Shown here: positions 1 through 49,091 of the stretch, one piece after another | Layout of the letters: each line of letters opens with the position of its first letter | Position numbering within the stretch: the stretch's first letter is position 1 | Assembly: GCA_007695365.1 (NCBI GenBank) | Contig: REDV01000117.1 | Location: 1 to 49,091 of the forward strand | Direction of reading: 5' to 3' | Source of the DNA: Cryomorphaceae bacterium | GTDB lineage: Bacteria; Bacteroidota; Bacteroidia; Flavobacteriales_D; SKUL01 | Length of the DNA: 49,091 nt | The notes under the pieces: generated by a model | The model's input: only the letters and a program-made list of their open reading frames with translations | Databases searched by the model: none | What the model was told of the DNA's origin: nothing | Made by a program: the position numbers and the translations under genes

Positions 1-906
1 TTCCTTTTCGGATTCGGTAAGCCGGTCACCTTTCATCAGCATACTGTTGTATTCACCCAACGCAAACTCCTCGGCAGATTGAAGAAACTGTTTGAAATCG
101 GGGTAACGTTGTTTGTCAATTTTACCGTGGTGATAGGCTGTGGCCGCAAAAGCCGGTAAAAACAAGGTATACGGCAGGTCGTTTCCGCTGGTAAAATACA
201 GCGTTTGGAAATTCATCACTGCCGAAATCAGGACCAGTCCATTGAGCATCATACCGTGGCGGTCTTGCAAATAGCCCGACAGGCCAGCCGCACGGGTCGT
301 TCCATAGCTTTCACCCGCAAGGTATTTGGGTGAGTTCCATCGGGCATTGCGCGTTACATAGCGGTGAATAAAATCACCCACACTCCGAAGGTCTTCTTCG
401 TAGCCGGTAAACTCTTTTTTATCGGTATCTCCTGCCGGGCGGCTCAAACCGGTTTCCACAGGGTCAATAAACACCAGGTCCGTTACATTGAGCCATGAGT
501 ATTCATTGTCAACCACTTTGTAGGGCGGCGCGGGAGCAAGACCTTCGTCGGTCATGACCGCCCTTCTCGGACCCAGTGCCCCCATGTGCAACCAAACCGA
601 GCTGGAGCCGGGGCCACCGTTGAAGGAAAAGGTGATGGGTCTGTCGGCAGGGTTTTTTACGCCATCGCGGGTGTAAGCTATGTAGAAAATGCGCGCCTTC
701 TCCTCCCCTTTCTCATTGAGCATCAGTAAGTGACCCGCAGTAGCCGTGTAGTTGATGCGCTCTCCTTCGAGGGTAATGGTGTGTTGGGTAACCACAGGAT
801 CGGGAAAACTGAATGTGCTTTTACTCGTTTTGTCGGCCTTTTCGCCCTGGGCAAAACACTGAAATGAAATCAATACCAGAAAAAGAAGGGTGAGCAATCG
901 TACCAT
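1..906 (-). CDS. Peptidase S10-like serine carboxypeptidase, C-terminus outside window
   Basis: A secreted serine carboxypeptidase-like hydrolase; 302 residues are visible and the rest runs off the left edge. The start ATG at 906-904 opens a typical signal peptide (MVRLLTLLFLVLISFQCFAQ). Visible S10 marks are the SFNGGPGSSS oxyanion segment near residue 95 and the nucleophile elbow GESYG at about 301-315 of the window. The catalytic Asp and His would lie in the missing part. It is divergent from the PaaY-like gene, with 75 bp between the starts. Family assignment is firm. The substrate is unknown, though Bacteroidota relatives are usually exported to the periplasm or cell surface. Confidence 0.88.
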   Translation of the reverse strand, partial: MVRLLTLLFLVLISFQCFAQGEKADKTSKSTFSFPDPVVTQHTITLEGERINYTATAGHLLMLNEKGEEKARIFYIAYTRDGVKNPADRPITFSFNGGPGSSSVWLHMGALGPRRAVMTDEGLAPAPPYKVVDNEYSWLNVTDLVFIDPVETGLSRPAGDTDKKEFTGYEEDLRSVGDFIHRYVTRNARWNSPKYLAGESYGTTRAAGLSGYLQDRHGMMLNGLVLISAVMNFQTLYFTSGNDLPYTLFLPAFAATAYHHGKIDKQRYPDFKQFLQSAEEFALGEYNSMLMKGDRLTESEKE

Positions 907-981
907 GTTGCAGGTTTTATTTGATGGTTTCCGCCCCGAATTTACGACTTTTGAGGCTGTTCATTCTAACTGAAGCGCGTC

Positions 982-1581
982 ATGATTTTTGAGTTCGAAG
1001 GTTTTCGCCCGGTGGTTCACCCCTCCTCTTTTGTTCACCCACTGGCTGCGGTAACCGGCAATGTGCTTATCGGTAAAAACGTGTACATCGGCCCGGGTGC
1101 TGCTGTGCGGGGTGACTGGGGTCAGATTACCATTGAGGACGGATGCAACGTGCAGGAGAATTGCACCATTCACATGTTTCCGGGTGTGGAAGTCGTTTTG
1201 CACGAAGGCGCGCACATCGGCCACGGAGCCATTGTGCACGGAGCCACCATCGGTAAAAATTGCCTTGTAGGCATGAATGCGGTAATCATGGACGAAGTAG
1301 TGGTTGGCGATGAGTGTATCATCGGTGCGCTTGCGCTGATTACAGCCAAAACCAACATTCCACAGAGAAGTGTGGTGGTGGGCAACCCGGCCAAAGTAGT
1401 GAAACCTGTTACCGACGAAATGCTGGCGTGGAAAACCGAGGGCACCCGGCTCTACCAGCAACTACCTGCACATTGCCACCAACATTTGCGCGAGTGTGAG
1501 CCGCTTACAGAACCTGAGCCCAACAGACCAACCCAGGCTCGCGTGTACGATATCTGGAAAAACCGCGATAAGGGCGACTAA
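982..1581 (+). CDS. paaY: PaaY-like hexapeptide-repeat protein (gamma-carbonic anhydrase fold)
   Basis: 199 residues, close to the roughly 196 of E. coli PaaY, a thioesterase that removes stalled CoA adducts in phenylacetate degradation. The N-terminus (EGFRPVVHPSSFVHPLAAV), the left-handed beta-helix hexapeptides through residue 150 (IGHGAIVHG, GMNAVIMDEVVVG, VVGNPAKVV) and the C-terminal helix (AWKTEGTRLYQQL ... EPLTEPEPNR) all follow PaaY closely from memory of that protein. The histidines of IGHGAIVHG fit the gamma-CA metal site. No other paa genes are in the window, so a role in phenylacetate metabolism is family inference only; a general acyl-CoA thioesterase or carbonic anhydrase-like role remains possible. 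It ends 1 bp before the convergent gene at 1583. Confidence 0.8.
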   Translation: MIFEFEGFRPVVHPSSFVHPLAAVTGNVLIGKNVYIGPGAAVRGDWGQITIEDGCNVQENCTIHMFPGVEVVLHEGAHIGHGAIVHGATIGKNCLVGMNAVIMDEVVVGDECIIGALALITAKTNIPQRSVVVGNPAKVVKPVTDEMLAWKTEGTRLYQQLPAHCHQHLRECEPLTEPEPNRPTQARVYDIWKNRDKGD

Positions 1582-1582
1582 A

Positions 1583-2563
1583 CTATCGGGTGTGAATCAA
1601 CTTGCGGTGCGCGCTTTCGCCATTCTCGCCGCAGGCAGTGACGATGTACATGCCCGCCGGCCAGGACGATGCGTCAACGTGAATGATTGATTGATGATTT
1701 GCAGATTCGTGCAAAAACATCCTTCCCGAAAGGTCGCTGACAGTTACACTTTGTAATGGTTGGTTTCGGGATGATGAGACCTGAAAAAAGCCGGAAGAAG
1801 GATTGGGATACATGCTGAACTCAAGCGGTGCCGCCTCTTCAACGTTGGTAACCAAACATTCATACAGGTTAAAATCGTGGCTCACAAAGCCGGGCTCAAG
1901 TACACCGCCCGTTGCCCCAATAGCAAAGAAGTTTCCGTAGTGCAGATTGTACGTAAAACCTACTCCCTCGAGATCCTCCACGTTGAGTTCAAGTGTGTAG
2001 CCACAGCCTTGTTGCAGGCAAAACGGCACTTGCTCTTGCGTGTTCTCTCCGTTGAAGACCACCGTGCCCGACTCCATTTCCATTCCGTTCTGGGAGAGCG
2101 TCCATTCAACGTTTGTAAACAGCGGGGTTCCACCAGCCCGTGATATTGAAAGCACCAGCGGCACGCAGTCGAGCTCCGGCCATAACAAGAAGGGCCCGGG
2201 GAATGCGCACTCAAAACCCTCATAAAACAAGCTCCAGAGTTGTAACTCCCCGGGTATCGGAGTATTGGGCAGAACGGTCATATCAATGATTTCCATGGTG
2301 TGCACCTGATCGGTGGCCATTCCGAAGAAAAAGACTTCTTCGAGGGCAATGGTGGCCTGGTTTGCGTCGGCAACTAAAAAACCCGGATGGGTGATGAAGT
2401 TGTCGAAATCGGTGTACTCCGCACGAACCAGAATCTGGTTCATGTTGAAGGGGTTGATTTCCATGCGTGTAATGCTAAGGGAATCGCAATTGCCCATTTG
2501 GCCCAGGGCGAATTGGTTCATCAGAGTGGCTGCAAAAAAAAGGGTAAGCAAGTTGGTTTTCAT
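1583..2563 (-). CDS. Secreted protein of unknown function with T9SS type A sorting domain
   Basis: 326 residues from the preferred start at 2563 (MKTNLLTLFFAATLMNQFALG, a clean signal peptide); an in-frame ATG four codons upstream would put MPSA in front of it and is less likely. The middle (about residues 25-235) is a beta-rich region I do not recognise, with several cysteines. The last 75 residues, beginning SMYPNPSSGFFQVSS and ending in a basic HRKLIHTR tail, are the type A C-terminal sorting domain of the type IX secretion system, so the protein should be exported across the outer membrane. A TTG-N18-TAAATTTA promoter-like pair lies on the minus strand at 2584-2612, one base off consensus in the -7 box. 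Confidence 0.8.
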   Translation of the reverse strand: MKTNLLTLFFAATLMNQFALGQMGNCDSLSITRMEINPFNMNQILVRAEYTDFDNFITHPGFLVADANQATIALEEVFFFGMATDQVHTMEIIDMTVLPNTPIPGELQLWSLFYEGFECAFPGPFLLWPELDCVPLVLSISRAGGTPLFTNVEWTLSQNGMEMESGTVVFNGENTQEQVPFCLQQGCGYTLELNVEDLEGVGFTYNLHYGNFFAIGATGGVLEPGFVSHDFNLYECLVTNVEEAAPLEFSMYPNPSSGFFQVSSSRNQPLQSVTVSDLSGRMFLHESANHQSIIHVDASSWPAGMYIVTACGENGESAHRKLIHTR

Positions 2564-2616
2564 GGCAGATGGCATAAGAGGCTTAAATTTACGCTGTAAT
2601 CACCCGTTTCAACGAA

Positions 2617-3312
2617 ATGAATCGAAAAAAGTTAGTGGTTTTAACAGGGGCTGGTATGAGTGCAGAGAGTGGCGTGGCTACTTTCAGGGGCGCAGGCGGC
2701 CTGTGGGAAGGCTATCGCATTGAGGAAGTGGCATCTCCCGAAGGTTGGATGAAACAGCCTGAGGTGGTTCTGGATTTCTACAACCAGCGTCGCAAACAGA
2801 TGATGGAGGTAGAACCCAATAAAGGCCATAGAATACTGGCTCAGCTTGAAGAAGATTTTGACGTACACATTATCACTCAGAATATTGATAATCTTCACGA
2901 GCGCGCGGGCTCCACAAGGGTGCTTCACCTCCACGGTGAGATCATGAAGGCCCGGAGTACCGGCGACCCATCGCTCGTGTATGAGCTAGACCATTGGAAA
3001 ATTGAAATGGGGCAATGTTGCGAAAAAGGGTTTCAGTTGCGTCCACATATTGTGTGGTTTGGCGAAATGGTGCCCATGATTGAGCCTGCTGCCGATTTGG
3101 TTTCAGAGGCCGATGTGGTGGTTATAGTAGGAACTTCGATGGTGGTTTATCCTGCTGCAGGGCTCGTGCACTACGCACCGGATGAAGTGCCCATTTATTG
3201 CATTGACCCCGAAATCCCCTACCTACCCCACCGAAATCCACCAATTGTAACGATTGCAGCCGGCGCTTCCGAAGGTCTGGAGGAACTGAAGCGCTTCATC
3301 AAGATAAAATAA
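2617..3312 (+). CDS. cobB: SIR2-family NAD-dependent deacylase, class III-like, zinc tetrad missing
   Basis: 231 residues, cytoplasmic. It removes acyl groups from protein lysines using NAD+. NAD-binding GAGMSAESG at 11-19, TQNID at 87-91 and the catalytic His at 106 (HLHGE) are all present. Tyr55 and Arg58 in FYNQRR reproduce the YxxR pair that in class III sirtuins (SIRT5, CobB) favours succinyl/malonyl lysine. The normal four-cysteine zinc module is absent: only adjacent Cys134-Cys135 remain and the region is short, as I recall for other Bacteroidota homologues. It is transcribed divergently from the secreted protein to its left. The gene symbol is by family; the desuccinylase activity is inference. 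Confidence 0.85.
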   Translation: MNRKKLVVLTGAGMSAESGVATFRGAGGLWEGYRIEEVASPEGWMKQPEVVLDFYNQRRKQMMEVEPNKGHRILAQLEEDFDVHIITQNIDNLHERAGSTRVLHLHGEIMKARSTGDPSLVYELDHWKIEMGQCCEKGFQLRPHIVWFGEMVPMIEPAADLVSEADVVVIVGTSMVVYPAAGLVHYAPDEVPIYCIDPEIPYLPHRNPPIVTIAAGASEGLEELKRFIKIK

Positions 3313-3339
3313 AAGCCCCTGCGTAGGCGGAGGCTTTCG
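3312..3339 (+). terminator. Possible terminator hairpin after the sirtuin gene
   Basis: AAAGCCCC at 3312-3319 can pair with GGAGGCTTT at 3329-3337, starting at the last base of the stop codon. The stem has one mismatch and only a short T run follows, so the call is moderate. It could serve the sirtuin gene, and in reverse the convergent Kazal gene ending at 3362. Confidence 0.45.
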
Positions 3340-3361
3340 GAGTAGTGCAATTGCTTTAAAA

Positions 3362-4864
3362 TTAATGCAACAGCACCTTTTGGCTCAATACTTCATTGCT
3401 TCCCTGTGCGCGAATGATGTACAATCCTGCGTAGCGTACCGGAAGTTGAAAGAAATACTCGCCTGGGGCGAGACTCTCACGTGATAAAATGTGCTTTCCG
3501 GTGAGGTCAAACACATCAAAGCGCTCAATCAGCTGCCCATTCTGAACACGCACGGTGAAATCGGGTCGTGGTTCAATCACAAGGTGGTTCTTGTCGGCTT
3601 CTTCCACACTTGTTGGAAGGCATTCACCGGGCGTCCAGCTGGTTACCCCACCGAAGTAAAATGCATAACAGTCATTACTGTAAGTCTCTCCATCACAGCC
3701 GCAAACAGGATCCCAAATATCCAGGCACATTATTTCAGGGTCAATCTGATCGGGATTGATGCAATCTACCGCAAAACACGATTCATCGCACTCTGCAAAG
3801 GTATCGAAGAAGTACGCGCTGTAATCTACCCCATTGTCTGCAATCATATCACAACCGGATATGGACATGCAGGCATTATTTACGATAGCGACACCAATTA
3901 CAGCATCACATTCGCCAAAATCAAGTCCCGAAGGAAGCGGTGCACAGGGATTGGGCTCTTCGCAAGTGCCGGCAAACCAGCTGGTGACGCCACCATAATA
4001 ATAAGCATGGCATTCATTCACATAGGTAATTCCATCGCATCCACATACGGGATCATCATTTAGAGGACAAGGTGCATCAAGGTCAATCTGCTCGGGGTTG
4101 ATGCAATCATTGGTTTCAAGGCAAGCTTCGCACTCCTCTGGAGAGTCGTAAAGGGCTGGTGTATAATCCACGCCTTCCACCTCCCAGCCGCATCCGGATA
4201 TGGGCTCACAAGCGCCTGCCAACACTCCATATCCAAGAAACATATCACAAAGTCCGAAGTCAATATCTTCCAGGTCGGTACAAGGTTCGGCAGGTTCAGT
4301 CGGTTGTCCGGCACATTCACCTTGCGTCCAACTGGTTACTCCGCCGTAGTAAAAGGCATAGCATTCGTTGTCGTAGGTTACATCATCACAACCACAAACA
4401 GGATCGTAAATTTCAATACATATGGCGTCGGGGTCAATTTGATCGGGATTGATACAGTCGCTTTGCAAACAAGCCTGACAATCGGCCAGGTCTTCATAGA
4501 AATACGCGGAGTAATTTACGCCGTCCGACGCAATGGTGCCACAGCCTGAAACGGCAATGCATTCATTATTGATGAGCGCAACTCCAATGATGGCTGCGCA
4601 CATTCCAAAGTCCAGTCCGGGGTCAAGCTCAGGACAGTCACCCGGGGCAAAAATCGGGCATTCGCCTTCTGTCCAGGATGTCACACCACCGGAATTCACG
4701 GCGTAACACTCGTTGGAGTAGGTCTCACCATCGCAACCACACACCGGTTGAAAAATGTCGAAGCAAATGGCATCAGGGTTAATAAGCGATGGATCAATGC
4801 AGTCTTCCTGCGCTGACAGGAGCAGTGTGGGCAGAAAAAACAAGAGGGTATAAAGTCGTTTCAT
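3362..4864 (-). CDS. Secreted four-Kazal-domain protease inhibitor-like protein with T9SS tail
   Basis: 500 residues. The signal peptide (MKRLYTLLFFLPTLLLSAQ) fixes the start at 4864. Four Kazal-type modules, each with PVCGCD..TY.N.C and a GGVTSW..G.C end, lie at about 22-69, 137-184, 254-301 and 368-415. Three copies of a second cysteine-containing module (FG.CD...GV....C..ISGC) sit between them, giving a repeat period of about 115 residues. The final 75 residues form a T9SS type A sorting domain. Kazal domains inhibit serine proteases by canonical loop binding; that this protein inhibits one is inference. It lies directly downstream of a subtilisin-like protease gene, and a terminator-like hairpin ends 3 nt before its ATG, which bears on its expression. 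Confidence 0.85.
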   Translation of the reverse strand: MKRLYTLLFFLPTLLLSAQEDCIDPSLINPDAICFDIFQPVCGCDGETYSNECYAVNSGGVTSWTEGECPIFAPGDCPELDPGLDFGMCAAIIGVALINNECIAVSGCGTIASDGVNYSAYFYEDLADCQACLQSDCINPDQIDPDAICIEIYDPVCGCDDVTYDNECYAFYYGGVTSWTQGECAGQPTEPAEPCTDLEDIDFGLCDMFLGYGVLAGACEPISGCGWEVEGVDYTPALYDSPEECEACLETNDCINPEQIDLDAPCPLNDDPVCGCDGITYVNECHAYYYGGVTSWFAGTCEEPNPCAPLPSGLDFGECDAVIGVAIVNNACMSISGCDMIADNGVDYSAYFFDTFAECDESCFAVDCINPDQIDPEIMCLDIWDPVCGCDGETYSNDCYAFYFGGVTSWTPGECLPTSVEEADKNHLVIEPRPDFTVRVQNGQLIERFDVFDLTGKHILSRESLAPGEYFFQLPVRYAGLYIIRAQGSNEVLSQKVLLH

Positions 4865-4867
4865 GGC

Positions 4868-4906
4868 AAAAAAAAAGAGGGTTCACAATATTGACTGTGA
4901 ACCCTC
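4868..4906 (-). terminator. Strong intrinsic terminator or attenuator between protease and Kazal genes
   Basis: GAGGGTTCAC (4877-4886) and GTGAACCCTC (4897-4906) form a perfect 10-bp stem with a 10-nt loop. On the minus strand the stem is followed by nine U residues (plus-strand A run 4868-4876). It sits 30 bp after the protease stop, and the U tract ends 3 nt before the Kazal ATG. Confidence 0.85.
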
Positions 4907-4936
4907 ACTTCGGTTGCCCGAAACCCGTTATGAATT

Positions 4937-7900
4937 TTAATTCGTTTTGATAAATCTTCCGTGCAACACAGTATCGTTCCCTGAAATCTGAATCAGGTAG
5001 GTTCCGGAGGCCCAGTGCTGGATATCAATAATGACCTGTTCTGATTGCCCGTTGTAAGGAACAGGCTCATTAATCATGCGTCCATCTGGTGTAAACACGC
5101 GCAGAGCCTCGGTTTGAAATCCGGCAGGCAGCACCACGGTTACCCGGTCTCTGGAAGGAACCGGGAAGATATGGAGGCTTTGATCAGCGTTGAGTTCACC
5201 TACGCTGGTAGGTACAACTTCAAACGGATCTGATATTTCCGTGCAACCATTTCCTGTTTCAATTTCCACGGTATAGGTTCCGGGGCCGATGATCTCAATG
5301 ACAGGACTGTTTGAATTCGGGATGGGTTCGCCATTGAGGAACCATTGGTAGGTAGCGCCCCCAACAGGATTTATTCCGAGTTGGTCAGTATCTATGGCAT
5401 CAATTACAGGCTGCGTGATATTGGTCATGGTAACCGTGATGGATTGCGAAGAAGTGCTGCAATCTTCACCACTGAATACCTGAACGCTGTACACGCTTGG
5501 CGCATTGATCTCAATCACAGCTCCGGTATGGCCGTTGTTCCAAAGGTACTCCGTCCATCCGCCCGGGGCAGCAATTTGAATGCTCTGGCCGGGGCAGATT
5601 TGCAAAGGACCTCCATTGAACTGACCAAGAGTTGCAAGGGTGTTGCCGCTGTTGATCTGGGCATTGAGCCAGGCACCTGTTTCAGCGGTCACCATGGCTG
5701 TTGGAATGGTCACATTGGGGCCCTGGGCACCTCCACCCATTTCCATCAATTCACCGGGAACGTTGTTTACAATAATAACCCCTACCGCACCGGCTTGCTG
5801 GGCACTGAAAGCTTTGGATCCAAATTCGCAGCCGCCGCGGTAAATCACGGCGATGTTGCCGCTCAGAGCGGCTCCGTTTACTGCATTTTCGCAGAGTAAG
5901 CTGTCAGCGGCAGTGCCATCGCGGGCTATCACGAGGTTTGAAGTTACACTTACACTGTTGAGATTGGGCGACCCCCAGCCTGCTCCAACGCCTTGAAAAG
6001 AGTAATGGCCCTGAACTTCGGCGGGATTGAGTACCGCAAAAGCTGTTTGGTTTTGACTCACCAACGATGGCACAGGAGGTTGAGGCAAAATGACTACGTC
6101 AATTTCTAGCTGCGATGAGCACCCGGCAGCGGTTCCCACCACGGTGTATGTAGTACTTGATGCCGGCGAGGCTTCTACCGTTTCGCCTTCGGTTGCGGAA
6201 AGTCCGAATGCAGGAGACCACGAAAACTCTGAGGCACCTGATGCCATAAGGGTTACGGGCTCACCTCCGCATGAAACGGCCTCGGTTGTGTTTACGGTCA
6301 ATACCGGAGAATCAAAAACAGATATGTAGTTAACAACGGTAATTTCATCGCTACCCCACGGGTTGGTTACGGTCAACGTTACATTGTATTCACCCGCTTG
6401 ATCATAGGTAACTTCTGGTGAGGCCAGATCCGACGTTGCGGGTGTACCTCCTTCAAATTCCCAGAAAAAAGATGTGGGTGCAAAAAGGCTTTGGTTGATG
6501 TACTGAACCGGAGTTCCTACACAGGCTGATGTTGAGTTTGAGGTAAAGTCAGCCACAGGAGCAGCCTGCACGGTGAGACAGTTTCCGGTGAGCTGCACAT
6601 TGTCAACGTAGATGTTGTTTCCGTAATCGTTGTACGTTTCGAACTTGATCCGCACCTCACTTTCTCCGTCAAATTCACTGAGGTCAATGGTGAAACAGCC
6701 CGAACCAAGATCACCACCAAAACACCAGTCATTTCCGTTGGCAGGAACAAAATTTTGATTGAGAATGGTTCCGGTAGCAAAAGTCCCCTGACCATTTTCT
6801 GCCACCTCCAAAACGCGATGCGGATAGGTGGCACCACCGTCTGTTGAAACCATCACGATGAGTGAGTCGGCAAACTGAGCTGAAAAGCGTCGGTGGGCGT
6901 GCTGAAAATCGAGTTGAATATTCTGATGACCGGAAAAATCGAGCACAGGTGTTATCAAACCGTCTCTTTGACCCTGATCATCATAGTTATACAGGTTGAT
7001 ACCTGCTGCTTTATTGCCGTTTACGGAACCTCCTACGGTGAAAATCTCCCAACCAATGCTGTTGTCCGGGTTCTCAACCGTCCATCCCATATCATCAAAA
7101 GTTCCTTCTTCAAAGTCTTCTAGAAAAAACACATCGAGGCCATTGGACGAAATCTCCACATACCCCGGCATGGTGATGGTGTTGTTTCCAAAATCGTTTG
7201 ATACTTCGAGAATCACATCGTAAAACCCTTCAGAGCTGTAGTTCACAATAGGGTTTTGCGAGGTTGAGGTTCCGGGGTTACCTCCGGAGAATGTCCAGTT
7301 ATAATTCGTTGCAAGCCCTCCACCCGAGCTACCAAAAAACTGCACAGAGCCTCCGGGGCATGCCACTGCGTTGTTGCTGCTCACCACAGCTACAGGAGGA
7401 GCATTTACCGTGGCCTGAGCGCAAAGCACGGCCTGGTGAGCATTGATTCTCCCTGAGCCGAGTTGCCCGATAAAATTCGGGTTGACGCTGTTGATGTTAT
7501 CAGCGGTACTTAAAATACAATCAACCACTTGCTGCTGTGGCAATTCGGGGTTCACCGAAAGAACAAGGCCAGCCAAGCCGGCTACCATGGGTGAAGCCAT
7601 AGAAGTACCGCTTAGGTTGGCGTATGTGGGTGCATAGGAAGTGTTAAAGTAGGTGCTCAGAATCTGGCTACCGGGCGCAGCTATGTCAATCCAGCCTCCG
7701 AAATTCGAAAAATTGCTCTTGGCATCGTTGCTCGCGGTACTCGCCACGCTTACCACATTGTTGTAGCCCGCAGGGTAAAAAATGGTACTTACGTTGTCGT
7801 TTCCGGCAGCTGCAATGTTTACACAACCGGCATTGAATGCGTAGTTGATGATGTTTTGGCCTGTTGTACTGAAGCCCGAGCCTCCCCACGACATGTTGAT

Positions 7901-8674
7901 GACATCCGCACCATTGTCGGCAGACCAGATTACGCCTGCATAGGCATCGGAGATAAATTGGGCAGAGTTTGAGCTCTTCACCGGAATGATTTTAATATTA
8001 AACCCGATGGAAGCCACGCCGATTCCATTGTTGGTAGCTGCACCAACAATACCGGCCACGTGGGTTCCGTGTGTCATTCCGGTTTGGTTGGGATTGGGGT
8101 CGGCGTTGTCTTGAGACACGTCGTAACCGGCCACAAGATTGGGAATCAGGTCTGGATGTGTGGTAAGTACTGCGTCATCTACAATGGCTACGCGAATTTC
8201 GGTGCTTCCTTGGGTAATGTCCCACGCGTCCTGGGCGCTGATTCTCCAAAGCCCCCATTGATTGCCATTTCCCGTTTGAGGCCCCAGGTCATTGGGTGTG
8301 AAGGTAGGCCTCATGATGGGAACCCGCTCTGCGTAGTTTACCACTTCGAGCTTTTCAAGTTCTCTCGCTAGCAACTCTTCATCCCCCACCCTATTGAAAT
8401 ACAGTTGATACACCTCCGATATATCGTTGGTGCGGGCAAAGTAAAAGGGCTTGCGCACGGTATGAATGCCAAATTCTTCGGCCAGCTCCTCTCCTATTAA
8501 ACGGAGAAATGAATCAAGCTGAACCTCCTTCTTTTCCCACTGAATGGGTTTGGTGGCTTCAGGAGATACCTGAACCCAAAGTTCACCGGGGTAAAAAACG
8601 TCTGTTTCAGATTGAGCTGTGGCAAAAGACACCACCAACGACAGGGCGAGCCACGTAGGTAGCCATTTTTTCAT
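4937..8674 (-). CDS. Secreted subtilisin-like (S8) protease with PKD, PA and T9SS domains
   Basis: 1245 residues from the start at 8674 (MKKWLPTWLALSLVVSFATAQ, signal peptide); MTF at 8683 is the alternative. An upstream in-frame ATG at 8767 lies inside the promoter and is rejected. After a propeptide come the S8 catalytic Asp (VDDAV, Asp166), His (HGTHVAG, His202), oxyanion Asn (AAGNDN, Asn292) and Ser (GTSMASP, Ser358). Next are a PKD-like domain, a MAM/jelly-roll-like region (EDFEEGTFDDMGW to YVDNVQL), a second PKD, an Ig-like module, a protease-associated (PA) domain with AVIYRGGCEFG.KA, another Ig-like module, and a type A sorting tail. It is expected to be a surface or extracellular endopeptidase. 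The Asp motif is DDA rather than DTG/DSG. A strong terminator follows the gene. Confidence 0.92.
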   Translation of the reverse strand: MKKWLPTWLALSLVVSFATAQSETDVFYPGELWVQVSPEATKPIQWEKKEVQLDSFLRLIGEELAEEFGIHTVRKPFYFARTNDISEVYQLYFNRVGDEELLARELEKLEVVNYAERVPIMRPTFTPNDLGPQTGNGNQWGLWRISAQDAWDITQGSTEIRVAIVDDAVLTTHPDLIPNLVAGYDVSQDNADPNPNQTGMTHGTHVAGIVGAATNNGIGVASIGFNIKIIPVKSSNSAQFISDAYAGVIWSADNGADVINMSWGGSGFSTTGQNIINYAFNAGCVNIAAAGNDNVSTIFYPAGYNNVVSVASTASNDAKSNFSNFGGWIDIAAPGSQILSTYFNTSYAPTYANLSGTSMASPMVAGLAGLVLSVNPELPQQQVVDCILSTADNINSVNPNFIGQLGSGRINAHQAVLCAQATVNAPPVAVVSSNNAVACPGGSVQFFGSSGGGLATNYNWTFSGGNPGTSTSQNPIVNYSSEGFYDVILEVSNDFGNNTITMPGYVEISSNGLDVFFLEDFEEGTFDDMGWTVENPDNSIGWEIFTVGGSVNGNKAAGINLYNYDDQGQRDGLITPVLDFSGHQNIQLDFQHAHRRFSAQFADSLIVMVSTDGGATYPHRVLEVAENGQGTFATGTILNQNFVPANGNDWCFGGDLGSGCFTIDLSEFDGESEVRIKFETYNDYGNNIYVDNVQLTGNCLTVQAAPVADFTSNSTSACVGTPVQYINQSLFAPTSFFWEFEGGTPATSDLASPEVTYDQAGEYNVTLTVTNPWGSDEITVVNYISVFDSPVLTVNTTEAVSCGGEPVTLMASGASEFSWSPAFGLSATEGETVEASPASSTTYTVVGTAAGCSSQLEIDVVILPQPPVPSLVSQNQTAFAVLNPAEVQGHYSFQGVGAGWGSPNLNSVSVTSNLVIARDGTAADSLLCENAVNGAALSGNIAVIYRGGCEFGSKAFSAQQAGAVGVIIVNNVPGELMEMGGGAQGPNVTIPTAMVTAETGAWLNAQINSGNTLATLGQFNGGPLQICPGQSIQIAAPGGWTEYLWNNGHTGAVIEINAPSVYSVQVFSGEDCSTSSQSITVTMTNITQPVIDAIDTDQLGINPVGGATYQWFLNGEPIPNSNSPVIEIIGPGTYTVEIETGNGCTEISDPFEVVPTSVGELNADQSLHIFPVPSRDRVTVVLPAGFQTEALRVFTPDGRMINEPVPYNGQSEQVIIDIQHWASGTYLIQISGNDTVLHGRFIKTN

Positions 8675-8746
8675 AAAGGTCATGATTAAAGTTACTTGCA
8701 GGTTAACATTCGGTTTGAGGCATTGGTTCAGAACGCCCCGTGGTTT

Positions 8747-8775
8747 CAAATTTATTCGGAGGTACAATTAACAAA
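8747..8775 (-). promoter_or_regulatory. Consensus Bacteroidota promoter of the S8 protease gene
   Basis: Minus strand reads TTTG (8775-8772), 17 nt, TAAATTTG (8754-8747), an exact match to TTTG-N17-TAnnTTTG. The expected transcript start near 8740 leaves a leader of about 60 nt before the start at 8674 or 8683. Confidence 0.75.
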
Positions 8776-8858
8776 ATACACGTTGATTCAGCACACAATG
8801 TTTTCGGCAATCTTGGAAAGGTAAAGTGTTGCCACCCGCAAAAGACTTAGGTAGTTCA

Positions 8859-11800
8859 CTACCTGATGACGGTTATATGTCCCCGGTATTGTTCTACTTC
8901 CTGCGTGATGGCATTTTTCACTTCGATGGAGTACACGTATACTTCGGGTTGTGTAAAGTACTCACCACTTGCCTCAGCACCATTCCAGCCCTGATTTACA
9001 TCGGTGGTTTCAAACACGAGCTGTCCGGCACGATTGAAAATCTGCATGCGGAAATGCGAAGGATCCCACTCGTTCCCCATCGGACGGAAGATCTCATTGA
9101 TACCATCACCATCCGGCGTGAATGCATTGGGAATAAACACGCGGAATTCACGGGGTGTGAAGTGCGCAACGATCTCATCCGGCACCTGAATGTTCAAACG
9201 CATTTCAGGGCTTTCATCAGAGGGTACGGGTGCGTGCTGCACGGTGCTCCAATGGCTGAATTCCCATTTCTGCTGAGGTATCGCCTTGAAATGCGTATTG
9301 TTCATGGCCAGCACATTTCCAGTCCAGGGAAGGAAGGGCAACATGTTCCAATCGAGCATTACAAATCCACTTCCTTCGGGCTCTACGCGCACGGTTATGG
9401 GGTAGTTTGGAAGTTCTATGAACGAGGCTATGATGGTGTCTTCCCCTATAATCTGGAGTTGCACATTTCTCATATCCGCATTGGGTGCAAAGGTGCCGCC
9501 ATCGGTTGATTGCCAACCAATGAAATCGTAGAATTCACTGGTGGGAACTGCCCGCAACGGGTGGGTTTCCTGGGTTGACAACATACCTTCCCACCACGAA
9601 CCTTCGTCGGTGCCGTGGATTTCCACAGTTCCGTATTCAGGTGGATCGGTCATTACCACCACATTGAATACTGTAATGACCTGAAACAAGGCAACAATAG
9701 AATCTGCCTGCACAACCTCAAAGCTGATAAACAGGTCGTTGAGATTGGTCACAAGATGGTTTTGAAATGTCCACCCAACAAATTCATAGCCCTCTTCAGG
9801 AACGGCTTCAAATTGCGCCGTATTACCAGGAACGATTTCAACCGTTGCCGGATTATCCTCGAGTGTTTCACCATTGAACACCACTTGACCCATACCGGGC
9901 TCTTCGACCGTAACAATAAGTTCAACAGGCAGTTGGTAGAAATGAGCAATGACTTCATCGGTTTGAGCGGTGGTGTATGTGGCTACTTCGCTTGTGTCGT
10001 TGGGTGCAAACACGGTATCACCCTGATGTACCGTTTCCCAATGGCTGAAGGCCCATCCCGGCTCTGCGGTTGCCACAATATCGTGTTCTATCAATGCCGC
10101 TAAGGAGTCGGTATATGGATAGTTCGGTATCAGAAACTCATTGAGTTCTATCCATCCTGTTCCGGGAGGCTCAACATTAAAGGTTATGGGGTATTCCTCC
10201 AGCGGAATGAAGTGAGCGACAATCGTTACGTCACCCTGAGGGTTTACTGTGATTTCGAACTGTGTTTCATCGTCGTATTCCAACTCCCCCAACAGTGTTT
10301 CCCAAAACTGAAAGGCTGCCTCACCGGTTGCGTTGGCCGTGAGATCAAAGGGCACCTCAGCAAAATAGGTACCTGTCCAGGGTGAATCTCCCGGGCCGAT
10401 GGTAATAGAATTAAGCACCACTTCGCCCTCGCCGATAATCTCTATGGTTACTTCGATGGCGGTCAGGTCGTAACAATCTTCCAACCCTTCTACAATCTGC
10501 TCCTCGCAACGGGCTTCTATAAAGTCTATCAATGACTGCACGTTGTTCTGCCAGCCTGCGTATGTACCGCCCCAGCGCTCAATTTGCCTTGGCATTTCAG
10601 GGTCAATCATGTTAAGAAGGCTATCTAAGTGAGCCAGCGCAAACTCGCAACTCAATGTGGAGTTGATTAAATCGGCGTAGCGGTTGATGTAGGTTTCGAA
10701 GAATTCTTCGTTCTCAAGCAAGGCGCTAAAAATTTGGGTATGCCCCTGCCCTCCGGGGTTGTTAAGCTGATGTCCGAAGCAAGGATCAGCATCAGGCCCT
10801 GTGTTGGGAATACCTGTGTAGTTGATGTAGTGCCCAAAGGCCGCATCCATATCCCACAAGGTGTACCGCCATTCGGTTGCTCCGCCAAATTCGTTGTAAC
10901 CACGCCACCATGCTGTATTCCAGTTGAGCCAGTCTGCGGCCACAATCCAGGTATTGATGGCAAAGTAATCTATAAGACTGATCACGTTGAGCTGGGTTTT
11001 CACGTAGTCATAATTCACCTGATCGGTCATGTCCTGGTTCGTGATAAAGTTGCGCAGGGTATTCCAGTTGTCCATGGTGCCCCACTTTGCCCAGGTGTTC
11101 CCCCAGGTTTTGATAAAGTCCATACTGAATTTGTCCTGACTGTAGTAATAGTCAGTATATCTCCAATCGTCAACTTTTTCACGGTAATCGTACACTCCCC
11201 AATACTGGCCGTTGGCATAGAGCACACAAAACTCAGTGGAGCGGCAATCCAAATCCATCCCTCCTACCTGAGAGAGCGACTGTACATAGGCATCGCGAAT
11301 ATGAGCACCATTTTCATAAGGGTAATTGTCGTTGGCACCGGCCTTAAACATGTACCTTTTGTAACGAGGACGGTCTGAGATTCTGAAAAGCTCTAGTTCG
11401 GTTTTACCGCTGTAGCCCATTTTATCGCGATCAATCCAGTCAATGCCGCGTTGCGCGTAGGCCCAACTGTCGTTTCCGTGTTTGTTGGTGTCACCAAACG
11501 ACTTTGAGATTCGTTGCCCGTTTTCGTCAAAAACCTCCATGGTGGTAATCGGAATATTTTGAACTCCACCCAACAGGATCAGCACTTCATCACCGGCTAC
11601 CGAGAAAGCGGGCAGCGTATGCTGATCTTCACCAACAAAGAATGTACTCCATTCAAAAAAACTGCGCAGGAAGTCGGGGTTGTTGCTAAAAGTAGCTGCC
11701 ATCAACACGGTGGTTTCATTGATGTTGATGGGACCGTTGTAAACCGGCGAGGCTTCGGTAGGAAAGGTACCGTCCAGGGTGTAACGAATCACAAATTCCG

Positions 11801-12446
11801 GACTGGGGTCTGGCAGCGAGATGGCGACAGTAATTCCACCTCCGTGATATCCGGCGGGTTGATCAAATTCGGGTGTTGGAGCGTAATTGGTGTATGGCGT
11901 TGAAGTATTGTTTGAAGCGTTGATGGTGGGCTGGGTAAAAACCACCCAATTATCTGCTCCATCCGGGTAGCGTCCGCGCGTGTGCCCAAGCTGACTGGTC
12001 TCTTCAATCATGTTCACATCCACAATGGTGCTGCCATCTGGAGCCACCAACGCGATGATTTCATTTTCCTGGGTTTGTCCCAGTCTGAAGTTAGCATGCA
12101 GATTGTTAAGGTCAAAGGGCAGCCCCATCCTGCCCGAAAGCCATATTCGCAAAAAACCATTACCCGGGATTACAGAGCCCGCGGGAAATGTCCATTTGTC
12201 GAGATTGGTGATGCGGTCCGTCATATGGTAACCGCTGAGATCATAGGGGGTTGGCGAGGTGTTGTAGAGTTCAACCCAGTCTTCACACTCGCCGAAGTTG
12301 TCTTCCACCTGGTTGGGGTTGTGGACAGAGCAAAGATTGGTGGCGCCTATTTCATTGATCACAACCTGAGCGGAGAGCATGGTGTGTGCAAACAAGGCAA
12401 AAGTCAGTAGCGCTATTTTGGTAAGCCAGTCGTCTCGGTAGAACAT
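8859..12446 (-). CDS. CotH kinase/lamin-tail surface protein, copy 2, T9SS type B tail
   Basis: 1195 residues. The signal peptide ends at LSAQ (about 27). Then a lamin-tail domain (VVINEIGATN ... GRYPDGADNWVVFTQPT, about 28-185), a chitobiase-type beta-sandwich (YTLDGTFPTEASPVYNGPI), and a CotH-kinase domain (about 330-640; DRDKMGYSG, WDMDAAFG). Five InlB-like repeats with a G..F..W core follow, and a gliding-motility-associated C-terminal (CHU_C/type B) domain starts at FIPNAFTPDGDGINEIF. CotH proteins are atypical protein kinases known from Bacillus spore coats; kinase activity here is inference. It is paralogous to the neighbour at 12671-16258, which has the same length and domain order. 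It probably has its own promoter in 12447-12616, because a terminator closes the upstream copy. Confidence 0.85.
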   Translation of the reverse strand: MFYRDDWLTKIALLTFALFAHTMLSAQVVINEIGATNLCSVHNPNQVEDNFGECEDWVELYNTSPTPYDLSGYHMTDRITNLDKWTFPAGSVIPGNGFLRIWLSGRMGLPFDLNNLHANFRLGQTQENEIIALVAPDGSTIVDVNMIEETSQLGHTRGRYPDGADNWVVFTQPTINASNNTSTPYTNYAPTPEFDQPAGYHGGGITVAISLPDPSPEFVIRYTLDGTFPTEASPVYNGPININETTVLMAATFSNNPDFLRSFFEWSTFFVGEDQHTLPAFSVAGDEVLILLGGVQNIPITTMEVFDENGQRISKSFGDTNKHGNDSWAYAQRGIDWIDRDKMGYSGKTELELFRISDRPRYKRYMFKAGANDNYPYENGAHIRDAYVQSLSQVGGMDLDCRSTEFCVLYANGQYWGVYDYREKVDDWRYTDYYYSQDKFSMDFIKTWGNTWAKWGTMDNWNTLRNFITNQDMTDQVNYDYVKTQLNVISLIDYFAINTWIVAADWLNWNTAWWRGYNEFGGATEWRYTLWDMDAAFGHYINYTGIPNTGPDADPCFGHQLNNPGGQGHTQIFSALLENEEFFETYINRYADLINSTLSCEFALAHLDSLLNMIDPEMPRQIERWGGTYAGWQNNVQSLIDFIEARCEEQIVEGLEDCYDLTAIEVTIEIIGEGEVVLNSITIGPGDSPWTGTYFAEVPFDLTANATGEAAFQFWETLLGELEYDDETQFEITVNPQGDVTIVAHFIPLEEYPITFNVEPPGTGWIELNEFLIPNYPYTDSLAALIEHDIVATAEPGWAFSHWETVHQGDTVFAPNDTSEVATYTTAQTDEVIAHFYQLPVELIVTVEEPGMGQVVFNGETLEDNPATVEIVPGNTAQFEAVPEEGYEFVGWTFQNHLVTNLNDLFISFEVVQADSIVALFQVITVFNVVVMTDPPEYGTVEIHGTDEGSWWEGMLSTQETHPLRAVPTSEFYDFIGWQSTDGGTFAPNADMRNVQLQIIGEDTIIASFIELPNYPITVRVEPEGSGFVMLDWNMLPFLPWTGNVLAMNNTHFKAIPQQKWEFSHWSTVQHAPVPSDESPEMRLNIQVPDEIVAHFTPREFRVFIPNAFTPDGDGINEIFRPMGNEWDPSHFRMQIFNRAGQLVFETTDVNQGWNGAEASGEYFTQPEVYVYSIEVKNAITQEVEQYRGHITVIR

Positions 12447-12616
12447 AGTTTAGTTAACGGTATTGATTTCAAAAACAATAGTATGTACTTGACAACGCCA
12501 CCTTGCAGGATTTTGTTGTTACCTAACTGACGACAGGCAGAATGCTAAGGTTGCCCAAATAAATTAACATATCTCCTTATCCGTTATGTCTATCTGAATT
12601 TCAGGGAATAGCGGAC

Positions 12617-12650
12617 AAAAAAAACGCCGCGGAAAAATCCGCAGCGTTTT
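12617..12650 (-). terminator. Intrinsic terminator after CotH/lamin-tail copy 1
   Basis: AAAACGCCGCGGA (12621-12633) pairs with TCCGCAGCGTTTT (12638-12650) with a single C/A mismatch and a 4-nt loop. On the minus strand a run of U residues follows (plus-strand A run from 12617). It is 20 bp downstream of the stop at 12671. Confidence 0.85.
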
Positions 12651-12670
12651 CTACGAGAATGTATTCGTGC

Positions 12671-15600
12671 TTATCTGATTACGGTGATGTGCCCCATATA
12701 GGTCTTTATTTCCTTGCTGATGGCATTCTTGACTTCAATTCGGTACACGTAAACCTCGGGTTGTGTGTAGTATTGTCCACCAGCTTCCGAGCCATTCCAT
12801 CCCTGATTCACATCGGTGGTTTCGAATACCATTTTTCCGGCGCGATTGAATATCTGCATGCGGAAATGCGAAGGATCCCATTCATTACCCAGTGGTCGGA
12901 AGATTTCATTCACGCCATCACCATCGGGGGTAAACGCATTCGGGATGTACACAGCGTACTCGCGAGGTACGAAGTGAGCAACAATTTCGTCGGGAACGGC
13001 TATATTGATGCGCATCTCATCGCTTTCCACAGATGGTACCGGCGCGTGGTATATCGTTGACCAACGGCTGAACTCCCATTCATTTTTGGGAAGGGCCTTA
13101 AAGTGCGTGTTGTTCATGGCGAGTACGTTGCCTGTCCACGGGTACTGTGGCAGCACGCTCCAATCCAGTGCAACAAAACCGCTTCCCTCAGGCTCTACGC
13201 GCACGGTAATGGGGAAATTGGGCAACTCAATGAATTGCGCAATGATGGTATCCTCATTGAATATCTGCAATTGCACGTTTCGCATATCTGCATTAGGAGT
13301 AAACTCTCCTCCGTTGGTAGATTGCCAGCCCACAAACTCGTAGAACTCATGCGAGGGAACCGCGCGCAGTGGGTGGGTTGAAAGAGTTGAAAGCATTCCT
13401 TGCCAGAAGGAGCCTTCATCAACACCGTGTATCTCTACTGTTCCGAATTCAGCCGGCTCGGTCATCACAACCACGTTGAAAATGGTGATTACCTGGAAGT
13501 GGGCTACGATGGAGTCGAAGGTTACGACTTCAAAGGAGAGGAAAAGATCGTTGAGGTTGCTGAAAGTGTGGTTTTGGAATGTCCAGCCTACAAATTCGTA
13601 GCCTTCTGCCGGAACAGCTTCAAGTTGGGCAATATTTCCCGGCACAATTTCTACTGTGGCCGGATAATCTTCTAGTTCTTGCCCATTGAAAATCACAGTT
13701 CCCATTCCGGGTTCTTCAACCGAGATAACGAGATCCACAGGCAAGAGATAAAAGTGCGCCGTAATCTCATCGCTTTGCTCAATGATGATGGATACCACAT
13801 CGGTGGTGTCGGAAGGATCAAACAAAATGGGCCCGTGTGTGGTGGACTCCCAATGACTAAACGCCCACCCGGGTTCAGGAATGGCCACAAGGTTGTGGGT
13901 TGGGCCCGCGGTGAGAGAATCGGTGTAAGGATAGTTCAGGATGGTCTCTCCGTTGAGTTCAATAAAGCCTGATCCCTCGGGCTCTACCCAGAAGGTTACG
14001 GGATACATCTCAACCGGAATGAAATGAGCCACAATGGTTACGCTGCCATCGGGGTTTACCGTAATAGATAATTCGGTTTCATCATCGTATTCAAGGTTAC
14101 CTACAAGGGTTTCCCAAAACTGGAACGCATCGTCACCTGTCGGAATGGCTGTAAGGTCAAAAGGAACTTCGGCAAAGTATGTTCCCGTCCAGGGGGAATC
14201 ACCGGGGGTAATGGTGATGCCATTGAGTTGCACCTCACCTTCTCCTTCAATCACGATGGTCACATCAATTGCAGTTAGGTCGTAGCAATCCTCCATCCCC
14301 TCAATGATCACCTCAGCGCAACGTGTCTCAATAAAGTTGTACAAGGCATTTACGTTGTTTTGCCAGCCGGCCATTGAGCCCCCCCATCGTTGAATCTGCC
14401 GTGGCATTTCTGGTTCAATAATGCCAATCAAACTGTCGAGGTGTGCTATAGAAAACTCACAACTGAACACCGAGTTGATGAGATCCGCATATCGATTGAT
14501 GTAGGTGTTGAAAAACTCCTCGTTGTTCAATAGCGCGCTAAAAATCTGAGTATGCCCCTGGCCTCCGGGGTTGTTCAATTGATGCCCGAAACACGGATCT
14601 GCAGTAGGACCTGTGTTGGGGATTCCGGTATAGTTGATATAATGGCCAAAAGCGGCATCCATATCCCACAGCGTATAACGCCATTCGGTGGCACCTCCAA
14701 ACTGGTTGTACCCCCTCCACCACGCCGTGTTCCAGTTAAGCCAGTCAGAGGCAACAATCCAGGTGTTTACAGCAAAATAGTCAATGAGGCTGATTACGTT
14801 GAGTTGGGTTTTTACGTAGTCGTAATTCACCTGATCACTCATGTCGTTGCCCGTGATAAAATTCCGGAGGGTGTTCCAATTTTGTTGGGTGCCGTATTTG
14901 GCCCAGGTGCCTCCCCATGTCTTGATAAAGTCCATCTGGAAGCGGTTCTGATTGTAGTAGTATTCAGTAAAACGCCAGTCATCTACTTTTTCGCGGTAGT
15001 CATACACACCCCAGTACTGACCGTTGGCATAGAGCACACAGAACTCCACCGTGCGCTCATCCAGATCGAGGTTTCCAACCTGAGAAAGCGACATTACGTA
15101 CGCGTCGCGTATGTGGGCTCCTCCGTTTTGAAATGGGTAGTTGTCGTTTGCTGCTGCTTTAAACATGTAACGCTTGAATTGCGCCTTGTCTTTCATGCGA
15201 AAAAGCTGCAGTTCGGTATAACCACTATAACCCATTTTATCTCGGTCAATCCAGTCAATGCCACGCTGCTGGTATGCCCAACTATCGTTACCGTGTTTAT
15301 TGGTATCACCGAGGGATTTTGAAATGCGCTCACCGTTCTCGTTGAACACTTCCATGGTGGTAAGGGGCACAATTTGCTGCCCCCCGAGAAGGGTCAATAC
15401 CTGTGTTCCGGCAACAGAAAAAGCGGGTAGTGTGTGTTGATCCATACCCAAAAAGAAGGTGCTCCATTCATAAAAGCCACGCAACATGTTCGGATTGTTG
15501 GAGAACGTAGCCGCCATCAGTACAGTTGTTTCCGAAATATTGATGGGCCCATTGTAAACCGGAGATGCCTGTGTGGGAAAGGAACCATCCAGTGTGTAGC

Positions 15601-16258
15601 GAATAACATAATCGGGGCTTGGGTCGGGAATGGTAATTTCAACGTTAATGGCACCCCCATGATAGCCCGCCGGTTGACTGAACACCGGGGTAGGCGCATA
15701 TCCATCATATGGGGTGGCTGTATTGTTGGATGCCCCAACAGTAGGTTGGGTAAAGACCACCCAGTTGTCAGCTCCGTCGGGATAGCGGCCGCGGGTGTGG
15801 CCCACCTGCGATGTTTCTTCAATCATGTTCACATCCAGAATGGTACTTCCATCGGGCGCCACAAAAGCAATCACCTCATTTTCCTGGGTTTGACCTATGC
15901 GAAAATTAGCATGCAGGTGGTTATTGTCAAAAGGAACTCCAATTCGGCCGGAAAGCCATACACGCAAGAAACCGTTGGCCGGAATCGTTGAACCTGCCGG
16001 AAAAGTCCACTTTGAGAGATTAGACAATCGGTCGGTAAGGTGATGGCCCGCGAGGTTAACAGGAGCTCCGGTAGGGTTGTACAACTCTACCCAGTCTTCA
16101 TGCTGGCCAAAATTATCCTGAATTTGATTCGGATTGAGGTTGTTTCCCAGGTTGGTTGCCATAAATTCGTTGATGACAACCTGAGCCTCTGCTCCAGTGG
16201 CACACAAAATTGAGCACAGTAAGCCCATTATCACACTCCAGACAGTGATGCGGTTCAT
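12671..16258 (-). CDS. CotH kinase/lamin-tail surface protein, copy 1, T9SS type B tail
   Basis: 1195 residues, the upstream member of a tandem pair. Signal peptide (1-26, ending GAEAQ), lamin-tail domain (about 27-185), chitobiase-like sandwich (YTLDGSFPTQASPVYNGPI), CotH-kinase domain (about 330-640; DRDKMGYSG, WDMDAAFG, Trp-rich WIVASDWLNWNTAWWRGYN), five InlB-like repeats (for example AFSHWES, YEFVGWTF, FYEFVGWQS) and a type B gliding-associated C-terminal domain (YIPNAFTPDGDGVNEIF). By eye the kinase region is nearly identical to copy 2, whereas signal peptides and repeats diverge more. The equal lengths come from compensating indels: one residue fewer in the signal peptide and one more at NGGAH. 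A terminator follows, so the two copies are probably separate transcripts. Confidence 0.85.
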   Translation of the reverse strand: MNRITVWSVIMGLLCSILCATGAEAQVVINEFMATNLGNNLNPNQIQDNFGQHEDWVELYNPTGAPVNLAGHHLTDRLSNLSKWTFPAGSTIPANGFLRVWLSGRIGVPFDNNHLHANFRIGQTQENEVIAFVAPDGSTILDVNMIEETSQVGHTRGRYPDGADNWVVFTQPTVGASNNTATPYDGYAPTPVFSQPAGYHGGAINVEITIPDPSPDYVIRYTLDGSFPTQASPVYNGPINISETTVLMAATFSNNPNMLRGFYEWSTFFLGMDQHTLPAFSVAGTQVLTLLGGQQIVPLTTMEVFNENGERISKSLGDTNKHGNDSWAYQQRGIDWIDRDKMGYSGYTELQLFRMKDKAQFKRYMFKAAANDNYPFQNGGAHIRDAYVMSLSQVGNLDLDERTVEFCVLYANGQYWGVYDYREKVDDWRFTEYYYNQNRFQMDFIKTWGGTWAKYGTQQNWNTLRNFITGNDMSDQVNYDYVKTQLNVISLIDYFAVNTWIVASDWLNWNTAWWRGYNQFGGATEWRYTLWDMDAAFGHYINYTGIPNTGPTADPCFGHQLNNPGGQGHTQIFSALLNNEEFFNTYINRYADLINSVFSCEFSIAHLDSLIGIIEPEMPRQIQRWGGSMAGWQNNVNALYNFIETRCAEVIIEGMEDCYDLTAIDVTIVIEGEGEVQLNGITITPGDSPWTGTYFAEVPFDLTAIPTGDDAFQFWETLVGNLEYDDETELSITVNPDGSVTIVAHFIPVEMYPVTFWVEPEGSGFIELNGETILNYPYTDSLTAGPTHNLVAIPEPGWAFSHWESTTHGPILFDPSDTTDVVSIIIEQSDEITAHFYLLPVDLVISVEEPGMGTVIFNGQELEDYPATVEIVPGNIAQLEAVPAEGYEFVGWTFQNHTFSNLNDLFLSFEVVTFDSIVAHFQVITIFNVVVMTEPAEFGTVEIHGVDEGSFWQGMLSTLSTHPLRAVPSHEFYEFVGWQSTNGGEFTPNADMRNVQLQIFNEDTIIAQFIELPNFPITVRVEPEGSGFVALDWSVLPQYPWTGNVLAMNNTHFKALPKNEWEFSRWSTIYHAPVPSVESDEMRINIAVPDEIVAHFVPREYAVYIPNAFTPDGDGVNEIFRPLGNEWDPSHFRMQIFNRAGKMVFETTDVNQGWNGSEAGGQYYTQPEVYVYRIEVKNAISKEIKTYMGHITVIR

Positions 16259-16400
16259 TGGTCTTGGTTTTTGGTTTCAAAACTTGGCTCACATGTCTGG
16301 ATGCAGGCTCAGACCGGAGTTGCTGTATAAAGGTATATGAAGTGTTGGTTTAATTCACGTTAACTTGACGCATTGTTTTTGGGATGGTTGCACAAAGAGA

Positions 16401-17618
16401 TTACTTTACCACAATTCTTTTGGTTTGGTTTTGTATTCGAACCAGATAAACACCTGGTGTATATCCGGAAACATCGATGAAATGCGGCCCGGCACCCACG
16501 TAATTATAGTTGGCAACGTGGCTCCCAATGGCGCTAAACACCTGGATCGTGCCCTCCCTCCAATCCGTCATCTGGATGTTGATGTAGTCAGTGGCAGGAA
16601 CGGGGTAAATGGAGAACATGAACTCCTCCGGTACATCAAACTCCTGAACACTTACTGTTCCGGGATCATTGGTAAAGCCCATGGTAGGCTCCAGGCATGT
16701 AATGGGGCCGAGTCCGTTTTCAAAACGACCTTCTGATATGTTTTGCTGTTGTTGTCCAAATTTCACATAATCCAATGTCACAGTATCCTTGTTGTAAAGG
16801 TGAACATATTCGCCGGAGCCTGACAGGGAGAATGTAGTGTGATAGGGCCAGATTTCATCGATACCGTCAATACCAGAGGCAAAAACCACTACGTAGCCTC
16901 CGGGCGCTACAATGGTCGGCTCCGGAAAGGTGTACTTGCCCGGATTGTTGGATTTGTCCGAAAGCAGGTATCCGCCCATATTCAGAACGATACTGGTATT
17001 GTTGTAAATCTCTATCCAATCGAAATTGTTGCCGAACTCATCCGTTCCGGCATCGGTATTTCGCGCCAGAAACTCGTTTACCACCAAACCGCGTCCAGTA
17101 AGTGAAGCACCGGAATAATCGGTTGGGTTATTGGGGGCACCGGGAGATGGGGTTGCATACAAAAACGGTCCGGAACCATTGGGCGTTCGGCTCAGCGACT
17201 GGATATTGTCAACCGGCCCGAAGGTGTAGTGATCAATGACAATGGTATCGGGGTTCGAAAGAACGACTTTTTCGCCCAATGACCCTTGCAACTTGAAATC
17301 TGCATGAAACTCACCCAGCCAGGGCTGGCCATCGCACCAAACCACCACATAATCGCCGGGATCAAGTGTCATATCCGGGAATGTGTACCGTGTACGATTA
17401 CCGTGCTTGTCGGAGAGAAAGTATCCGCCGATGTCGATGGGCTCATCACCGGCGTTCATGATTTCCACCCAATCTTCAAACTCGTCGAATTCATTTGGGA
17501 TGACAACATTACGGGCCATAAACTCGTTGATGACCAACTTTCCGTATTCAGGAATACATTGAGAATAAGCACTTGAAATGGTTACAAAGGCAAGTGCAGT
17601 GAGTAGAAGTTTTTTCAT
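16401..17618 (-). CDS. Secreted protein with two lamin-tail domains and T9SS type A tail
   Basis: 405 residues from 17618 (MKKLLLTALAFVTISSAYSQ); an in-frame ATG 20 codons upstream lies in the promoter region and would precede the signal peptide. Two lamin-tail (LTD) domains are visible: KLVINEFMARN ... DNIQSLSRTPNGSGPF (about 26-150) and GLVVNEFLARN ... QNISEGRFENG (about 175-310). Each has the D.VEI.N or DWIEIYN core and a G.YFLSDK/GYLLSDK strand. The remainder (FSIYPVPATDYINI ... RIVVK) is a type A sorting domain. LTDs in secreted bacterial proteins are probably adhesion or scaffold modules. It sits just upstream of the CotH pair in the same orientation, which share the LTD, so a common surface role is plausible but unproven. 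Confidence 0.85.
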   Translation of the reverse strand: MKKLLLTALAFVTISSAYSQCIPEYGKLVINEFMARNVVIPNEFDEFEDWVEIMNAGDEPIDIGGYFLSDKHGNRTRYTFPDMTLDPGDYVVVWCDGQPWLGEFHADFKLQGSLGEKVVLSNPDTIVIDHYTFGPVDNIQSLSRTPNGSGPFLYATPSPGAPNNPTDYSGASLTGRGLVVNEFLARNTDAGTDEFGNNFDWIEIYNNTSIVLNMGGYLLSDKSNNPGKYTFPEPTIVAPGGYVVVFASGIDGIDEIWPYHTTFSLSGSGEYVHLYNKDTVTLDYVKFGQQQQNISEGRFENGLGPITCLEPTMGFTNDPGTVSVQEFDVPEEFMFSIYPVPATDYINIQMTDWREGTIQVFSAIGSHVANYNYVGAGPHFIDVSGYTPGVYLVRIQNQTKRIVVK

Positions 17619-17657
17619 GTGTCTTGCAGGGTTGGATAAAATTTTAAAATCAACCCG

Positions 17658-17689
17658 CGAATATAGGCAATGCGCCACATGATGGCAAA
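17658..17689 (-). promoter_or_regulatory. Probable promoter of the two-LTD protein gene
   Basis: Minus strand reads TTTG (17689-17686), 20 nt, TATATTCG (17665-17658), one base off the TAnnTTTG consensus. It lies 40 bp upstream of the chosen start at 17618, supporting the shorter protein. Confidence 0.5.
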
Positions 17690-17720
17690 CACCAGTTTTC
17701 AGTTATTATCAGACGGCTGT

Positions 17721-18095
17721 TTACAACCTATCCTTGTTCGTGATGAGCAGGAACCAATCGTTGTCAATGGGCAGATATCCCTTGTCGTAACAGAAAAAAT
17801 AAACCGCACCTGCCTTGGTGGTGTAGGTATGCGTATGGTAGGTAAAATTGAAACCCAATCGAACCAAAGTGTTCTTGTGGGTCTTTCCTTTTTCGTCCGG
17901 ATTGAGCTCTGCAAGAATACTTCGGTTCTTACTTAAAATTCGATTTACGTTTCTTACCAACTGAATCTGCCCCCTGTTTACACGGTTGTAATAGGCATTG
18001 CGACAGAGATCATCGCAGAATTTTTTATCTGCCCTGCCGTGAAGTTTGTCACCACATTCTTTGCACAGCCTTTCTTCTATCTCGGTTCCATTCAT
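17721..18095 (-). CDS. Conserved hypothetical protein with N-terminal zinc-ribbon-like cysteines
   Basis: 124 residues, no signal peptide. Cys11-x2-Cys14 and Cys27-x3-Cys31 (LCKECGDKL ... FCDDLCRNAYYNR) resemble the short zinc-binding motif found in small Bacteroidota DUF2116-like proteins. The rest (about 50-124) is a compact region ending in YFFCYDKGYLPIDNDWFLL that I recognise only as a generic Bacteroidota hypothetical. The low gene density on either side leaves no operon clue. A nucleic-acid-binding role is possible from the zinc knuckle but not shown. Confidence 0.7.
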   Translation of the reverse strand: MNGTEIEERLCKECGDKLHGRADKKFCDDLCRNAYYNRVNRGQIQLVRNVNRILSKNRSILAELNPDEKGKTHKNTLVRLGFNFTYHTHTYTTKAGAVYFFCYDKGYLPIDNDWFLLITNKDRL

Positions 18096-18196
18096 GACTA
18101 CAATATTGAAAACGATGGCAATATAGCAATGTTTACTGAAATAACCAGTTATCGCATTAAGTGACCCTTTTTAAGCGAGAGCATTCGCACACAAGT

Positions 18197-18225
18197 TTTG
18201 ATTATTCTCCGGAATACTATATTTG
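18197..18225 (+). promoter_or_regulatory. Consensus promoter upstream of a 33-residue small ORF
   Basis: TTTG (18197-18200), exactly 17 nt, TATATTTG (18218-18225): a perfect TTTG-N17-TAnnTTTG promoter. The next start codon downstream is the ATG at 18244, 19 nt after the -7 box. Confidence 0.75.
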
Positions 18226-18243
18226 CCCAAAATCTTGTTCGCT

Positions 18244-18345
18244 ATGGAATCCAATGACCACAATCAGGCAGAAATCGCAGGACCGGTAATCTTCGCATTA
18301 CTCTTATTTTCTATGGCCATCCTAGCCATCTGGATAATGAGCTAG
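18244..18345 (+). CDS. Putative 33-residue single-pass membrane peptide
   Basis: The ORF encodes MESNDHNQAEIAGPVIFALL followed by LFSMAILAIWIMS: a polar, mostly acidic N-terminus then about 20 hydrophobic residues able to span the membrane once. The support is its position 19 nt behind a perfect sigma-ABfr-type promoter and the TAG stop shortly after the hydrophobic stretch. I do not recognise the family. Bacteroidota genomes often carry tiny membrane proteins beside respiratory or stress genes; here the next gene is a thioredoxin. The transcript could instead be a leader for that gene, or a non-coding RNA. Confidence 0.5.
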   Translation: MESNDHNQAEIAGPVIFALLLFSMAILAIWIMS

Positions 18346-18440
18346 GTCTTCCATCCGGTAAGACTCAGCTACATAACTTTTGGTGATAAGTGCATCAAAT
18401 CATATGATGGCCTGAAAAAACTTCTTTGCAGTGTTGGCTG

Positions 18441-18448
18441 TAACTTTG
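18441..18448 (+). promoter_or_regulatory. -7 element of the thioredoxin-DUF6952 operon
   Basis: TAACTTTG matches TAnnTTTG, 19 nt before the thioredoxin ATG. The nearest TTTG (18425-18428) is only 12 nt upstream, too close for a standard -33 box, so only the -7 element is well supported. Confidence 0.5.
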
Positions 18449-18467
18449 CGGCCATAAATCAGGAACT

Positions 18468-18788
18468 ATGGCTATTCAAAAAACGGACGATACCGGGTTT
18501 CAGGAGTTACTGGAATCCAACAACAAAGTGATTGTGAAATACTACGCCGATTGGTGTGGTTCATGTAAGTTATTCACCCCCAAATACCGGCGCCTCAGTG
18601 AAGATGAGCGCTTTCAGGGCGTTGTTTTTCTAGATGTGAACGCGGAGGAAAACGAAAGGGCCCGCAAAGCTGCCGGGGTTGACAACCTGCCATTCTTCGC
18701 GGTTTTTCAAAATGGTGAATTGGTTGAAGGCACTTCCACCTCTAAGGAAGAACAGGTAATTGCACTTTTGGAAAAACTGGATGCATGA
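18468..18788 (+). CDS. Thioredoxin-family protein (WCGSC)
   Basis: 106 residues, cytoplasmic, the length of a classical thioredoxin. The redox motif is WCGSC (Trp29-Cys33) after the YYAD strand, and the cis-proline loop is NLPFFAVF near residue 74. The second active-site variation (GS rather than GP) raises the expected redox potential compared with thioredoxin 1; that is family knowledge, not measured here. Its stop overlaps the start of the next gene (ATGA), so the two are co-translated. In other Bacteroidota this thioredoxin/DUF6952 pair often neighbours a peroxiredoxin, which would suggest peroxide defence; no peroxiredoxin is seen here. Confidence 0.88.
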   Translation: MAIQKTDDTGFQELLESNNKVIVKYYADWCGSCKLFTPKYRRLSEDERFQGVVFLDVNAEENERARKAAGVDNLPFFAVFQNGELVEGTSTSKEEQVIALLEKLDA

Positions 18789-19024
18789 AGGTTCCTGTAA
18801 TCAAAAAGCTGGCAGAGGAGCACAACATTGCTACGCTTGAGAAAGCCGAAGAGGCCATTCTCAACGAAGAAAAGCCCACCATTGAGGTAACCGGTGATGA
18901 CGAGGGCGAACAACTGACCCATGTGCTTGCGGCCATCGAAATCCGGCGCTCCATGGAGGGAGGTAAAACGTTGAACGAAGCTGTGCGCGCTTATTCTCAA
19001 AGGGTGCGAAAATCCATCAGCTAA
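18785..19024 (+). CDS. DUF6952-like small protein, translationally coupled to thioredoxin
   Basis: 79 residues, all-helical in appearance, acidic. MKVPVIKKLAEE, the central EQLTHVLAAIEIRRSMEGG and the end YSQRVRKSIS fit my recollection of the DUF6952 family (MK.PVIK.L ... GAIEVH..I..G ... F..RV..SI), which is found after thioredoxin genes in flavobacteria. Its ATG lies inside the thioredoxin stop (ATGA overlap at 18785-18788), so stoichiometric expression and a shared pathway are likely. The biochemical role is unknown. It abuts the convergent ung gene with no intervening base. Confidence 0.65.
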   Translation: MKVPVIKKLAEEHNIATLEKAEEAILNEEKPTIEVTGDDEGEQLTHVLAAIEIRRSMEGGKTLNEAVRAYSQRVRKSIS

Positions 19025-19690
19025 TCAACACCACCTGATGGGTGCATGGCCGTTTTCCTGAAGGTAACTGTTGGCTTGGCTGAAATGCCGGCAGCCAAAA
19101 AAACCGCGGTGTGCTGACAGTGGCGAAGGATGAGGAGCTTCCAATACCAAATGCCTCTGCCGGTCAATCATGCGGCCTTTGCGCTGCGCATAGCTTCCCC
19201 AAAGCATAAACACAATTTTTTCTCGTTCACCAGCCAACGTATTGATCACGGCGTCTGTGAACTCCTCCCAGCCTTTGCCCTGGTGCGAGCCCGCCTGATG
19301 TGCCCGCACAGTGAGGGTGGCGTTCAGTAGCAACACCCCCTGCTCTGCCCAGCACGATAAATTTCCGGAAACAGGTCTGGGGCATCCCAAATCACTTTCC
19401 AGCTCCTTGTAGATGTTGACAAGCGATGGTGGTAATCCAATTCCTTCGGGTACAGAAAAACACAGGCCGTGAGCCTGTCCGGGTCCATGATACGGGTCTT
19501 GCCCCAACACCACTACCCGAACAGCTTCAAATTCGCAGGAATCCAATGCAAGAAAAATGTGTTTTCCGGACGGATAGACCGTGTGCTGCCGGTACTCCGT
19601 CTTCACGAAGTCAACCAAAGAGGTAAAATAAGGCTTTCTGAATTCGCCCTTTAACCTTGATGCCCAGGAGGGATGTAATCGTACTTGCAT
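19025..19690 (-). CDS. ung: Uracil-DNA glycosylase (family 1)
   Basis: 221 residues from 19690 (MQVRLHPSWASRLKGEF); a start 10 codons earlier is open but adds an untypical MLSCGPDTET. The enzyme excises uracil from DNA in base-excision repair. GQDPYHG with the catalytic Asp65, the uracil-pocket LLNATLTVRAHQAGSH, and the DNA-intercalating HPSPLSAHRGFFG loop are intact, so it should be active. The length matches E. coli Ung (229). It ends directly against the DUF6952-like gene and starts 37 bp below the stop of the XRE gene in the same orientation, so co-transcription with that regulator is possible. Confidence 0.95.
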   Translation of the reverse strand: MQVRLHPSWASRLKGEFRKPYFTSLVDFVKTEYRQHTVYPSGKHIFLALDSCEFEAVRVVVLGQDPYHGPGQAHGLCFSVPEGIGLPPSLVNIYKELESDLGCPRPVSGNLSCWAEQGVLLLNATLTVRAHQAGSHQGKGWEEFTDAVINTLAGEREKIVFMLWGSYAQRKGRMIDRQRHLVLEAPHPSPLSAHRGFFGCRHFSQANSYLQENGHAPIRWC

Positions 19691-19726
19691 AGTTTCTGTA
19701 TCCGGGCCGCAAGATAACAAGTTCGC

Positions 19727-20104
19727 TTACGACTTCTCTTTTCGAGGCACGTAATTCGCAAAAGTGCCATCCCGAAAAAACACCACCATGCGCTCCACTT
19801 CTTCCTCCTTAATGGACTTCGCAGACTCATCTCTTTCCTGAGATTCTTCCGAGGGTTTTGGTTTGTTCTCCACAGGCATCTCCGAAACCGTACTCGCCGA
19901 CGATGCCACCCCCGTAATAAGCCAATGCGCATTCACCTTCGGAAAGCGAATCAGGAGCTTCTCAAGGAACTCAAAACCGGGCTTATTTCTACCAGAAAGT
20001 ATGTGCGACACGTTAGAGCGTTTCACACCTATTTCATCAGCAAAAGCCGACGGCGTAAGTCCATTCACTTTGATAACAACACGTATGCGATCAATCAATT
20101 CCAT
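19727..20104 (-). CDS. XRE-family helix-turn-helix transcriptional regulator
   Basis: 125 residues. An HTH_3 domain covers about 5-60 (TPSAFADEIGVKRSNVSHILSGRNKPGFEFLEKLL), of the type common in Bacteroidota chromosomes and prophage remnants. The linker is charged and ends in a basic tail (VPRKEKS). No peptidase domain follows, so it is not a self-cleaving CI/LexA-type repressor. Upstream, in the 527-bp gap, lie several TTACA-NN-TGTAA dyads that are good candidates for its operators, and TTTACA plus TACACTGTA sequences lie within 25 bp of its ATG, which would fit autoregulation. Target genes are unknown. Confidence 0.85.
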   Translation of the reverse strand: MELIDRIRVVIKVNGLTPSAFADEIGVKRSNVSHILSGRNKPGFEFLEKLLIRFPKVNAHWLITGVASSASTVSEMPVENKPKPSEESQERDESAKSIKEEEVERMVVFFRDGTFANYVPRKEKS

Positions 20105-20106
20105 TG

Positions 20107-20125
20107 TTTACATTTCTACACTGTA
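20107..20125. promoter_or_regulatory. Operator-like site at the XRE regulator start
   Basis: TTTACA (20107-20112) followed by the odd-centred dyad TACACTGTA (20117-20125), 3-21 bp upstream of the XRE ATG. It shares half-sites with the three boxes further upstream. Inferred autoregulatory site. Confidence 0.4.
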
Positions 20126-20219
20126 CTCCCCATAAATCATACCCTTCAGCGGTCAAAAACACCTTGCTTTTGCACAATAATCACTTGAGCTAATCAATCT
20201 CAAATAGCTGATTATAAAG

Positions 20220-20231
20220 TTACAAGTGTAC
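20220..20231. promoter_or_regulatory. Inverted-repeat box 1 (TTACA-AG-TGTAC)
   Basis: TTACAAGTGTAC, a near-perfect dyad with a 2-nt centre, 116 bp upstream of the XRE start. Its centre lies 28 bp from that of box 2. Confidence 0.45.
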
Positions 20232-20247
20232 ATTCAGTTCGTTCTCG

Positions 20248-20259
20248 TTACAAATGTAA
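20248..20259. promoter_or_regulatory. Inverted-repeat box 2 (TTACA-AA-TGTAA)
   Basis: Perfect 5-bp arms around AA. Its lower strand contains TACATTTG (20258-20251), which is also a TAnnTTTG -7 hexamer facing the XRE gene, so a bound regulator could cover a promoter. Confidence 0.5.
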
Positions 20260-20301
20260 TCAATTGAGGGGATTTTGTACTTATTTCTGGGCAAAAACGC
20301 T

Positions 20302-20317
20302 GTTTACAAATGTAAAC
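20302..20317. promoter_or_regulatory. Inverted-repeat box 3 (GTTTACA-AA-TGTAAAC)
   Basis: Perfect 7-bp arms around AA, the best dyad of the set. Its centre lies 56 bp (2 x 28) from box 2. Like box 2 it embeds TACATTTG on the minus strand. Confidence 0.55.
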
Positions 20318-20631
20318 CACGTGGTGTTCTGTGCTGCGAGCACATACATTTTCAGCCACCCACTTAACATATGGGGTGCTTTTTTTTATTTATCATTCAT
20401 CACGCATTTTGATGACGACCTTGGAACGCCTTTTTCATGGGGAGCAAAGGCGAGATTTACATACCCCTGACATGCTTTCGGAAATGATGTTTTGAGAACC
20501 ATCATGGAGAGAAAGGAGCAAGATTAACTGCTCCCGGTTATGGGTTCTTCTCCCCTTTCCTTTCGTGTGCAAAAAGGCTGTTATAGTTTAGAGCTCAAAA
20601 AGACGAAGGCAACAAGCAGAAGCAAATCTAC

Positions 20632-21330
20632 CTAGCGAATAGACCGGGTGTATCCCATGCCTAGAACGTAAATGAAATCAGGACGGCGTTGCCGGATTTG
20701 GCTTTGATAGAGGTAGTACACCTCCAGGCGTTCTTTGGGACTCAACTTGTGTTGCAGCCCAAGTATGTAACGCTGACGATACACCTGGCTTTCCCAGGTG
20801 GGTCTCGCTCCTAAGCGAAAATATGCCTCACCCGAGCCGGTAACGCGCCAGTTTTTGGCAAAGTACCACCGCAATGAAAGCTTTTGACGGTAAAAGAAAG
20901 CTCCACGTGTGTTTTCGCCCGGGCCAAAGATATCCTCAACTCCTGTTTGTATCTGGTTTCGGCTGCGAATCCGGAAGTTACCAAAGCGATGATGCACTTT
21001 GGCGTTGGCGTAAAGCTGGTGGCGGTACAAAACTCCATCGCGCCAGTGATTCTTGATGTTGAATACGTAGGCTCCTGTTACGCGGAGCCATGGAGCAATG
21101 TTCTGGTTGAGCCCCACATCAAAGAAGCTGTAGTCAAACCGCGAAACGTTCTCGTTAAGGCGATACTGGTTCTTATAGTGCAGCCATGTGTTTTTCTTCA
21201 GACGATAGTCGAACTCATAATAAGCCCATATCGCGAAGTCCTCGCGTCCAATCGTTCGCTCTTCCTGCGTAAAGGATTGTGTGGCAAACAACAGCGAGGC
21301 TGCTACACACCAAAATCTGCGGTTCATCAT
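20632..21330 (-). CDS. DUF2490 outer-membrane beta-barrel protein
   Basis: 232 residues with a signal peptide (to about 21, QSFTQ). The sequence alternates aromatic and polar residues in short strands (FAIWAYYEFDYRLKKNTWLHYKNQYRLNEN ... written here in parts: WLHYKNQYRLNEN, LRVTGAYVF, RQRYILGLQHKL) and ends in a strand (YVLGMGYTRSIR), as expected of a small outer-membrane barrel. The N-terminal region and the RQ.Y..G..H.LS..ER.E.YYL segment fit the DUF2490 family. Function is not known for the family. It is followed at 34 bp by the comEC gene upstream in the same orientation, so the two may share a transcript. Confidence 0.75.
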   Translation of the reverse strand: MMNRRFWCVAASLLFATQSFTQEERTIGREDFAIWAYYEFDYRLKKNTWLHYKNQYRLNENVSRFDYSFFDVGLNQNIAPWLRVTGAYVFNIKNHWRDGVLYRHQLYANAKVHHRFGNFRIRSRNQIQTGVEDIFGPGENTRGAFFYRQKLSLRWYFAKNWRVTGSGEAYFRLGARPTWESQVYRQRYILGLQHKLSPKERLEVYYLYQSQIRQRRPDFIYVLGMGYTRSIR

Positions 21331-21363
21331 TTCCTTGAAGTACGCAAAGTAAAGCTTTCGGCA

Positions 21364-23490
21364 TCACTTAAACAACAGCCCGTGCCGACTGCTCCCTGAG
21401 TTTAACTCGTGGCGCATGTCCCACAGCCTCGCCCCCTCTGTTCTTACATCATAGGTCCAATTGTCGGGGTCATTACAGCAAAGCGTTCTATAGCGGTATC
21501 CTGAACCAAGAATAACGTCGCCAACAAACCCTTCATCCGGAAATAGTTTCGACTTTCCATCCATCACCAACATTTCCAGATGAGGGAATGTGCTTTGGTC
21601 AGGAGAGGAATGCTCATCGCTGCGAATTGCGAGCCGTTTTCCGTGAAAAGAAACCAAAGTGCCTTGCCTGAAAAAAGAATTGCTCCGTTTGGGCACATCA
21701 TCCTGCAAGGTGAGAAACTGCGGTTTTGAATGTCCAAAACGAACCCAGAAGTTTCCGAGATGAAAGTTTAGCCTTTCCGGGTTGCGCATCAATGACTCGT
21801 CGGTCACAACGATGTTCTGCTCACCATCAACGAAGTTTACACAGGTTGAGCCTGGTACATGCGCTACCAACACCATCCTTTGATTCTTTAGTTCAACCAG
21901 GTAGGTGGTGCGCAATGTCAACATAAGCACCAACAAAAGAGTCAAAGCGCGTAAGGTTTGAACCTTAGGGCGATAAACCATAACTGTAAAAAATGCCAGA
22001 AAAACATATACCAGCACCAGCATCATTTCGCTGAAGTACAAGTTTTCGGTGAGTGACCCGGGAAGGTTTTCAATGGACACTATGAGCCAGTTCAAACCAC
22101 TCACTATGGCATTGAGAGCTGTTCCGAGTAGCTCGTACAAGGGCTGGATGATACCCGACGCCATGGTTGCGAATCCGGCAATCAAAACTACTGTTGCGGC
22201 CGGTATTACGATGAAATTTGAAAGCAGGAAGTAATTCGGAAATTGATGAAAATAGTAGATACCCAGCGGAAAAGTAGCCAATTGCGCGGCAATGGATACG
22301 GCGGTGAGTTGCCACAATTTATCGAGCAACCAGTTGCGTGTATGCCAAAGGGCGTAAATTTTGGGTTGCAGCAGCACGATGCCCAACACCGCTGCGAAGG
22401 AAAGCTGAAAGCCTACCTCTTCGGTGATGAGCGGGTTGAAACAAATCAACACAAGTGCTGCACCTGCAATGCTGTTGTAGATGTTTGTGGATCGGGAAAT
22501 ACCTTGCGCAATTGCAATGGCCGTGAACATGGTGGAAGCCCGCATTACGGAAGGCGACATTCCTGTAATCAAGGCATAACTCCAAAGTGCCAAAATGATG
22601 ATGAACAGCCGCAACCACCCCCTGGCACCACGGTTGCCGAGCCAACGCAGCAGCCACACAAGCACCATATATATGATTCCGACGTGGAGACCGGATACAG
22701 CCAGTACGTGCATGGCTCCGCTTGAAGAATACGCGTTGCGTATTTCTCTCGACAAATGATCCTTTTGACCAAGTATCAGTGCTGCGCTTACGCCAAAAGC
22801 ATCATCATCTTTGACAGCTCCTCTGAGCAGGCCAACCAGTGCTTTGCGCGAGTCTTCTACCCAATTGCGGAAGCCGGTTTGGTGGGAACTTGAAAGCAAA
22901 CGGACCTCAGAGGGATCGCGCAGAAAAAGCGTATGGGTTATACCACGGCGATAGAGATACCGCCGGTAATCAAATTCGTATGGATTCATTGGAGGCCTTA
23001 CCTCTTGTGGCGTACGGGCAACGAGTATCCTGTCTCCCCTCTTCCATCCAAATACTTCCTCCTTTCGGTAGTAAACAAGAACCCTTGCGTTGGCCGCCTG
23101 ATATCCATCTGCATGGTAGATTCCCCTTACCCGTGCCGTGACTTTCTTTGAGCGCGGACTTTCTTCAGCATGATTCAGAAGCTCCAGGTCCACAAAATCT
23201 GCGCGCCGCTTGTTTTTGAGGTGTTCGGGATGCGAGACGAGATCTGAAACACGTTCAACGGCTCCTCCGAGCGACACAAAAACCAACAAAAACACTGCCG
23301 CAAAAAGCTTTTCCGCGTGCTCACGTAAAACAGGCCAAAAGCAGATGGCGCCCATCAACATCATGCCTAAAGTAGCCCCTGAAACAAACCATGAAAGCGG
23401 AATCAAACCAGACTTACCAAGGTGAAGGCCCAGCAAAAACGGCAACAACACGCGAAAAACAGGAACTGTCCTCCAGAAGTTGATTTTCAT
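21364..23490 (-). CDS. comEC: ComEC/Rec2-family DNA-uptake membrane channel, degenerate C-terminal domain
   Basis: 708 residues from 23490 (MKINFWRTVPVFRVLLPFLLG); the longer ATG at 23520 is less likely. ComEC carries single-stranded DNA across the inner membrane during transformation. An N-terminal membrane pair and DUF4131/OB-type region (about 1-200) precede the competence domain with the family block SGAMHVLAVSGLHVGII and about eight further membrane spans (about 235-510). The C-terminal portion (about 530-700) is where a metallo-beta-lactamase-like domain normally lies, but no HxHxDH-type metal motif is present; it is reduced to a non-catalytic-looking remnant. No other competence genes are nearby. 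Confidence 0.85.
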   Translation of the reverse strand: MKINFWRTVPVFRVLLPFLLGLHLGKSGLIPLSWFVSGATLGMMLMGAICFWPVLREHAEKLFAAVFLLVFVSLGGAVERVSDLVSHPEHLKNKRRADFVDLELLNHAEESPRSKKVTARVRGIYHADGYQAANARVLVYYRKEEVFGWKRGDRILVARTPQEVRPPMNPYEFDYRRYLYRRGITHTLFLRDPSEVRLLSSSHQTGFRNWVEDSRKALVGLLRGAVKDDDAFGVSAALILGQKDHLSREIRNAYSSSGAMHVLAVSGLHVGIIYMVLVWLLRWLGNRGARGWLRLFIIILALWSYALITGMSPSVMRASTMFTAIAIAQGISRSTNIYNSIAGAALVLICFNPLITEEVGFQLSFAAVLGIVLLQPKIYALWHTRNWLLDKLWQLTAVSIAAQLATFPLGIYYFHQFPNYFLLSNFIVIPAATVVLIAGFATMASGIIQPLYELLGTALNAIVSGLNWLIVSIENLPGSLTENLYFSEMMLVLVYVFLAFFTVMVYRPKVQTLRALTLLLVLMLTLRTTYLVELKNQRMVLVAHVPGSTCVNFVDGEQNIVVTDESLMRNPERLNFHLGNFWVRFGHSKPQFLTLQDDVPKRSNSFFRQGTLVSFHGKRLAIRSDEHSSPDQSTFPHLEMLVMDGKSKLFPDEGFVGDVILGSGYRYRTLCCNDPDNWTYDVRTEGARLWDMRHELNSGSSRHGLLFK

Positions 23491-23555
23491 GGCAACCGTT
23501 TGTGTCCATAAATATAGCACAAACCGAATTCAATAACAACCAATGCTTCAATGCA

Positions 23556-24407
23556 TCAAAATCCAAGCACAGCAAGGACTTCTTGAATGTTTTTTTCAAG
23601 TTTGTCGGCTTCGTCCTGCCGGTAACTGTAAGCGGTGGTTTTGTGCACCTTTTTGTCCTTGTAAAAAGCTCCCGCTTCGAGAAGAGCGCTTGTTGATTGC
23701 GCGAGGTGAATCAGTGTTTCAGCACCTTTCTGCGGAGTGCGCCCAAAGGTTTTGAAGAACCAGCGCGCAAACCAACCTGCGTCTCTTCCAAGGCGGGTAT
23801 CTACCAATCCGGGATGCTGACAAACGACCGATACCCCATCTCCTGCCATCGTTCCGGCCCAACGCCTTGTGAGAAGTATCACCGCTAGCTTGGATTGCCG
23901 GTACGACTTAAAACCGCTGAAAGAGGATCTGAACTCCGGGTCGTTAAAATAGATCTTGCCCTGATGAAGTCCCGAGGCTGTGAGCAGGATTTTCGGTTCT
24001 GAGCTCTGTTTGAGCGTTGGCATCAGCAAGTTATTGATAAGCACATGAGATACCACGTTTACCTGCCAGGTTTCCTCCAAACCGTTTGTTGTTTCGCGAA
24101 AGCTGAAATTCCAGATACCCGCGTTGTAAATGAGCACGTCGAGGGAGTCTGTTTGATGGGTGATTGCATCACATGCAGCTTTTACGGAGTGCAAATCTGC
24201 CAGATCTCCTTCAACAGGTATCAATTGGCCGTGTGAATCAGGGTATCGCTGTTTGAATTCCGCGGTCAAAGCTTCCGATAGCTCCTTGGTTCTAACTAAA
24301 AACCAAAGTTTTGCGCCCTCACCTACCAACGTCAGTGCGGCCTCTTTTCCCAATCCCGAAGTGGCACCTGTCATAAAGATGCGCAATGATTTTTCGTCGC
24401 TACTCAT
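23556..24407 (-). CDS. Short-chain dehydrogenase/reductase (SDR, retinol-dehydrogenase-like)
   Basis: 283 residues, NAD(P)-dependent oxidoreductase. The Rossmann motif TGATSGLGKEAA (13-24), NAG (in LIYNAGIWN), catalytic Ser in LTASGLHQG, and the YxxxK pair (YRQSK) are present, so it should be active. The arrangement of an N-terminal SDR core with a C-terminal FFKTFGRTPQKGAETLIHLA resembles retinol dehydrogenase/WW-domain oxidoreductase-like SDRs; the substrate is not predictable. It stands alone between comEC and the large secreted-protein gene, in the same orientation as both. Confidence 0.85.
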   Translation of the reverse strand: MSSDEKSLRIFMTGATSGLGKEAALTLVGEGAKLWFLVRTKELSEALTAEFKQRYPDSHGQLIPVEGDLADLHSVKAACDAITHQTDSLDVLIYNAGIWNFSFRETTNGLEETWQVNVVSHVLINNLLMPTLKQSSEPKILLTASGLHQGKIYFNDPEFRSSFSGFKSYRQSKLAVILLTRRWAGTMAGDGVSVVCQHPGLVDTRLGRDAGWFARWFFKTFGRTPQKGAETLIHLAQSTSALLEAGAFYKDKKVHKTTAYSYRQDEADKLEKNIQEVLAVLGF

Positions 24408-24500
24408 GGAGCAAAAGGTAGCGAAACAGATGGAAGAAACGGTGTGCTCAAATCTTAAAAAAGATCAATGCCTGCTCCGTTTGTTGGAGTGCCACACAAG

Positions 24501-27500
24501 CTACCTCACCACCAATTTCTTCACCACCGCACCTTCATCTGACTGCACCTGCACAAAATAAAGCCCCGTTGCGAGGCCGTGTACATTGAGCTCATGACGT
24601 GTGGTATTGAGGTTTCCGAGGTTGCGCACCTGCTTGCCGGTTGCGTCGAGCATTTGCACATGCCACATGCCTGTCGGAAGCTCCAAAATGGCCACATCGG
24701 TAGCGGGGTTGGGGTAAATCGCTACTGTGCTTTCAAGTAGTTCCTGTACCGAAACAGACACAACAACCATGTTGCTGCTGAGGCTGCAGTATGTATTGTC
24801 GAAATACACAATCACAGAGTACTCACCCGATTCTGTTGGAGTGATAGCGGGCCCGTCCTGGCTAAAGGGAAGCCCATCCAGAAACCACATGTAACTGCTG
24901 CCTTGCGGTGAAACAATCAACTGCTCGCCATCAAATTCGAGGGTTACTTCATTGGGCACATCTGCGATCTGCACCTGAACATTCACTTCTGCAACGCCGC
25001 ATTCATTTTCTGCAATGAGCGTGTACATGCCCGATTCAGCGAGATTCACCGTATGTCCTTCGGCCACCCATACATCGTTCAAATACCAGTTTACCTCGCC
25101 CTCGGCCGAAATCTCCAGCGGAGTATCAAGGCCACAAACCACAAAACCCTCCATGGTATAGTCAATGGACGGCGAAGGCAGCAACGGAATTTCGAGCGAT
25201 GTGCTAAGCGTACAAATAGCATTGGTTGTGGTGAGTTCTACCGTTACCGATTGGCCTGAAGCAGTAAACTCCAGTTCCTCCCCGCTGAAGGGTTGTCCGT
25301 TGACTACCCACGCGTAATCGTCAAAATCTGTTCTGTTGGAAGTGAGTGTAAAAGGAACACCTGTACAGGCCGTTTCGTTCATGACTATGCTCAGGCTACC
25401 CTCTGAGCAATCCATAAACGTTGTCACTGCGTATTCAGTTATCACCGGTTCTTTAAAGTCGAAAAAGATGTAGGCCTTGTTCATAATGACATCATCCAGT
25501 TGCACACCGGGCACAGTTTTAATTCTGAAATGAATATGGCCATGGCTGCCAGGCTCATCCGTAGTGCTGTCGGGCAGCATGATGTTGTCAAAAAACCACT
25601 CAATGTGCTGACCTTCGTGGAAGATGATTTCATAGTCGTGGCTGGAGTGAATCATTTCGAGCGAGTTCAAATCGAGTAAATCGGGCAGTTCATCCTCTAC
25701 CCTTACAAATGTGGCAAAGAAATTACCGGTGTTCTGAAAGCGAATCAGGTATTCGAGCTCCACTCCTTCGCCATCGGGAATTTCGGTATGGTTCACCTGG
25801 GGTTGATCTACTGTTTTATCATTGGGGTCGAAGGCTGCTACTACAGAGTGTGTAAAGGAGTGAACATTGTTTTCAGGATAGGGGTCTGCGGCCGGGTCGG
25901 GCATGGCATTCACAGAAAGTACCGGGTTCATTACAGTACCAGGAGGTGTACCAGGCGGCACGTTGAAGGTGACAACAAAGCAATCCTGCTCAAAGACACC
26001 GAGGTCGCTCATTACCCATGTTATCTGTGTACCCGAAACATCTCCTCCTGCATCATTTACCAGGGAAACGCCCTGCATATTGGAAAAGTCTAACTCCACC
26101 TCATAATCTCCTGATGGCTGAGAGCCAATGTTTTCAATACACAGGCTATAACTGTGATTAAAGCCGGGGCGCGGCGGAAGTCCAATGGGGGTAATACTTA
26201 CGCCGAGGTTGAGGAAATCTGAGACTGGGCAGAGGGCGAAATCTAGATCGGAAAAATTCTGCACCACATCTGAATAAACATTGTGCTCATTTACCGTAAA
26301 GCCGGGTAGGTCCTGAAGGGTAAGAACTACATTTTCATTCAGCGGAAAAAGCAAGGAATACGCACCAGACTGGTTGCTTGTGGTAACAAGCTGGTCATTG
26401 CGAAAAACATTAACGCCAGCCACTAATACATCATCTACACCAAAGATGCCATCGCAATCCAAATCAACAAATACATTTCCCGTAACGGATGCAGAATTCG
26501 AAGATTCAAGACAACCGATGCACAGCGGCTCAGTTGCGGCTGTAGAGGCACAAAACCCATCCCATTGTGTATTGCAGCAAAAAGGGTCAGTAGCACAAAT
26601 TATATTTTCACATGCGACATCGTACGGAAAGCCCGGTGTACTTTGGATCTGATCGCAATAGGGGCCTCCGGTTAAATCACCCACAGTGATGGTTATTGTC
26701 TGCGAAATATTGTTCTCCGGCACCTGATCTGCTGGCAAGGAGCCGTCCAGCGTGGTCACTGCCTGGAAACTCACGGTTTCTCCAATGCCGGCATCGCTAT
26801 CGAGAACAAATTCAACAATGAAGCACTGAGTTTCAAGCGCACTCCACTCCACATCTTCCCATAGCACACTGTTTGCGTCCACTGTGCCACTTCCGCCCAA
26901 ATCTACCAGCGTAAAAAAGCCACTGTCGTCGGCTTCGAGTGATATGCTACCCAAGGCACTCCACGCTCCATTATTGGTAACACAAATCTCGAACTGCACC
27001 TGATGGTTGGATAACACTTGAAAATTATCGGGAAGCGAAATCCCATCACCAAAAACAGGACTCAGGCTCAAAGACAGATCGTAGTAATCGGGTACAGGGC
27101 AGTAGCCGAAGTTTAAGTTGTCAAACAATGCTGACGTTTCCGGCGTGATAACTTCGTAACTGTCTGTGCTTGTAAAGCCGGGCATGAATTGACCTGTAAT
27201 GGCATGAACCAGGTTGTGAAGCAACTGGCCTGAGTAAAATCCGTCTGAACCAGCATTAGCTACCGGCCCACTTTGACTGCTTGATATCGAAACATCAGGT
27301 AAAGGCAGGTCTTCCATGTCCCACACTCCATTACAGTTGTAATCTATAAAGACCGCACCTTCAATAGTACTCAGAACAGCACTTGATAAACAATCCGCGC
27401 ATTGCGGTGCATTGCTGGCAATGCTGGCACAAACGCCATCCCAAAAATTTGTACAGCAAAATATATCTGCTGCACAAACAACCGCTTCACAGGCTGGGTC

Positions 27501-28637
27501 TGCAGGAAATCCGGGGAAGGATTGTATCTGGTCGCAGAAAAAATTACCAATACCAGCAATGATACTCTCGAAGTTCTGCGATACGAGGTTATTCGCGCTG
27601 TTGTAATCCAGCCCGCCCGCAGAAGTCAGTGTAACTTCGGCTGAAACGTTGATAGTGGTAGAAGCAGCCAGCGTAGAGTCAACCAAAAGAGAAATTTCAA
27701 AGCAAACCTGATCCTGGGGTGCCAAATCGTCCACCTCAAATGTGACTACCTGAAAATCACCAATACCCGATTGTGCTCCGCCACCACCATCCACAACAAC
27801 AATCGGGTCGGCTGTAATTTGAAACACAAGATCTCCATCGGCAGCGTTTATGCCGTGATTGGTTACGCAAAGCGAAAATGTCTTTATCTGCCCGGGAGAC
27901 CATAGAGAAGCTGTGTTTGGGGTGTGCGACCAGGTGATACCGAGATCGTGGTAGTCAAATTCCGGACACTGAGATAACACCATATCCTGAAAAACCAAAA
28001 CGGTGTCCGTAGCATCTACAAATACGTTAATCGTTTGGTCAAACCCGGCAGCGGCGTCTGTATAAATCTCATGTATAGCTCCCGTGGTGATTTCAAAGCT
28101 GAAAACCCCATTTTGGCCACTGTTACCTAAAAGCCCATCCACCGAGCTATACACGGGTACACCCCCCATGCCAATATCATCTGAATCCAGCTGTCCGTTG
28201 CAATTCTGGTCAATGATTACTGTTCCACTTACGGAAACTGTAGGGTCAGGCTCTGAAACAGGCACACCACAATTCAGATTACTGAAAACGTAGGTTGCTT
28301 CCTCGGTTACCACTCCTTCAACCACATTCACATCACACCAAACAGAAAAGTAGGGTGTATTATCACTCAAGCCCGATGAAATGGTGAAACTCAAAGGTTC
28401 ATTACTTGTTTCAATGCTCAGGTTTTCCATGTAGCCATTCCCATAAGGCCCACCAGAAAGAATTACCGCTCCTGTATTGTCTTTTAACTGCCAGGTGGTG
28501 GCATCACCCCACGAGTTTGACCAGACCGAAACAGTCCACTCATTCTGAGCAATTAAACCGGTTGACAGGAAAAAAGAAAGAAGAAGCGTAAATAGCGAAA
28601 CGAAGAATCTGTTGTGTGAAGTAGTGTAAGAAATCAT
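24501..28637 (-). CDS. Large secreted adhesin-like protein with SdrD-B-like, Cys-rich and T9SS domains
   Basis: 1378 residues. The signal peptide is within 1-30 (FFVSLFTLLLSFFLSTGLIAQ in part). Three SdrD-B-like modules open with I/F-x-D-x-(N/D)-C-(N/D)-G (DQNCNG, DYNCNG, DLDCDG), each followed by a CARDB/DUF11-like segment starting DY.DL or FLNLG. Two copies of a cysteine-rich module (CDQIQS.PGFP ... C....CC...WDG.CAS) separate them. Then comes the Bacteroidota conserved-repeat domain starting FDPNDKTV ... EYLIRFQNTG, two Ig-like modules, and a type A sorting tail (VAIYPNPATDVAI ... KKLVVR). It is expected to be a long surface-exposed or released adhesin; the ligand is unknown. Confidence 0.85.
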   Translation of the reverse strand: MISYTTSHNRFFVSLFTLLLSFFLSTGLIAQNEWTVSVWSNSWGDATTWQLKDNTGAVILSGGPYGNGYMENLSIETSNEPLSFTISSGLSDNTPYFSVWCDVNVVEGVVTEEATYVFSNLNCGVPVSEPDPTVSVSGTVIIDQNCNGQLDSDDIGMGGVPVYSSVDGLLGNSGQNGVFSFEITTGAIHEIYTDAAAGFDQTINVFVDATDTVLVFQDMVLSQCPEFDYHDLGITWSHTPNTASLWSPGQIKTFSLCVTNHGINAADGDLVFQITADPIVVVDGGGGAQSGIGDFQVVTFEVDDLAPQDQVCFEISLLVDSTLAASTTINVSAEVTLTSAGGLDYNSANNLVSQNFESIIAGIGNFFCDQIQSFPGFPADPACEAVVCAADIFCCTNFWDGVCASIASNAPQCADCLSSAVLSTIEGAVFIDYNCNGVWDMEDLPLPDVSISSSQSGPVANAGSDGFYSGQLLHNLVHAITGQFMPGFTSTDSYEVITPETSALFDNLNFGYCPVPDYYDLSLSLSPVFGDGISLPDNFQVLSNHQVQFEICVTNNGAWSALGSISLEADDSGFFTLVDLGGSGTVDANSVLWEDVEWSALETQCFIVEFVLDSDAGIGETVSFQAVTTLDGSLPADQVPENNISQTITITVGDLTGGPYCDQIQSTPGFPYDVACENIICATDPFCCNTQWDGFCASTAATEPLCIGCLESSNSASVTGNVFVDLDCDGIFGVDDVLVAGVNVFRNDQLVTTSNQSGAYSLLFPLNENVVLTLQDLPGFTVNEHNVYSDVVQNFSDLDFALCPVSDFLNLGVSITPIGLPPRPGFNHSYSLCIENIGSQPSGDYEVELDFSNMQGVSLVNDAGGDVSGTQITWVMSDLGVFEQDCFVVTFNVPPGTPPGTVMNPVLSVNAMPDPAADPYPENNVHSFTHSVVAAFDPNDKTVDQPQVNHTEIPDGEGVELEYLIRFQNTGNFFATFVRVEDELPDLLDLNSLEMIHSSHDYEIIFHEGQHIEWFFDNIMLPDSTTDEPGSHGHIHFRIKTVPGVQLDDVIMNKAYIFFDFKEPVITEYAVTTFMDCSEGSLSIVMNETACTGVPFTLTSNRTDFDDYAWVVNGQPFSGEELEFTASGQSVTVELTTTNAICTLSTSLEIPLLPSPSIDYTMEGFVVCGLDTPLEISAEGEVNWYLNDVWVAEGHTVNLAESGMYTLIAENECGVAEVNVQVQIADVPNEVTLEFDGEQLIVSPQGSSYMWFLDGLPFSQDGPAITPTESGEYSVIVYFDNTYCSLSSNMVVVSVSVQELLESTVAIYPNPATDVAILELPTGMWHVQMLDATGKQVRNLGNLNTTRHELNVHGLATGLYFVQVQSDEGAVVKKLVVR

Positions 28638-28868
28638 GGCAGTAAAGATTTGCTCAAGCTAACGAAAGTCCGGTATCTACGCGTGATTTCGTTGAAACGG
28701 ACTGGCTGATGCTTCAGATTGGTTGCCTTAAAGGTAGCAAAACCTTTTAGTTTATTGTAATCGCAGCCAAGAAAGGTCTTTGTAATATTCATCCCCGTTC
28801 TAGCAAATCACGGAAAAGAGTCTAAAAACCCGAAAAAAACTACCTTTCACCTCTCCAAGTCATGTAAA

Positions 28869-29729
28869 ATGATTGAAAGTCTCGCGGAAAAACTACACAA
28901 TACCCTGGATTGGTTTTCGACCAAAGGCGCGGACCTGCTGGTTGGAGTCATTTTATTGGCTCTCTTCAGTTTTATCGGCTCATTTCTAAGAAAAAAACTC
29001 CTGAAACAAGCCGCCAAAACACCCGAAAAAGGTGTGGTCATTGGCTTTATTGGGAATATTATGATGGCTGTAATGGTTGTGGTTGGGCTTTCATTGTTTC
29101 TGCGCGAGATGGGCTGGAGCAGGCTCACCGCCGGATTGCTGGCTGGGGCTGGGTTCATCTCCATTGTAATCGGGATTGCCTTTAAGGATATTGGTGAAAA
29201 CTTTCTGGCAGGTATCCTGCTTGCATTCAGCAGACCCTTTCAGATAGGCGACAGAATTGAGGTTGACAGTAACAGCGGTCGTGTGCTGCAGCTCAATTTA
29301 CGCAATACACACCTGCGCACTTCCGACGGACGAGACGTGTTCATCCCAAACAGCTTACTGGTTAACAGGGTGCTCACCAACTATACGCGTGATGGTTTAA
29401 TGCGCCACGACTTCTTGATTGAAATTGACGACAGCGAAGATATTGGAAAGGTTACTCAACTCATTATTAAAACAATGGAGGGCGTACAGCAGGTTCAGCA
29501 AGCTCAACGACTCAAGCCTTTTGTTTTGATTGACTCATTTGGGTCGAATACGGTAAAACTCAAGGTATTTTTGTGGCTCAACCTGCGTGAAATTGAAACG
29601 TCGTCACCGATCATCAAGAGCCGCGTTATGAAGCGCGTACACGAAATGCTGCTAAACGAAGGGATTGCCATGCCTGGCAGTATTATTGAAATCAAAAACT
29701 ACGAAAAACCCGATGCTGCAAACAAATGA
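28869..29729 (+). CDS. MscS-family mechanosensitive channel
   Basis: 286 residues, inner membrane. Three membrane segments (about 20-40, 60-80 and the pore-lining helix about 88-115, rich in Gly/Ala: LTAGLLAGAGFISIVIGIAF) precede the cytoplasmic beta domain (FSRPFQIGDRIEV) and the C-terminal alpha/beta part, the classic small MscS plan (E. coli MscS, 286 residues). It should release solutes during hypo-osmotic shock. It is divergent from the large secreted-protein gene across a 231-bp gap in which I see no strong promoter match. The next plus-strand gene starts 41 bp on. Confidence 0.9.
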   Translation: MIESLAEKLHNTLDWFSTKGADLLVGVILLALFSFIGSFLRKKLLKQAAKTPEKGVVIGFIGNIMMAVMVVVGLSLFLREMGWSRLTAGLLAGAGFISIVIGIAFKDIGENFLAGILLAFSRPFQIGDRIEVDSNSGRVLQLNLRNTHLRTSDGRDVFIPNSLLVNRVLTNYTRDGLMRHDFLIEIDDSEDIGKVTQLIIKTMEGVQQVQQAQRLKPFVLIDSFGSNTVKLKVFLWLNLREIETSSPIIKSRVMKRVHEMLLNEGIAMPGSIIEIKNYEKPDAANK

Positions 29730-29770
29730 TTAGCCACCCGCGTTAGAAAGAGGTAACCAAATACTTCATT

Positions 29771-30013
29771 ATGTCCGATCAAAAGAAAATAGCCGCCAAA
29801 GTCCCCGTTCAATGTCAGTTTGAAGCTGGCAAGAGCTACGCGTGGTGCACATGCGGTCACTCAGCCAGGCAACCCTACTGCGACGGCTCGCACCGCTCAA
29901 CAGATATGAAGCCGATGATTGTGACAGCTGAAAAAGATCAGTCTGTGTGGCTCTGCCAATGCAAACAAACCAGCAATCCGCCGTACTGCGATGGATCGCA
30001 CAAACACTGCTAA
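29771..30013 (+). CDS. Double-CDGSH iron-sulfur protein
   Basis: 80 residues with two CDGSH-type 2Fe-2S motifs, CTCGHSARQPYCDGSH (about 28-43) and CQCKQTSNPPYCDGSH (about 63-78); each has three Cys and one His ligand. This is the tandem form typical of bacterial and mitochondrial inner NEET proteins, which transfer electrons or clusters. It lies 7 bp upstream of an FMN reductase gene, so a flavin/iron-sulfur redox partnership is plausible. No signal peptide is present and the protein ends at the last ligand set (KHC). Confidence 0.88.
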   Translation: MSDQKKIAAKVPVQCQFEAGKSYAWCTCGHSARQPYCDGSHRSTDMKPMIVTAEKDQSVWLCQCKQTSNPPYCDGSHKHC

Positions 30014-30020
30014 AAACCCT

Positions 30021-30578
30021 ATGAAACTCGCTATTCTTTGCGGCTCCGTCCGGATGGGCCGAAAAAGCATTCACGTAGCCAGGCACCTGGAAACCACCTT
30101 TCAATCCAACCCTGCCTTTGAGTCGGTAGAACTGCTGGATCTTGCAGACTTCAACCTGCCCATGATGCAGGAGCGTCGCGGACAGCACCCGAACTTGCCG
30201 GCCGCAGCCGAGAAACTTGGTATAGCCCTCGAAAATGCAGATGCTCTGATGGTGGTTACACCCGAATACAACGGCAGCTATCCCGGAGTACTGAAAAACG
30301 CGCTGGATTATTACCTCGACGAATACCGCAAGAAACCTGTGGGTATTGTGAGCGTGAGCAGCGGAAGCATGGGCGGAAACCTTGCCCACAAGGAACTTAC
30401 GGTGATGTTTATGCGAATAGGCGCCTTTGTTTCACCCAGTCGGCTGTATGTATCCGAAGTGGGTAAAATGTTCGAAGAGGACGGTAATGCCGTGGGCGAA
30501 AGGTATCTCAAGGCGTCTGCAAGGTTTGCCGATGAGTTTGCCTGGTTCGCCGACGCCATCACAAGCGCATCAAGGTAA
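30021..30578 (+). CDS. NADPH-dependent FMN reductase-family protein
   Basis: 185 residues from the ATG at 30021; a longer in-frame start at 29991 would overlap the CDGSH gene and is rejected. The flavodoxin-like fold has the FMN-phosphate loop GSVRMGRKS (8-16), the family block TPEYNGSYPGVLKNALDYY near 80-98 and SSGSMGG near 112. These enzymes reduce FMN, quinones or azo compounds with NAD(P)H; the physiological acceptor cannot be told. The 7-bp gap from the CDGSH gene suggests one transcript and perhaps electron transfer between the two. Confidence 0.87.
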   Translation: MKLAILCGSVRMGRKSIHVARHLETTFQSNPAFESVELLDLADFNLPMMQERRGQHPNLPAAAEKLGIALENADALMVVTPEYNGSYPGVLKNALDYYLDEYRKKPVGIVSVSSGSMGGNLAHKELTVMFMRIGAFVSPSRLYVSEVGKMFEEDGNAVGERYLKASARFADEFAWFADAITSASR

Positions 30579-30624
30579 TCGTCGTTTTCAGTAACATTTG
30601 TAGCAGGGCAGCGTACAAACTCCG

Positions 30625-32085
30625 GTGCCTCGCAGAGTTCAAACATACCCACTTCAGCTACCTCTAAAGTCGCTTTCTCTCGGGCTACGCCCCCTGCTAC
30701 CCGGCATTTCAGAAGCCAAAAACCTGAAATGGAAAGAAGAGCTCAATAAAGCTGCTGATCGCTACCACGAAATTGGCGCTTGGGTGGCGGTGGTTTTTAA
30801 CCTTGTTTTCTCGCTCAACGACTATTTTGTTATTCAGGAGGAGTGGTTCCGTTTCTTTGTTTTTCGTGCCGGGGTTTCGGCAGCAACACTCATTACACTG
30901 CTGATCTGGCGGCACTACAGATTCCCATCGGCCTACATGATTTTTGTACCATATGTGCTGATTTGTATTGAGAACGCTTACATGTGGAGTTTCATGGAGG
31001 TCGTCGATTTTCGAACGCACACTCTTGCGTACATGGCTATCTATATAGGTGCGGCCATGTTGATTGTTTGGCAATACTACTTTTCTGTAGCCGTGGTGAT
31101 TCTTTCCACTCTCGCCAATGTGGCCTTTCTGAAAACCCATAGCCAATTGACCCTGGAAGAAATCATGACAAATGGCGGAATTTTGGTAGGCTCGGTGGCA
31201 TGTTTTTCGGTATTGCTGATCCAAACACGCTACAGGTTGAACAAGCGCGAGATTATTGCGAGGCTACAACTTGCTGAATCCAAGAAGATTCTTCAAGAGC
31301 AAAAAGAAATCATCGAGGAAAACCACCGCGATATTACCGACAGTATTCGCTACGCCGAGAAAATTCAGCACAGCATGTTGCCCAACCCCGACTTACTCAA
31401 TGAGATGGTGGACGAGTCTTTTGTGTTCTTTAAACCCCGGGACATTGTAAGCGGTGATTTCTATTGGTTTTACGACTCAGGCAAGCACTTAATCGTTGCT
31501 GCTGTTGACTGCACCGGCCATGGGGTTCCGGGGGCTCTGATGAGCATGCTGGGTCACTCTTTGCTCAGCAGAGCTGTAGTTGATAACCATGAAACAGACC
31601 CTGCTAAAATTCTCGATTTTATGAGACACGGCGTGATTCAATCCCTTCGGCCAAACGGAACCGAGGCTGCATCAGGAGGTATGGATATGAGCATTTGTGT
31701 GATCAACCGCGAGGCCGGCACTTTACATTTTGCAGGAGCATTCAACCCGCTGTTGATGGTGCGCAACGGTGAAGTTACCCAAATTTCAGCCGACCGCATG
31801 CCCGTAGGAGCTTACCCCGGAAAAGACCACCTTTGTTTTAGCACGACAGAAATAAAGATTGAACCCGGAGACGGTTTCTACATGTACTCAGATGGTTTTA
31901 CGGATCAGTTCGGAGGTCCGAAGAATCGCAAATTCGGGTCCAAACAACTGCGTGAATTGTTGAGCAAAGTGTACCACTACCCCATGCACAGGCAAAACGA
32001 AATGATTCAGCATCAATTCAAAAACTGGAAAGGAAGTGAAGAGCAACTTGACGATGTGGTGATGATTGGCTTCAAAGTTCAATAA
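30625..32085 (+). CDS. Membrane-bound SpoIIE/PP2C-type serine phosphatase
   Basis: 486 residues if the only near start, GTG at 30625, is used; no ATG is available upstream in frame before the stop at 30601, so the first 25 residues are uncertain. About five to six membrane spans (about 50-225), then a coiled coil (LQLAESKKILQEQKEIIEEN), then a PPM/SpoIIE phosphatase domain (about 240-486) with metal-ligand motifs SGDFYWF, VDCTGHGVPGALMS and YSDGFTDQFGG. Such proteins control anti-sigma antagonists or PilZ/two-component signalling in Bacteroidota. The sensory input is probably in the membrane domain, which I do not recognise. A K+ channel gene follows after 41 bp. Confidence 0.82.
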   Translation: MPRRVQTYPLQLPLKSLSLGLRPLLPGISEAKNLKWKEELNKAADRYHEIGAWVAVVFNLVFSLNDYFVIQEEWFRFFVFRAGVSAATLITLLIWRHYRFPSAYMIFVPYVLICIENAYMWSFMEVVDFRTHTLAYMAIYIGAAMLIVWQYYFSVAVVILSTLANVAFLKTHSQLTLEEIMTNGGILVGSVACFSVLLIQTRYRLNKREIIARLQLAESKKILQEQKEIIEENHRDITDSIRYAEKIQHSMLPNPDLLNEMVDESFVFFKPRDIVSGDFYWFYDSGKHLIVAAVDCTGHGVPGALMSMLGHSLLSRAVVDNHETDPAKILDFMRHGVIQSLRPNGTEAASGGMDMSICVINREAGTLHFAGAFNPLLMVRNGEVTQISADRMPVGAYPGKDHLCFSTTEIKIEPGDGFYMYSDGFTDQFGGPKNRKFGSKQLRELLSKVYHYPMHRQNEMIQHQFKNWKGSEEQLDDVVMIGFKVQ

Positions 32086-32103
32086 CCGCCGATTGAAATC
32101 CCC

Positions 32104-32111
32104 TATATTTG
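32104..32111 (+). promoter_or_regulatory. -7 element of the K+ channel gene
   Basis: TATATTTG, an exact TAnnTTTG match, 15 nt upstream of the ATG at 32127. It overlaps the in-frame TTG at 32109, so the ATG is preferred. No -33 TTTG is found at the usual distance. Confidence 0.5.
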
Positions 32112-32126
32112 GCAGACCTATCTGCT

Positions 32127-32768
32127 ATGAGCGTTTACAAACTGGTTATTGCCGTACTCTCGTTGTTTTCCATTGCGCTGCTCAGCGCATCTGTGTTTAT
32201 GCCTGAAGATTCTGAGGTGGCCAGACTGATAGGCTATTATGACTTCGGGTTGTGTCTCGTTTTTCTGTACGACTTCTATATTCAGTTTTCAAAAGCCGAA
32301 AGTAAAGCACGCTATTTTTTTACCTACGGCTGGCTGGATTTGCTCTCCTCCATTCCCATGATAGGTGCATTCAGGTTTGCCAGATTTTTCAGGGTTTTCA
32401 GGGTTTTCAGGGTCATCAAGTCACTTAACCTTTTGTGGATTTTCTTGCGAAGCCACCGGCGCTCGTCATTGTACGGCATCGTTGTACTCCTCATCTCATT
32501 GTCGGTGATTGTATGCTCGGTGGCCGTACTTTATGTGGAAAAAGACACTGGTAATATCCGTACAGCCGATGAGGCACTCTGGTGGACCTTTGTTTCCATC
32601 ACAACGGTTGGATACGGCGATTTTTACCCAACCACGGGATTGGGCCGGATTTTGTCTGTAGTGCTAATTTTCAACGGATTAGTTGCTTTTGGGACTGTAC
32701 TTACCTACATGAACGAAAAGCTGGCCTCAATCAATGATGCAGGGCCCGACACCGGTAAAGAGCTCTAA
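32127..32768 (+). CDS. Voltage-gated-type potassium channel
   Basis: 213 residues from the ATG at 32127. Six-helix plan: S1-S3 (about 1-75), an S4 with arginine every third residue (RFARFFRVFRVFRVIK, about 86-101), S5, the selectivity filter TTVGYGD (about 166-172) and S6. The filter is that of K+-selective channels. The S4 triplet FRVFRVFRV is encoded by three near-identical 9-bp units (32391-32417 region). It lacks a long cytoplasmic tail or RCK domain. It follows a membrane phosphatase gene and may be cotranscribed, but a -7 box of its own is present. Confidence 0.87.
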   Translation: MSVYKLVIAVLSLFSIALLSASVFMPEDSEVARLIGYYDFGLCLVFLYDFYIQFSKAESKARYFFTYGWLDLLSSIPMIGAFRFARFFRVFRVFRVIKSLNLLWIFLRSHRRSSLYGIVVLLISLSVIVCSVAVLYVEKDTGNIRTADEALWWTFVSITTVGYGDFYPTTGLGRILSVVLIFNGLVAFGTVLTYMNEKLASINDAGPDTGKEL

Positions 32769-33140
32769 TTGTGAGATCCTCACCTGTCTCATTTGTTCAT
32801 TGAACAACCAGAATGAGGCCCGGTGCAAACCGAACCAACCTTGGTGATGCTTTTTTCCTGATTTGCGATTCTTCTCACGACCCTATCTAAGCGAAACTCC
32901 CCATCTCAACAAATCATACGTCAAGCTCAAAAAAACGAAACCTGACCTTGGAAGCCGGCACAGAGCGAATAAACAATCAAACCTGGAATTGGGCGTAGCC
33001 GGAGTTTTTGTACTTTTAACCATGGGTGTTTTTGAATTGTTACCTTGCATCGCAACCTATTTCAAGAAGTCACACCAGGCACCAACTTTTTTACTCTTCA
33101 TGAACTGTTTAGGTCAATGCCGCAATAATTTTTTAAGCTA
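32769..33140. other. Intergenic region with a perfect dyad, no gene seen
   Basis: 372 bp. TTGTTCA-T-TGAACAA (32793-32807) is a perfect 7-bp inverted repeat flanked by CTCATT/AATGAG (32789-32794, 32812-32817), 25 bp after the channel gene. It may be a terminator without a U tract, or an operator. A 92-codon TTG-initiated frame (32863-33141) ends exactly at the next start and has no homology I recognise; not called. Confidence 0.5.
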
Positions 33141-36100
33141 ATGCGGGAATCTGTTCTCAATGCACTGCTGCAATTGTTTGCGCTGGTTACAGAAACTTCC
33201 GAACAGCAAAGTGACTCACTGGCACACGCACAGGTTAAAGCCTTTCTGGCGCCACGAGTAGCTCCCGATAAGCTGGAAGATTACCTCGGTCAGTTTGACG
33301 ATTACCTGCGCGCTTTTCACAAACCGGCCAGGCCCGACAGCGAAAAATCGGCTCGCAAAAAAAGCTCCCTCAGCTCAGTAAAAGTACTGATGCTCTGCGA
33401 GGAAATAAACGAGGAGCTGATGCGCCCGGAAAAGATTACAGTCCTGATAAGGCTGATAGAATTTGTGCACAAAGGCGGCCGGATTGCTTTTCGCGAAACA
33501 GGATTTCTCCATACACTTACGCGCATTTTCAATATTGACGAATCTGTTTACCTGCTTATAGACCATTTTGTTACCGGAGGTGAAAATGACCACGACCAGT
33601 TGCTTTACATCTCCGCCCAAAGCGATGCCAAACGAAAACTTGTGCGCCGGGAAATGGCCGGACAACTGGTGGCCCATGTGTTGCCGGAAAGCGGCGATGT
33701 GTACGTGCGCTACCAGGGCAGTGATTTGATATTGCTCAACAACGAAACAGTTGAGCCCGGAACCGTGTACCAAATGGAACGCGGGAGTCTGCTTTTCGGC
33801 AAACAGATAGGGTATATCTACCAGAGCGAATTGCTTCAACACTACTTCCGTGCTGATTTTTCGCAACATATTCTCTTTGAAGCCAGGGAAATAACGCATC
33901 AATTCAGCGATGGATCGATTGGGCTTCACCCAATGAATCTGCTGGCCACTTCAGGGCAACTCATCGGCATGATGGGGGCGTCTGGTGCGGGTAAGTCCAC
34001 CCTGCTCAATGTTCTCAACGGAAATCTGCCGGCCCATACAGGAAGCATCGCCATCAATGGAATGGAAACCGCCAGCAGGGAAGCCAAGAAGTGGATTGGC
34101 TACGTTCCGCAAGACGATCTTCTGATTGAAGAGCTCACCGTTTTTGAAAACCTCTACTACAACGGTAAACTTTGTTTGCCGCGCCTGGAAGACGACGAGC
34201 TCACTGCCAGAATTGATCGACTTCTGGAGCGCATCGATCTGCACACAATCAGAAATCTGCGCGTGGGTTCGGTGCTCGATAAGCTCATCAGCGGCGGTCA
34301 AAGAAAACGGCTCAATATTGCACTGGAATTACTGAGAGAGCCTGCTGTTTTGTTTGTGGATGAGCCCACCAGCGGACTTTCATCGCAGGATTCAGAAATG
34401 GTAATGGGGCTGCTCAGGCAACTCACTTTTAAGGGGCAACTGGTATTTGCGGTGATTCATCAACCCTCGCTGCATCTTTACAAACTGCTAGACAGGTTGA
34501 TACTGCTAGACAAAGGCGGGAGGCTGGTGTACAACAACCATCCCATGACCGCTCCCGCCTGGTTCAGGGAAAGAGCAGGTTATGTAGATGCGACGGGGCA
34601 ACTCAGCAAAGGCGCTGCCTACGCCGACCCCGATGAAATGCTGCGCATACTCGAGGCCCGCGAAGTGGACGAATTCGGGCGAAGAACCCAAAACAGAGTT
34701 CGCACCCCGCAGGAATGGTACGACATCTACCGGCAGCAAAAATCAACTAAACATACAGAAACCCCTCAAATATCAGGCTTTTCCGTTCAATCAGAAGCCC
34801 AATACAACACACCCGGCGTGTGGGAGCAATTTGCCGTGTACTTTGCCCGTAACCTGAAATCCAAATTGAGAAACAGGTCGTACATGGTCATTGCCTTGCT
34901 GGAAGTGCCTGTGCTGGCTGCAATGATTGGCTACTTTACCCGCTATGCCGCAGGAACAAACGACGACCCCGGCGCTTACCTGCTCTACTACAACAAAAAC
35001 CTTCCGGCATTCCTCTTTATGAGCATTGTGGTGGCCATATTTGTTGGACTACAAATCAGTGCAGAGGAAATCATCCGCGACCGCAAAATACTCAAGCGTG
35101 AATCATTTCTTAACTTGAGTAGGTTCAGCTACCTAAACAGCAAGGTGTTATATCTTGTTATTTTGTCTGCCATTCAAGCCGTGTTGCTGGTGCTCATTGG
35201 CAACCTCTGGATGGGAATTGAGGGACTTTGGCTGACCTTCCTGGCCATCCTCTTCCCTACTTTCATTTTCGCCAATCTACTGGGCCTCAACATATCCTCT
35301 GCTTTGAAATCGGTGGTTACTATTTACATCCTGGTGCCCTTTTTGGTGGTACCCCAATTACTGCTGAGCGGGGTGATTGTGGATTTCGACACCCTTCAAA
35401 GTCCTGAAAAACAAGGCCAGGGAACGCCTGTCGTGGCCAATATAATGGTGTCGCGCTGGGCCTACGAAGCCCTGGCTGTGGGGCACTTTAAGCGAAACAA
35501 ATTCAACCAGCATTTCTTTGAATACGAACGTGATAAGAACGAGGCCTTGTTTATGTTTTCGCTGCGAATTCCAAAATTGCAAGCCATCAACGAGCAAAGT
35601 GAGGAACTAATCGGCAAGGAAGACCGGAGAGAAGAACTCGTGAGCAACCTCAACCTCCTGCGCGATGAAGTAGAGCAGTTACAAACTGTGAGCATGCTGA
35701 AATTCAGTGAGTACGAGAAACTTGCACCTGAAAACTTCAATACCCTGACCTCAGAACTGCTCGGAGCGTGGTTGCGCGAAATGGAGCGCATTTACCGAAA
35801 ACATTGGCAAACAGCCGATGACCGCATTCGTGCTACCCATGCGGAACTGGACGAGATATTTGCCCATCAGGGCGGCGCCACGGCTCTGATGGAAAAACAC
35901 CACAACGAAAAGCTTGAAAATCATCTTCGCAACCAGCAGGAATTGCAAAAACTGCGCGAGGTGAATGGCCGTCTTATCCGCAAGGCCGACTACATTTATC
36001 AAACTCCTTCCCACCCTGCAGGTGGCGCCCCATTCTATTCGCCGGTCAAACGATTAGGAAATCAACTCATAGAGACCTCCTGGTTTAATATCGGGGTTAT

Positions 36101-36191
36101 CTGGGCCATGAATCTGCTTCTTTATGCAGCGCTTCTGGGCAACTGGCTAAAGAAGTTTTTGCGGTGGACAAGCCGTTTGGGTAGAAAATAG
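33141..36191 (+). CDS. ABCG-type ABC transporter, fused ATPase and permease, extended N-terminus
   Basis: 1016 residues. An N-terminal helical region (about 1-150, TerB-like in appearance) and a small beta domain (about 185-240) precede one ABC ATPase: Walker A GASGAGKST (279-287), Q-loop YVPQDD (321-326), signature ISGGQRKR (383-390), Walker B LFVDEPT (404-410), His440. An ABC2-type membrane domain follows, with five spans at about 583-745, a 230-residue cytoplasmic or periplasmic insertion (about 760-970) containing coiled coil, and a sixth span at about 985-1005. This half-transporter arrangement (ATPase first) is ABCG-like and would work as a dimer. The substrate is unknown; lipid or hydrophobic export is typical of the family. 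Confidence 0.85.
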   Translation: MRESVLNALLQLFALVTETSEQQSDSLAHAQVKAFLAPRVAPDKLEDYLGQFDDYLRAFHKPARPDSEKSARKKSSLSSVKVLMLCEEINEELMRPEKITVLIRLIEFVHKGGRIAFRETGFLHTLTRIFNIDESVYLLIDHFVTGGENDHDQLLYISAQSDAKRKLVRREMAGQLVAHVLPESGDVYVRYQGSDLILLNNETVEPGTVYQMERGSLLFGKQIGYIYQSELLQHYFRADFSQHILFEAREITHQFSDGSIGLHPMNLLATSGQLIGMMGASGAGKSTLLNVLNGNLPAHTGSIAINGMETASREAKKWIGYVPQDDLLIEELTVFENLYYNGKLCLPRLEDDELTARIDRLLERIDLHTIRNLRVGSVLDKLISGGQRKRLNIALELLREPAVLFVDEPTSGLSSQDSEMVMGLLRQLTFKGQLVFAVIHQPSLHLYKLLDRLILLDKGGRLVYNNHPMTAPAWFRERAGYVDATGQLSKGAAYADPDEMLRILEAREVDEFGRRTQNRVRTPQEWYDIYRQQKSTKHTETPQISGFSVQSEAQYNTPGVWEQFAVYFARNLKSKLRNRSYMVIALLEVPVLAAMIGYFTRYAAGTNDDPGAYLLYYNKNLPAFLFMSIVVAIFVGLQISAEEIIRDRKILKRESFLNLSRFSYLNSKVLYLVILSAIQAVLLVLIGNLWMGIEGLWLTFLAILFPTFIFANLLGLNISSALKSVVTIYILVPFLVVPQLLLSGVIVDFDTLQSPEKQGQGTPVVANIMVSRWAYEALAVGHFKRNKFNQHFFEYERDKNEALFMFSLRIPKLQAINEQSEELIGKEDRREELVSNLNLLRDEVEQLQTVSMLKFSEYEKLAPENFNTLTSELLGAWLREMERIYRKHWQTADDRIRATHAELDEIFAHQGGATALMEKHHNEKLENHLRNQQELQKLREVNGRLIRKADYIYQTPSHPAGGAPFYSPVKRLGNQLIETSWFNIGVIWAMNLLLYAALLGNWLKKFLRWTSRLGRK

Positions 36192-36339
36192 CCCACCTTA
36201 TCACGCCAACGAATCAGTGTCTAGTGAAAAAGTAAAAGGTGCAGCGGCTGTAAATCTTCAAAATCCTTGCAGTTTGATTCCTTAAAAATGAACCAAGGCT
36301 TAGCAATCAAAATCTTCGTCGCTTTTCAGCAGGCCGTAA

Positions 36340-36732
36340 CTAACGGCAATCCGAAGTGTACCCACGACGCTTTCGATGGCGCTCAAGGTCCTTACGGGCT
36401 TTTTTCACTTCGCGTTCCAACTGCTTCGTATTTCGGAGAAAAGGCGACTTCTTAACCGCATTGCTATAAAGCGCGCGCGCTTCATCATCTCTGCCCAATT
36501 CCTGCAAATACAACACCTCAAGCACAGAACCGTGCGACAATGTGAGCGCACTGTGATGTTCCTTGCCCTTACGCACCACTACCAGAGCGGAGTCTGTCAT
36601 GCACTCCCGTGCAAGGTCAACAGAGTTCACATTGTGGTATCCCACCAGCGACTTCAGGATAGAACCACATCCGGTAATCATTGCGGATGAAAAAACAATG
36701 GCGATCAGACAAAAAACGGAAGACGCTTTCAT
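36340..36732 (-). CDS. Small putative lipoprotein
   Basis: 130 residues. A signal peptide ending in a lipobox (AMITGC, Cys22) predicts a lipid-anchored protein. The mature part is mostly helical and strongly basic at the C-terminus (REVKKARKDLERHRKRRGYTSDCR), and includes LYLQELGRDDEARALYSNAVKK, a single tetratricopeptide-like helix pair. I do not recognise a family. The gene runs toward the ABC transporter gene and away from the acyl-CoA dehydrogenase. Confidence 0.7.
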   Translation of the reverse strand: MKASSVFCLIAIVFSSAMITGCGSILKSLVGYHNVNSVDLARECMTDSALVVVRKGKEHHSALTLSHGSVLEVLYLQELGRDDEARALYSNAVKKSPFLRNTKQLEREVKKARKDLERHRKRRGYTSDCR

Positions 36733-36854
36733 GGAGTGGATTTGGCGCGAAGGTAATGATTCTCATTTCACCGCAAGGCTCGCTGCGTTTCGTGAACAAA
36801 AGAGAAGATCCATTCGTTTTGAAACCGAAATCTGATTCAATCCTTGGGAACTGC

Positions 36855-36862
36855 TATTTTTG
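36855..36862 (+). promoter_or_regulatory. -7 element of the acyl-CoA dehydrogenase gene
   Basis: TATTTTTG matches TAnnTTTG, 27 nt upstream of the ATG at 36890. It overlaps the TTG that would start a longer reading, so that longer start is excluded. Confidence 0.5.
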
Positions 36863-36889
36863 CAGCCCAAATCTGCAAACCCCAAAGCA

Positions 36890-38041
36890 ATGATGTATCT
36901 CAGTCCAGAACGCGCCGAAAACCTGAAATTTATTGAGCAAAGTGCACGCGACTTTGCGGAACAGTACATCCGCCCCGATATGATGAAGTGGGATGAAAGC
37001 CAGGAATTTCCGGTTGAGACATTCAAGAAAATGGGTGAACTCGGTTTCCTGGGTGTTCTTGTACCCGAAGAATACGGCGGTGCAGGAATGAATTACCAGG
37101 AGTATATTTCTGTGATTGTGGAGATTTCCAAAGTATGCGGCTCCATTGGGCTTTCAGTGGCTGCACACAATTCGCTTTGCACCGGCCACATTCTCCAATT
37201 CGGAAATGAGGAGCAAAAGAAAAAATGGCTACCCAAACTCGCTACCGGGCAATGGATTGGCGCCTGGGGCCTCACCGAAACGGGTACTGGGTCAGATGCC
37301 GGAGGGATGGCCACCACTGCTGAGAAAGACGGTGATTACTACGTGTTGAACGGCTCCAAGAACTTTATTACCCACGCTATCAGCGGTGAAATTGCCGTGG
37401 TGATTGCGCGCACCGGAGAAAAAGGCGACTCGCGGGGTATGACCGCATTTGTGATTGAGAAAGGTACACCCGGTTTCAGCGGTGGAAAGAAAGAAGACAA
37501 ACTCGGCATGCGCGCCAGTGAAACAGCGGGCCTCTTTTTCGACAACTGCCGCGTACACAAAGACAACGTGTTAGGCAAGGAAGGTGAAGGCTTTGTTCAG
37601 GCGCTGAAAGTACTGGATGGCGGAAGAATTTCAATTGCTGCCCTCTCTATCGGTATATCTCGCGGAGCCTACGAATGTGCCCTGAAATACTCCAAAGAGC
37701 GCGAGCAATTCGGGCAGGCCATTGCTAAGTTTCAGGCTATCGGGTTCAAACTGGCAGATATGGCAACAAAGATTGAAGCGTCTGAGCTTCTTACGCGCAA
37801 CGCCGCTTATCTCAAAGAAAACGGCCAACCGATGACCAAGGAATCGGCCATGGCAAAGTATTACGCTTCTGAAGCGTCGGTGTGGATTTCCAATGAATCG
37901 GTTCAGATTCACGGTGGATACGGCTACACCAAAGAGTTTCCGGCGGAGAAGTACTACCGCGACTCAAAGCTCTGCACCATTGGCGAAGGTACTTCTGAGA
38001 TCCAGAAGCTGGTTATTTCACGTCACCTGTTAAAGGACTAA
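36890..38041 (+). CDS. Acyl-CoA dehydrogenase
   Basis: 383 residues from ATG 36890 (MMYLSPERAENLKFIEQSARDF); the second ATG, 36893, is equally possible. It oxidises acyl-CoA to trans-2-enoyl-CoA with FAD, feeding electrons to ETF, in fatty-acid or branched-chain amino-acid breakdown. GLTETGTGSDAGG (flavin site) and the C-terminal CTIGEGTSEIQ carrying the catalytic Glu (about residue 365) are intact. The Glu position is that of the short-chain acyl-CoA dehydrogenase group, but the chain-length preference cannot be told. Its last 29 bp overlap the convergent HI0933-type gene. No beta-oxidation partners are nearby. Confidence 0.92.
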   Translation: MMYLSPERAENLKFIEQSARDFAEQYIRPDMMKWDESQEFPVETFKKMGELGFLGVLVPEEYGGAGMNYQEYISVIVEISKVCGSIGLSVAAHNSLCTGHILQFGNEEQKKKWLPKLATGQWIGAWGLTETGTGSDAGGMATTAEKDGDYYVLNGSKNFITHAISGEIAVVIARTGEKGDSRGMTAFVIEKGTPGFSGGKKEDKLGMRASETAGLFFDNCRVHKDNVLGKEGEGFVQALKVLDGGRISIAALSIGISRGAYECALKYSKEREQFGQAIAKFQAIGFKLADMATKIEASELLTRNAAYLKENGQPMTKESAMAKYYASEASVWISNESVQIHGGYGYTKEFPAEKYYRDSKLCTIGEGTSEIQKLVISRHLLKD

Positions 38042-39266
38042 GTTCAGCCATTTTCTGCGCTGCACGGGTTCCCGCGAGGAAACCGCTGGTCCATGCGTGC
38101 TGAAAGTTAAATCCTCCGGTAATACCGTCCACATTGAGTACTTCGCCCGCAAAGAAAAGTCCGGGGTGAGCATGACACTCAAAAGTTTTGAGGTTAACTT
38201 CCGATAAATCAATGCCGCCGCAAGTAACGAATTCCTCCTTAAACGTGGTTTTTCCATTCACTTCAAACTTGCTGCGAACCAGTTGCTCCGTGAGCAAATT
38301 CAACTCGCGGTTTGATTGTTCGCTCCAGGGCTTTTGGTGAATGCCAGCACGCTCCAGCAGGCGATGCCAAAGCCTCGCGGGAAGATCAAACATGGAGTGA
38401 GACGCCGGGAGCTGACGAGGATGCTTCTCGCGCCTTGTGAGCAGCGCGTTTCGCACTTCTTCTTCTCCTGTGGCGGTCCAGTTCACCAACACATTAAAGC
38501 GATAGGCTCGGCCGTGCAGATCGCGTGCTGCCCAGGCAGAAAGCTTGATAACTGCCGGGCCGCTCAACCCCCAATGCGTAATGAGCACGGGGCCTTCTTC
38601 CCTCCATTTTGTGCCTTCAATCTGCACCGCAGCCTTTGGCACCGACAGCCCCATCAGGTCGTTCATGCCGCCCTGCGGAATATTGAAAGTAAAGAGTGAA
38701 GGAACAGGGCTTATTGTTTTCATATTCAACGACTCAAACAAATCGTAATCCGTCTCTTTTGAGAAACCACCAGCGGCAATAATCAGGCTTTGGGTGAGCA
38801 GTTCGGCGCCCGATTTCGAGCGGAGCAGATACATTCCATCAGGCTTCTTTTGCAGCGATTGAACAGCCCAGCCCGTCCGAATTTCAACCCCGGCTTTCGC
38901 GGCTTCTTTCATCAGGCAATTCACGATGCTGGCCGAGTTATCAGAAACGGGGAACATCCTCCCGTCGGCCTCGGTTTTCAGGGCCACTCCCCGACTCTCA
39001 AACCAATGGACCGTGTGTAGCGTTCCGAAAATATCAAATGCCTTTTTAAGTTGTTTGCCGCCCCGCGGATAATGGCGCACCAATTGACTGGTGTGCGGAC
39101 AAGCGTGGGTAACGTTGCAACGCCCCCCTCCGCTAATCGCTACTTTGGCGAGCAGCTTTTGCGTTTTCTCCAGCAAAACTACGGGATGGCCGGATTGCCC
39201 GGCATGGATGGCTGCGAAAAAGCCCGCAGCACCGCCTCCGACAACTACAATCGGGCAGTATTCCAT
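38013..39266 (-). CDS. HI0933-family FAD-dependent oxidoreductase (BaiN/RdsA-like)
   Basis: 417 residues, cytoplasmic flavoprotein. An N-terminal dinucleotide-binding motif (VVVGGGAAGFFAAIHAG, residues 6-22), the SGGGRCNVT signature near 46-54 and the C-terminal GEVLNVDGITGGFNFQHA near 378-395 identify the HI0933 family, whose members reduce C-C double bonds or act on unknown substrates. A single-residue gap separates its start from the stop of the dehydrogenase gene to its right, so the two share a transcript (39266 is the last base of one and the stop boundary of the other). The 3' end overlaps the acyl-CoA dehydrogenase by 29 bp on the opposite strand. Confidence 0.88.
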   Translation of the reverse strand: MEYCPIVVVGGGAAGFFAAIHAGQSGHPVVLLEKTQKLLAKVAISGGGRCNVTHACPHTSQLVRHYPRGGKQLKKAFDIFGTLHTVHWFESRGVALKTEADGRMFPVSDNSASIVNCLMKEAAKAGVEIRTGWAVQSLQKKPDGMYLLRSKSGAELLTQSLIIAAGGFSKETDYDLFESLNMKTISPVPSLFTFNIPQGGMNDLMGLSVPKAAVQIEGTKWREEGPVLITHWGLSGPAVIKLSAWAARDLHGRAYRFNVLVNWTATGEEEVRNALLTRREKHPRQLPASHSMFDLPARLWHRLLERAGIHQKPWSEQSNRELNLLTEQLVRSKFEVNGKTTFKEEFVTCGGIDLSEVNLKTFECHAHPGLFFAGEVLNVDGITGGFNFQHAWTSGFLAGTRAAQKMAELSPLTGDVK

Positions 39267-40186
39267 TAGGCATCAACAGATTGAATGGCGCGCTGCAGCA
39301 CCTCGGCAGAATGCATAAGTTGCTCGCGTTCATGTTCGTCAAGACGGGGCTCCAACACGCGCTCAACACCGTTTCCTCCCACAAGGCAGGGCAACGAGAG
39401 CGCCACATTCTTCAGGCCATAAGCCCCTTCCATCACCACCGAAAGCGTAACCACGCGGCGGTCATCGCGGAGAATGTATTTTACCAGAGAAGCCGTAACC
39501 AAACCAATAGCGTGGTTGGTAGCTCCTTTTCGTCGGATGATTTCCTGCGCTGCCTTGCGCACTTTGTCGCGGAAAACATGCTCCTCTTCAGGGTTCCAGT
39601 CCTCCCAGTTTCGCAGCGAAATACCGCCAATACTCGCCTTGGACCAAAACATCACAGACGAATCGCCGTGTTCGCCAAGTACATCCGCCTGAATGCTCTT
39701 GGGTTCTATACCCATCTCTTCGCCAATCATGTCGCGCAAACGAACCGAGTCGAGGAAAGTACCGGTGCCAATCACCTTTCCAACAGGCAATCCGGTAAAT
39801 TTTTGGTAGACGTAAGTCAGCACATCCACAGGATTCGACACCACCACCAGCACGCCTTCAAAGCCCTTTAACTCTTCTGAAATCCTTCGGGTAATCTCGA
39901 TGTTTTCCTTCAGCAATTCCAGTCTGCTTTCGCCGGGTTTCCCCCCGCGACCGGCCGTAACCACCACCACGTCGCAATGGTGCATCTCACTGATTTTTGC
40001 CGAACGTGCATTGAAGGCGGGCAAAAACGAAGATCCGTGATTGAGGTCCATCGCCTCGCCCTCTGCAATTCCCTCGCGAACGTCGTTGAGCAAAAGGTTT
40101 TTGGCTATGCCATTCTGAAGCAAGGAAATGGCAATGCTGCTTCCTACCCAACCCATTCCGATGATTCCTACAGTGCTACCCTTCAT
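39266..40186 (-). CDS. Lactate/malate dehydrogenase-family 2-hydroxyacid dehydrogenase
   Basis: 306 residues. NAD-binding GMGWVG (10-15) with acidic Asp35 prefers NAD. The catalytic set is complete: Arg88 (GESR), Asp146 and Arg149 (LDSVR), His173 (GEHGD). The substrate-specificity loop reads TAGRGGKPGESR, so the residue equivalent to position 102 (Gln in lactate, Arg in malate dehydrogenases) is Gly82. The oxidised substrate is therefore unclear; a larger 2-oxo acid is possible. The overlap of one base with the downstream HI0933 gene implies co-transcription. Confidence 0.85.
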   Translation of the reverse strand: MKGSTVGIIGMGWVGSSIAISLLQNGIAKNLLLNDVREGIAEGEAMDLNHGSSFLPAFNARSAKISEMHHCDVVVVTAGRGGKPGESRLELLKENIEITRRISEELKGFEGVLVVVSNPVDVLTYVYQKFTGLPVGKVIGTGTFLDSVRLRDMIGEEMGIEPKSIQADVLGEHGDSSVMFWSKASIGGISLRNWEDWNPEEEHVFRDKVRKAAQEIIRRKGATNHAIGLVTASLVKYILRDDRRVVTLSVVMEGAYGLKNVALSLPCLVGGNGVERVLEPRLDEHEREQLMHSAEVLQRAIQSVDA

Positions 40187-40247
40187 TCCTTTATGTGTTT
40201 ATTTCCTGAATCCTCTCAACGATCATAAAAACCTCATTGGGAACCGA

Positions 40248-43200
40248 CTAATCCACCCACAACGTCTCCACCAATGCCAGCATTTCACCGGGTTCGATAT
40301 GGAGACCGGCGGCAATGGGGTAAAGCGCTTCCAGCATTTGGTCTTGCGATAACCTCGGCTGCCCGTCAGCAAGTACGCCTTTCGATTCGAGGTATTCGCG
40401 GAACTTTTCTACCCGGCCCGGCCCTACTCCTGGAATTTCAGTGACACGCTGCAAAAGCAGTTCAGGATTGTGATTGAGCGATACGAGCAGTTCGTTCACA
40501 GGCTCTATTTGTGCATCCGAAAAAGCCGCAGAATCAACCAGATGCTGTCGCTGAACGGGCGCCGGCCGGCCTTGCAGGTACAACAACAGGAACTTTTCAA
40601 CCAAAGTGGCGCGGTTCAGCCAACGTTTAAAACGACTCGACCAATCCTTTCCGGCAAAAGCGGGCGGCCTTGTTTCCATTTGGCGCAATTGCCCCCAGAA
40701 TTGCAAACGGTTTTGAAGCAACTGGTACAAGGTTTCGGTATCGGTAACCAGGTACCATAGGTGCAAACGCTCGATGGGGTCTTGCATCAGACTGAATTGC
40801 TTGACGCCAATGGCAGCACCGTATTCCCGGTGCGACAAGTCTCCCGGCCCGGGAACTTGTGCGGTGACTTCTGAGATCTCCGGCAGCGATTGAAAATCCA
40901 AAGGCGCTCCGGCTTTTCCGTCGAGCGAAATAGCGCGGTACTCCACATCAGAGTGATCATGGAGATAAGCTCGCCATTTGTTCACCTCGTCGGCCTGTGC
41001 GGTAAAGTAAAACACCTGTCGCCCGCTTCGGCTAATGGCCACCAGTGCCTCGATGATGGCCTGCGCCCGAACGTCGTCGGCATTAGCCAGTAATTCATCC
41101 ACGAGCAGCGGCAAGCGGTATTGGTTTTCCTGTGTTTCGATATAAGCCAATCGCACCGCCAGCAGCAACTGAATGCGCGTTCCGGTGGAGAGTTCTTCGA
41201 GCGAAAGCCCTACCCGTTTCACCTCGTCCATCGCGCGGAAAGATTCGTTGGCTCCGTCGGGAATCTGCAGCGAATACTGTTGCTGGGTAATGGTTCTAAA
41301 CAACACATTGGCTTGCTGATAGAGTTTTGAGTCGTTTTGGTCGTGGTGTGCGCTGCGCAAGGTTTCGGCAACAACGGCTCCGGTGAATTGTTGCAGGTTC
41401 GATTCAAATGCCCCTTCCAGTGCTTCAAAGCAATGTTCTTGTTCCAGCAAGGCCTTTTCCAGGTCGTGGCCCTTTTTGGTATCACTTACGCGGGTTTGAA
41501 TTTCGATCACCTCGTCGTAAACTTTTTTACGCTTCTCGCGGATTTCCTCAAATCGGGCCATTCGTTGCTCGAGTTCTTCGGCCGATAACTCTTCCACTTC
41601 CGTGCGCTCTGATTGGTACAGCGCGTGATTCTCCAAATCAATCCGGGTGAACTCAGAATCGCGCGTTGCATTGCTTAGTTTTTCTTTTGCGGAAAGATAA
41701 TCGGGCAACTGCTTGTGAAGTTCGCGGAGCTGATACTTGTCGCGGTTTTCAATCTGAAGCCGCGCATAGACCGCATCTATTTGTTCGTTGAGTTTTTCAG
41801 ACTCTCCGTTCTTATCTTCGATGGTGCGGTTGCAAGCGTTGATCTCCAACCGCAGTTCTTTTCTGCGGCGTTCGGCTTTCTCCAATTGCTTAAAAACCTC
41901 TGTAGCCTGGCTGGAGCTTTCTACAGGTTGACGATCAAATTTTGCGAGCAGATGATTGAAGGTCGCTATTTTATTGGTTGCCCTTTCTTTTATCTCCGAC
42001 AGATTGGCTTTCAGTGCATCGCGTTCATCACGCGCCTGCTGCCAGATGCGTGCATTGCTGAGCAAGAAGTACATCGCACCCGGCGATTGTGCATCCACAG
42101 TGACAGGAGCCATACCAAGCGCTTCGCGGTGTTGATCGAGCAGTTTTTGGAAGTCGTCCAAAGCGCCCTTGACGTCGGTTCGTCTTTTTTCACAGCGGGA
42201 GATGTGTTCGTTTATCGCTCTTTTTTCTTCGGCAAGCTGAATCTGCTTCGCCAATTCACCCAGGCATGTGCTCACTCCTTCGGGATTCCAGGATGAAGGC
42301 GTGGTAAGCCCCGTACGCTCATAATCGCGTTGGTAGGTACCTGCGTTAACTGTAGCATGCTGCGCGGACTGATTCCGCCTTGCGAGAAAAACAATAGCAA
42401 CCGCAATCAGGGCCACCACCAAACCCCATCCCAACCACGGAAAATACACAGGCACGACGGCTGCCAACACGGCGAGCAAGAAAAGCGCAACAAGCGACCA
42501 CTGAGGTACTGTGTTTACCGAAGACCCTGTGGATGGCTGCTGCTCCTGCAACCAACTGGTCAGCATACCTATGCCCTTTACCAGGGTGTCGCGGTCGGCC
42601 AATTCGGGCGGAAGCGCATTTAACCTTTCATTGAATGCAGAAAGTTCTTTTTCCAGCGCTCTCTGCTCCGACAGTTGCTGCCAGGTGTTGAGCCATGCGT
42701 CTTCAATGGGCTTAATCTGGTTGATTCGAAGTCCGGGCCACTCGGTGTCAGGATTTTTGAGCTCGAGATTGTCGGAGGCATTTTGCAGTTTTTGCGCCGC
42801 AGAAGTGAGGTCTTTTGCTATCTCCCGGTGCTGTCGGGTTAATTCTTCGAGGTCGCGCAAAACAGCGTTGAAATCACTTTCCTGTTGGTCGCTCATTCCC
42901 TCCTTCGGCAAAGAAAGTTCGTCGCGTTCGGTTTCGAGATCGGCGAGTTTTGCCATTTCATGGCGGACGGTTTGATCTACAGTGGCCCATTCACCTTCCC
43001 ATTTTTCAACGTCACTCAAGTCCTGTTCATTGAGTTTGCTCAACTCTACAGGGAACTTCTCCAGTTCAAGTTGCGCAGCGTTTTTGGCGGAAGCTGCTTT
43101 TCTGAATTTCAACGCGTATTCATACAGCCGTTCTTTGCCCAGCTGCTCGTCGAGGTGCTGTAATTTTTTGCGCAGCGAGGCCAGTTCGTCTTCCTTCCGC

Positions 43201-43733
43201 TTCAGTTCCGCCTGTTTGTTTTGAACATCGCGCACATTCCGCCGCGCATTCTTAAGATTCGAAGTTTCAGCAATGGTTCTTCGGCTGACTTTGTCGGAAA
43301 ACTCCAGTTTGGCTTGTGCTGCGTTGAGATCAAAGCCACCGCTGAGCTGCCGGTGAATTTCACTTGCCAGTTCCGATTCCTTTGCAGTCACCAGTTCGTG
43401 CAGCGCAAGGAGGTAGCGCTGACGGTCCTCGGCCAGTGGAGTGCGGAAATCCTGCGTTTGACCGTTTCGCTGCGACCTTGAAAAACCGGCGTCCAATTCA
43501 AAATACCAATCGTCGCTCTCCAGTTTGGCGTGGGCACTGATGGTGTATTCCCGCGTATTGTCTTTCCAGATAACCTCCTGAATAGCGCGGGCCACCGAAC
43601 TTTTTCCCGAGGCGTTCGGGCCGTACACGATATTGAGTTGTGGCGAAAATTCGGAGTCGATGCGCAATCCGTCCCTGAATCCCGGCATGCGAGATATCTT
43701 CAGCTTGCTGATATGGAGCACCTGCGGGCTCAT
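40248..43733 (-). CDS. Membrane-anchored SbcC/YhaN-like AAA ATPase with C-terminal helix-hairpin-helix
   Basis: 1161 residues. An N-terminal ATPase half carries Walker A GPNASGKSS (38-46). Long charged coiled coils (about 150-400 and 485-780) flank two membrane spans (about 411-451). The other ATPase half has an ABC-like signature LSTGTRIQLLLAVRLA (848-863) and Walker B LPLLVDEL (874-881). An extra C-terminal part includes a helix-hairpin-helix, IPGVGPGRVEKFREYL (1100-1115). The order matches SMC/Rad50-type proteins and the membrane-anchored B. subtilis YhaN. Its start overlaps the nuclease gene stop by 4 bp, so the pair is an SbcCD-like DNA end-processing complex. Membrane tethering suggests action near the envelope; that is inference. 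Confidence 0.85.
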   Translation of the reverse strand: MSPQVLHISKLKISRMPGFRDGLRIDSEFSPQLNIVYGPNASGKSSVARAIQEVIWKDNTREYTISAHAKLESDDWYFELDAGFSRSQRNGQTQDFRTPLAEDRQRYLLALHELVTAKESELASEIHRQLSGGFDLNAAQAKLEFSDKVSRRTIAETSNLKNARRNVRDVQNKQAELKRKEDELASLRKKLQHLDEQLGKERLYEYALKFRKAASAKNAAQLELEKFPVELSKLNEQDLSDVEKWEGEWATVDQTVRHEMAKLADLETERDELSLPKEGMSDQQESDFNAVLRDLEELTRQHREIAKDLTSAAQKLQNASDNLELKNPDTEWPGLRINQIKPIEDAWLNTWQQLSEQRALEKELSAFNERLNALPPELADRDTLVKGIGMLTSWLQEQQPSTGSSVNTVPQWSLVALFLLAVLAAVVPVYFPWLGWGLVVALIAVAIVFLARRNQSAQHATVNAGTYQRDYERTGLTTPSSWNPEGVSTCLGELAKQIQLAEEKRAINEHISRCEKRRTDVKGALDDFQKLLDQHREALGMAPVTVDAQSPGAMYFLLSNARIWQQARDERDALKANLSEIKERATNKIATFNHLLAKFDRQPVESSSQATEVFKQLEKAERRRKELRLEINACNRTIEDKNGESEKLNEQIDAVYARLQIENRDKYQLRELHKQLPDYLSAKEKLSNATRDSEFTRIDLENHALYQSERTEVEELSAEELEQRMARFEEIREKRKKVYDEVIEIQTRVSDTKKGHDLEKALLEQEHCFEALEGAFESNLQQFTGAVVAETLRSAHHDQNDSKLYQQANVLFRTITQQQYSLQIPDGANESFRAMDEVKRVGLSLEELSTGTRIQLLLAVRLAYIETQENQYRLPLLVDELLANADDVRAQAIIEALVAISRSGRQVFYFTAQADEVNKWRAYLHDHSDVEYRAISLDGKAGAPLDFQSLPEISEVTAQVPGPGDLSHREYGAAIGVKQFSLMQDPIERLHLWYLVTDTETLYQLLQNRLQFWGQLRQMETRPPAFAGKDWSSRFKRWLNRATLVEKFLLLYLQGRPAPVQRQHLVDSAAFSDAQIEPVNELLVSLNHNPELLLQRVTEIPGVGPGRVEKFREYLESKGVLADGQPRLSQDQMLEALYPIAAGLHIEPGEMLALVETLWVD

Positions 43734-45025
43734 GGTTGTCCGGAGTTTTGCTGTTGCATCAATTCGCCGAGCAGCTTTTTGCAGGCATTGAGCAGGTAGT
43801 CATTTTTACGCGCTTGCTGTTCATCCAAAAAAAGCACATCCTTACCGCGCCCTTGCAAATCCGTATAGGCCGTTCCGGATTTCACCCTGGAGAATGCGTT
43901 GTTCCACTCCTCCTTCATTTTCTCGAGCAGCGGAGTACTTTCCTCGCGTTGGAGCGCGAGAATAGACTCAGCCAGCAATCCGGCCGGCGACGACTGCTGA
44001 GCCAGTTCCTCCATATTGCTGATGGCCGGCACGAGCTGATTGATTACTTTTCTGACAGACAAACCGATGCCGTTCAGGTCGAGATTCAAGTCCTCTACCA
44101 TATTTTTCAAGGCACCGTCCACTGACGTAATATCATCTTGTTCTCCGGTCAGTATGAGGTCAATCACCAAATGCTCCACGCCCATCGCAGCAAAATCCTC
44201 AGAATGGGCAAAGGCGTTAAAAGCCGACATTACTTCAGCGCGAATCCCCGCAGACCTCGTTATGGGAACCGACAACGTTTCATACCGCACCGGGGAAAGC
44301 GGAACCTGGGTGGTTCGAATATCACTGATGCCATGAACTTCAATCAGCAATGGTCCGTGTACCCCCTGCTCTTTTGGGCTGAGTGCCTGCGGAGAACCGG
44401 GGTACCAAATATCGCAGCCCGGCGATGCCCAATGCTCTGGTTTGTGAATATGGCCGAGCACCCACAACCCCACTCCTGCCGACTGTAGCCGGGAAACCTC
44501 AAGCGGAGCGTACGAACTATCTGGCGCGCCCACTTCTCCGTGAAGCAAACCGATGGTGGGCCATGATGGATTGAGTTGCTCCCGTAAAAGACTGTTGATT
44601 GGATCCTGGCGGAAATATTGGGTTGGAAAGGACCAGCCGACAAGTTGCAGTTGGATGCCGTTTTTGGCGAAAACTTCTGTCTGCCAACTTCCCGAAGCAC
44701 CCAAAAGGTGAACGTGAGCGGAGTTATCATGGTTGAGCACATCCGGCAGCACATCGAAATCGTGGTTTCCCGAGACCATATACACGGGAATATCGGCATC
44801 GCGCAGTTTCGCAAAACCAGACTGCAACTGCCCCACCGCCTCGAAAAACCGGTTTTCGCGGTCGATGATATCCCCGGAAAGCAGCAAGGCATCTACTTTC
44901 AAGTTGATGGCTTTTTCAACGATGCGCTTCCAGACTTTCGACACCGGGTACTCGTCGGCGCCGGCGGGCAGTTGGGTGGAACTGCGCCCGAGGTGCAAAT
45001 CTCCTGTTGCCAGCAGCTTAATCAT
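43730..45025 (-). CDS. SbcD/YhaO-like metallophosphoesterase (DNA repair nuclease)
   Basis: 431 residues. All five phosphoesterase motifs are visible: GDLHLGR (8-14), GDIIDREN (about 51-58), GNHDFD (about 85-90), LLHGEVG (about 155) and GHIHKPEH (about 185). This is a Mre11/SbcD-type two-metal nuclease. The last 200 residues form a less conserved capping region. The gene is the first of the two-gene operon and is coupled to the ATPase by an ATGA overlap. Upstream is the tRNA-Pro region, transcribed the opposite way. Confidence 0.9.
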   Translation of the reverse strand: MIKLLATGDLHLGRSSTQLPAGADEYPVSKVWKRIVEKAINLKVDALLLSGDIIDRENRFFEAVGQLQSGFAKLRDADIPVYMVSGNHDFDVLPDVLNHDNSAHVHLLGASGSWQTEVFAKNGIQLQLVGWSFPTQYFRQDPINSLLREQLNPSWPTIGLLHGEVGAPDSSYAPLEVSRLQSAGVGLWVLGHIHKPEHWASPGCDIWYPGSPQALSPKEQGVHGPLLIEVHGISDIRTTQVPLSPVRYETLSVPITRSAGIRAEVMSAFNAFAHSEDFAAMGVEHLVIDLILTGEQDDITSVDGALKNMVEDLNLDLNGIGLSVRKVINQLVPAISNMEELAQQSSPAGLLAESILALQREESTPLLEKMKEEWNNAFSRVKSGTAYTDLQGRGKDVLFLDEQQARKNDYLLNACKKLLGELMQQQNSGQP

Positions 45026-45119
45026 CTTTGGAATGGTTTATTTCCCATGCCCCGAAGATACACATCTGCCGCAAAGTGTGGCCGGGCAAAATAATGGCCT
45101 GAAAATGATTTTTCCGGAC

Positions 45120-45151
45120 TTGCAAAAGAGCGTCACTCTTCGCTATTTTTG
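45120..45151 (+). promoter_or_regulatory. Promoter upstream of tRNA-Pro
   Basis: TTG (45120-45122), 21 nt, TATTTTTG (45144-45151): a good sigma-ABfr-type match, 76 bp before the mature tRNA 5' end, implying a leader of about 65-70 nt. Confidence 0.65.
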
Positions 45152-45226
45152 CCCTCCTTTAAAGAAAAAGCGATCTTTTTAGTTTGACACCACAGCATGC
45201 GCTTGTATAGTGAATGTGTTGATTTT

Positions 45227-45299
45227 CGGGGTGTGGCGCAGTTGGTAGCGCGCTACGTTCGGGACGTAGAGGTCGCTGGTTCAAGTCCAGTCACCCCGA
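45227..45299 (+). tRNA. tRNA-Pro(CGG)
   Basis: 73-nt cloverleaf. Acceptor CGGGGTG/CACCCCG with discriminator A; D arm GCGC-GCGC; anticodon stem CTACG/CGTAG with loop TTCGGGA (anticodon CGG); T arm GCTGG-TTCAAGT-CCAGT. No CCA is encoded. Confidence 0.95.
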
Positions 45300-45311
45300 C
45301 GAAAAAAATGA

Positions 45312-45342
45312 TTTGCGCGGATTAAAAATTGCGCTAATTTTG
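45312..45342 (+). promoter_or_regulatory. Promoter upstream of tRNA-Asp
   Basis: TTTG (45312-45315), 19 nt, TAATTTTG (45335-45342), exact consensus, 32 bp before the tRNA 5' end. It begins 12 bp after tRNA-Pro, so the two tRNA genes probably have separate promoters. Confidence 0.7.
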
Positions 45343-45374
45343 CAGCGCCTTAGTCGAAAGGCACCTTTTTAAGA

Positions 45375-45448
45375 GGTCTGGTAGTTCAGTTGGTTAGAAT
45401 ACCTGCCTGTCACGCAGGGGGTCGCGGGTTCGAGTCCCGTCCAGACCG
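45375..45448 (+). tRNA. tRNA-Asp(GTC)
   Basis: 74-nt cloverleaf. Acceptor GGTCTGG/CCAGACC with discriminator G; anticodon stem CCTGC/GCAGG with loop CTGTCAC (anticodon GTC); T arm GCGGG-TTCGAGT-CCCGT. No CCA is encoded. Confidence 0.95.
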
Positions 45449-45450
45449 CT

Positions 45451-45483
45451 AAAGCCTTGGGAGTTTGCTCTCGAGGCTTTTTT
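45451..45483 (+). terminator. Strong terminator after tRNA-Asp
   Basis: AAAGCCTTGGGAG (45451-45463) and CTCTCGAGGCTTT (45468-45480) pair over 13 bp with two G-U pairs and a TTTG loop, followed by a T tract. It begins 2 bp after the tRNA. Confidence 0.85.
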
Positions 45484-45515
45484 GTTTGCCATTGGTTTTC
45501 GTTGATTACGGAATA

Positions 45516-45529
45516 GCGGGTTCGAGTCC
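45516..45529 (+). repeat. 14-bp T-arm fragment of tRNA-Asp
   Basis: GCGGGTTCGAGTCC repeats exactly 45424-45437 inside tRNA-Asp, 92 bp away. This is the part of a tRNA gene most often duplicated as a phage or island attachment site, although 14 bp is short. Confidence 0.6.
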
Positions 45530-45565
45530 AAATCAAAATCAGGAACAAGAACCCATCCACATCCC

Positions 45566-45682
45566 GTTGTCATTTCGACCGGAGTGCTGAGGGTCGAAGT
45601 ACGGAGTAGCCAGCCCCGAAGAATTTCGGGAGAGAAATCTCATTCAGTTCACACTTTTATCTCATAATAGATTTCTCCGCTG
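45566..45682. repeat. REP-like palindromic patch
   Basis: Contains GTCATTTCGACCGGAG-type sequence, a CCCGAA-GAAT-TTCGGG hairpin (45615-45630) and GAGAAATCT (45632-45640) matched by AGATTTCTC (45669-45677). Such blocks are dispersed repeats in many Bacteroidota genomes (from general knowledge). Copy number cannot be judged from one window. Confidence 0.5.
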
Positions 45683-45791
45683 CGCTAATGTACAGCTTGT
45701 TTTCATTCTTCCATTTCAAAACTCCGGTATACCGGAGTGGTTACTACGGATTCTTTGTGGAAGTTGTACGGCAAAGCAGAACTTGCCGCAT

Positions 45792-45827
45792 TAACAGCCC
45801 ACGAAGCAGAGCTTTGCGGGTACGGGG
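45792..45827. repeat. Direct repeat, copy 1 (36 bp)
   Basis: TAACA-G-CC-C followed by ACGAAGCAG-A-GCTTTGCGGGTACGGGG. It matches copy 2 at 47080-47114 with one substitution at CAG(A/G)GC, one C/T and one missing base. It lies 18 bp from the 3' end of the ORF6N gene. Confidence 0.7.
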
Positions 45828-45844
45828 GTTATTTTTTCCTGTCG

Positions 45845-46363
45845 TTATTTCTTATACCCGATCTTTTTTCTTGGGGTTTCCTGCTCTCTGATGAACTGTT
45901 TCAGGTATTCAAAGACCATTTGTATTTTCTCATCCTGACCGGCTACTCTCTTCTCCATTTCTTCGAGTTTGAGCAAAATATCCTTGTGGGTCAAGAGCAT
46001 TTCATTCAACTTTACAAACGTATCGATGATGAGCATGTTTACTTTATCTGCTCTTTCGCTTCTCAATACGCTGGACAGCATCAATATTCCATGATCTGTA
46101 AAGGCATAAGGAGGATATTTGGAATGTTGTCCTCTCTTTAAGGTCGCATTCTGCGATCTTAAAGATTTGTATTCCTCCTGTGTAAGCTGGAACATATACC
46201 TTTCCGGGAACTTACCGGGGTTTCTTTTTACCTGTTCATTCAGCCGCCTTGTCTCCACCTGGTAGAGCTCTGCCAGATCATGGGACAGCATGACTTTTTT
46301 TTCTCTGATGTGATAGATTTTGCTTACAATGACTTCTTCCGGTATCGCTATCTGCTCACTCAT
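45845..46363 (-). CDS. ORF6N-domain protein
   Basis: 172 residues. An ORF6N domain (about 8-100; VSKIYHIREKKVMLSHDLAELYQV, RRLNEQVKRNPGKFPERYMFQL read in parts, then YAFTDHGILMLSSVL) is followed by a coiled-coil region and a basic tail. ORF6N is a DNA-binding domain of phage and mobile-element proteins, related to the KilA-N/Bro group. Its role in chromosomes is unclear. Direct repeats lie on both sides (copies at 45792 and 47080), and the gene is in a repeat-rich tract beside tRNA genes, so it is likely horizontally acquired. Confidence 0.85.
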   Translation of the reverse strand: MSEQIAIPEEVIVSKIYHIREKKVMLSHDLAELYQVETRRLNEQVKRNPGKFPERYMFQLTQEEYKSLRSQNATLKRGQHSKYPPYAFTDHGILMLSSVLRSERADKVNMLIIDTFVKLNEMLLTHKDILLKLEEMEKRVAGQDEKIQMVFEYLKQFIREQETPRKKIGYKK

Positions 46364-46618
46364 TTCTTCTGATTTTACTGGTGTTTGCGGACCTTATTTG
46401 TTGGTCTCTTTGCTCATTGACCCAGGCTTTTATTGGGTTTGTAAAACTATTATTTCGGTTTGATATTCCCATTTGGAAAATCAAGACCTACCCGATAGGA
46501 TGGAACCTGGTAATGTCTTCGCTCAGATCATCCATGTCATTAATCCTTAATTCCGCAGGTTCGGTAAAGTCTCAAAGTTTTAACCTGAGTTCGATTATTA
46601 TTCGGGAATTCAGAGGTT

Positions 46619-46703
46619 CATAAACACCAAAATACAAGGCGCATTTTCAAAGCTTTAGCGGGCTAAAGCGCGAGAATGCAACGAAGTAGTTTGGTGTTTT
46701 ATG
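46619..46703. repeat. Imperfect 85-nt palindrome inside the inverted-repeat element
   Basis: Nested arms: CATAAACACCAAA (46619-46631) with TTTGGTGTTTTATG (46690-46703, one bulge), GCATTTTC (46641-46648) with GAGAATGC (46672-46679), and the inner GCTTTAG-CGGG-CTAAAGC hairpin (46652-46669). It could fold as RNA or as a cruciform. Confidence 0.6.
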
Positions 46704-46771
46704 GACAAGCCAATAAAATTTACACCTCTAAACAGCGATTTTCTGCCTAAAAATGACTTGAAACCGAGCCT

Positions 46772-46829
46772 GCGAGGTTCCATCTGACCGCTTAAAATCA
46801 GAATACAACAGATGAAATAGCCCGCTATT
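46772..46829. repeat. Dyad unit A
   Basis: CATCTG (46781-46786) and CAGATG (46809-46814) pair over a 22-nt loop. A second small hairpin AATAG-CCCG-CTATT (46816-46829) follows. It shares GCGAG..TTCCAT.TGACC with unit B. Confidence 0.55.
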
Positions 46830-46896
46830 CCTTCATCATTTTTAGTTGAAACGAGCTACGTAGAAAATATTAAAACACAGGAGGATGGTTGAAATG

Positions 46897-46949
46897 GCGA
46901 GTTCCATGTGACCTTTTAAAGTAAACATGAACACATGAAACTCACTATT
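46897..46949. repeat. Dyad unit B
   Basis: CATGTG (46905-46910) and CACATG (46932-46937) pair over a 21-nt loop; the arms differ from those of unit A at one base pair, and both sides change (C-G to G-C). A CTAT-TT-ATAG hairpin (46945-46954) follows. Confidence 0.55.
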
Positions 46950-47079
46950 TATAGGCGTTCTGAATCCTGAAGAATAATCGAACTCAGGTTTTTACGTGGA
47001 ATCAACCTCATTTGAGCCCCAGACACCATCGCTTTTGTTGTTTTGGAGTGTTTTGAACAACGATTTTGATTGGCCGGAG

Positions 47080-47114
47080 TAACACCTACGAAGCAGGGCT
47101 TTGCGGGTACGGGG
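47080..47114. repeat. Direct repeat, copy 2 (35 bp)
   Basis: TAACACCT then ACGAAGCAG-G-GCTTTGCGGGTACGGGG, in the same orientation as copy 1, 1288 bp away. The two copies bracket the ORF6N gene and the inverted-repeat element. Confidence 0.7.
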
Positions 47115-47247
47115 TGGAGTTCATTTCATTGATAGTAAAGCCCACGCGAAAGGATTGACTTCGTCGAATTTCATTTCGCGCGGTAGCGGGGTGGCTTTTT
47201 GCGGACGACCGATGACGAACACGACTTTTCCTGTTTCAATGTTAAAT

Positions 47248-47280
47248 GGATACCTGCCCGTCCGGCAGGCCGGTATCCAA
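47248..47280. repeat. GGATA/CCTGCC palindrome, REP-like
   Basis: TGGATA (47248-47253) with TATCCA (47275-47280) and inner CCTGCC (47254-47259) with GGCAGG (47265-47270), loop CGTCC. It sits 26 bp beyond the 3' end of the DUF1016 gene and could act as a terminator hairpin or a dispersed repeat. Confidence 0.55.
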
Positions 47281-47305
47281 GACGTATCCATTTGTATCCA
47301 AAAAC

Positions 47306-48346
47306 TTACTTCTTTAATCGCTTCTCCTGCTCTACGATCTCTCTTTCTCTTTCTATTTCTTGTCTCAGCTGCTTTTCACTGGGCATGTAGGTTTTATATT
47401 CTGAAGCGAAAAGCTGTTTATTTTCATTCAGTACGCTGTACTTGACAATAGTGTGGTCTTTTTTCGCACAGAGGATCAGCCCGATTGTCGGGTTGTCATT
47501 TTCTTGTCTTACTTTATCCTCAAAATAGCGCACATACATGTCCATTTGCCCAATATCCTGATGGCTTAGCTCTTTAGTTTTCAGATCGATAATTAAGAAG
47601 CATTTTAGAATGTAGTTGTAAAAAACCAAATCTGCATAAAAATGTTTGCCTGTTTCTGTAGTTAGCCTGTATTGCCTGCCCACAAAAGCAAAGCCCTTGC
47701 CCAACTCCAGTAAAAAATCGTGCAGCTTGTCTATAATAGCTTGTTCCAGTTCATTCTCCCTAAAATCAGTATTGTCTTTCAAGTCGAGAAATTCCAATAC
47801 ATAAGGGTCTTTAATGATATCTCTCGCTTCTTGTCTTTGTGTTTTCCGGATGGCTTCTTTCTTAACTTCTTTGCTGTTTTTACTCATTACCATTCTCTGA
47901 TAATAAAGGTTGTTGATCTGTCGATCCAGGCTTCTTGTGCTCCAATTGCATTCAATTGCCTCCTGCAAGTAAAACTCCCGGGCTTCTTTCTCTTCTACTT
48001 TTAAAAGCAAGCGATAATGGGTCCAGGTTAATTCGTCACGCAGTGCGTGACTTTTCTCAAAAGTGCTGTAAAACTGGCGCATGTACTTTAAATTGGTGGC
48101 GGTAAATCCTCTCCCATATTCCGATGTAAGTTGTTCGGATAGCTGCCGGATAAGCTCTTCGCCATATTTTGCACGTTCCTTTCCTTTTTGCTCCTGCTCT
48201 ACAATCAGCCGGCCCACATTCCAGTAGGCCTGAACCATTGCAAAGTTGGCCGTCCGGTAAACCGTGTTGCGTGCTTCTTCTATAATTTGCCTGATCTCAT
48301 CGTACAGGGCTTCTATCTGCTTTGAAGGGATGTTCTTTTTACTCAT
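47306..48346 (-). CDS. DUF1016/YhcG-family PDDEXK nuclease
   Basis: 346 residues. A helical DUF1016 N-domain (about 10-170; AYWNVGRLIVEQEQ, YGRGFTATNLKYMRQFY) precedes a PDDEXK nuclease-like domain (about 185-330) with the YADLVFYN acidic residue and IIDLKT carrying Asp and Lys. Family members are accessory genes often found in restriction-modification or mobile contexts, and YhcG can bind proteins and nucleic acids; activity here is not shown. Its start is separated by 343 bp from the XRE gene to the right and no promoter was recognised. Surrounding repeats favour horizontal acquisition. Confidence 0.85.
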   Translation of the reverse strand: MSKKNIPSKQIEALYDEIRQIIEEARNTVYRTANFAMVQAYWNVGRLIVEQEQKGKERAKYGEELIRQLSEQLTSEYGRGFTATNLKYMRQFYSTFEKSHALRDELTWTHYRLLLKVEEKEAREFYLQEAIECNWSTRSLDRQINNLYYQRMVMSKNSKEVKKEAIRKTQRQEARDIIKDPYVLEFLDLKDNTDFRENELEQAIIDKLHDFLLELGKGFAFVGRQYRLTTETGKHFYADLVFYNYILKCFLIIDLKTKELSHQDIGQMDMYVRYFEDKVRQENDNPTIGLILCAKKDHTIVKYSVLNENKQLFASEYKTYMPSEKQLRQEIEREREIVEQEKRLKK

Positions 48347-48689
48347 TTATCTGGTGTTGGTCTTTAAAATAACTCCTGATTAAAGGAAACGCTAAAATAC
48401 ATTCCATTTATCCAATCGGGTGGAACCCCGGAGTTAGTTCCGGATTTCCCCACTCCCGTGCGAACGCAAATTCGGCGTAACCAATCCTTTCACATGGGCA
48501 GTATTGCATTCCGGTAGATTCTTTTAGCACCATTCACCCCACTAAAATAGCATTTTCCGGTAAGTCAGGGCTAATTCAATCCGTTGCTGAAAAACCGATG
48601 AAATGAAGATTTGCGCAATGCGCATTCTACACTTGGTCCGTGCGACACGCGCTGGCCAGAGAGGGCTCAGGGCACAAAAAAATCTTTTT
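48347..48689. other. Intergenic region between DUF1016 and XRE genes
   Basis: 343 bp. Near the right end are the doubled hexamer TGCGCA-A-TGCGCA (48612-48624) and TACACTTG (48628-48635), one base off a -7 box. A hairpin CCGGA-gttagt-TCCGG is visible near 48428-48443. No gene is seen. Confidence 0.5.
48612..48635 (+). promoter_or_regulatory. Operator-like TGCGCA pair next to a -7-like box
   Basis: Two palindromic TGCGCA hexamers separated by one A (48612-48624), then TACACTTG (48628-48635), 55-78 bp before the XRE start. A related GCGCA/TGCGT pair lies at 49063-49081. Inferred site of autoregulation. Confidence 0.4.
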
Positions 48690-48971
48690 ATGGGCGTTTT
48701 TGGAGACAATATCAGGGACATAAGAGTACAAAAAGGCCTCTCTCAGCAGCAGGTGGCCGAACATATTGGTACTTCTCTCACACAGGTATGGCGCTGGGAG
48801 GCCGGGCAGACCGCCCCATCTATTGACAATGCCGCGCTGCTGGCCAGGTTCTACAATGTTTCTCTCGACAGGCTCTGCGGGCTTCACGCACCGCCAGACC
48901 TTGACCTGGAAGGATTGGACGGAGCGCAGATCGAGGCACTACAGGCCGTGGTGGCGGCTTTTAAAAGGTGA
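48690..48971 (+). CDS. XRE-family helix-turn-helix regulator
   Basis: 93 residues from ATG 48690 (MGVFGDNIRDIRVQKGLSQQ); a start 29 codons earlier adds a basic stretch without family resemblance. One HTH_3 domain (about 4-62; GLSQQQVAEHIGTSLTQVWRWEAGQT) precedes a short acidic helical tail (LDLEGLDGAQIEALQAVVAAFKR). It resembles small repressors of islands and toxin-antitoxin or restriction loci. The next gene probably begins beyond the window, as an ATG is present near 49085. Confidence 0.85.
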   Translation: MGVFGDNIRDIRVQKGLSQQQVAEHIGTSLTQVWRWEAGQTAPSIDNAALLARFYNVSLDRLCGLHAPPDLDLEGLDGAQIEALQAVVAAFKR

Positions 48972-49091
48972 GGGGGAGGGCTTTGGGTAGGCACACAAGC
49001 ATCGCTACGCTGTATCCCCCCGACCAACCCCATCTGGGCAATCGCTAAAAACCTGTTGAATTTCGCGCACAAAAATGCGTGATATGAGTTT
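48972..49091. other. Right end of window
   Basis: 120 bp without a complete gene. CGCGCA (49064-49069 region) faces TGCGTG (49076-49081 region), and an ATG near 49085 could start a gene outside the window. Confidence 0.3.

Follow-up and report, generated by a model that had tools for sequence, protein, structure and literature searches.

A MITE with IS982-family ends carrying an inverted pair of covarying hairpins in a Cryomorphaceae contig

In the analysed stretch of 49,091 nucleotides (the window), a 409-bp segment is bounded by inverted repeats that enclose a complex palindrome and two smaller dyads, units A and B. The first-pass annotation offered three candidates for it, a non-autonomous transposon, a structured non-coding RNA, or a retron-like source of single-stranded DNA (ssDNA), and read a compensatory difference between the stems of A and B as direct evidence of selection on base pairing. 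The locus raises the question of what kind of element this is, and which part of it, if any, is kept for its fold.

A MITE with IS982-family ends

The terminal arms are 26 nt long and 92% complementary, with an 18-bp perfect core, AACCTGAGTTCGATTATT, and they surround the palindrome, A and B at the positions first described (Table 1). This terminus occurs in at least 119 stretches, nearly all labelled Bacteroidota; among the matches listed, it is borne by records of Pedobacter, Aquimarina, Psychroflexus, Galbibacter, Kordia, Flavobacterium, Chryseobacterium, Roseivirga, and Saprospiraceae. It is also held by one viral contig, and a search among plasmids gave no relatives. Copies with two ends mostly measure 100-450 bp. 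At four loci (L051, L101, L142, and L144) the ends lie 1011-1029 bp apart, and an open frame of about 290-302 codons is found within three of the four, the L051 frame being interrupted. The L101 protein, from Kordia algicida, belongs to the IS982 family (NF033520, 278 bits with a cut-off of 130; Pfam DDE_Tnp_1_3), and the AACCTGAGTTCGATTATT ends around the IS982 ORFs in L101 and L144 are identical to the MITE ends. A broken IS982 gene lies inside a 1029-bp pair of ends in genome G025, and a further intact IS982, with AACCTGAGTTCGAC ends and a TAG/TAG duplication, is present in genome G200.

An exact 3-bp target duplication flanks 52 of the 78 short elements, compared with 5.6 for shuffled flanks (maximum 14 in 2000). 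The elements use TNNNA target sites, which the window copy fits as T-TTT-A. For the genome copy number of the arm core, which had been suggested as a check, six terminus matches in five places were obtained in the own genome (G000). These represent at least five full or partial copies. Besides the window copy, contig C44 has one of 266 bp, and incomplete ones lie on C124, C39, and C140; several sit at contig ends, where repeats are expected. Because of the termini, the 3-bp duplications, and the several copies, the window element is a non-autonomous MITE with IS982-family ends, and the first of the three candidates is borne out.

The MITE is likely mobilised in trans by an IS982-family transposase. 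No match to such a transposase was found in the own genome, an assembly of 154 contigs from which a collapsed repeat may be missing, or in the MITE-rich genome G045 (at least 25 elements), where the assembly is likewise fragmented. Its absence from the own genome bears on present mobility, not on origin. For the window copy no empty site was found, as the only congeneric genome has no coverage of this locus.

Elements of 250-268 bp from different genera share one common architecture, and the canonical layout of about 265 bp (264-268) is terminal repeat, arm, spacer, inverted arm, terminal repeat. Of the relatives counted for gene context, none lies inside a called ORF; the flanking genes are convergent in 10 cases, tandem in 19, and divergent in 4, numbers too small to read an orientation preference from. 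Eight further elements with AACCTGAG ends (L048, L103, L112, and L132 of 192-196 bp; L054, L087, L111, and L127 of 173-187 bp) have unrelated, strongly folding palindromic cores; thus several foldback cargoes share IS982-type ends.

Table 1. Coordinates of the window element and its parts (R1, covariance model built from first arms only; the element is oriented so that its first arm reads ACAAGGC...AACGNAGTA)
Feature	Position	Strand	Basis or remark
Whole MITE, 409 bp	46582..46990	+	Termini common to IS982 elements, TTT/TTT duplication, own-genome copies
Left copy of 3-bp target duplication, TTT	46579..46581	.	
Right copy of 3-bp target duplication, TTT	46991..46993	.	
Left terminal inverted repeat	46582..46607	+	18-bp perfect core 46582-46599
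Right terminal inverted repeat	46965..46990	-	Perfect core 46973-46990
First arm, covarying hairpin	46616..46707	+ (folds on + strand)	Covariation, wobble bias, R1 96.4 bits, fold
First arm, conserved internal loop	46634-46640 (ACAAGGC); 46680-46688 (AACGAAGTA)		Apex TAGCGGGCTA
Second arm, inverted, broken up by A and B	46725..46955	-	Sequence compared with intact 3' arms of relatives
Second arm, helices	46725-46732 with 46948-46955; 46747-46756 with 46836-46845		Apex AATAGCCCGCTATT 46816-46829
Putative insert A, 59 nt, holds unit A	46757..46815	+	C44 copy without it, C124 copy with it
Putative insert B, 89 nt, holds unit B	46853..46941	+	C39 copy without it; same position in L016 of G045
Unit A, 6-bp stem	CATCTG 46781-46786; CAGATG 46809-46814		Loop 22 nt
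Unit B, stem	CATGTG 46905-46910; CACATG 46932-46937		Loop 21 nt; within a 12-bp imperfect stem, 46899-46910 with 46932-46943, extending 2 nt beyond insert B

Base pairing in the arms and in units A and B

The stems and loops of units A and B are exactly as first described. However, the comparison of copies suggests that both units are secondary inserts. The 89 nt that make up B in the window are missing from the C39 copy, which reads GTTGAAAC/TCAC at that position, and the C44 copy lacks the 59 nt of A, which in the window splits the second arm. Subtraction of the two from the window copy (409 - 59 - 89) leaves 261 bp, near the canonical length. B lies at the same place in L016, a 351-bp element of G045, which belongs to another family, so B is an older sub-family feature. 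Among the loci fetched, L016 is the one place elsewhere with a B-type unit, with a G.T wobble in its stem, and A-type units, which resemble B, were seen only in the own genome (window and C124); A and B were consequently rejected as a conserved core. They were also rejected as an independent genome repeat, since all exact GTTCCATSTGACC matches in G000 fall within these elements. The C-G to G-C exchange between A and B is real and compatible with pairing. As a single pair and a single event it adds little, and the direct evidence of selection that had been claimed from it is weak.

The RNA fold of the whole element reaches -139 kcal/mol (z = -9.5), a value that none of 100 dinucleotide shuffles matched. 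Most of this stability is due to the first-arm palindrome (z = -7.7 for its 92 nt) and to the terminal repeats rather than to A or B, whose regions give z values of -1.9 and -1.1 (A) and -2.3 and -2.5 (B) on the two strands. A search for an intrinsic terminator or promoter gave nothing clearly above shuffles.

The pairing of the first arm was evaluated in an alignment of 34 elements (A1), made with MAFFT from sequence alone. The structure tested, which was derived from the window copy and relatives, has three helices with 30 pairs in all. In this alignment, 88.0% of the cells are paired (66.1% after shuffling), both sides have changed at 27 of the 30 pairs, and the covariation score is 0.589 (shuffled, 0.196); double-change cells number 210 compared with 69, although such counts overstate independent events, as the sequences compared are related. 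No pairing or covariation value was reached by any of 500 shuffles. When the partner was slid by one column, pairing fell to 46-51%, a control that is somewhat favourable in that the structure came from the window copy and relatives. The outer helix is separated from the middle one by a conserved internal loop that is mostly unpaired (ACAAGGC opposite AACGNAGTA) and within which two or three pairs covary. In the pooled arms (66 distinct rows, in an alignment fitted to the model), 89.3% of the cells are paired compared with 60.6%. This strong covariation points to the first-arm hairpin and its inverted counterpart, and away from units A and B, as the site of selection on base pairing. The structured-RNA candidate is accordingly plausible for the arms, where the covariation is strand-specific, and not for the two units on which it had been based.

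A known RNA family was rejected, since the window stretch has no Rfam 15 match even with E allowed up to 1, nor do the arms of eight further loci have any.

Although R1 was built from first arms only, in about 19 elements it also detects a second arm, which invariably lies on the opposite strand at a distance of about 13-15 nt. On the window copy it scores the first arm as given in Table 1 and does not recognise the interrupted second arm. The model was also run over 392 genomes of the phylum; since no more than ten candidates are scored in each, the matches were few, and they give no frequency.

G.T and A.C mismatches are one and the same change seen from either strand, so equal counts would be expected if double-stranded DNA alone mattered. 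In first arms the ratio of G.T to A.C is 84:14 (95:18 in a larger pair set; 26:12 as column types). G.T-rich sequences outnumber A.C-rich ones by 40 to 2, and 17 of 19 clusters agree with none opposed, a cluster count that offsets the kinship of the sequences in part only. When second arms are counted on the opposite strand, to which they belong, the ratio is 37:3, and 18 of 19 sequences and all 7 clusters point the same way. The terminal repeats have no bias (31:33). Folding without an alignment gives the same pattern: the top strand folds better for the first arm in 34 of 37 elements and the bottom strand for the 3' domain in 29 of the 36 elements that differ, whereas whole elements have no strand preference (18 to 17). 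Each arm therefore folds best on the strand entering at its own end, and it is as the fold of that strand that the arm has been preserved. G.T is tolerated better than A.C in ssDNA too, so the strand bias alone is no proof of RNA. The autonomous IS982 copies (L051, L101, L142, and L144) have no R1 match to an arm, and the arms therefore do not look necessary for IS982 transposition.

Possible roles of the hairpin dyad

The explanation favoured here, with a probability of roughly 0.55, is an IS982-mobilised MITE whose hairpin dyad is selected for folding of the entering strand and is most likely used as RNA. An IS982-family DDE transposase would recognise the AACCTGAGTTCGATTATT ends, insert the element at TNNNA, and duplicate 3 bp. 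The core would comprise two related hairpins in inverted orientation, with selection acting on the folding of the strand that enters from the end of each arm. A host transcript arriving from either direction would copy first an arm in working orientation, and the RNA of that arm could form a long hairpin, its internal loop fixed, that might then be processed, bound, or used to limit read-through. The chances that the arm fold acts as RNA rather than as ssDNA are put at about even. G-U is a regular pair in RNA, which favours RNA in read-through transcripts. The outside-in arrangement favours it too, in that one arm is sure to be in working orientation in either direction of transcription, as does the folding and processing in mRNA of other bacterial MITEs (Correia, ERIC; PMC10969869).

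Among the alternatives, a rather unlikely one keeps the same MITE and holds that the arms are REPIN-like ssDNA hairpins. Recognition, in replication or movement, would be by a TnpA-REP-type Y1/HUH enzyme or some other factor that binds ssDNA. Inverted hairpin doublets with strand-specific folding do resemble REPINs, the REP doublets associated with RAYT, in which an inverted hairpin pair forms one mobile, extragenic unit predicted to fold as ssDNA or mRNA (PMC3116915). Two inverted hairpins in one unit are found here as well (by R1 in about 19 relatives, the second arm of the window copy being interrupted). However, the hairpins of the window type are about 90 nt long with a conserved internal loop, and instead of the REPIN pattern of no DDE-type duplication and mobilisation by a Y1 RAYT, the elements have IS982-type ends and 3-bp duplications, which are of the DDE transposition type. 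Y1 enzymes are not known to produce duplications of that type. Y1_Tnp genes are present in all eight arm-bearing genomes tested, but such genes are common, so their co-occurrence tells little, and G.T in the stems is best explained where G-U pairs regularly.

It is improbable that the covariation of this MITE arose by mutation, through template switching that copies changes across the stem of a quasi-palindrome and makes nested inserts. Quasi-palindrome correction is an established mutational process; the B-like sequence of insert A at a TTGAAA-like junction and the nested inserts at hairpin tips in L078, L102, and L161 would fit it. On the other hand, template switching should erase, not keep, an unpaired internal loop, it gives no account of why G.T should outnumber A.C, and do so on a different strand in each arm, and the terminal repeats, which are likewise inverted, have no G.T bias. 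As an observation in its own right, L078, L102, and L161 have additional hairpin sequence at or near the arm tips, with both tips enlarged in L102.

Highly improbable is a plain MITE, a decayed IS982 with functionless foldback filler in which structure is a by-product of palindromic ends. IS982-derived MITEs for which no core function was reported are known (PMC9769881), and other AACCTGAG elements of 173-226 bp do have unrelated foldback cores. Against this, the autonomous IS lacks the arm, different genera conserve the arm's length and loop, and the pairs of the arm covary, the first-arm covariation speaking against filler for the 265-bp class. The retron-like source of multicopy ssDNA deserves next to no credence: nothing suggests it except that the DNA is structured and non-coding, a Pfam scan of the larger ORFs of the window found neither a reverse transcriptase nor a transposase (as the first-pass annotation had also noted), the repeat ends are explained by DDE transposon ends with target duplications, and the relatives sit between unrelated genes.

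Relation to described elements and genomic surroundings

IS982-derived MITEs are already known. In the openly accessible literature, no account of a widespread MITE family or arm module of this kind was found, and a search for published sequences containing the terminus gave no relevant paper. Among the closest described elements, MITECca01 of Cardinium is an IS982-derived MITE of about 240 bp in a Bacteroidota host, with IS982 terminal repeats, no transposase, and multiple, mostly intergenic copies; it is set apart by its description as a derivative of one IS copy in one strain, for which neither a conserved hairpin module inside the element nor a strand-specific fold was reported (PMC9769881). 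Correia/ERIC/BOX-type MITEs are also small and intergenic with transcripts that fold, and RNase III cleaves Correia copies within mRNA, but the ends and hosts of these MITEs are different, and the part of that source used here makes no mention of a dyad of inverted arms whose strand biases are opposite (PMC10969869). BrickBuilt of Porphyromonas gingivalis is likewise an intergenic, non-autonomous MITE of Bacteroidota; unlike the present element, it has a core of 23-nt tandem repeats without a hairpin dyad and was described in one species (PMC4596501).

The structure of MITEs is usually seen as a by-product of their inverted repeats. Here, an internal module absent from the autonomous transposon has kept its pairing across many genera, and the strand bias reverses between the arms. 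Together, these are a testable sign of a selected RNA (or ssDNA) function on a non-coding transposon, and the covariance model can now be used to annotate the arm module across Bacteroidota.

A relative outside IS982 ends was found by R1 in G200, a closed genome; it is a palindrome with one arm, about 160 bp long and bounded by GAACTCATCTTGAC termini (E of about 2e-5 to 4e-4 per genome). A DNA search of this genome gave about 25 near-full-length copies and more diverged ones (e.g., L184 1467-1628, L225-L244). Most of the copies read have 3-bp duplications (e.g., ATT, TAT, ACT, and TCT), and one is nested within an AACCTGAG element (L182). From model scores of 41-47 bits, homology of the G200 arm to the other arms is likely, though not certain. 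It is possible, at somewhat less than even odds, that the arm is a conserved and hitherto undescribed structured-RNA module carried by transposons in inverted duplicate under at least two terminal types, AACCTGAG (IS982) and GAACTCATCTTGAC (G200).

With regard to the surroundings of the MITE in the window, its neighbours are an ORF6N-domain gene (45845-46363, minus strand) and a gene for a YhcG/DUF1016 PDDEXK nuclease (47306-48346, minus strand). Two flanking segments, 45567-45685 and 47073-47198, have tens of partial matches in the same genome at 75-98% identity and are repeat families separate from the MITE. Genes for tRNA-Pro (cgg) and tRNA-Asp (gtc) lie at 45227-45449, just upstream of this repeat-rich stretch. 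In addition, two adjacent genes of equal length (1195 aa) at 8859-12446 and 12671-16258 on the minus strand have one domain set, comprising CotH kinase, lamin tail, and a type IX secretion signal, and apparently represent a tandem duplication.
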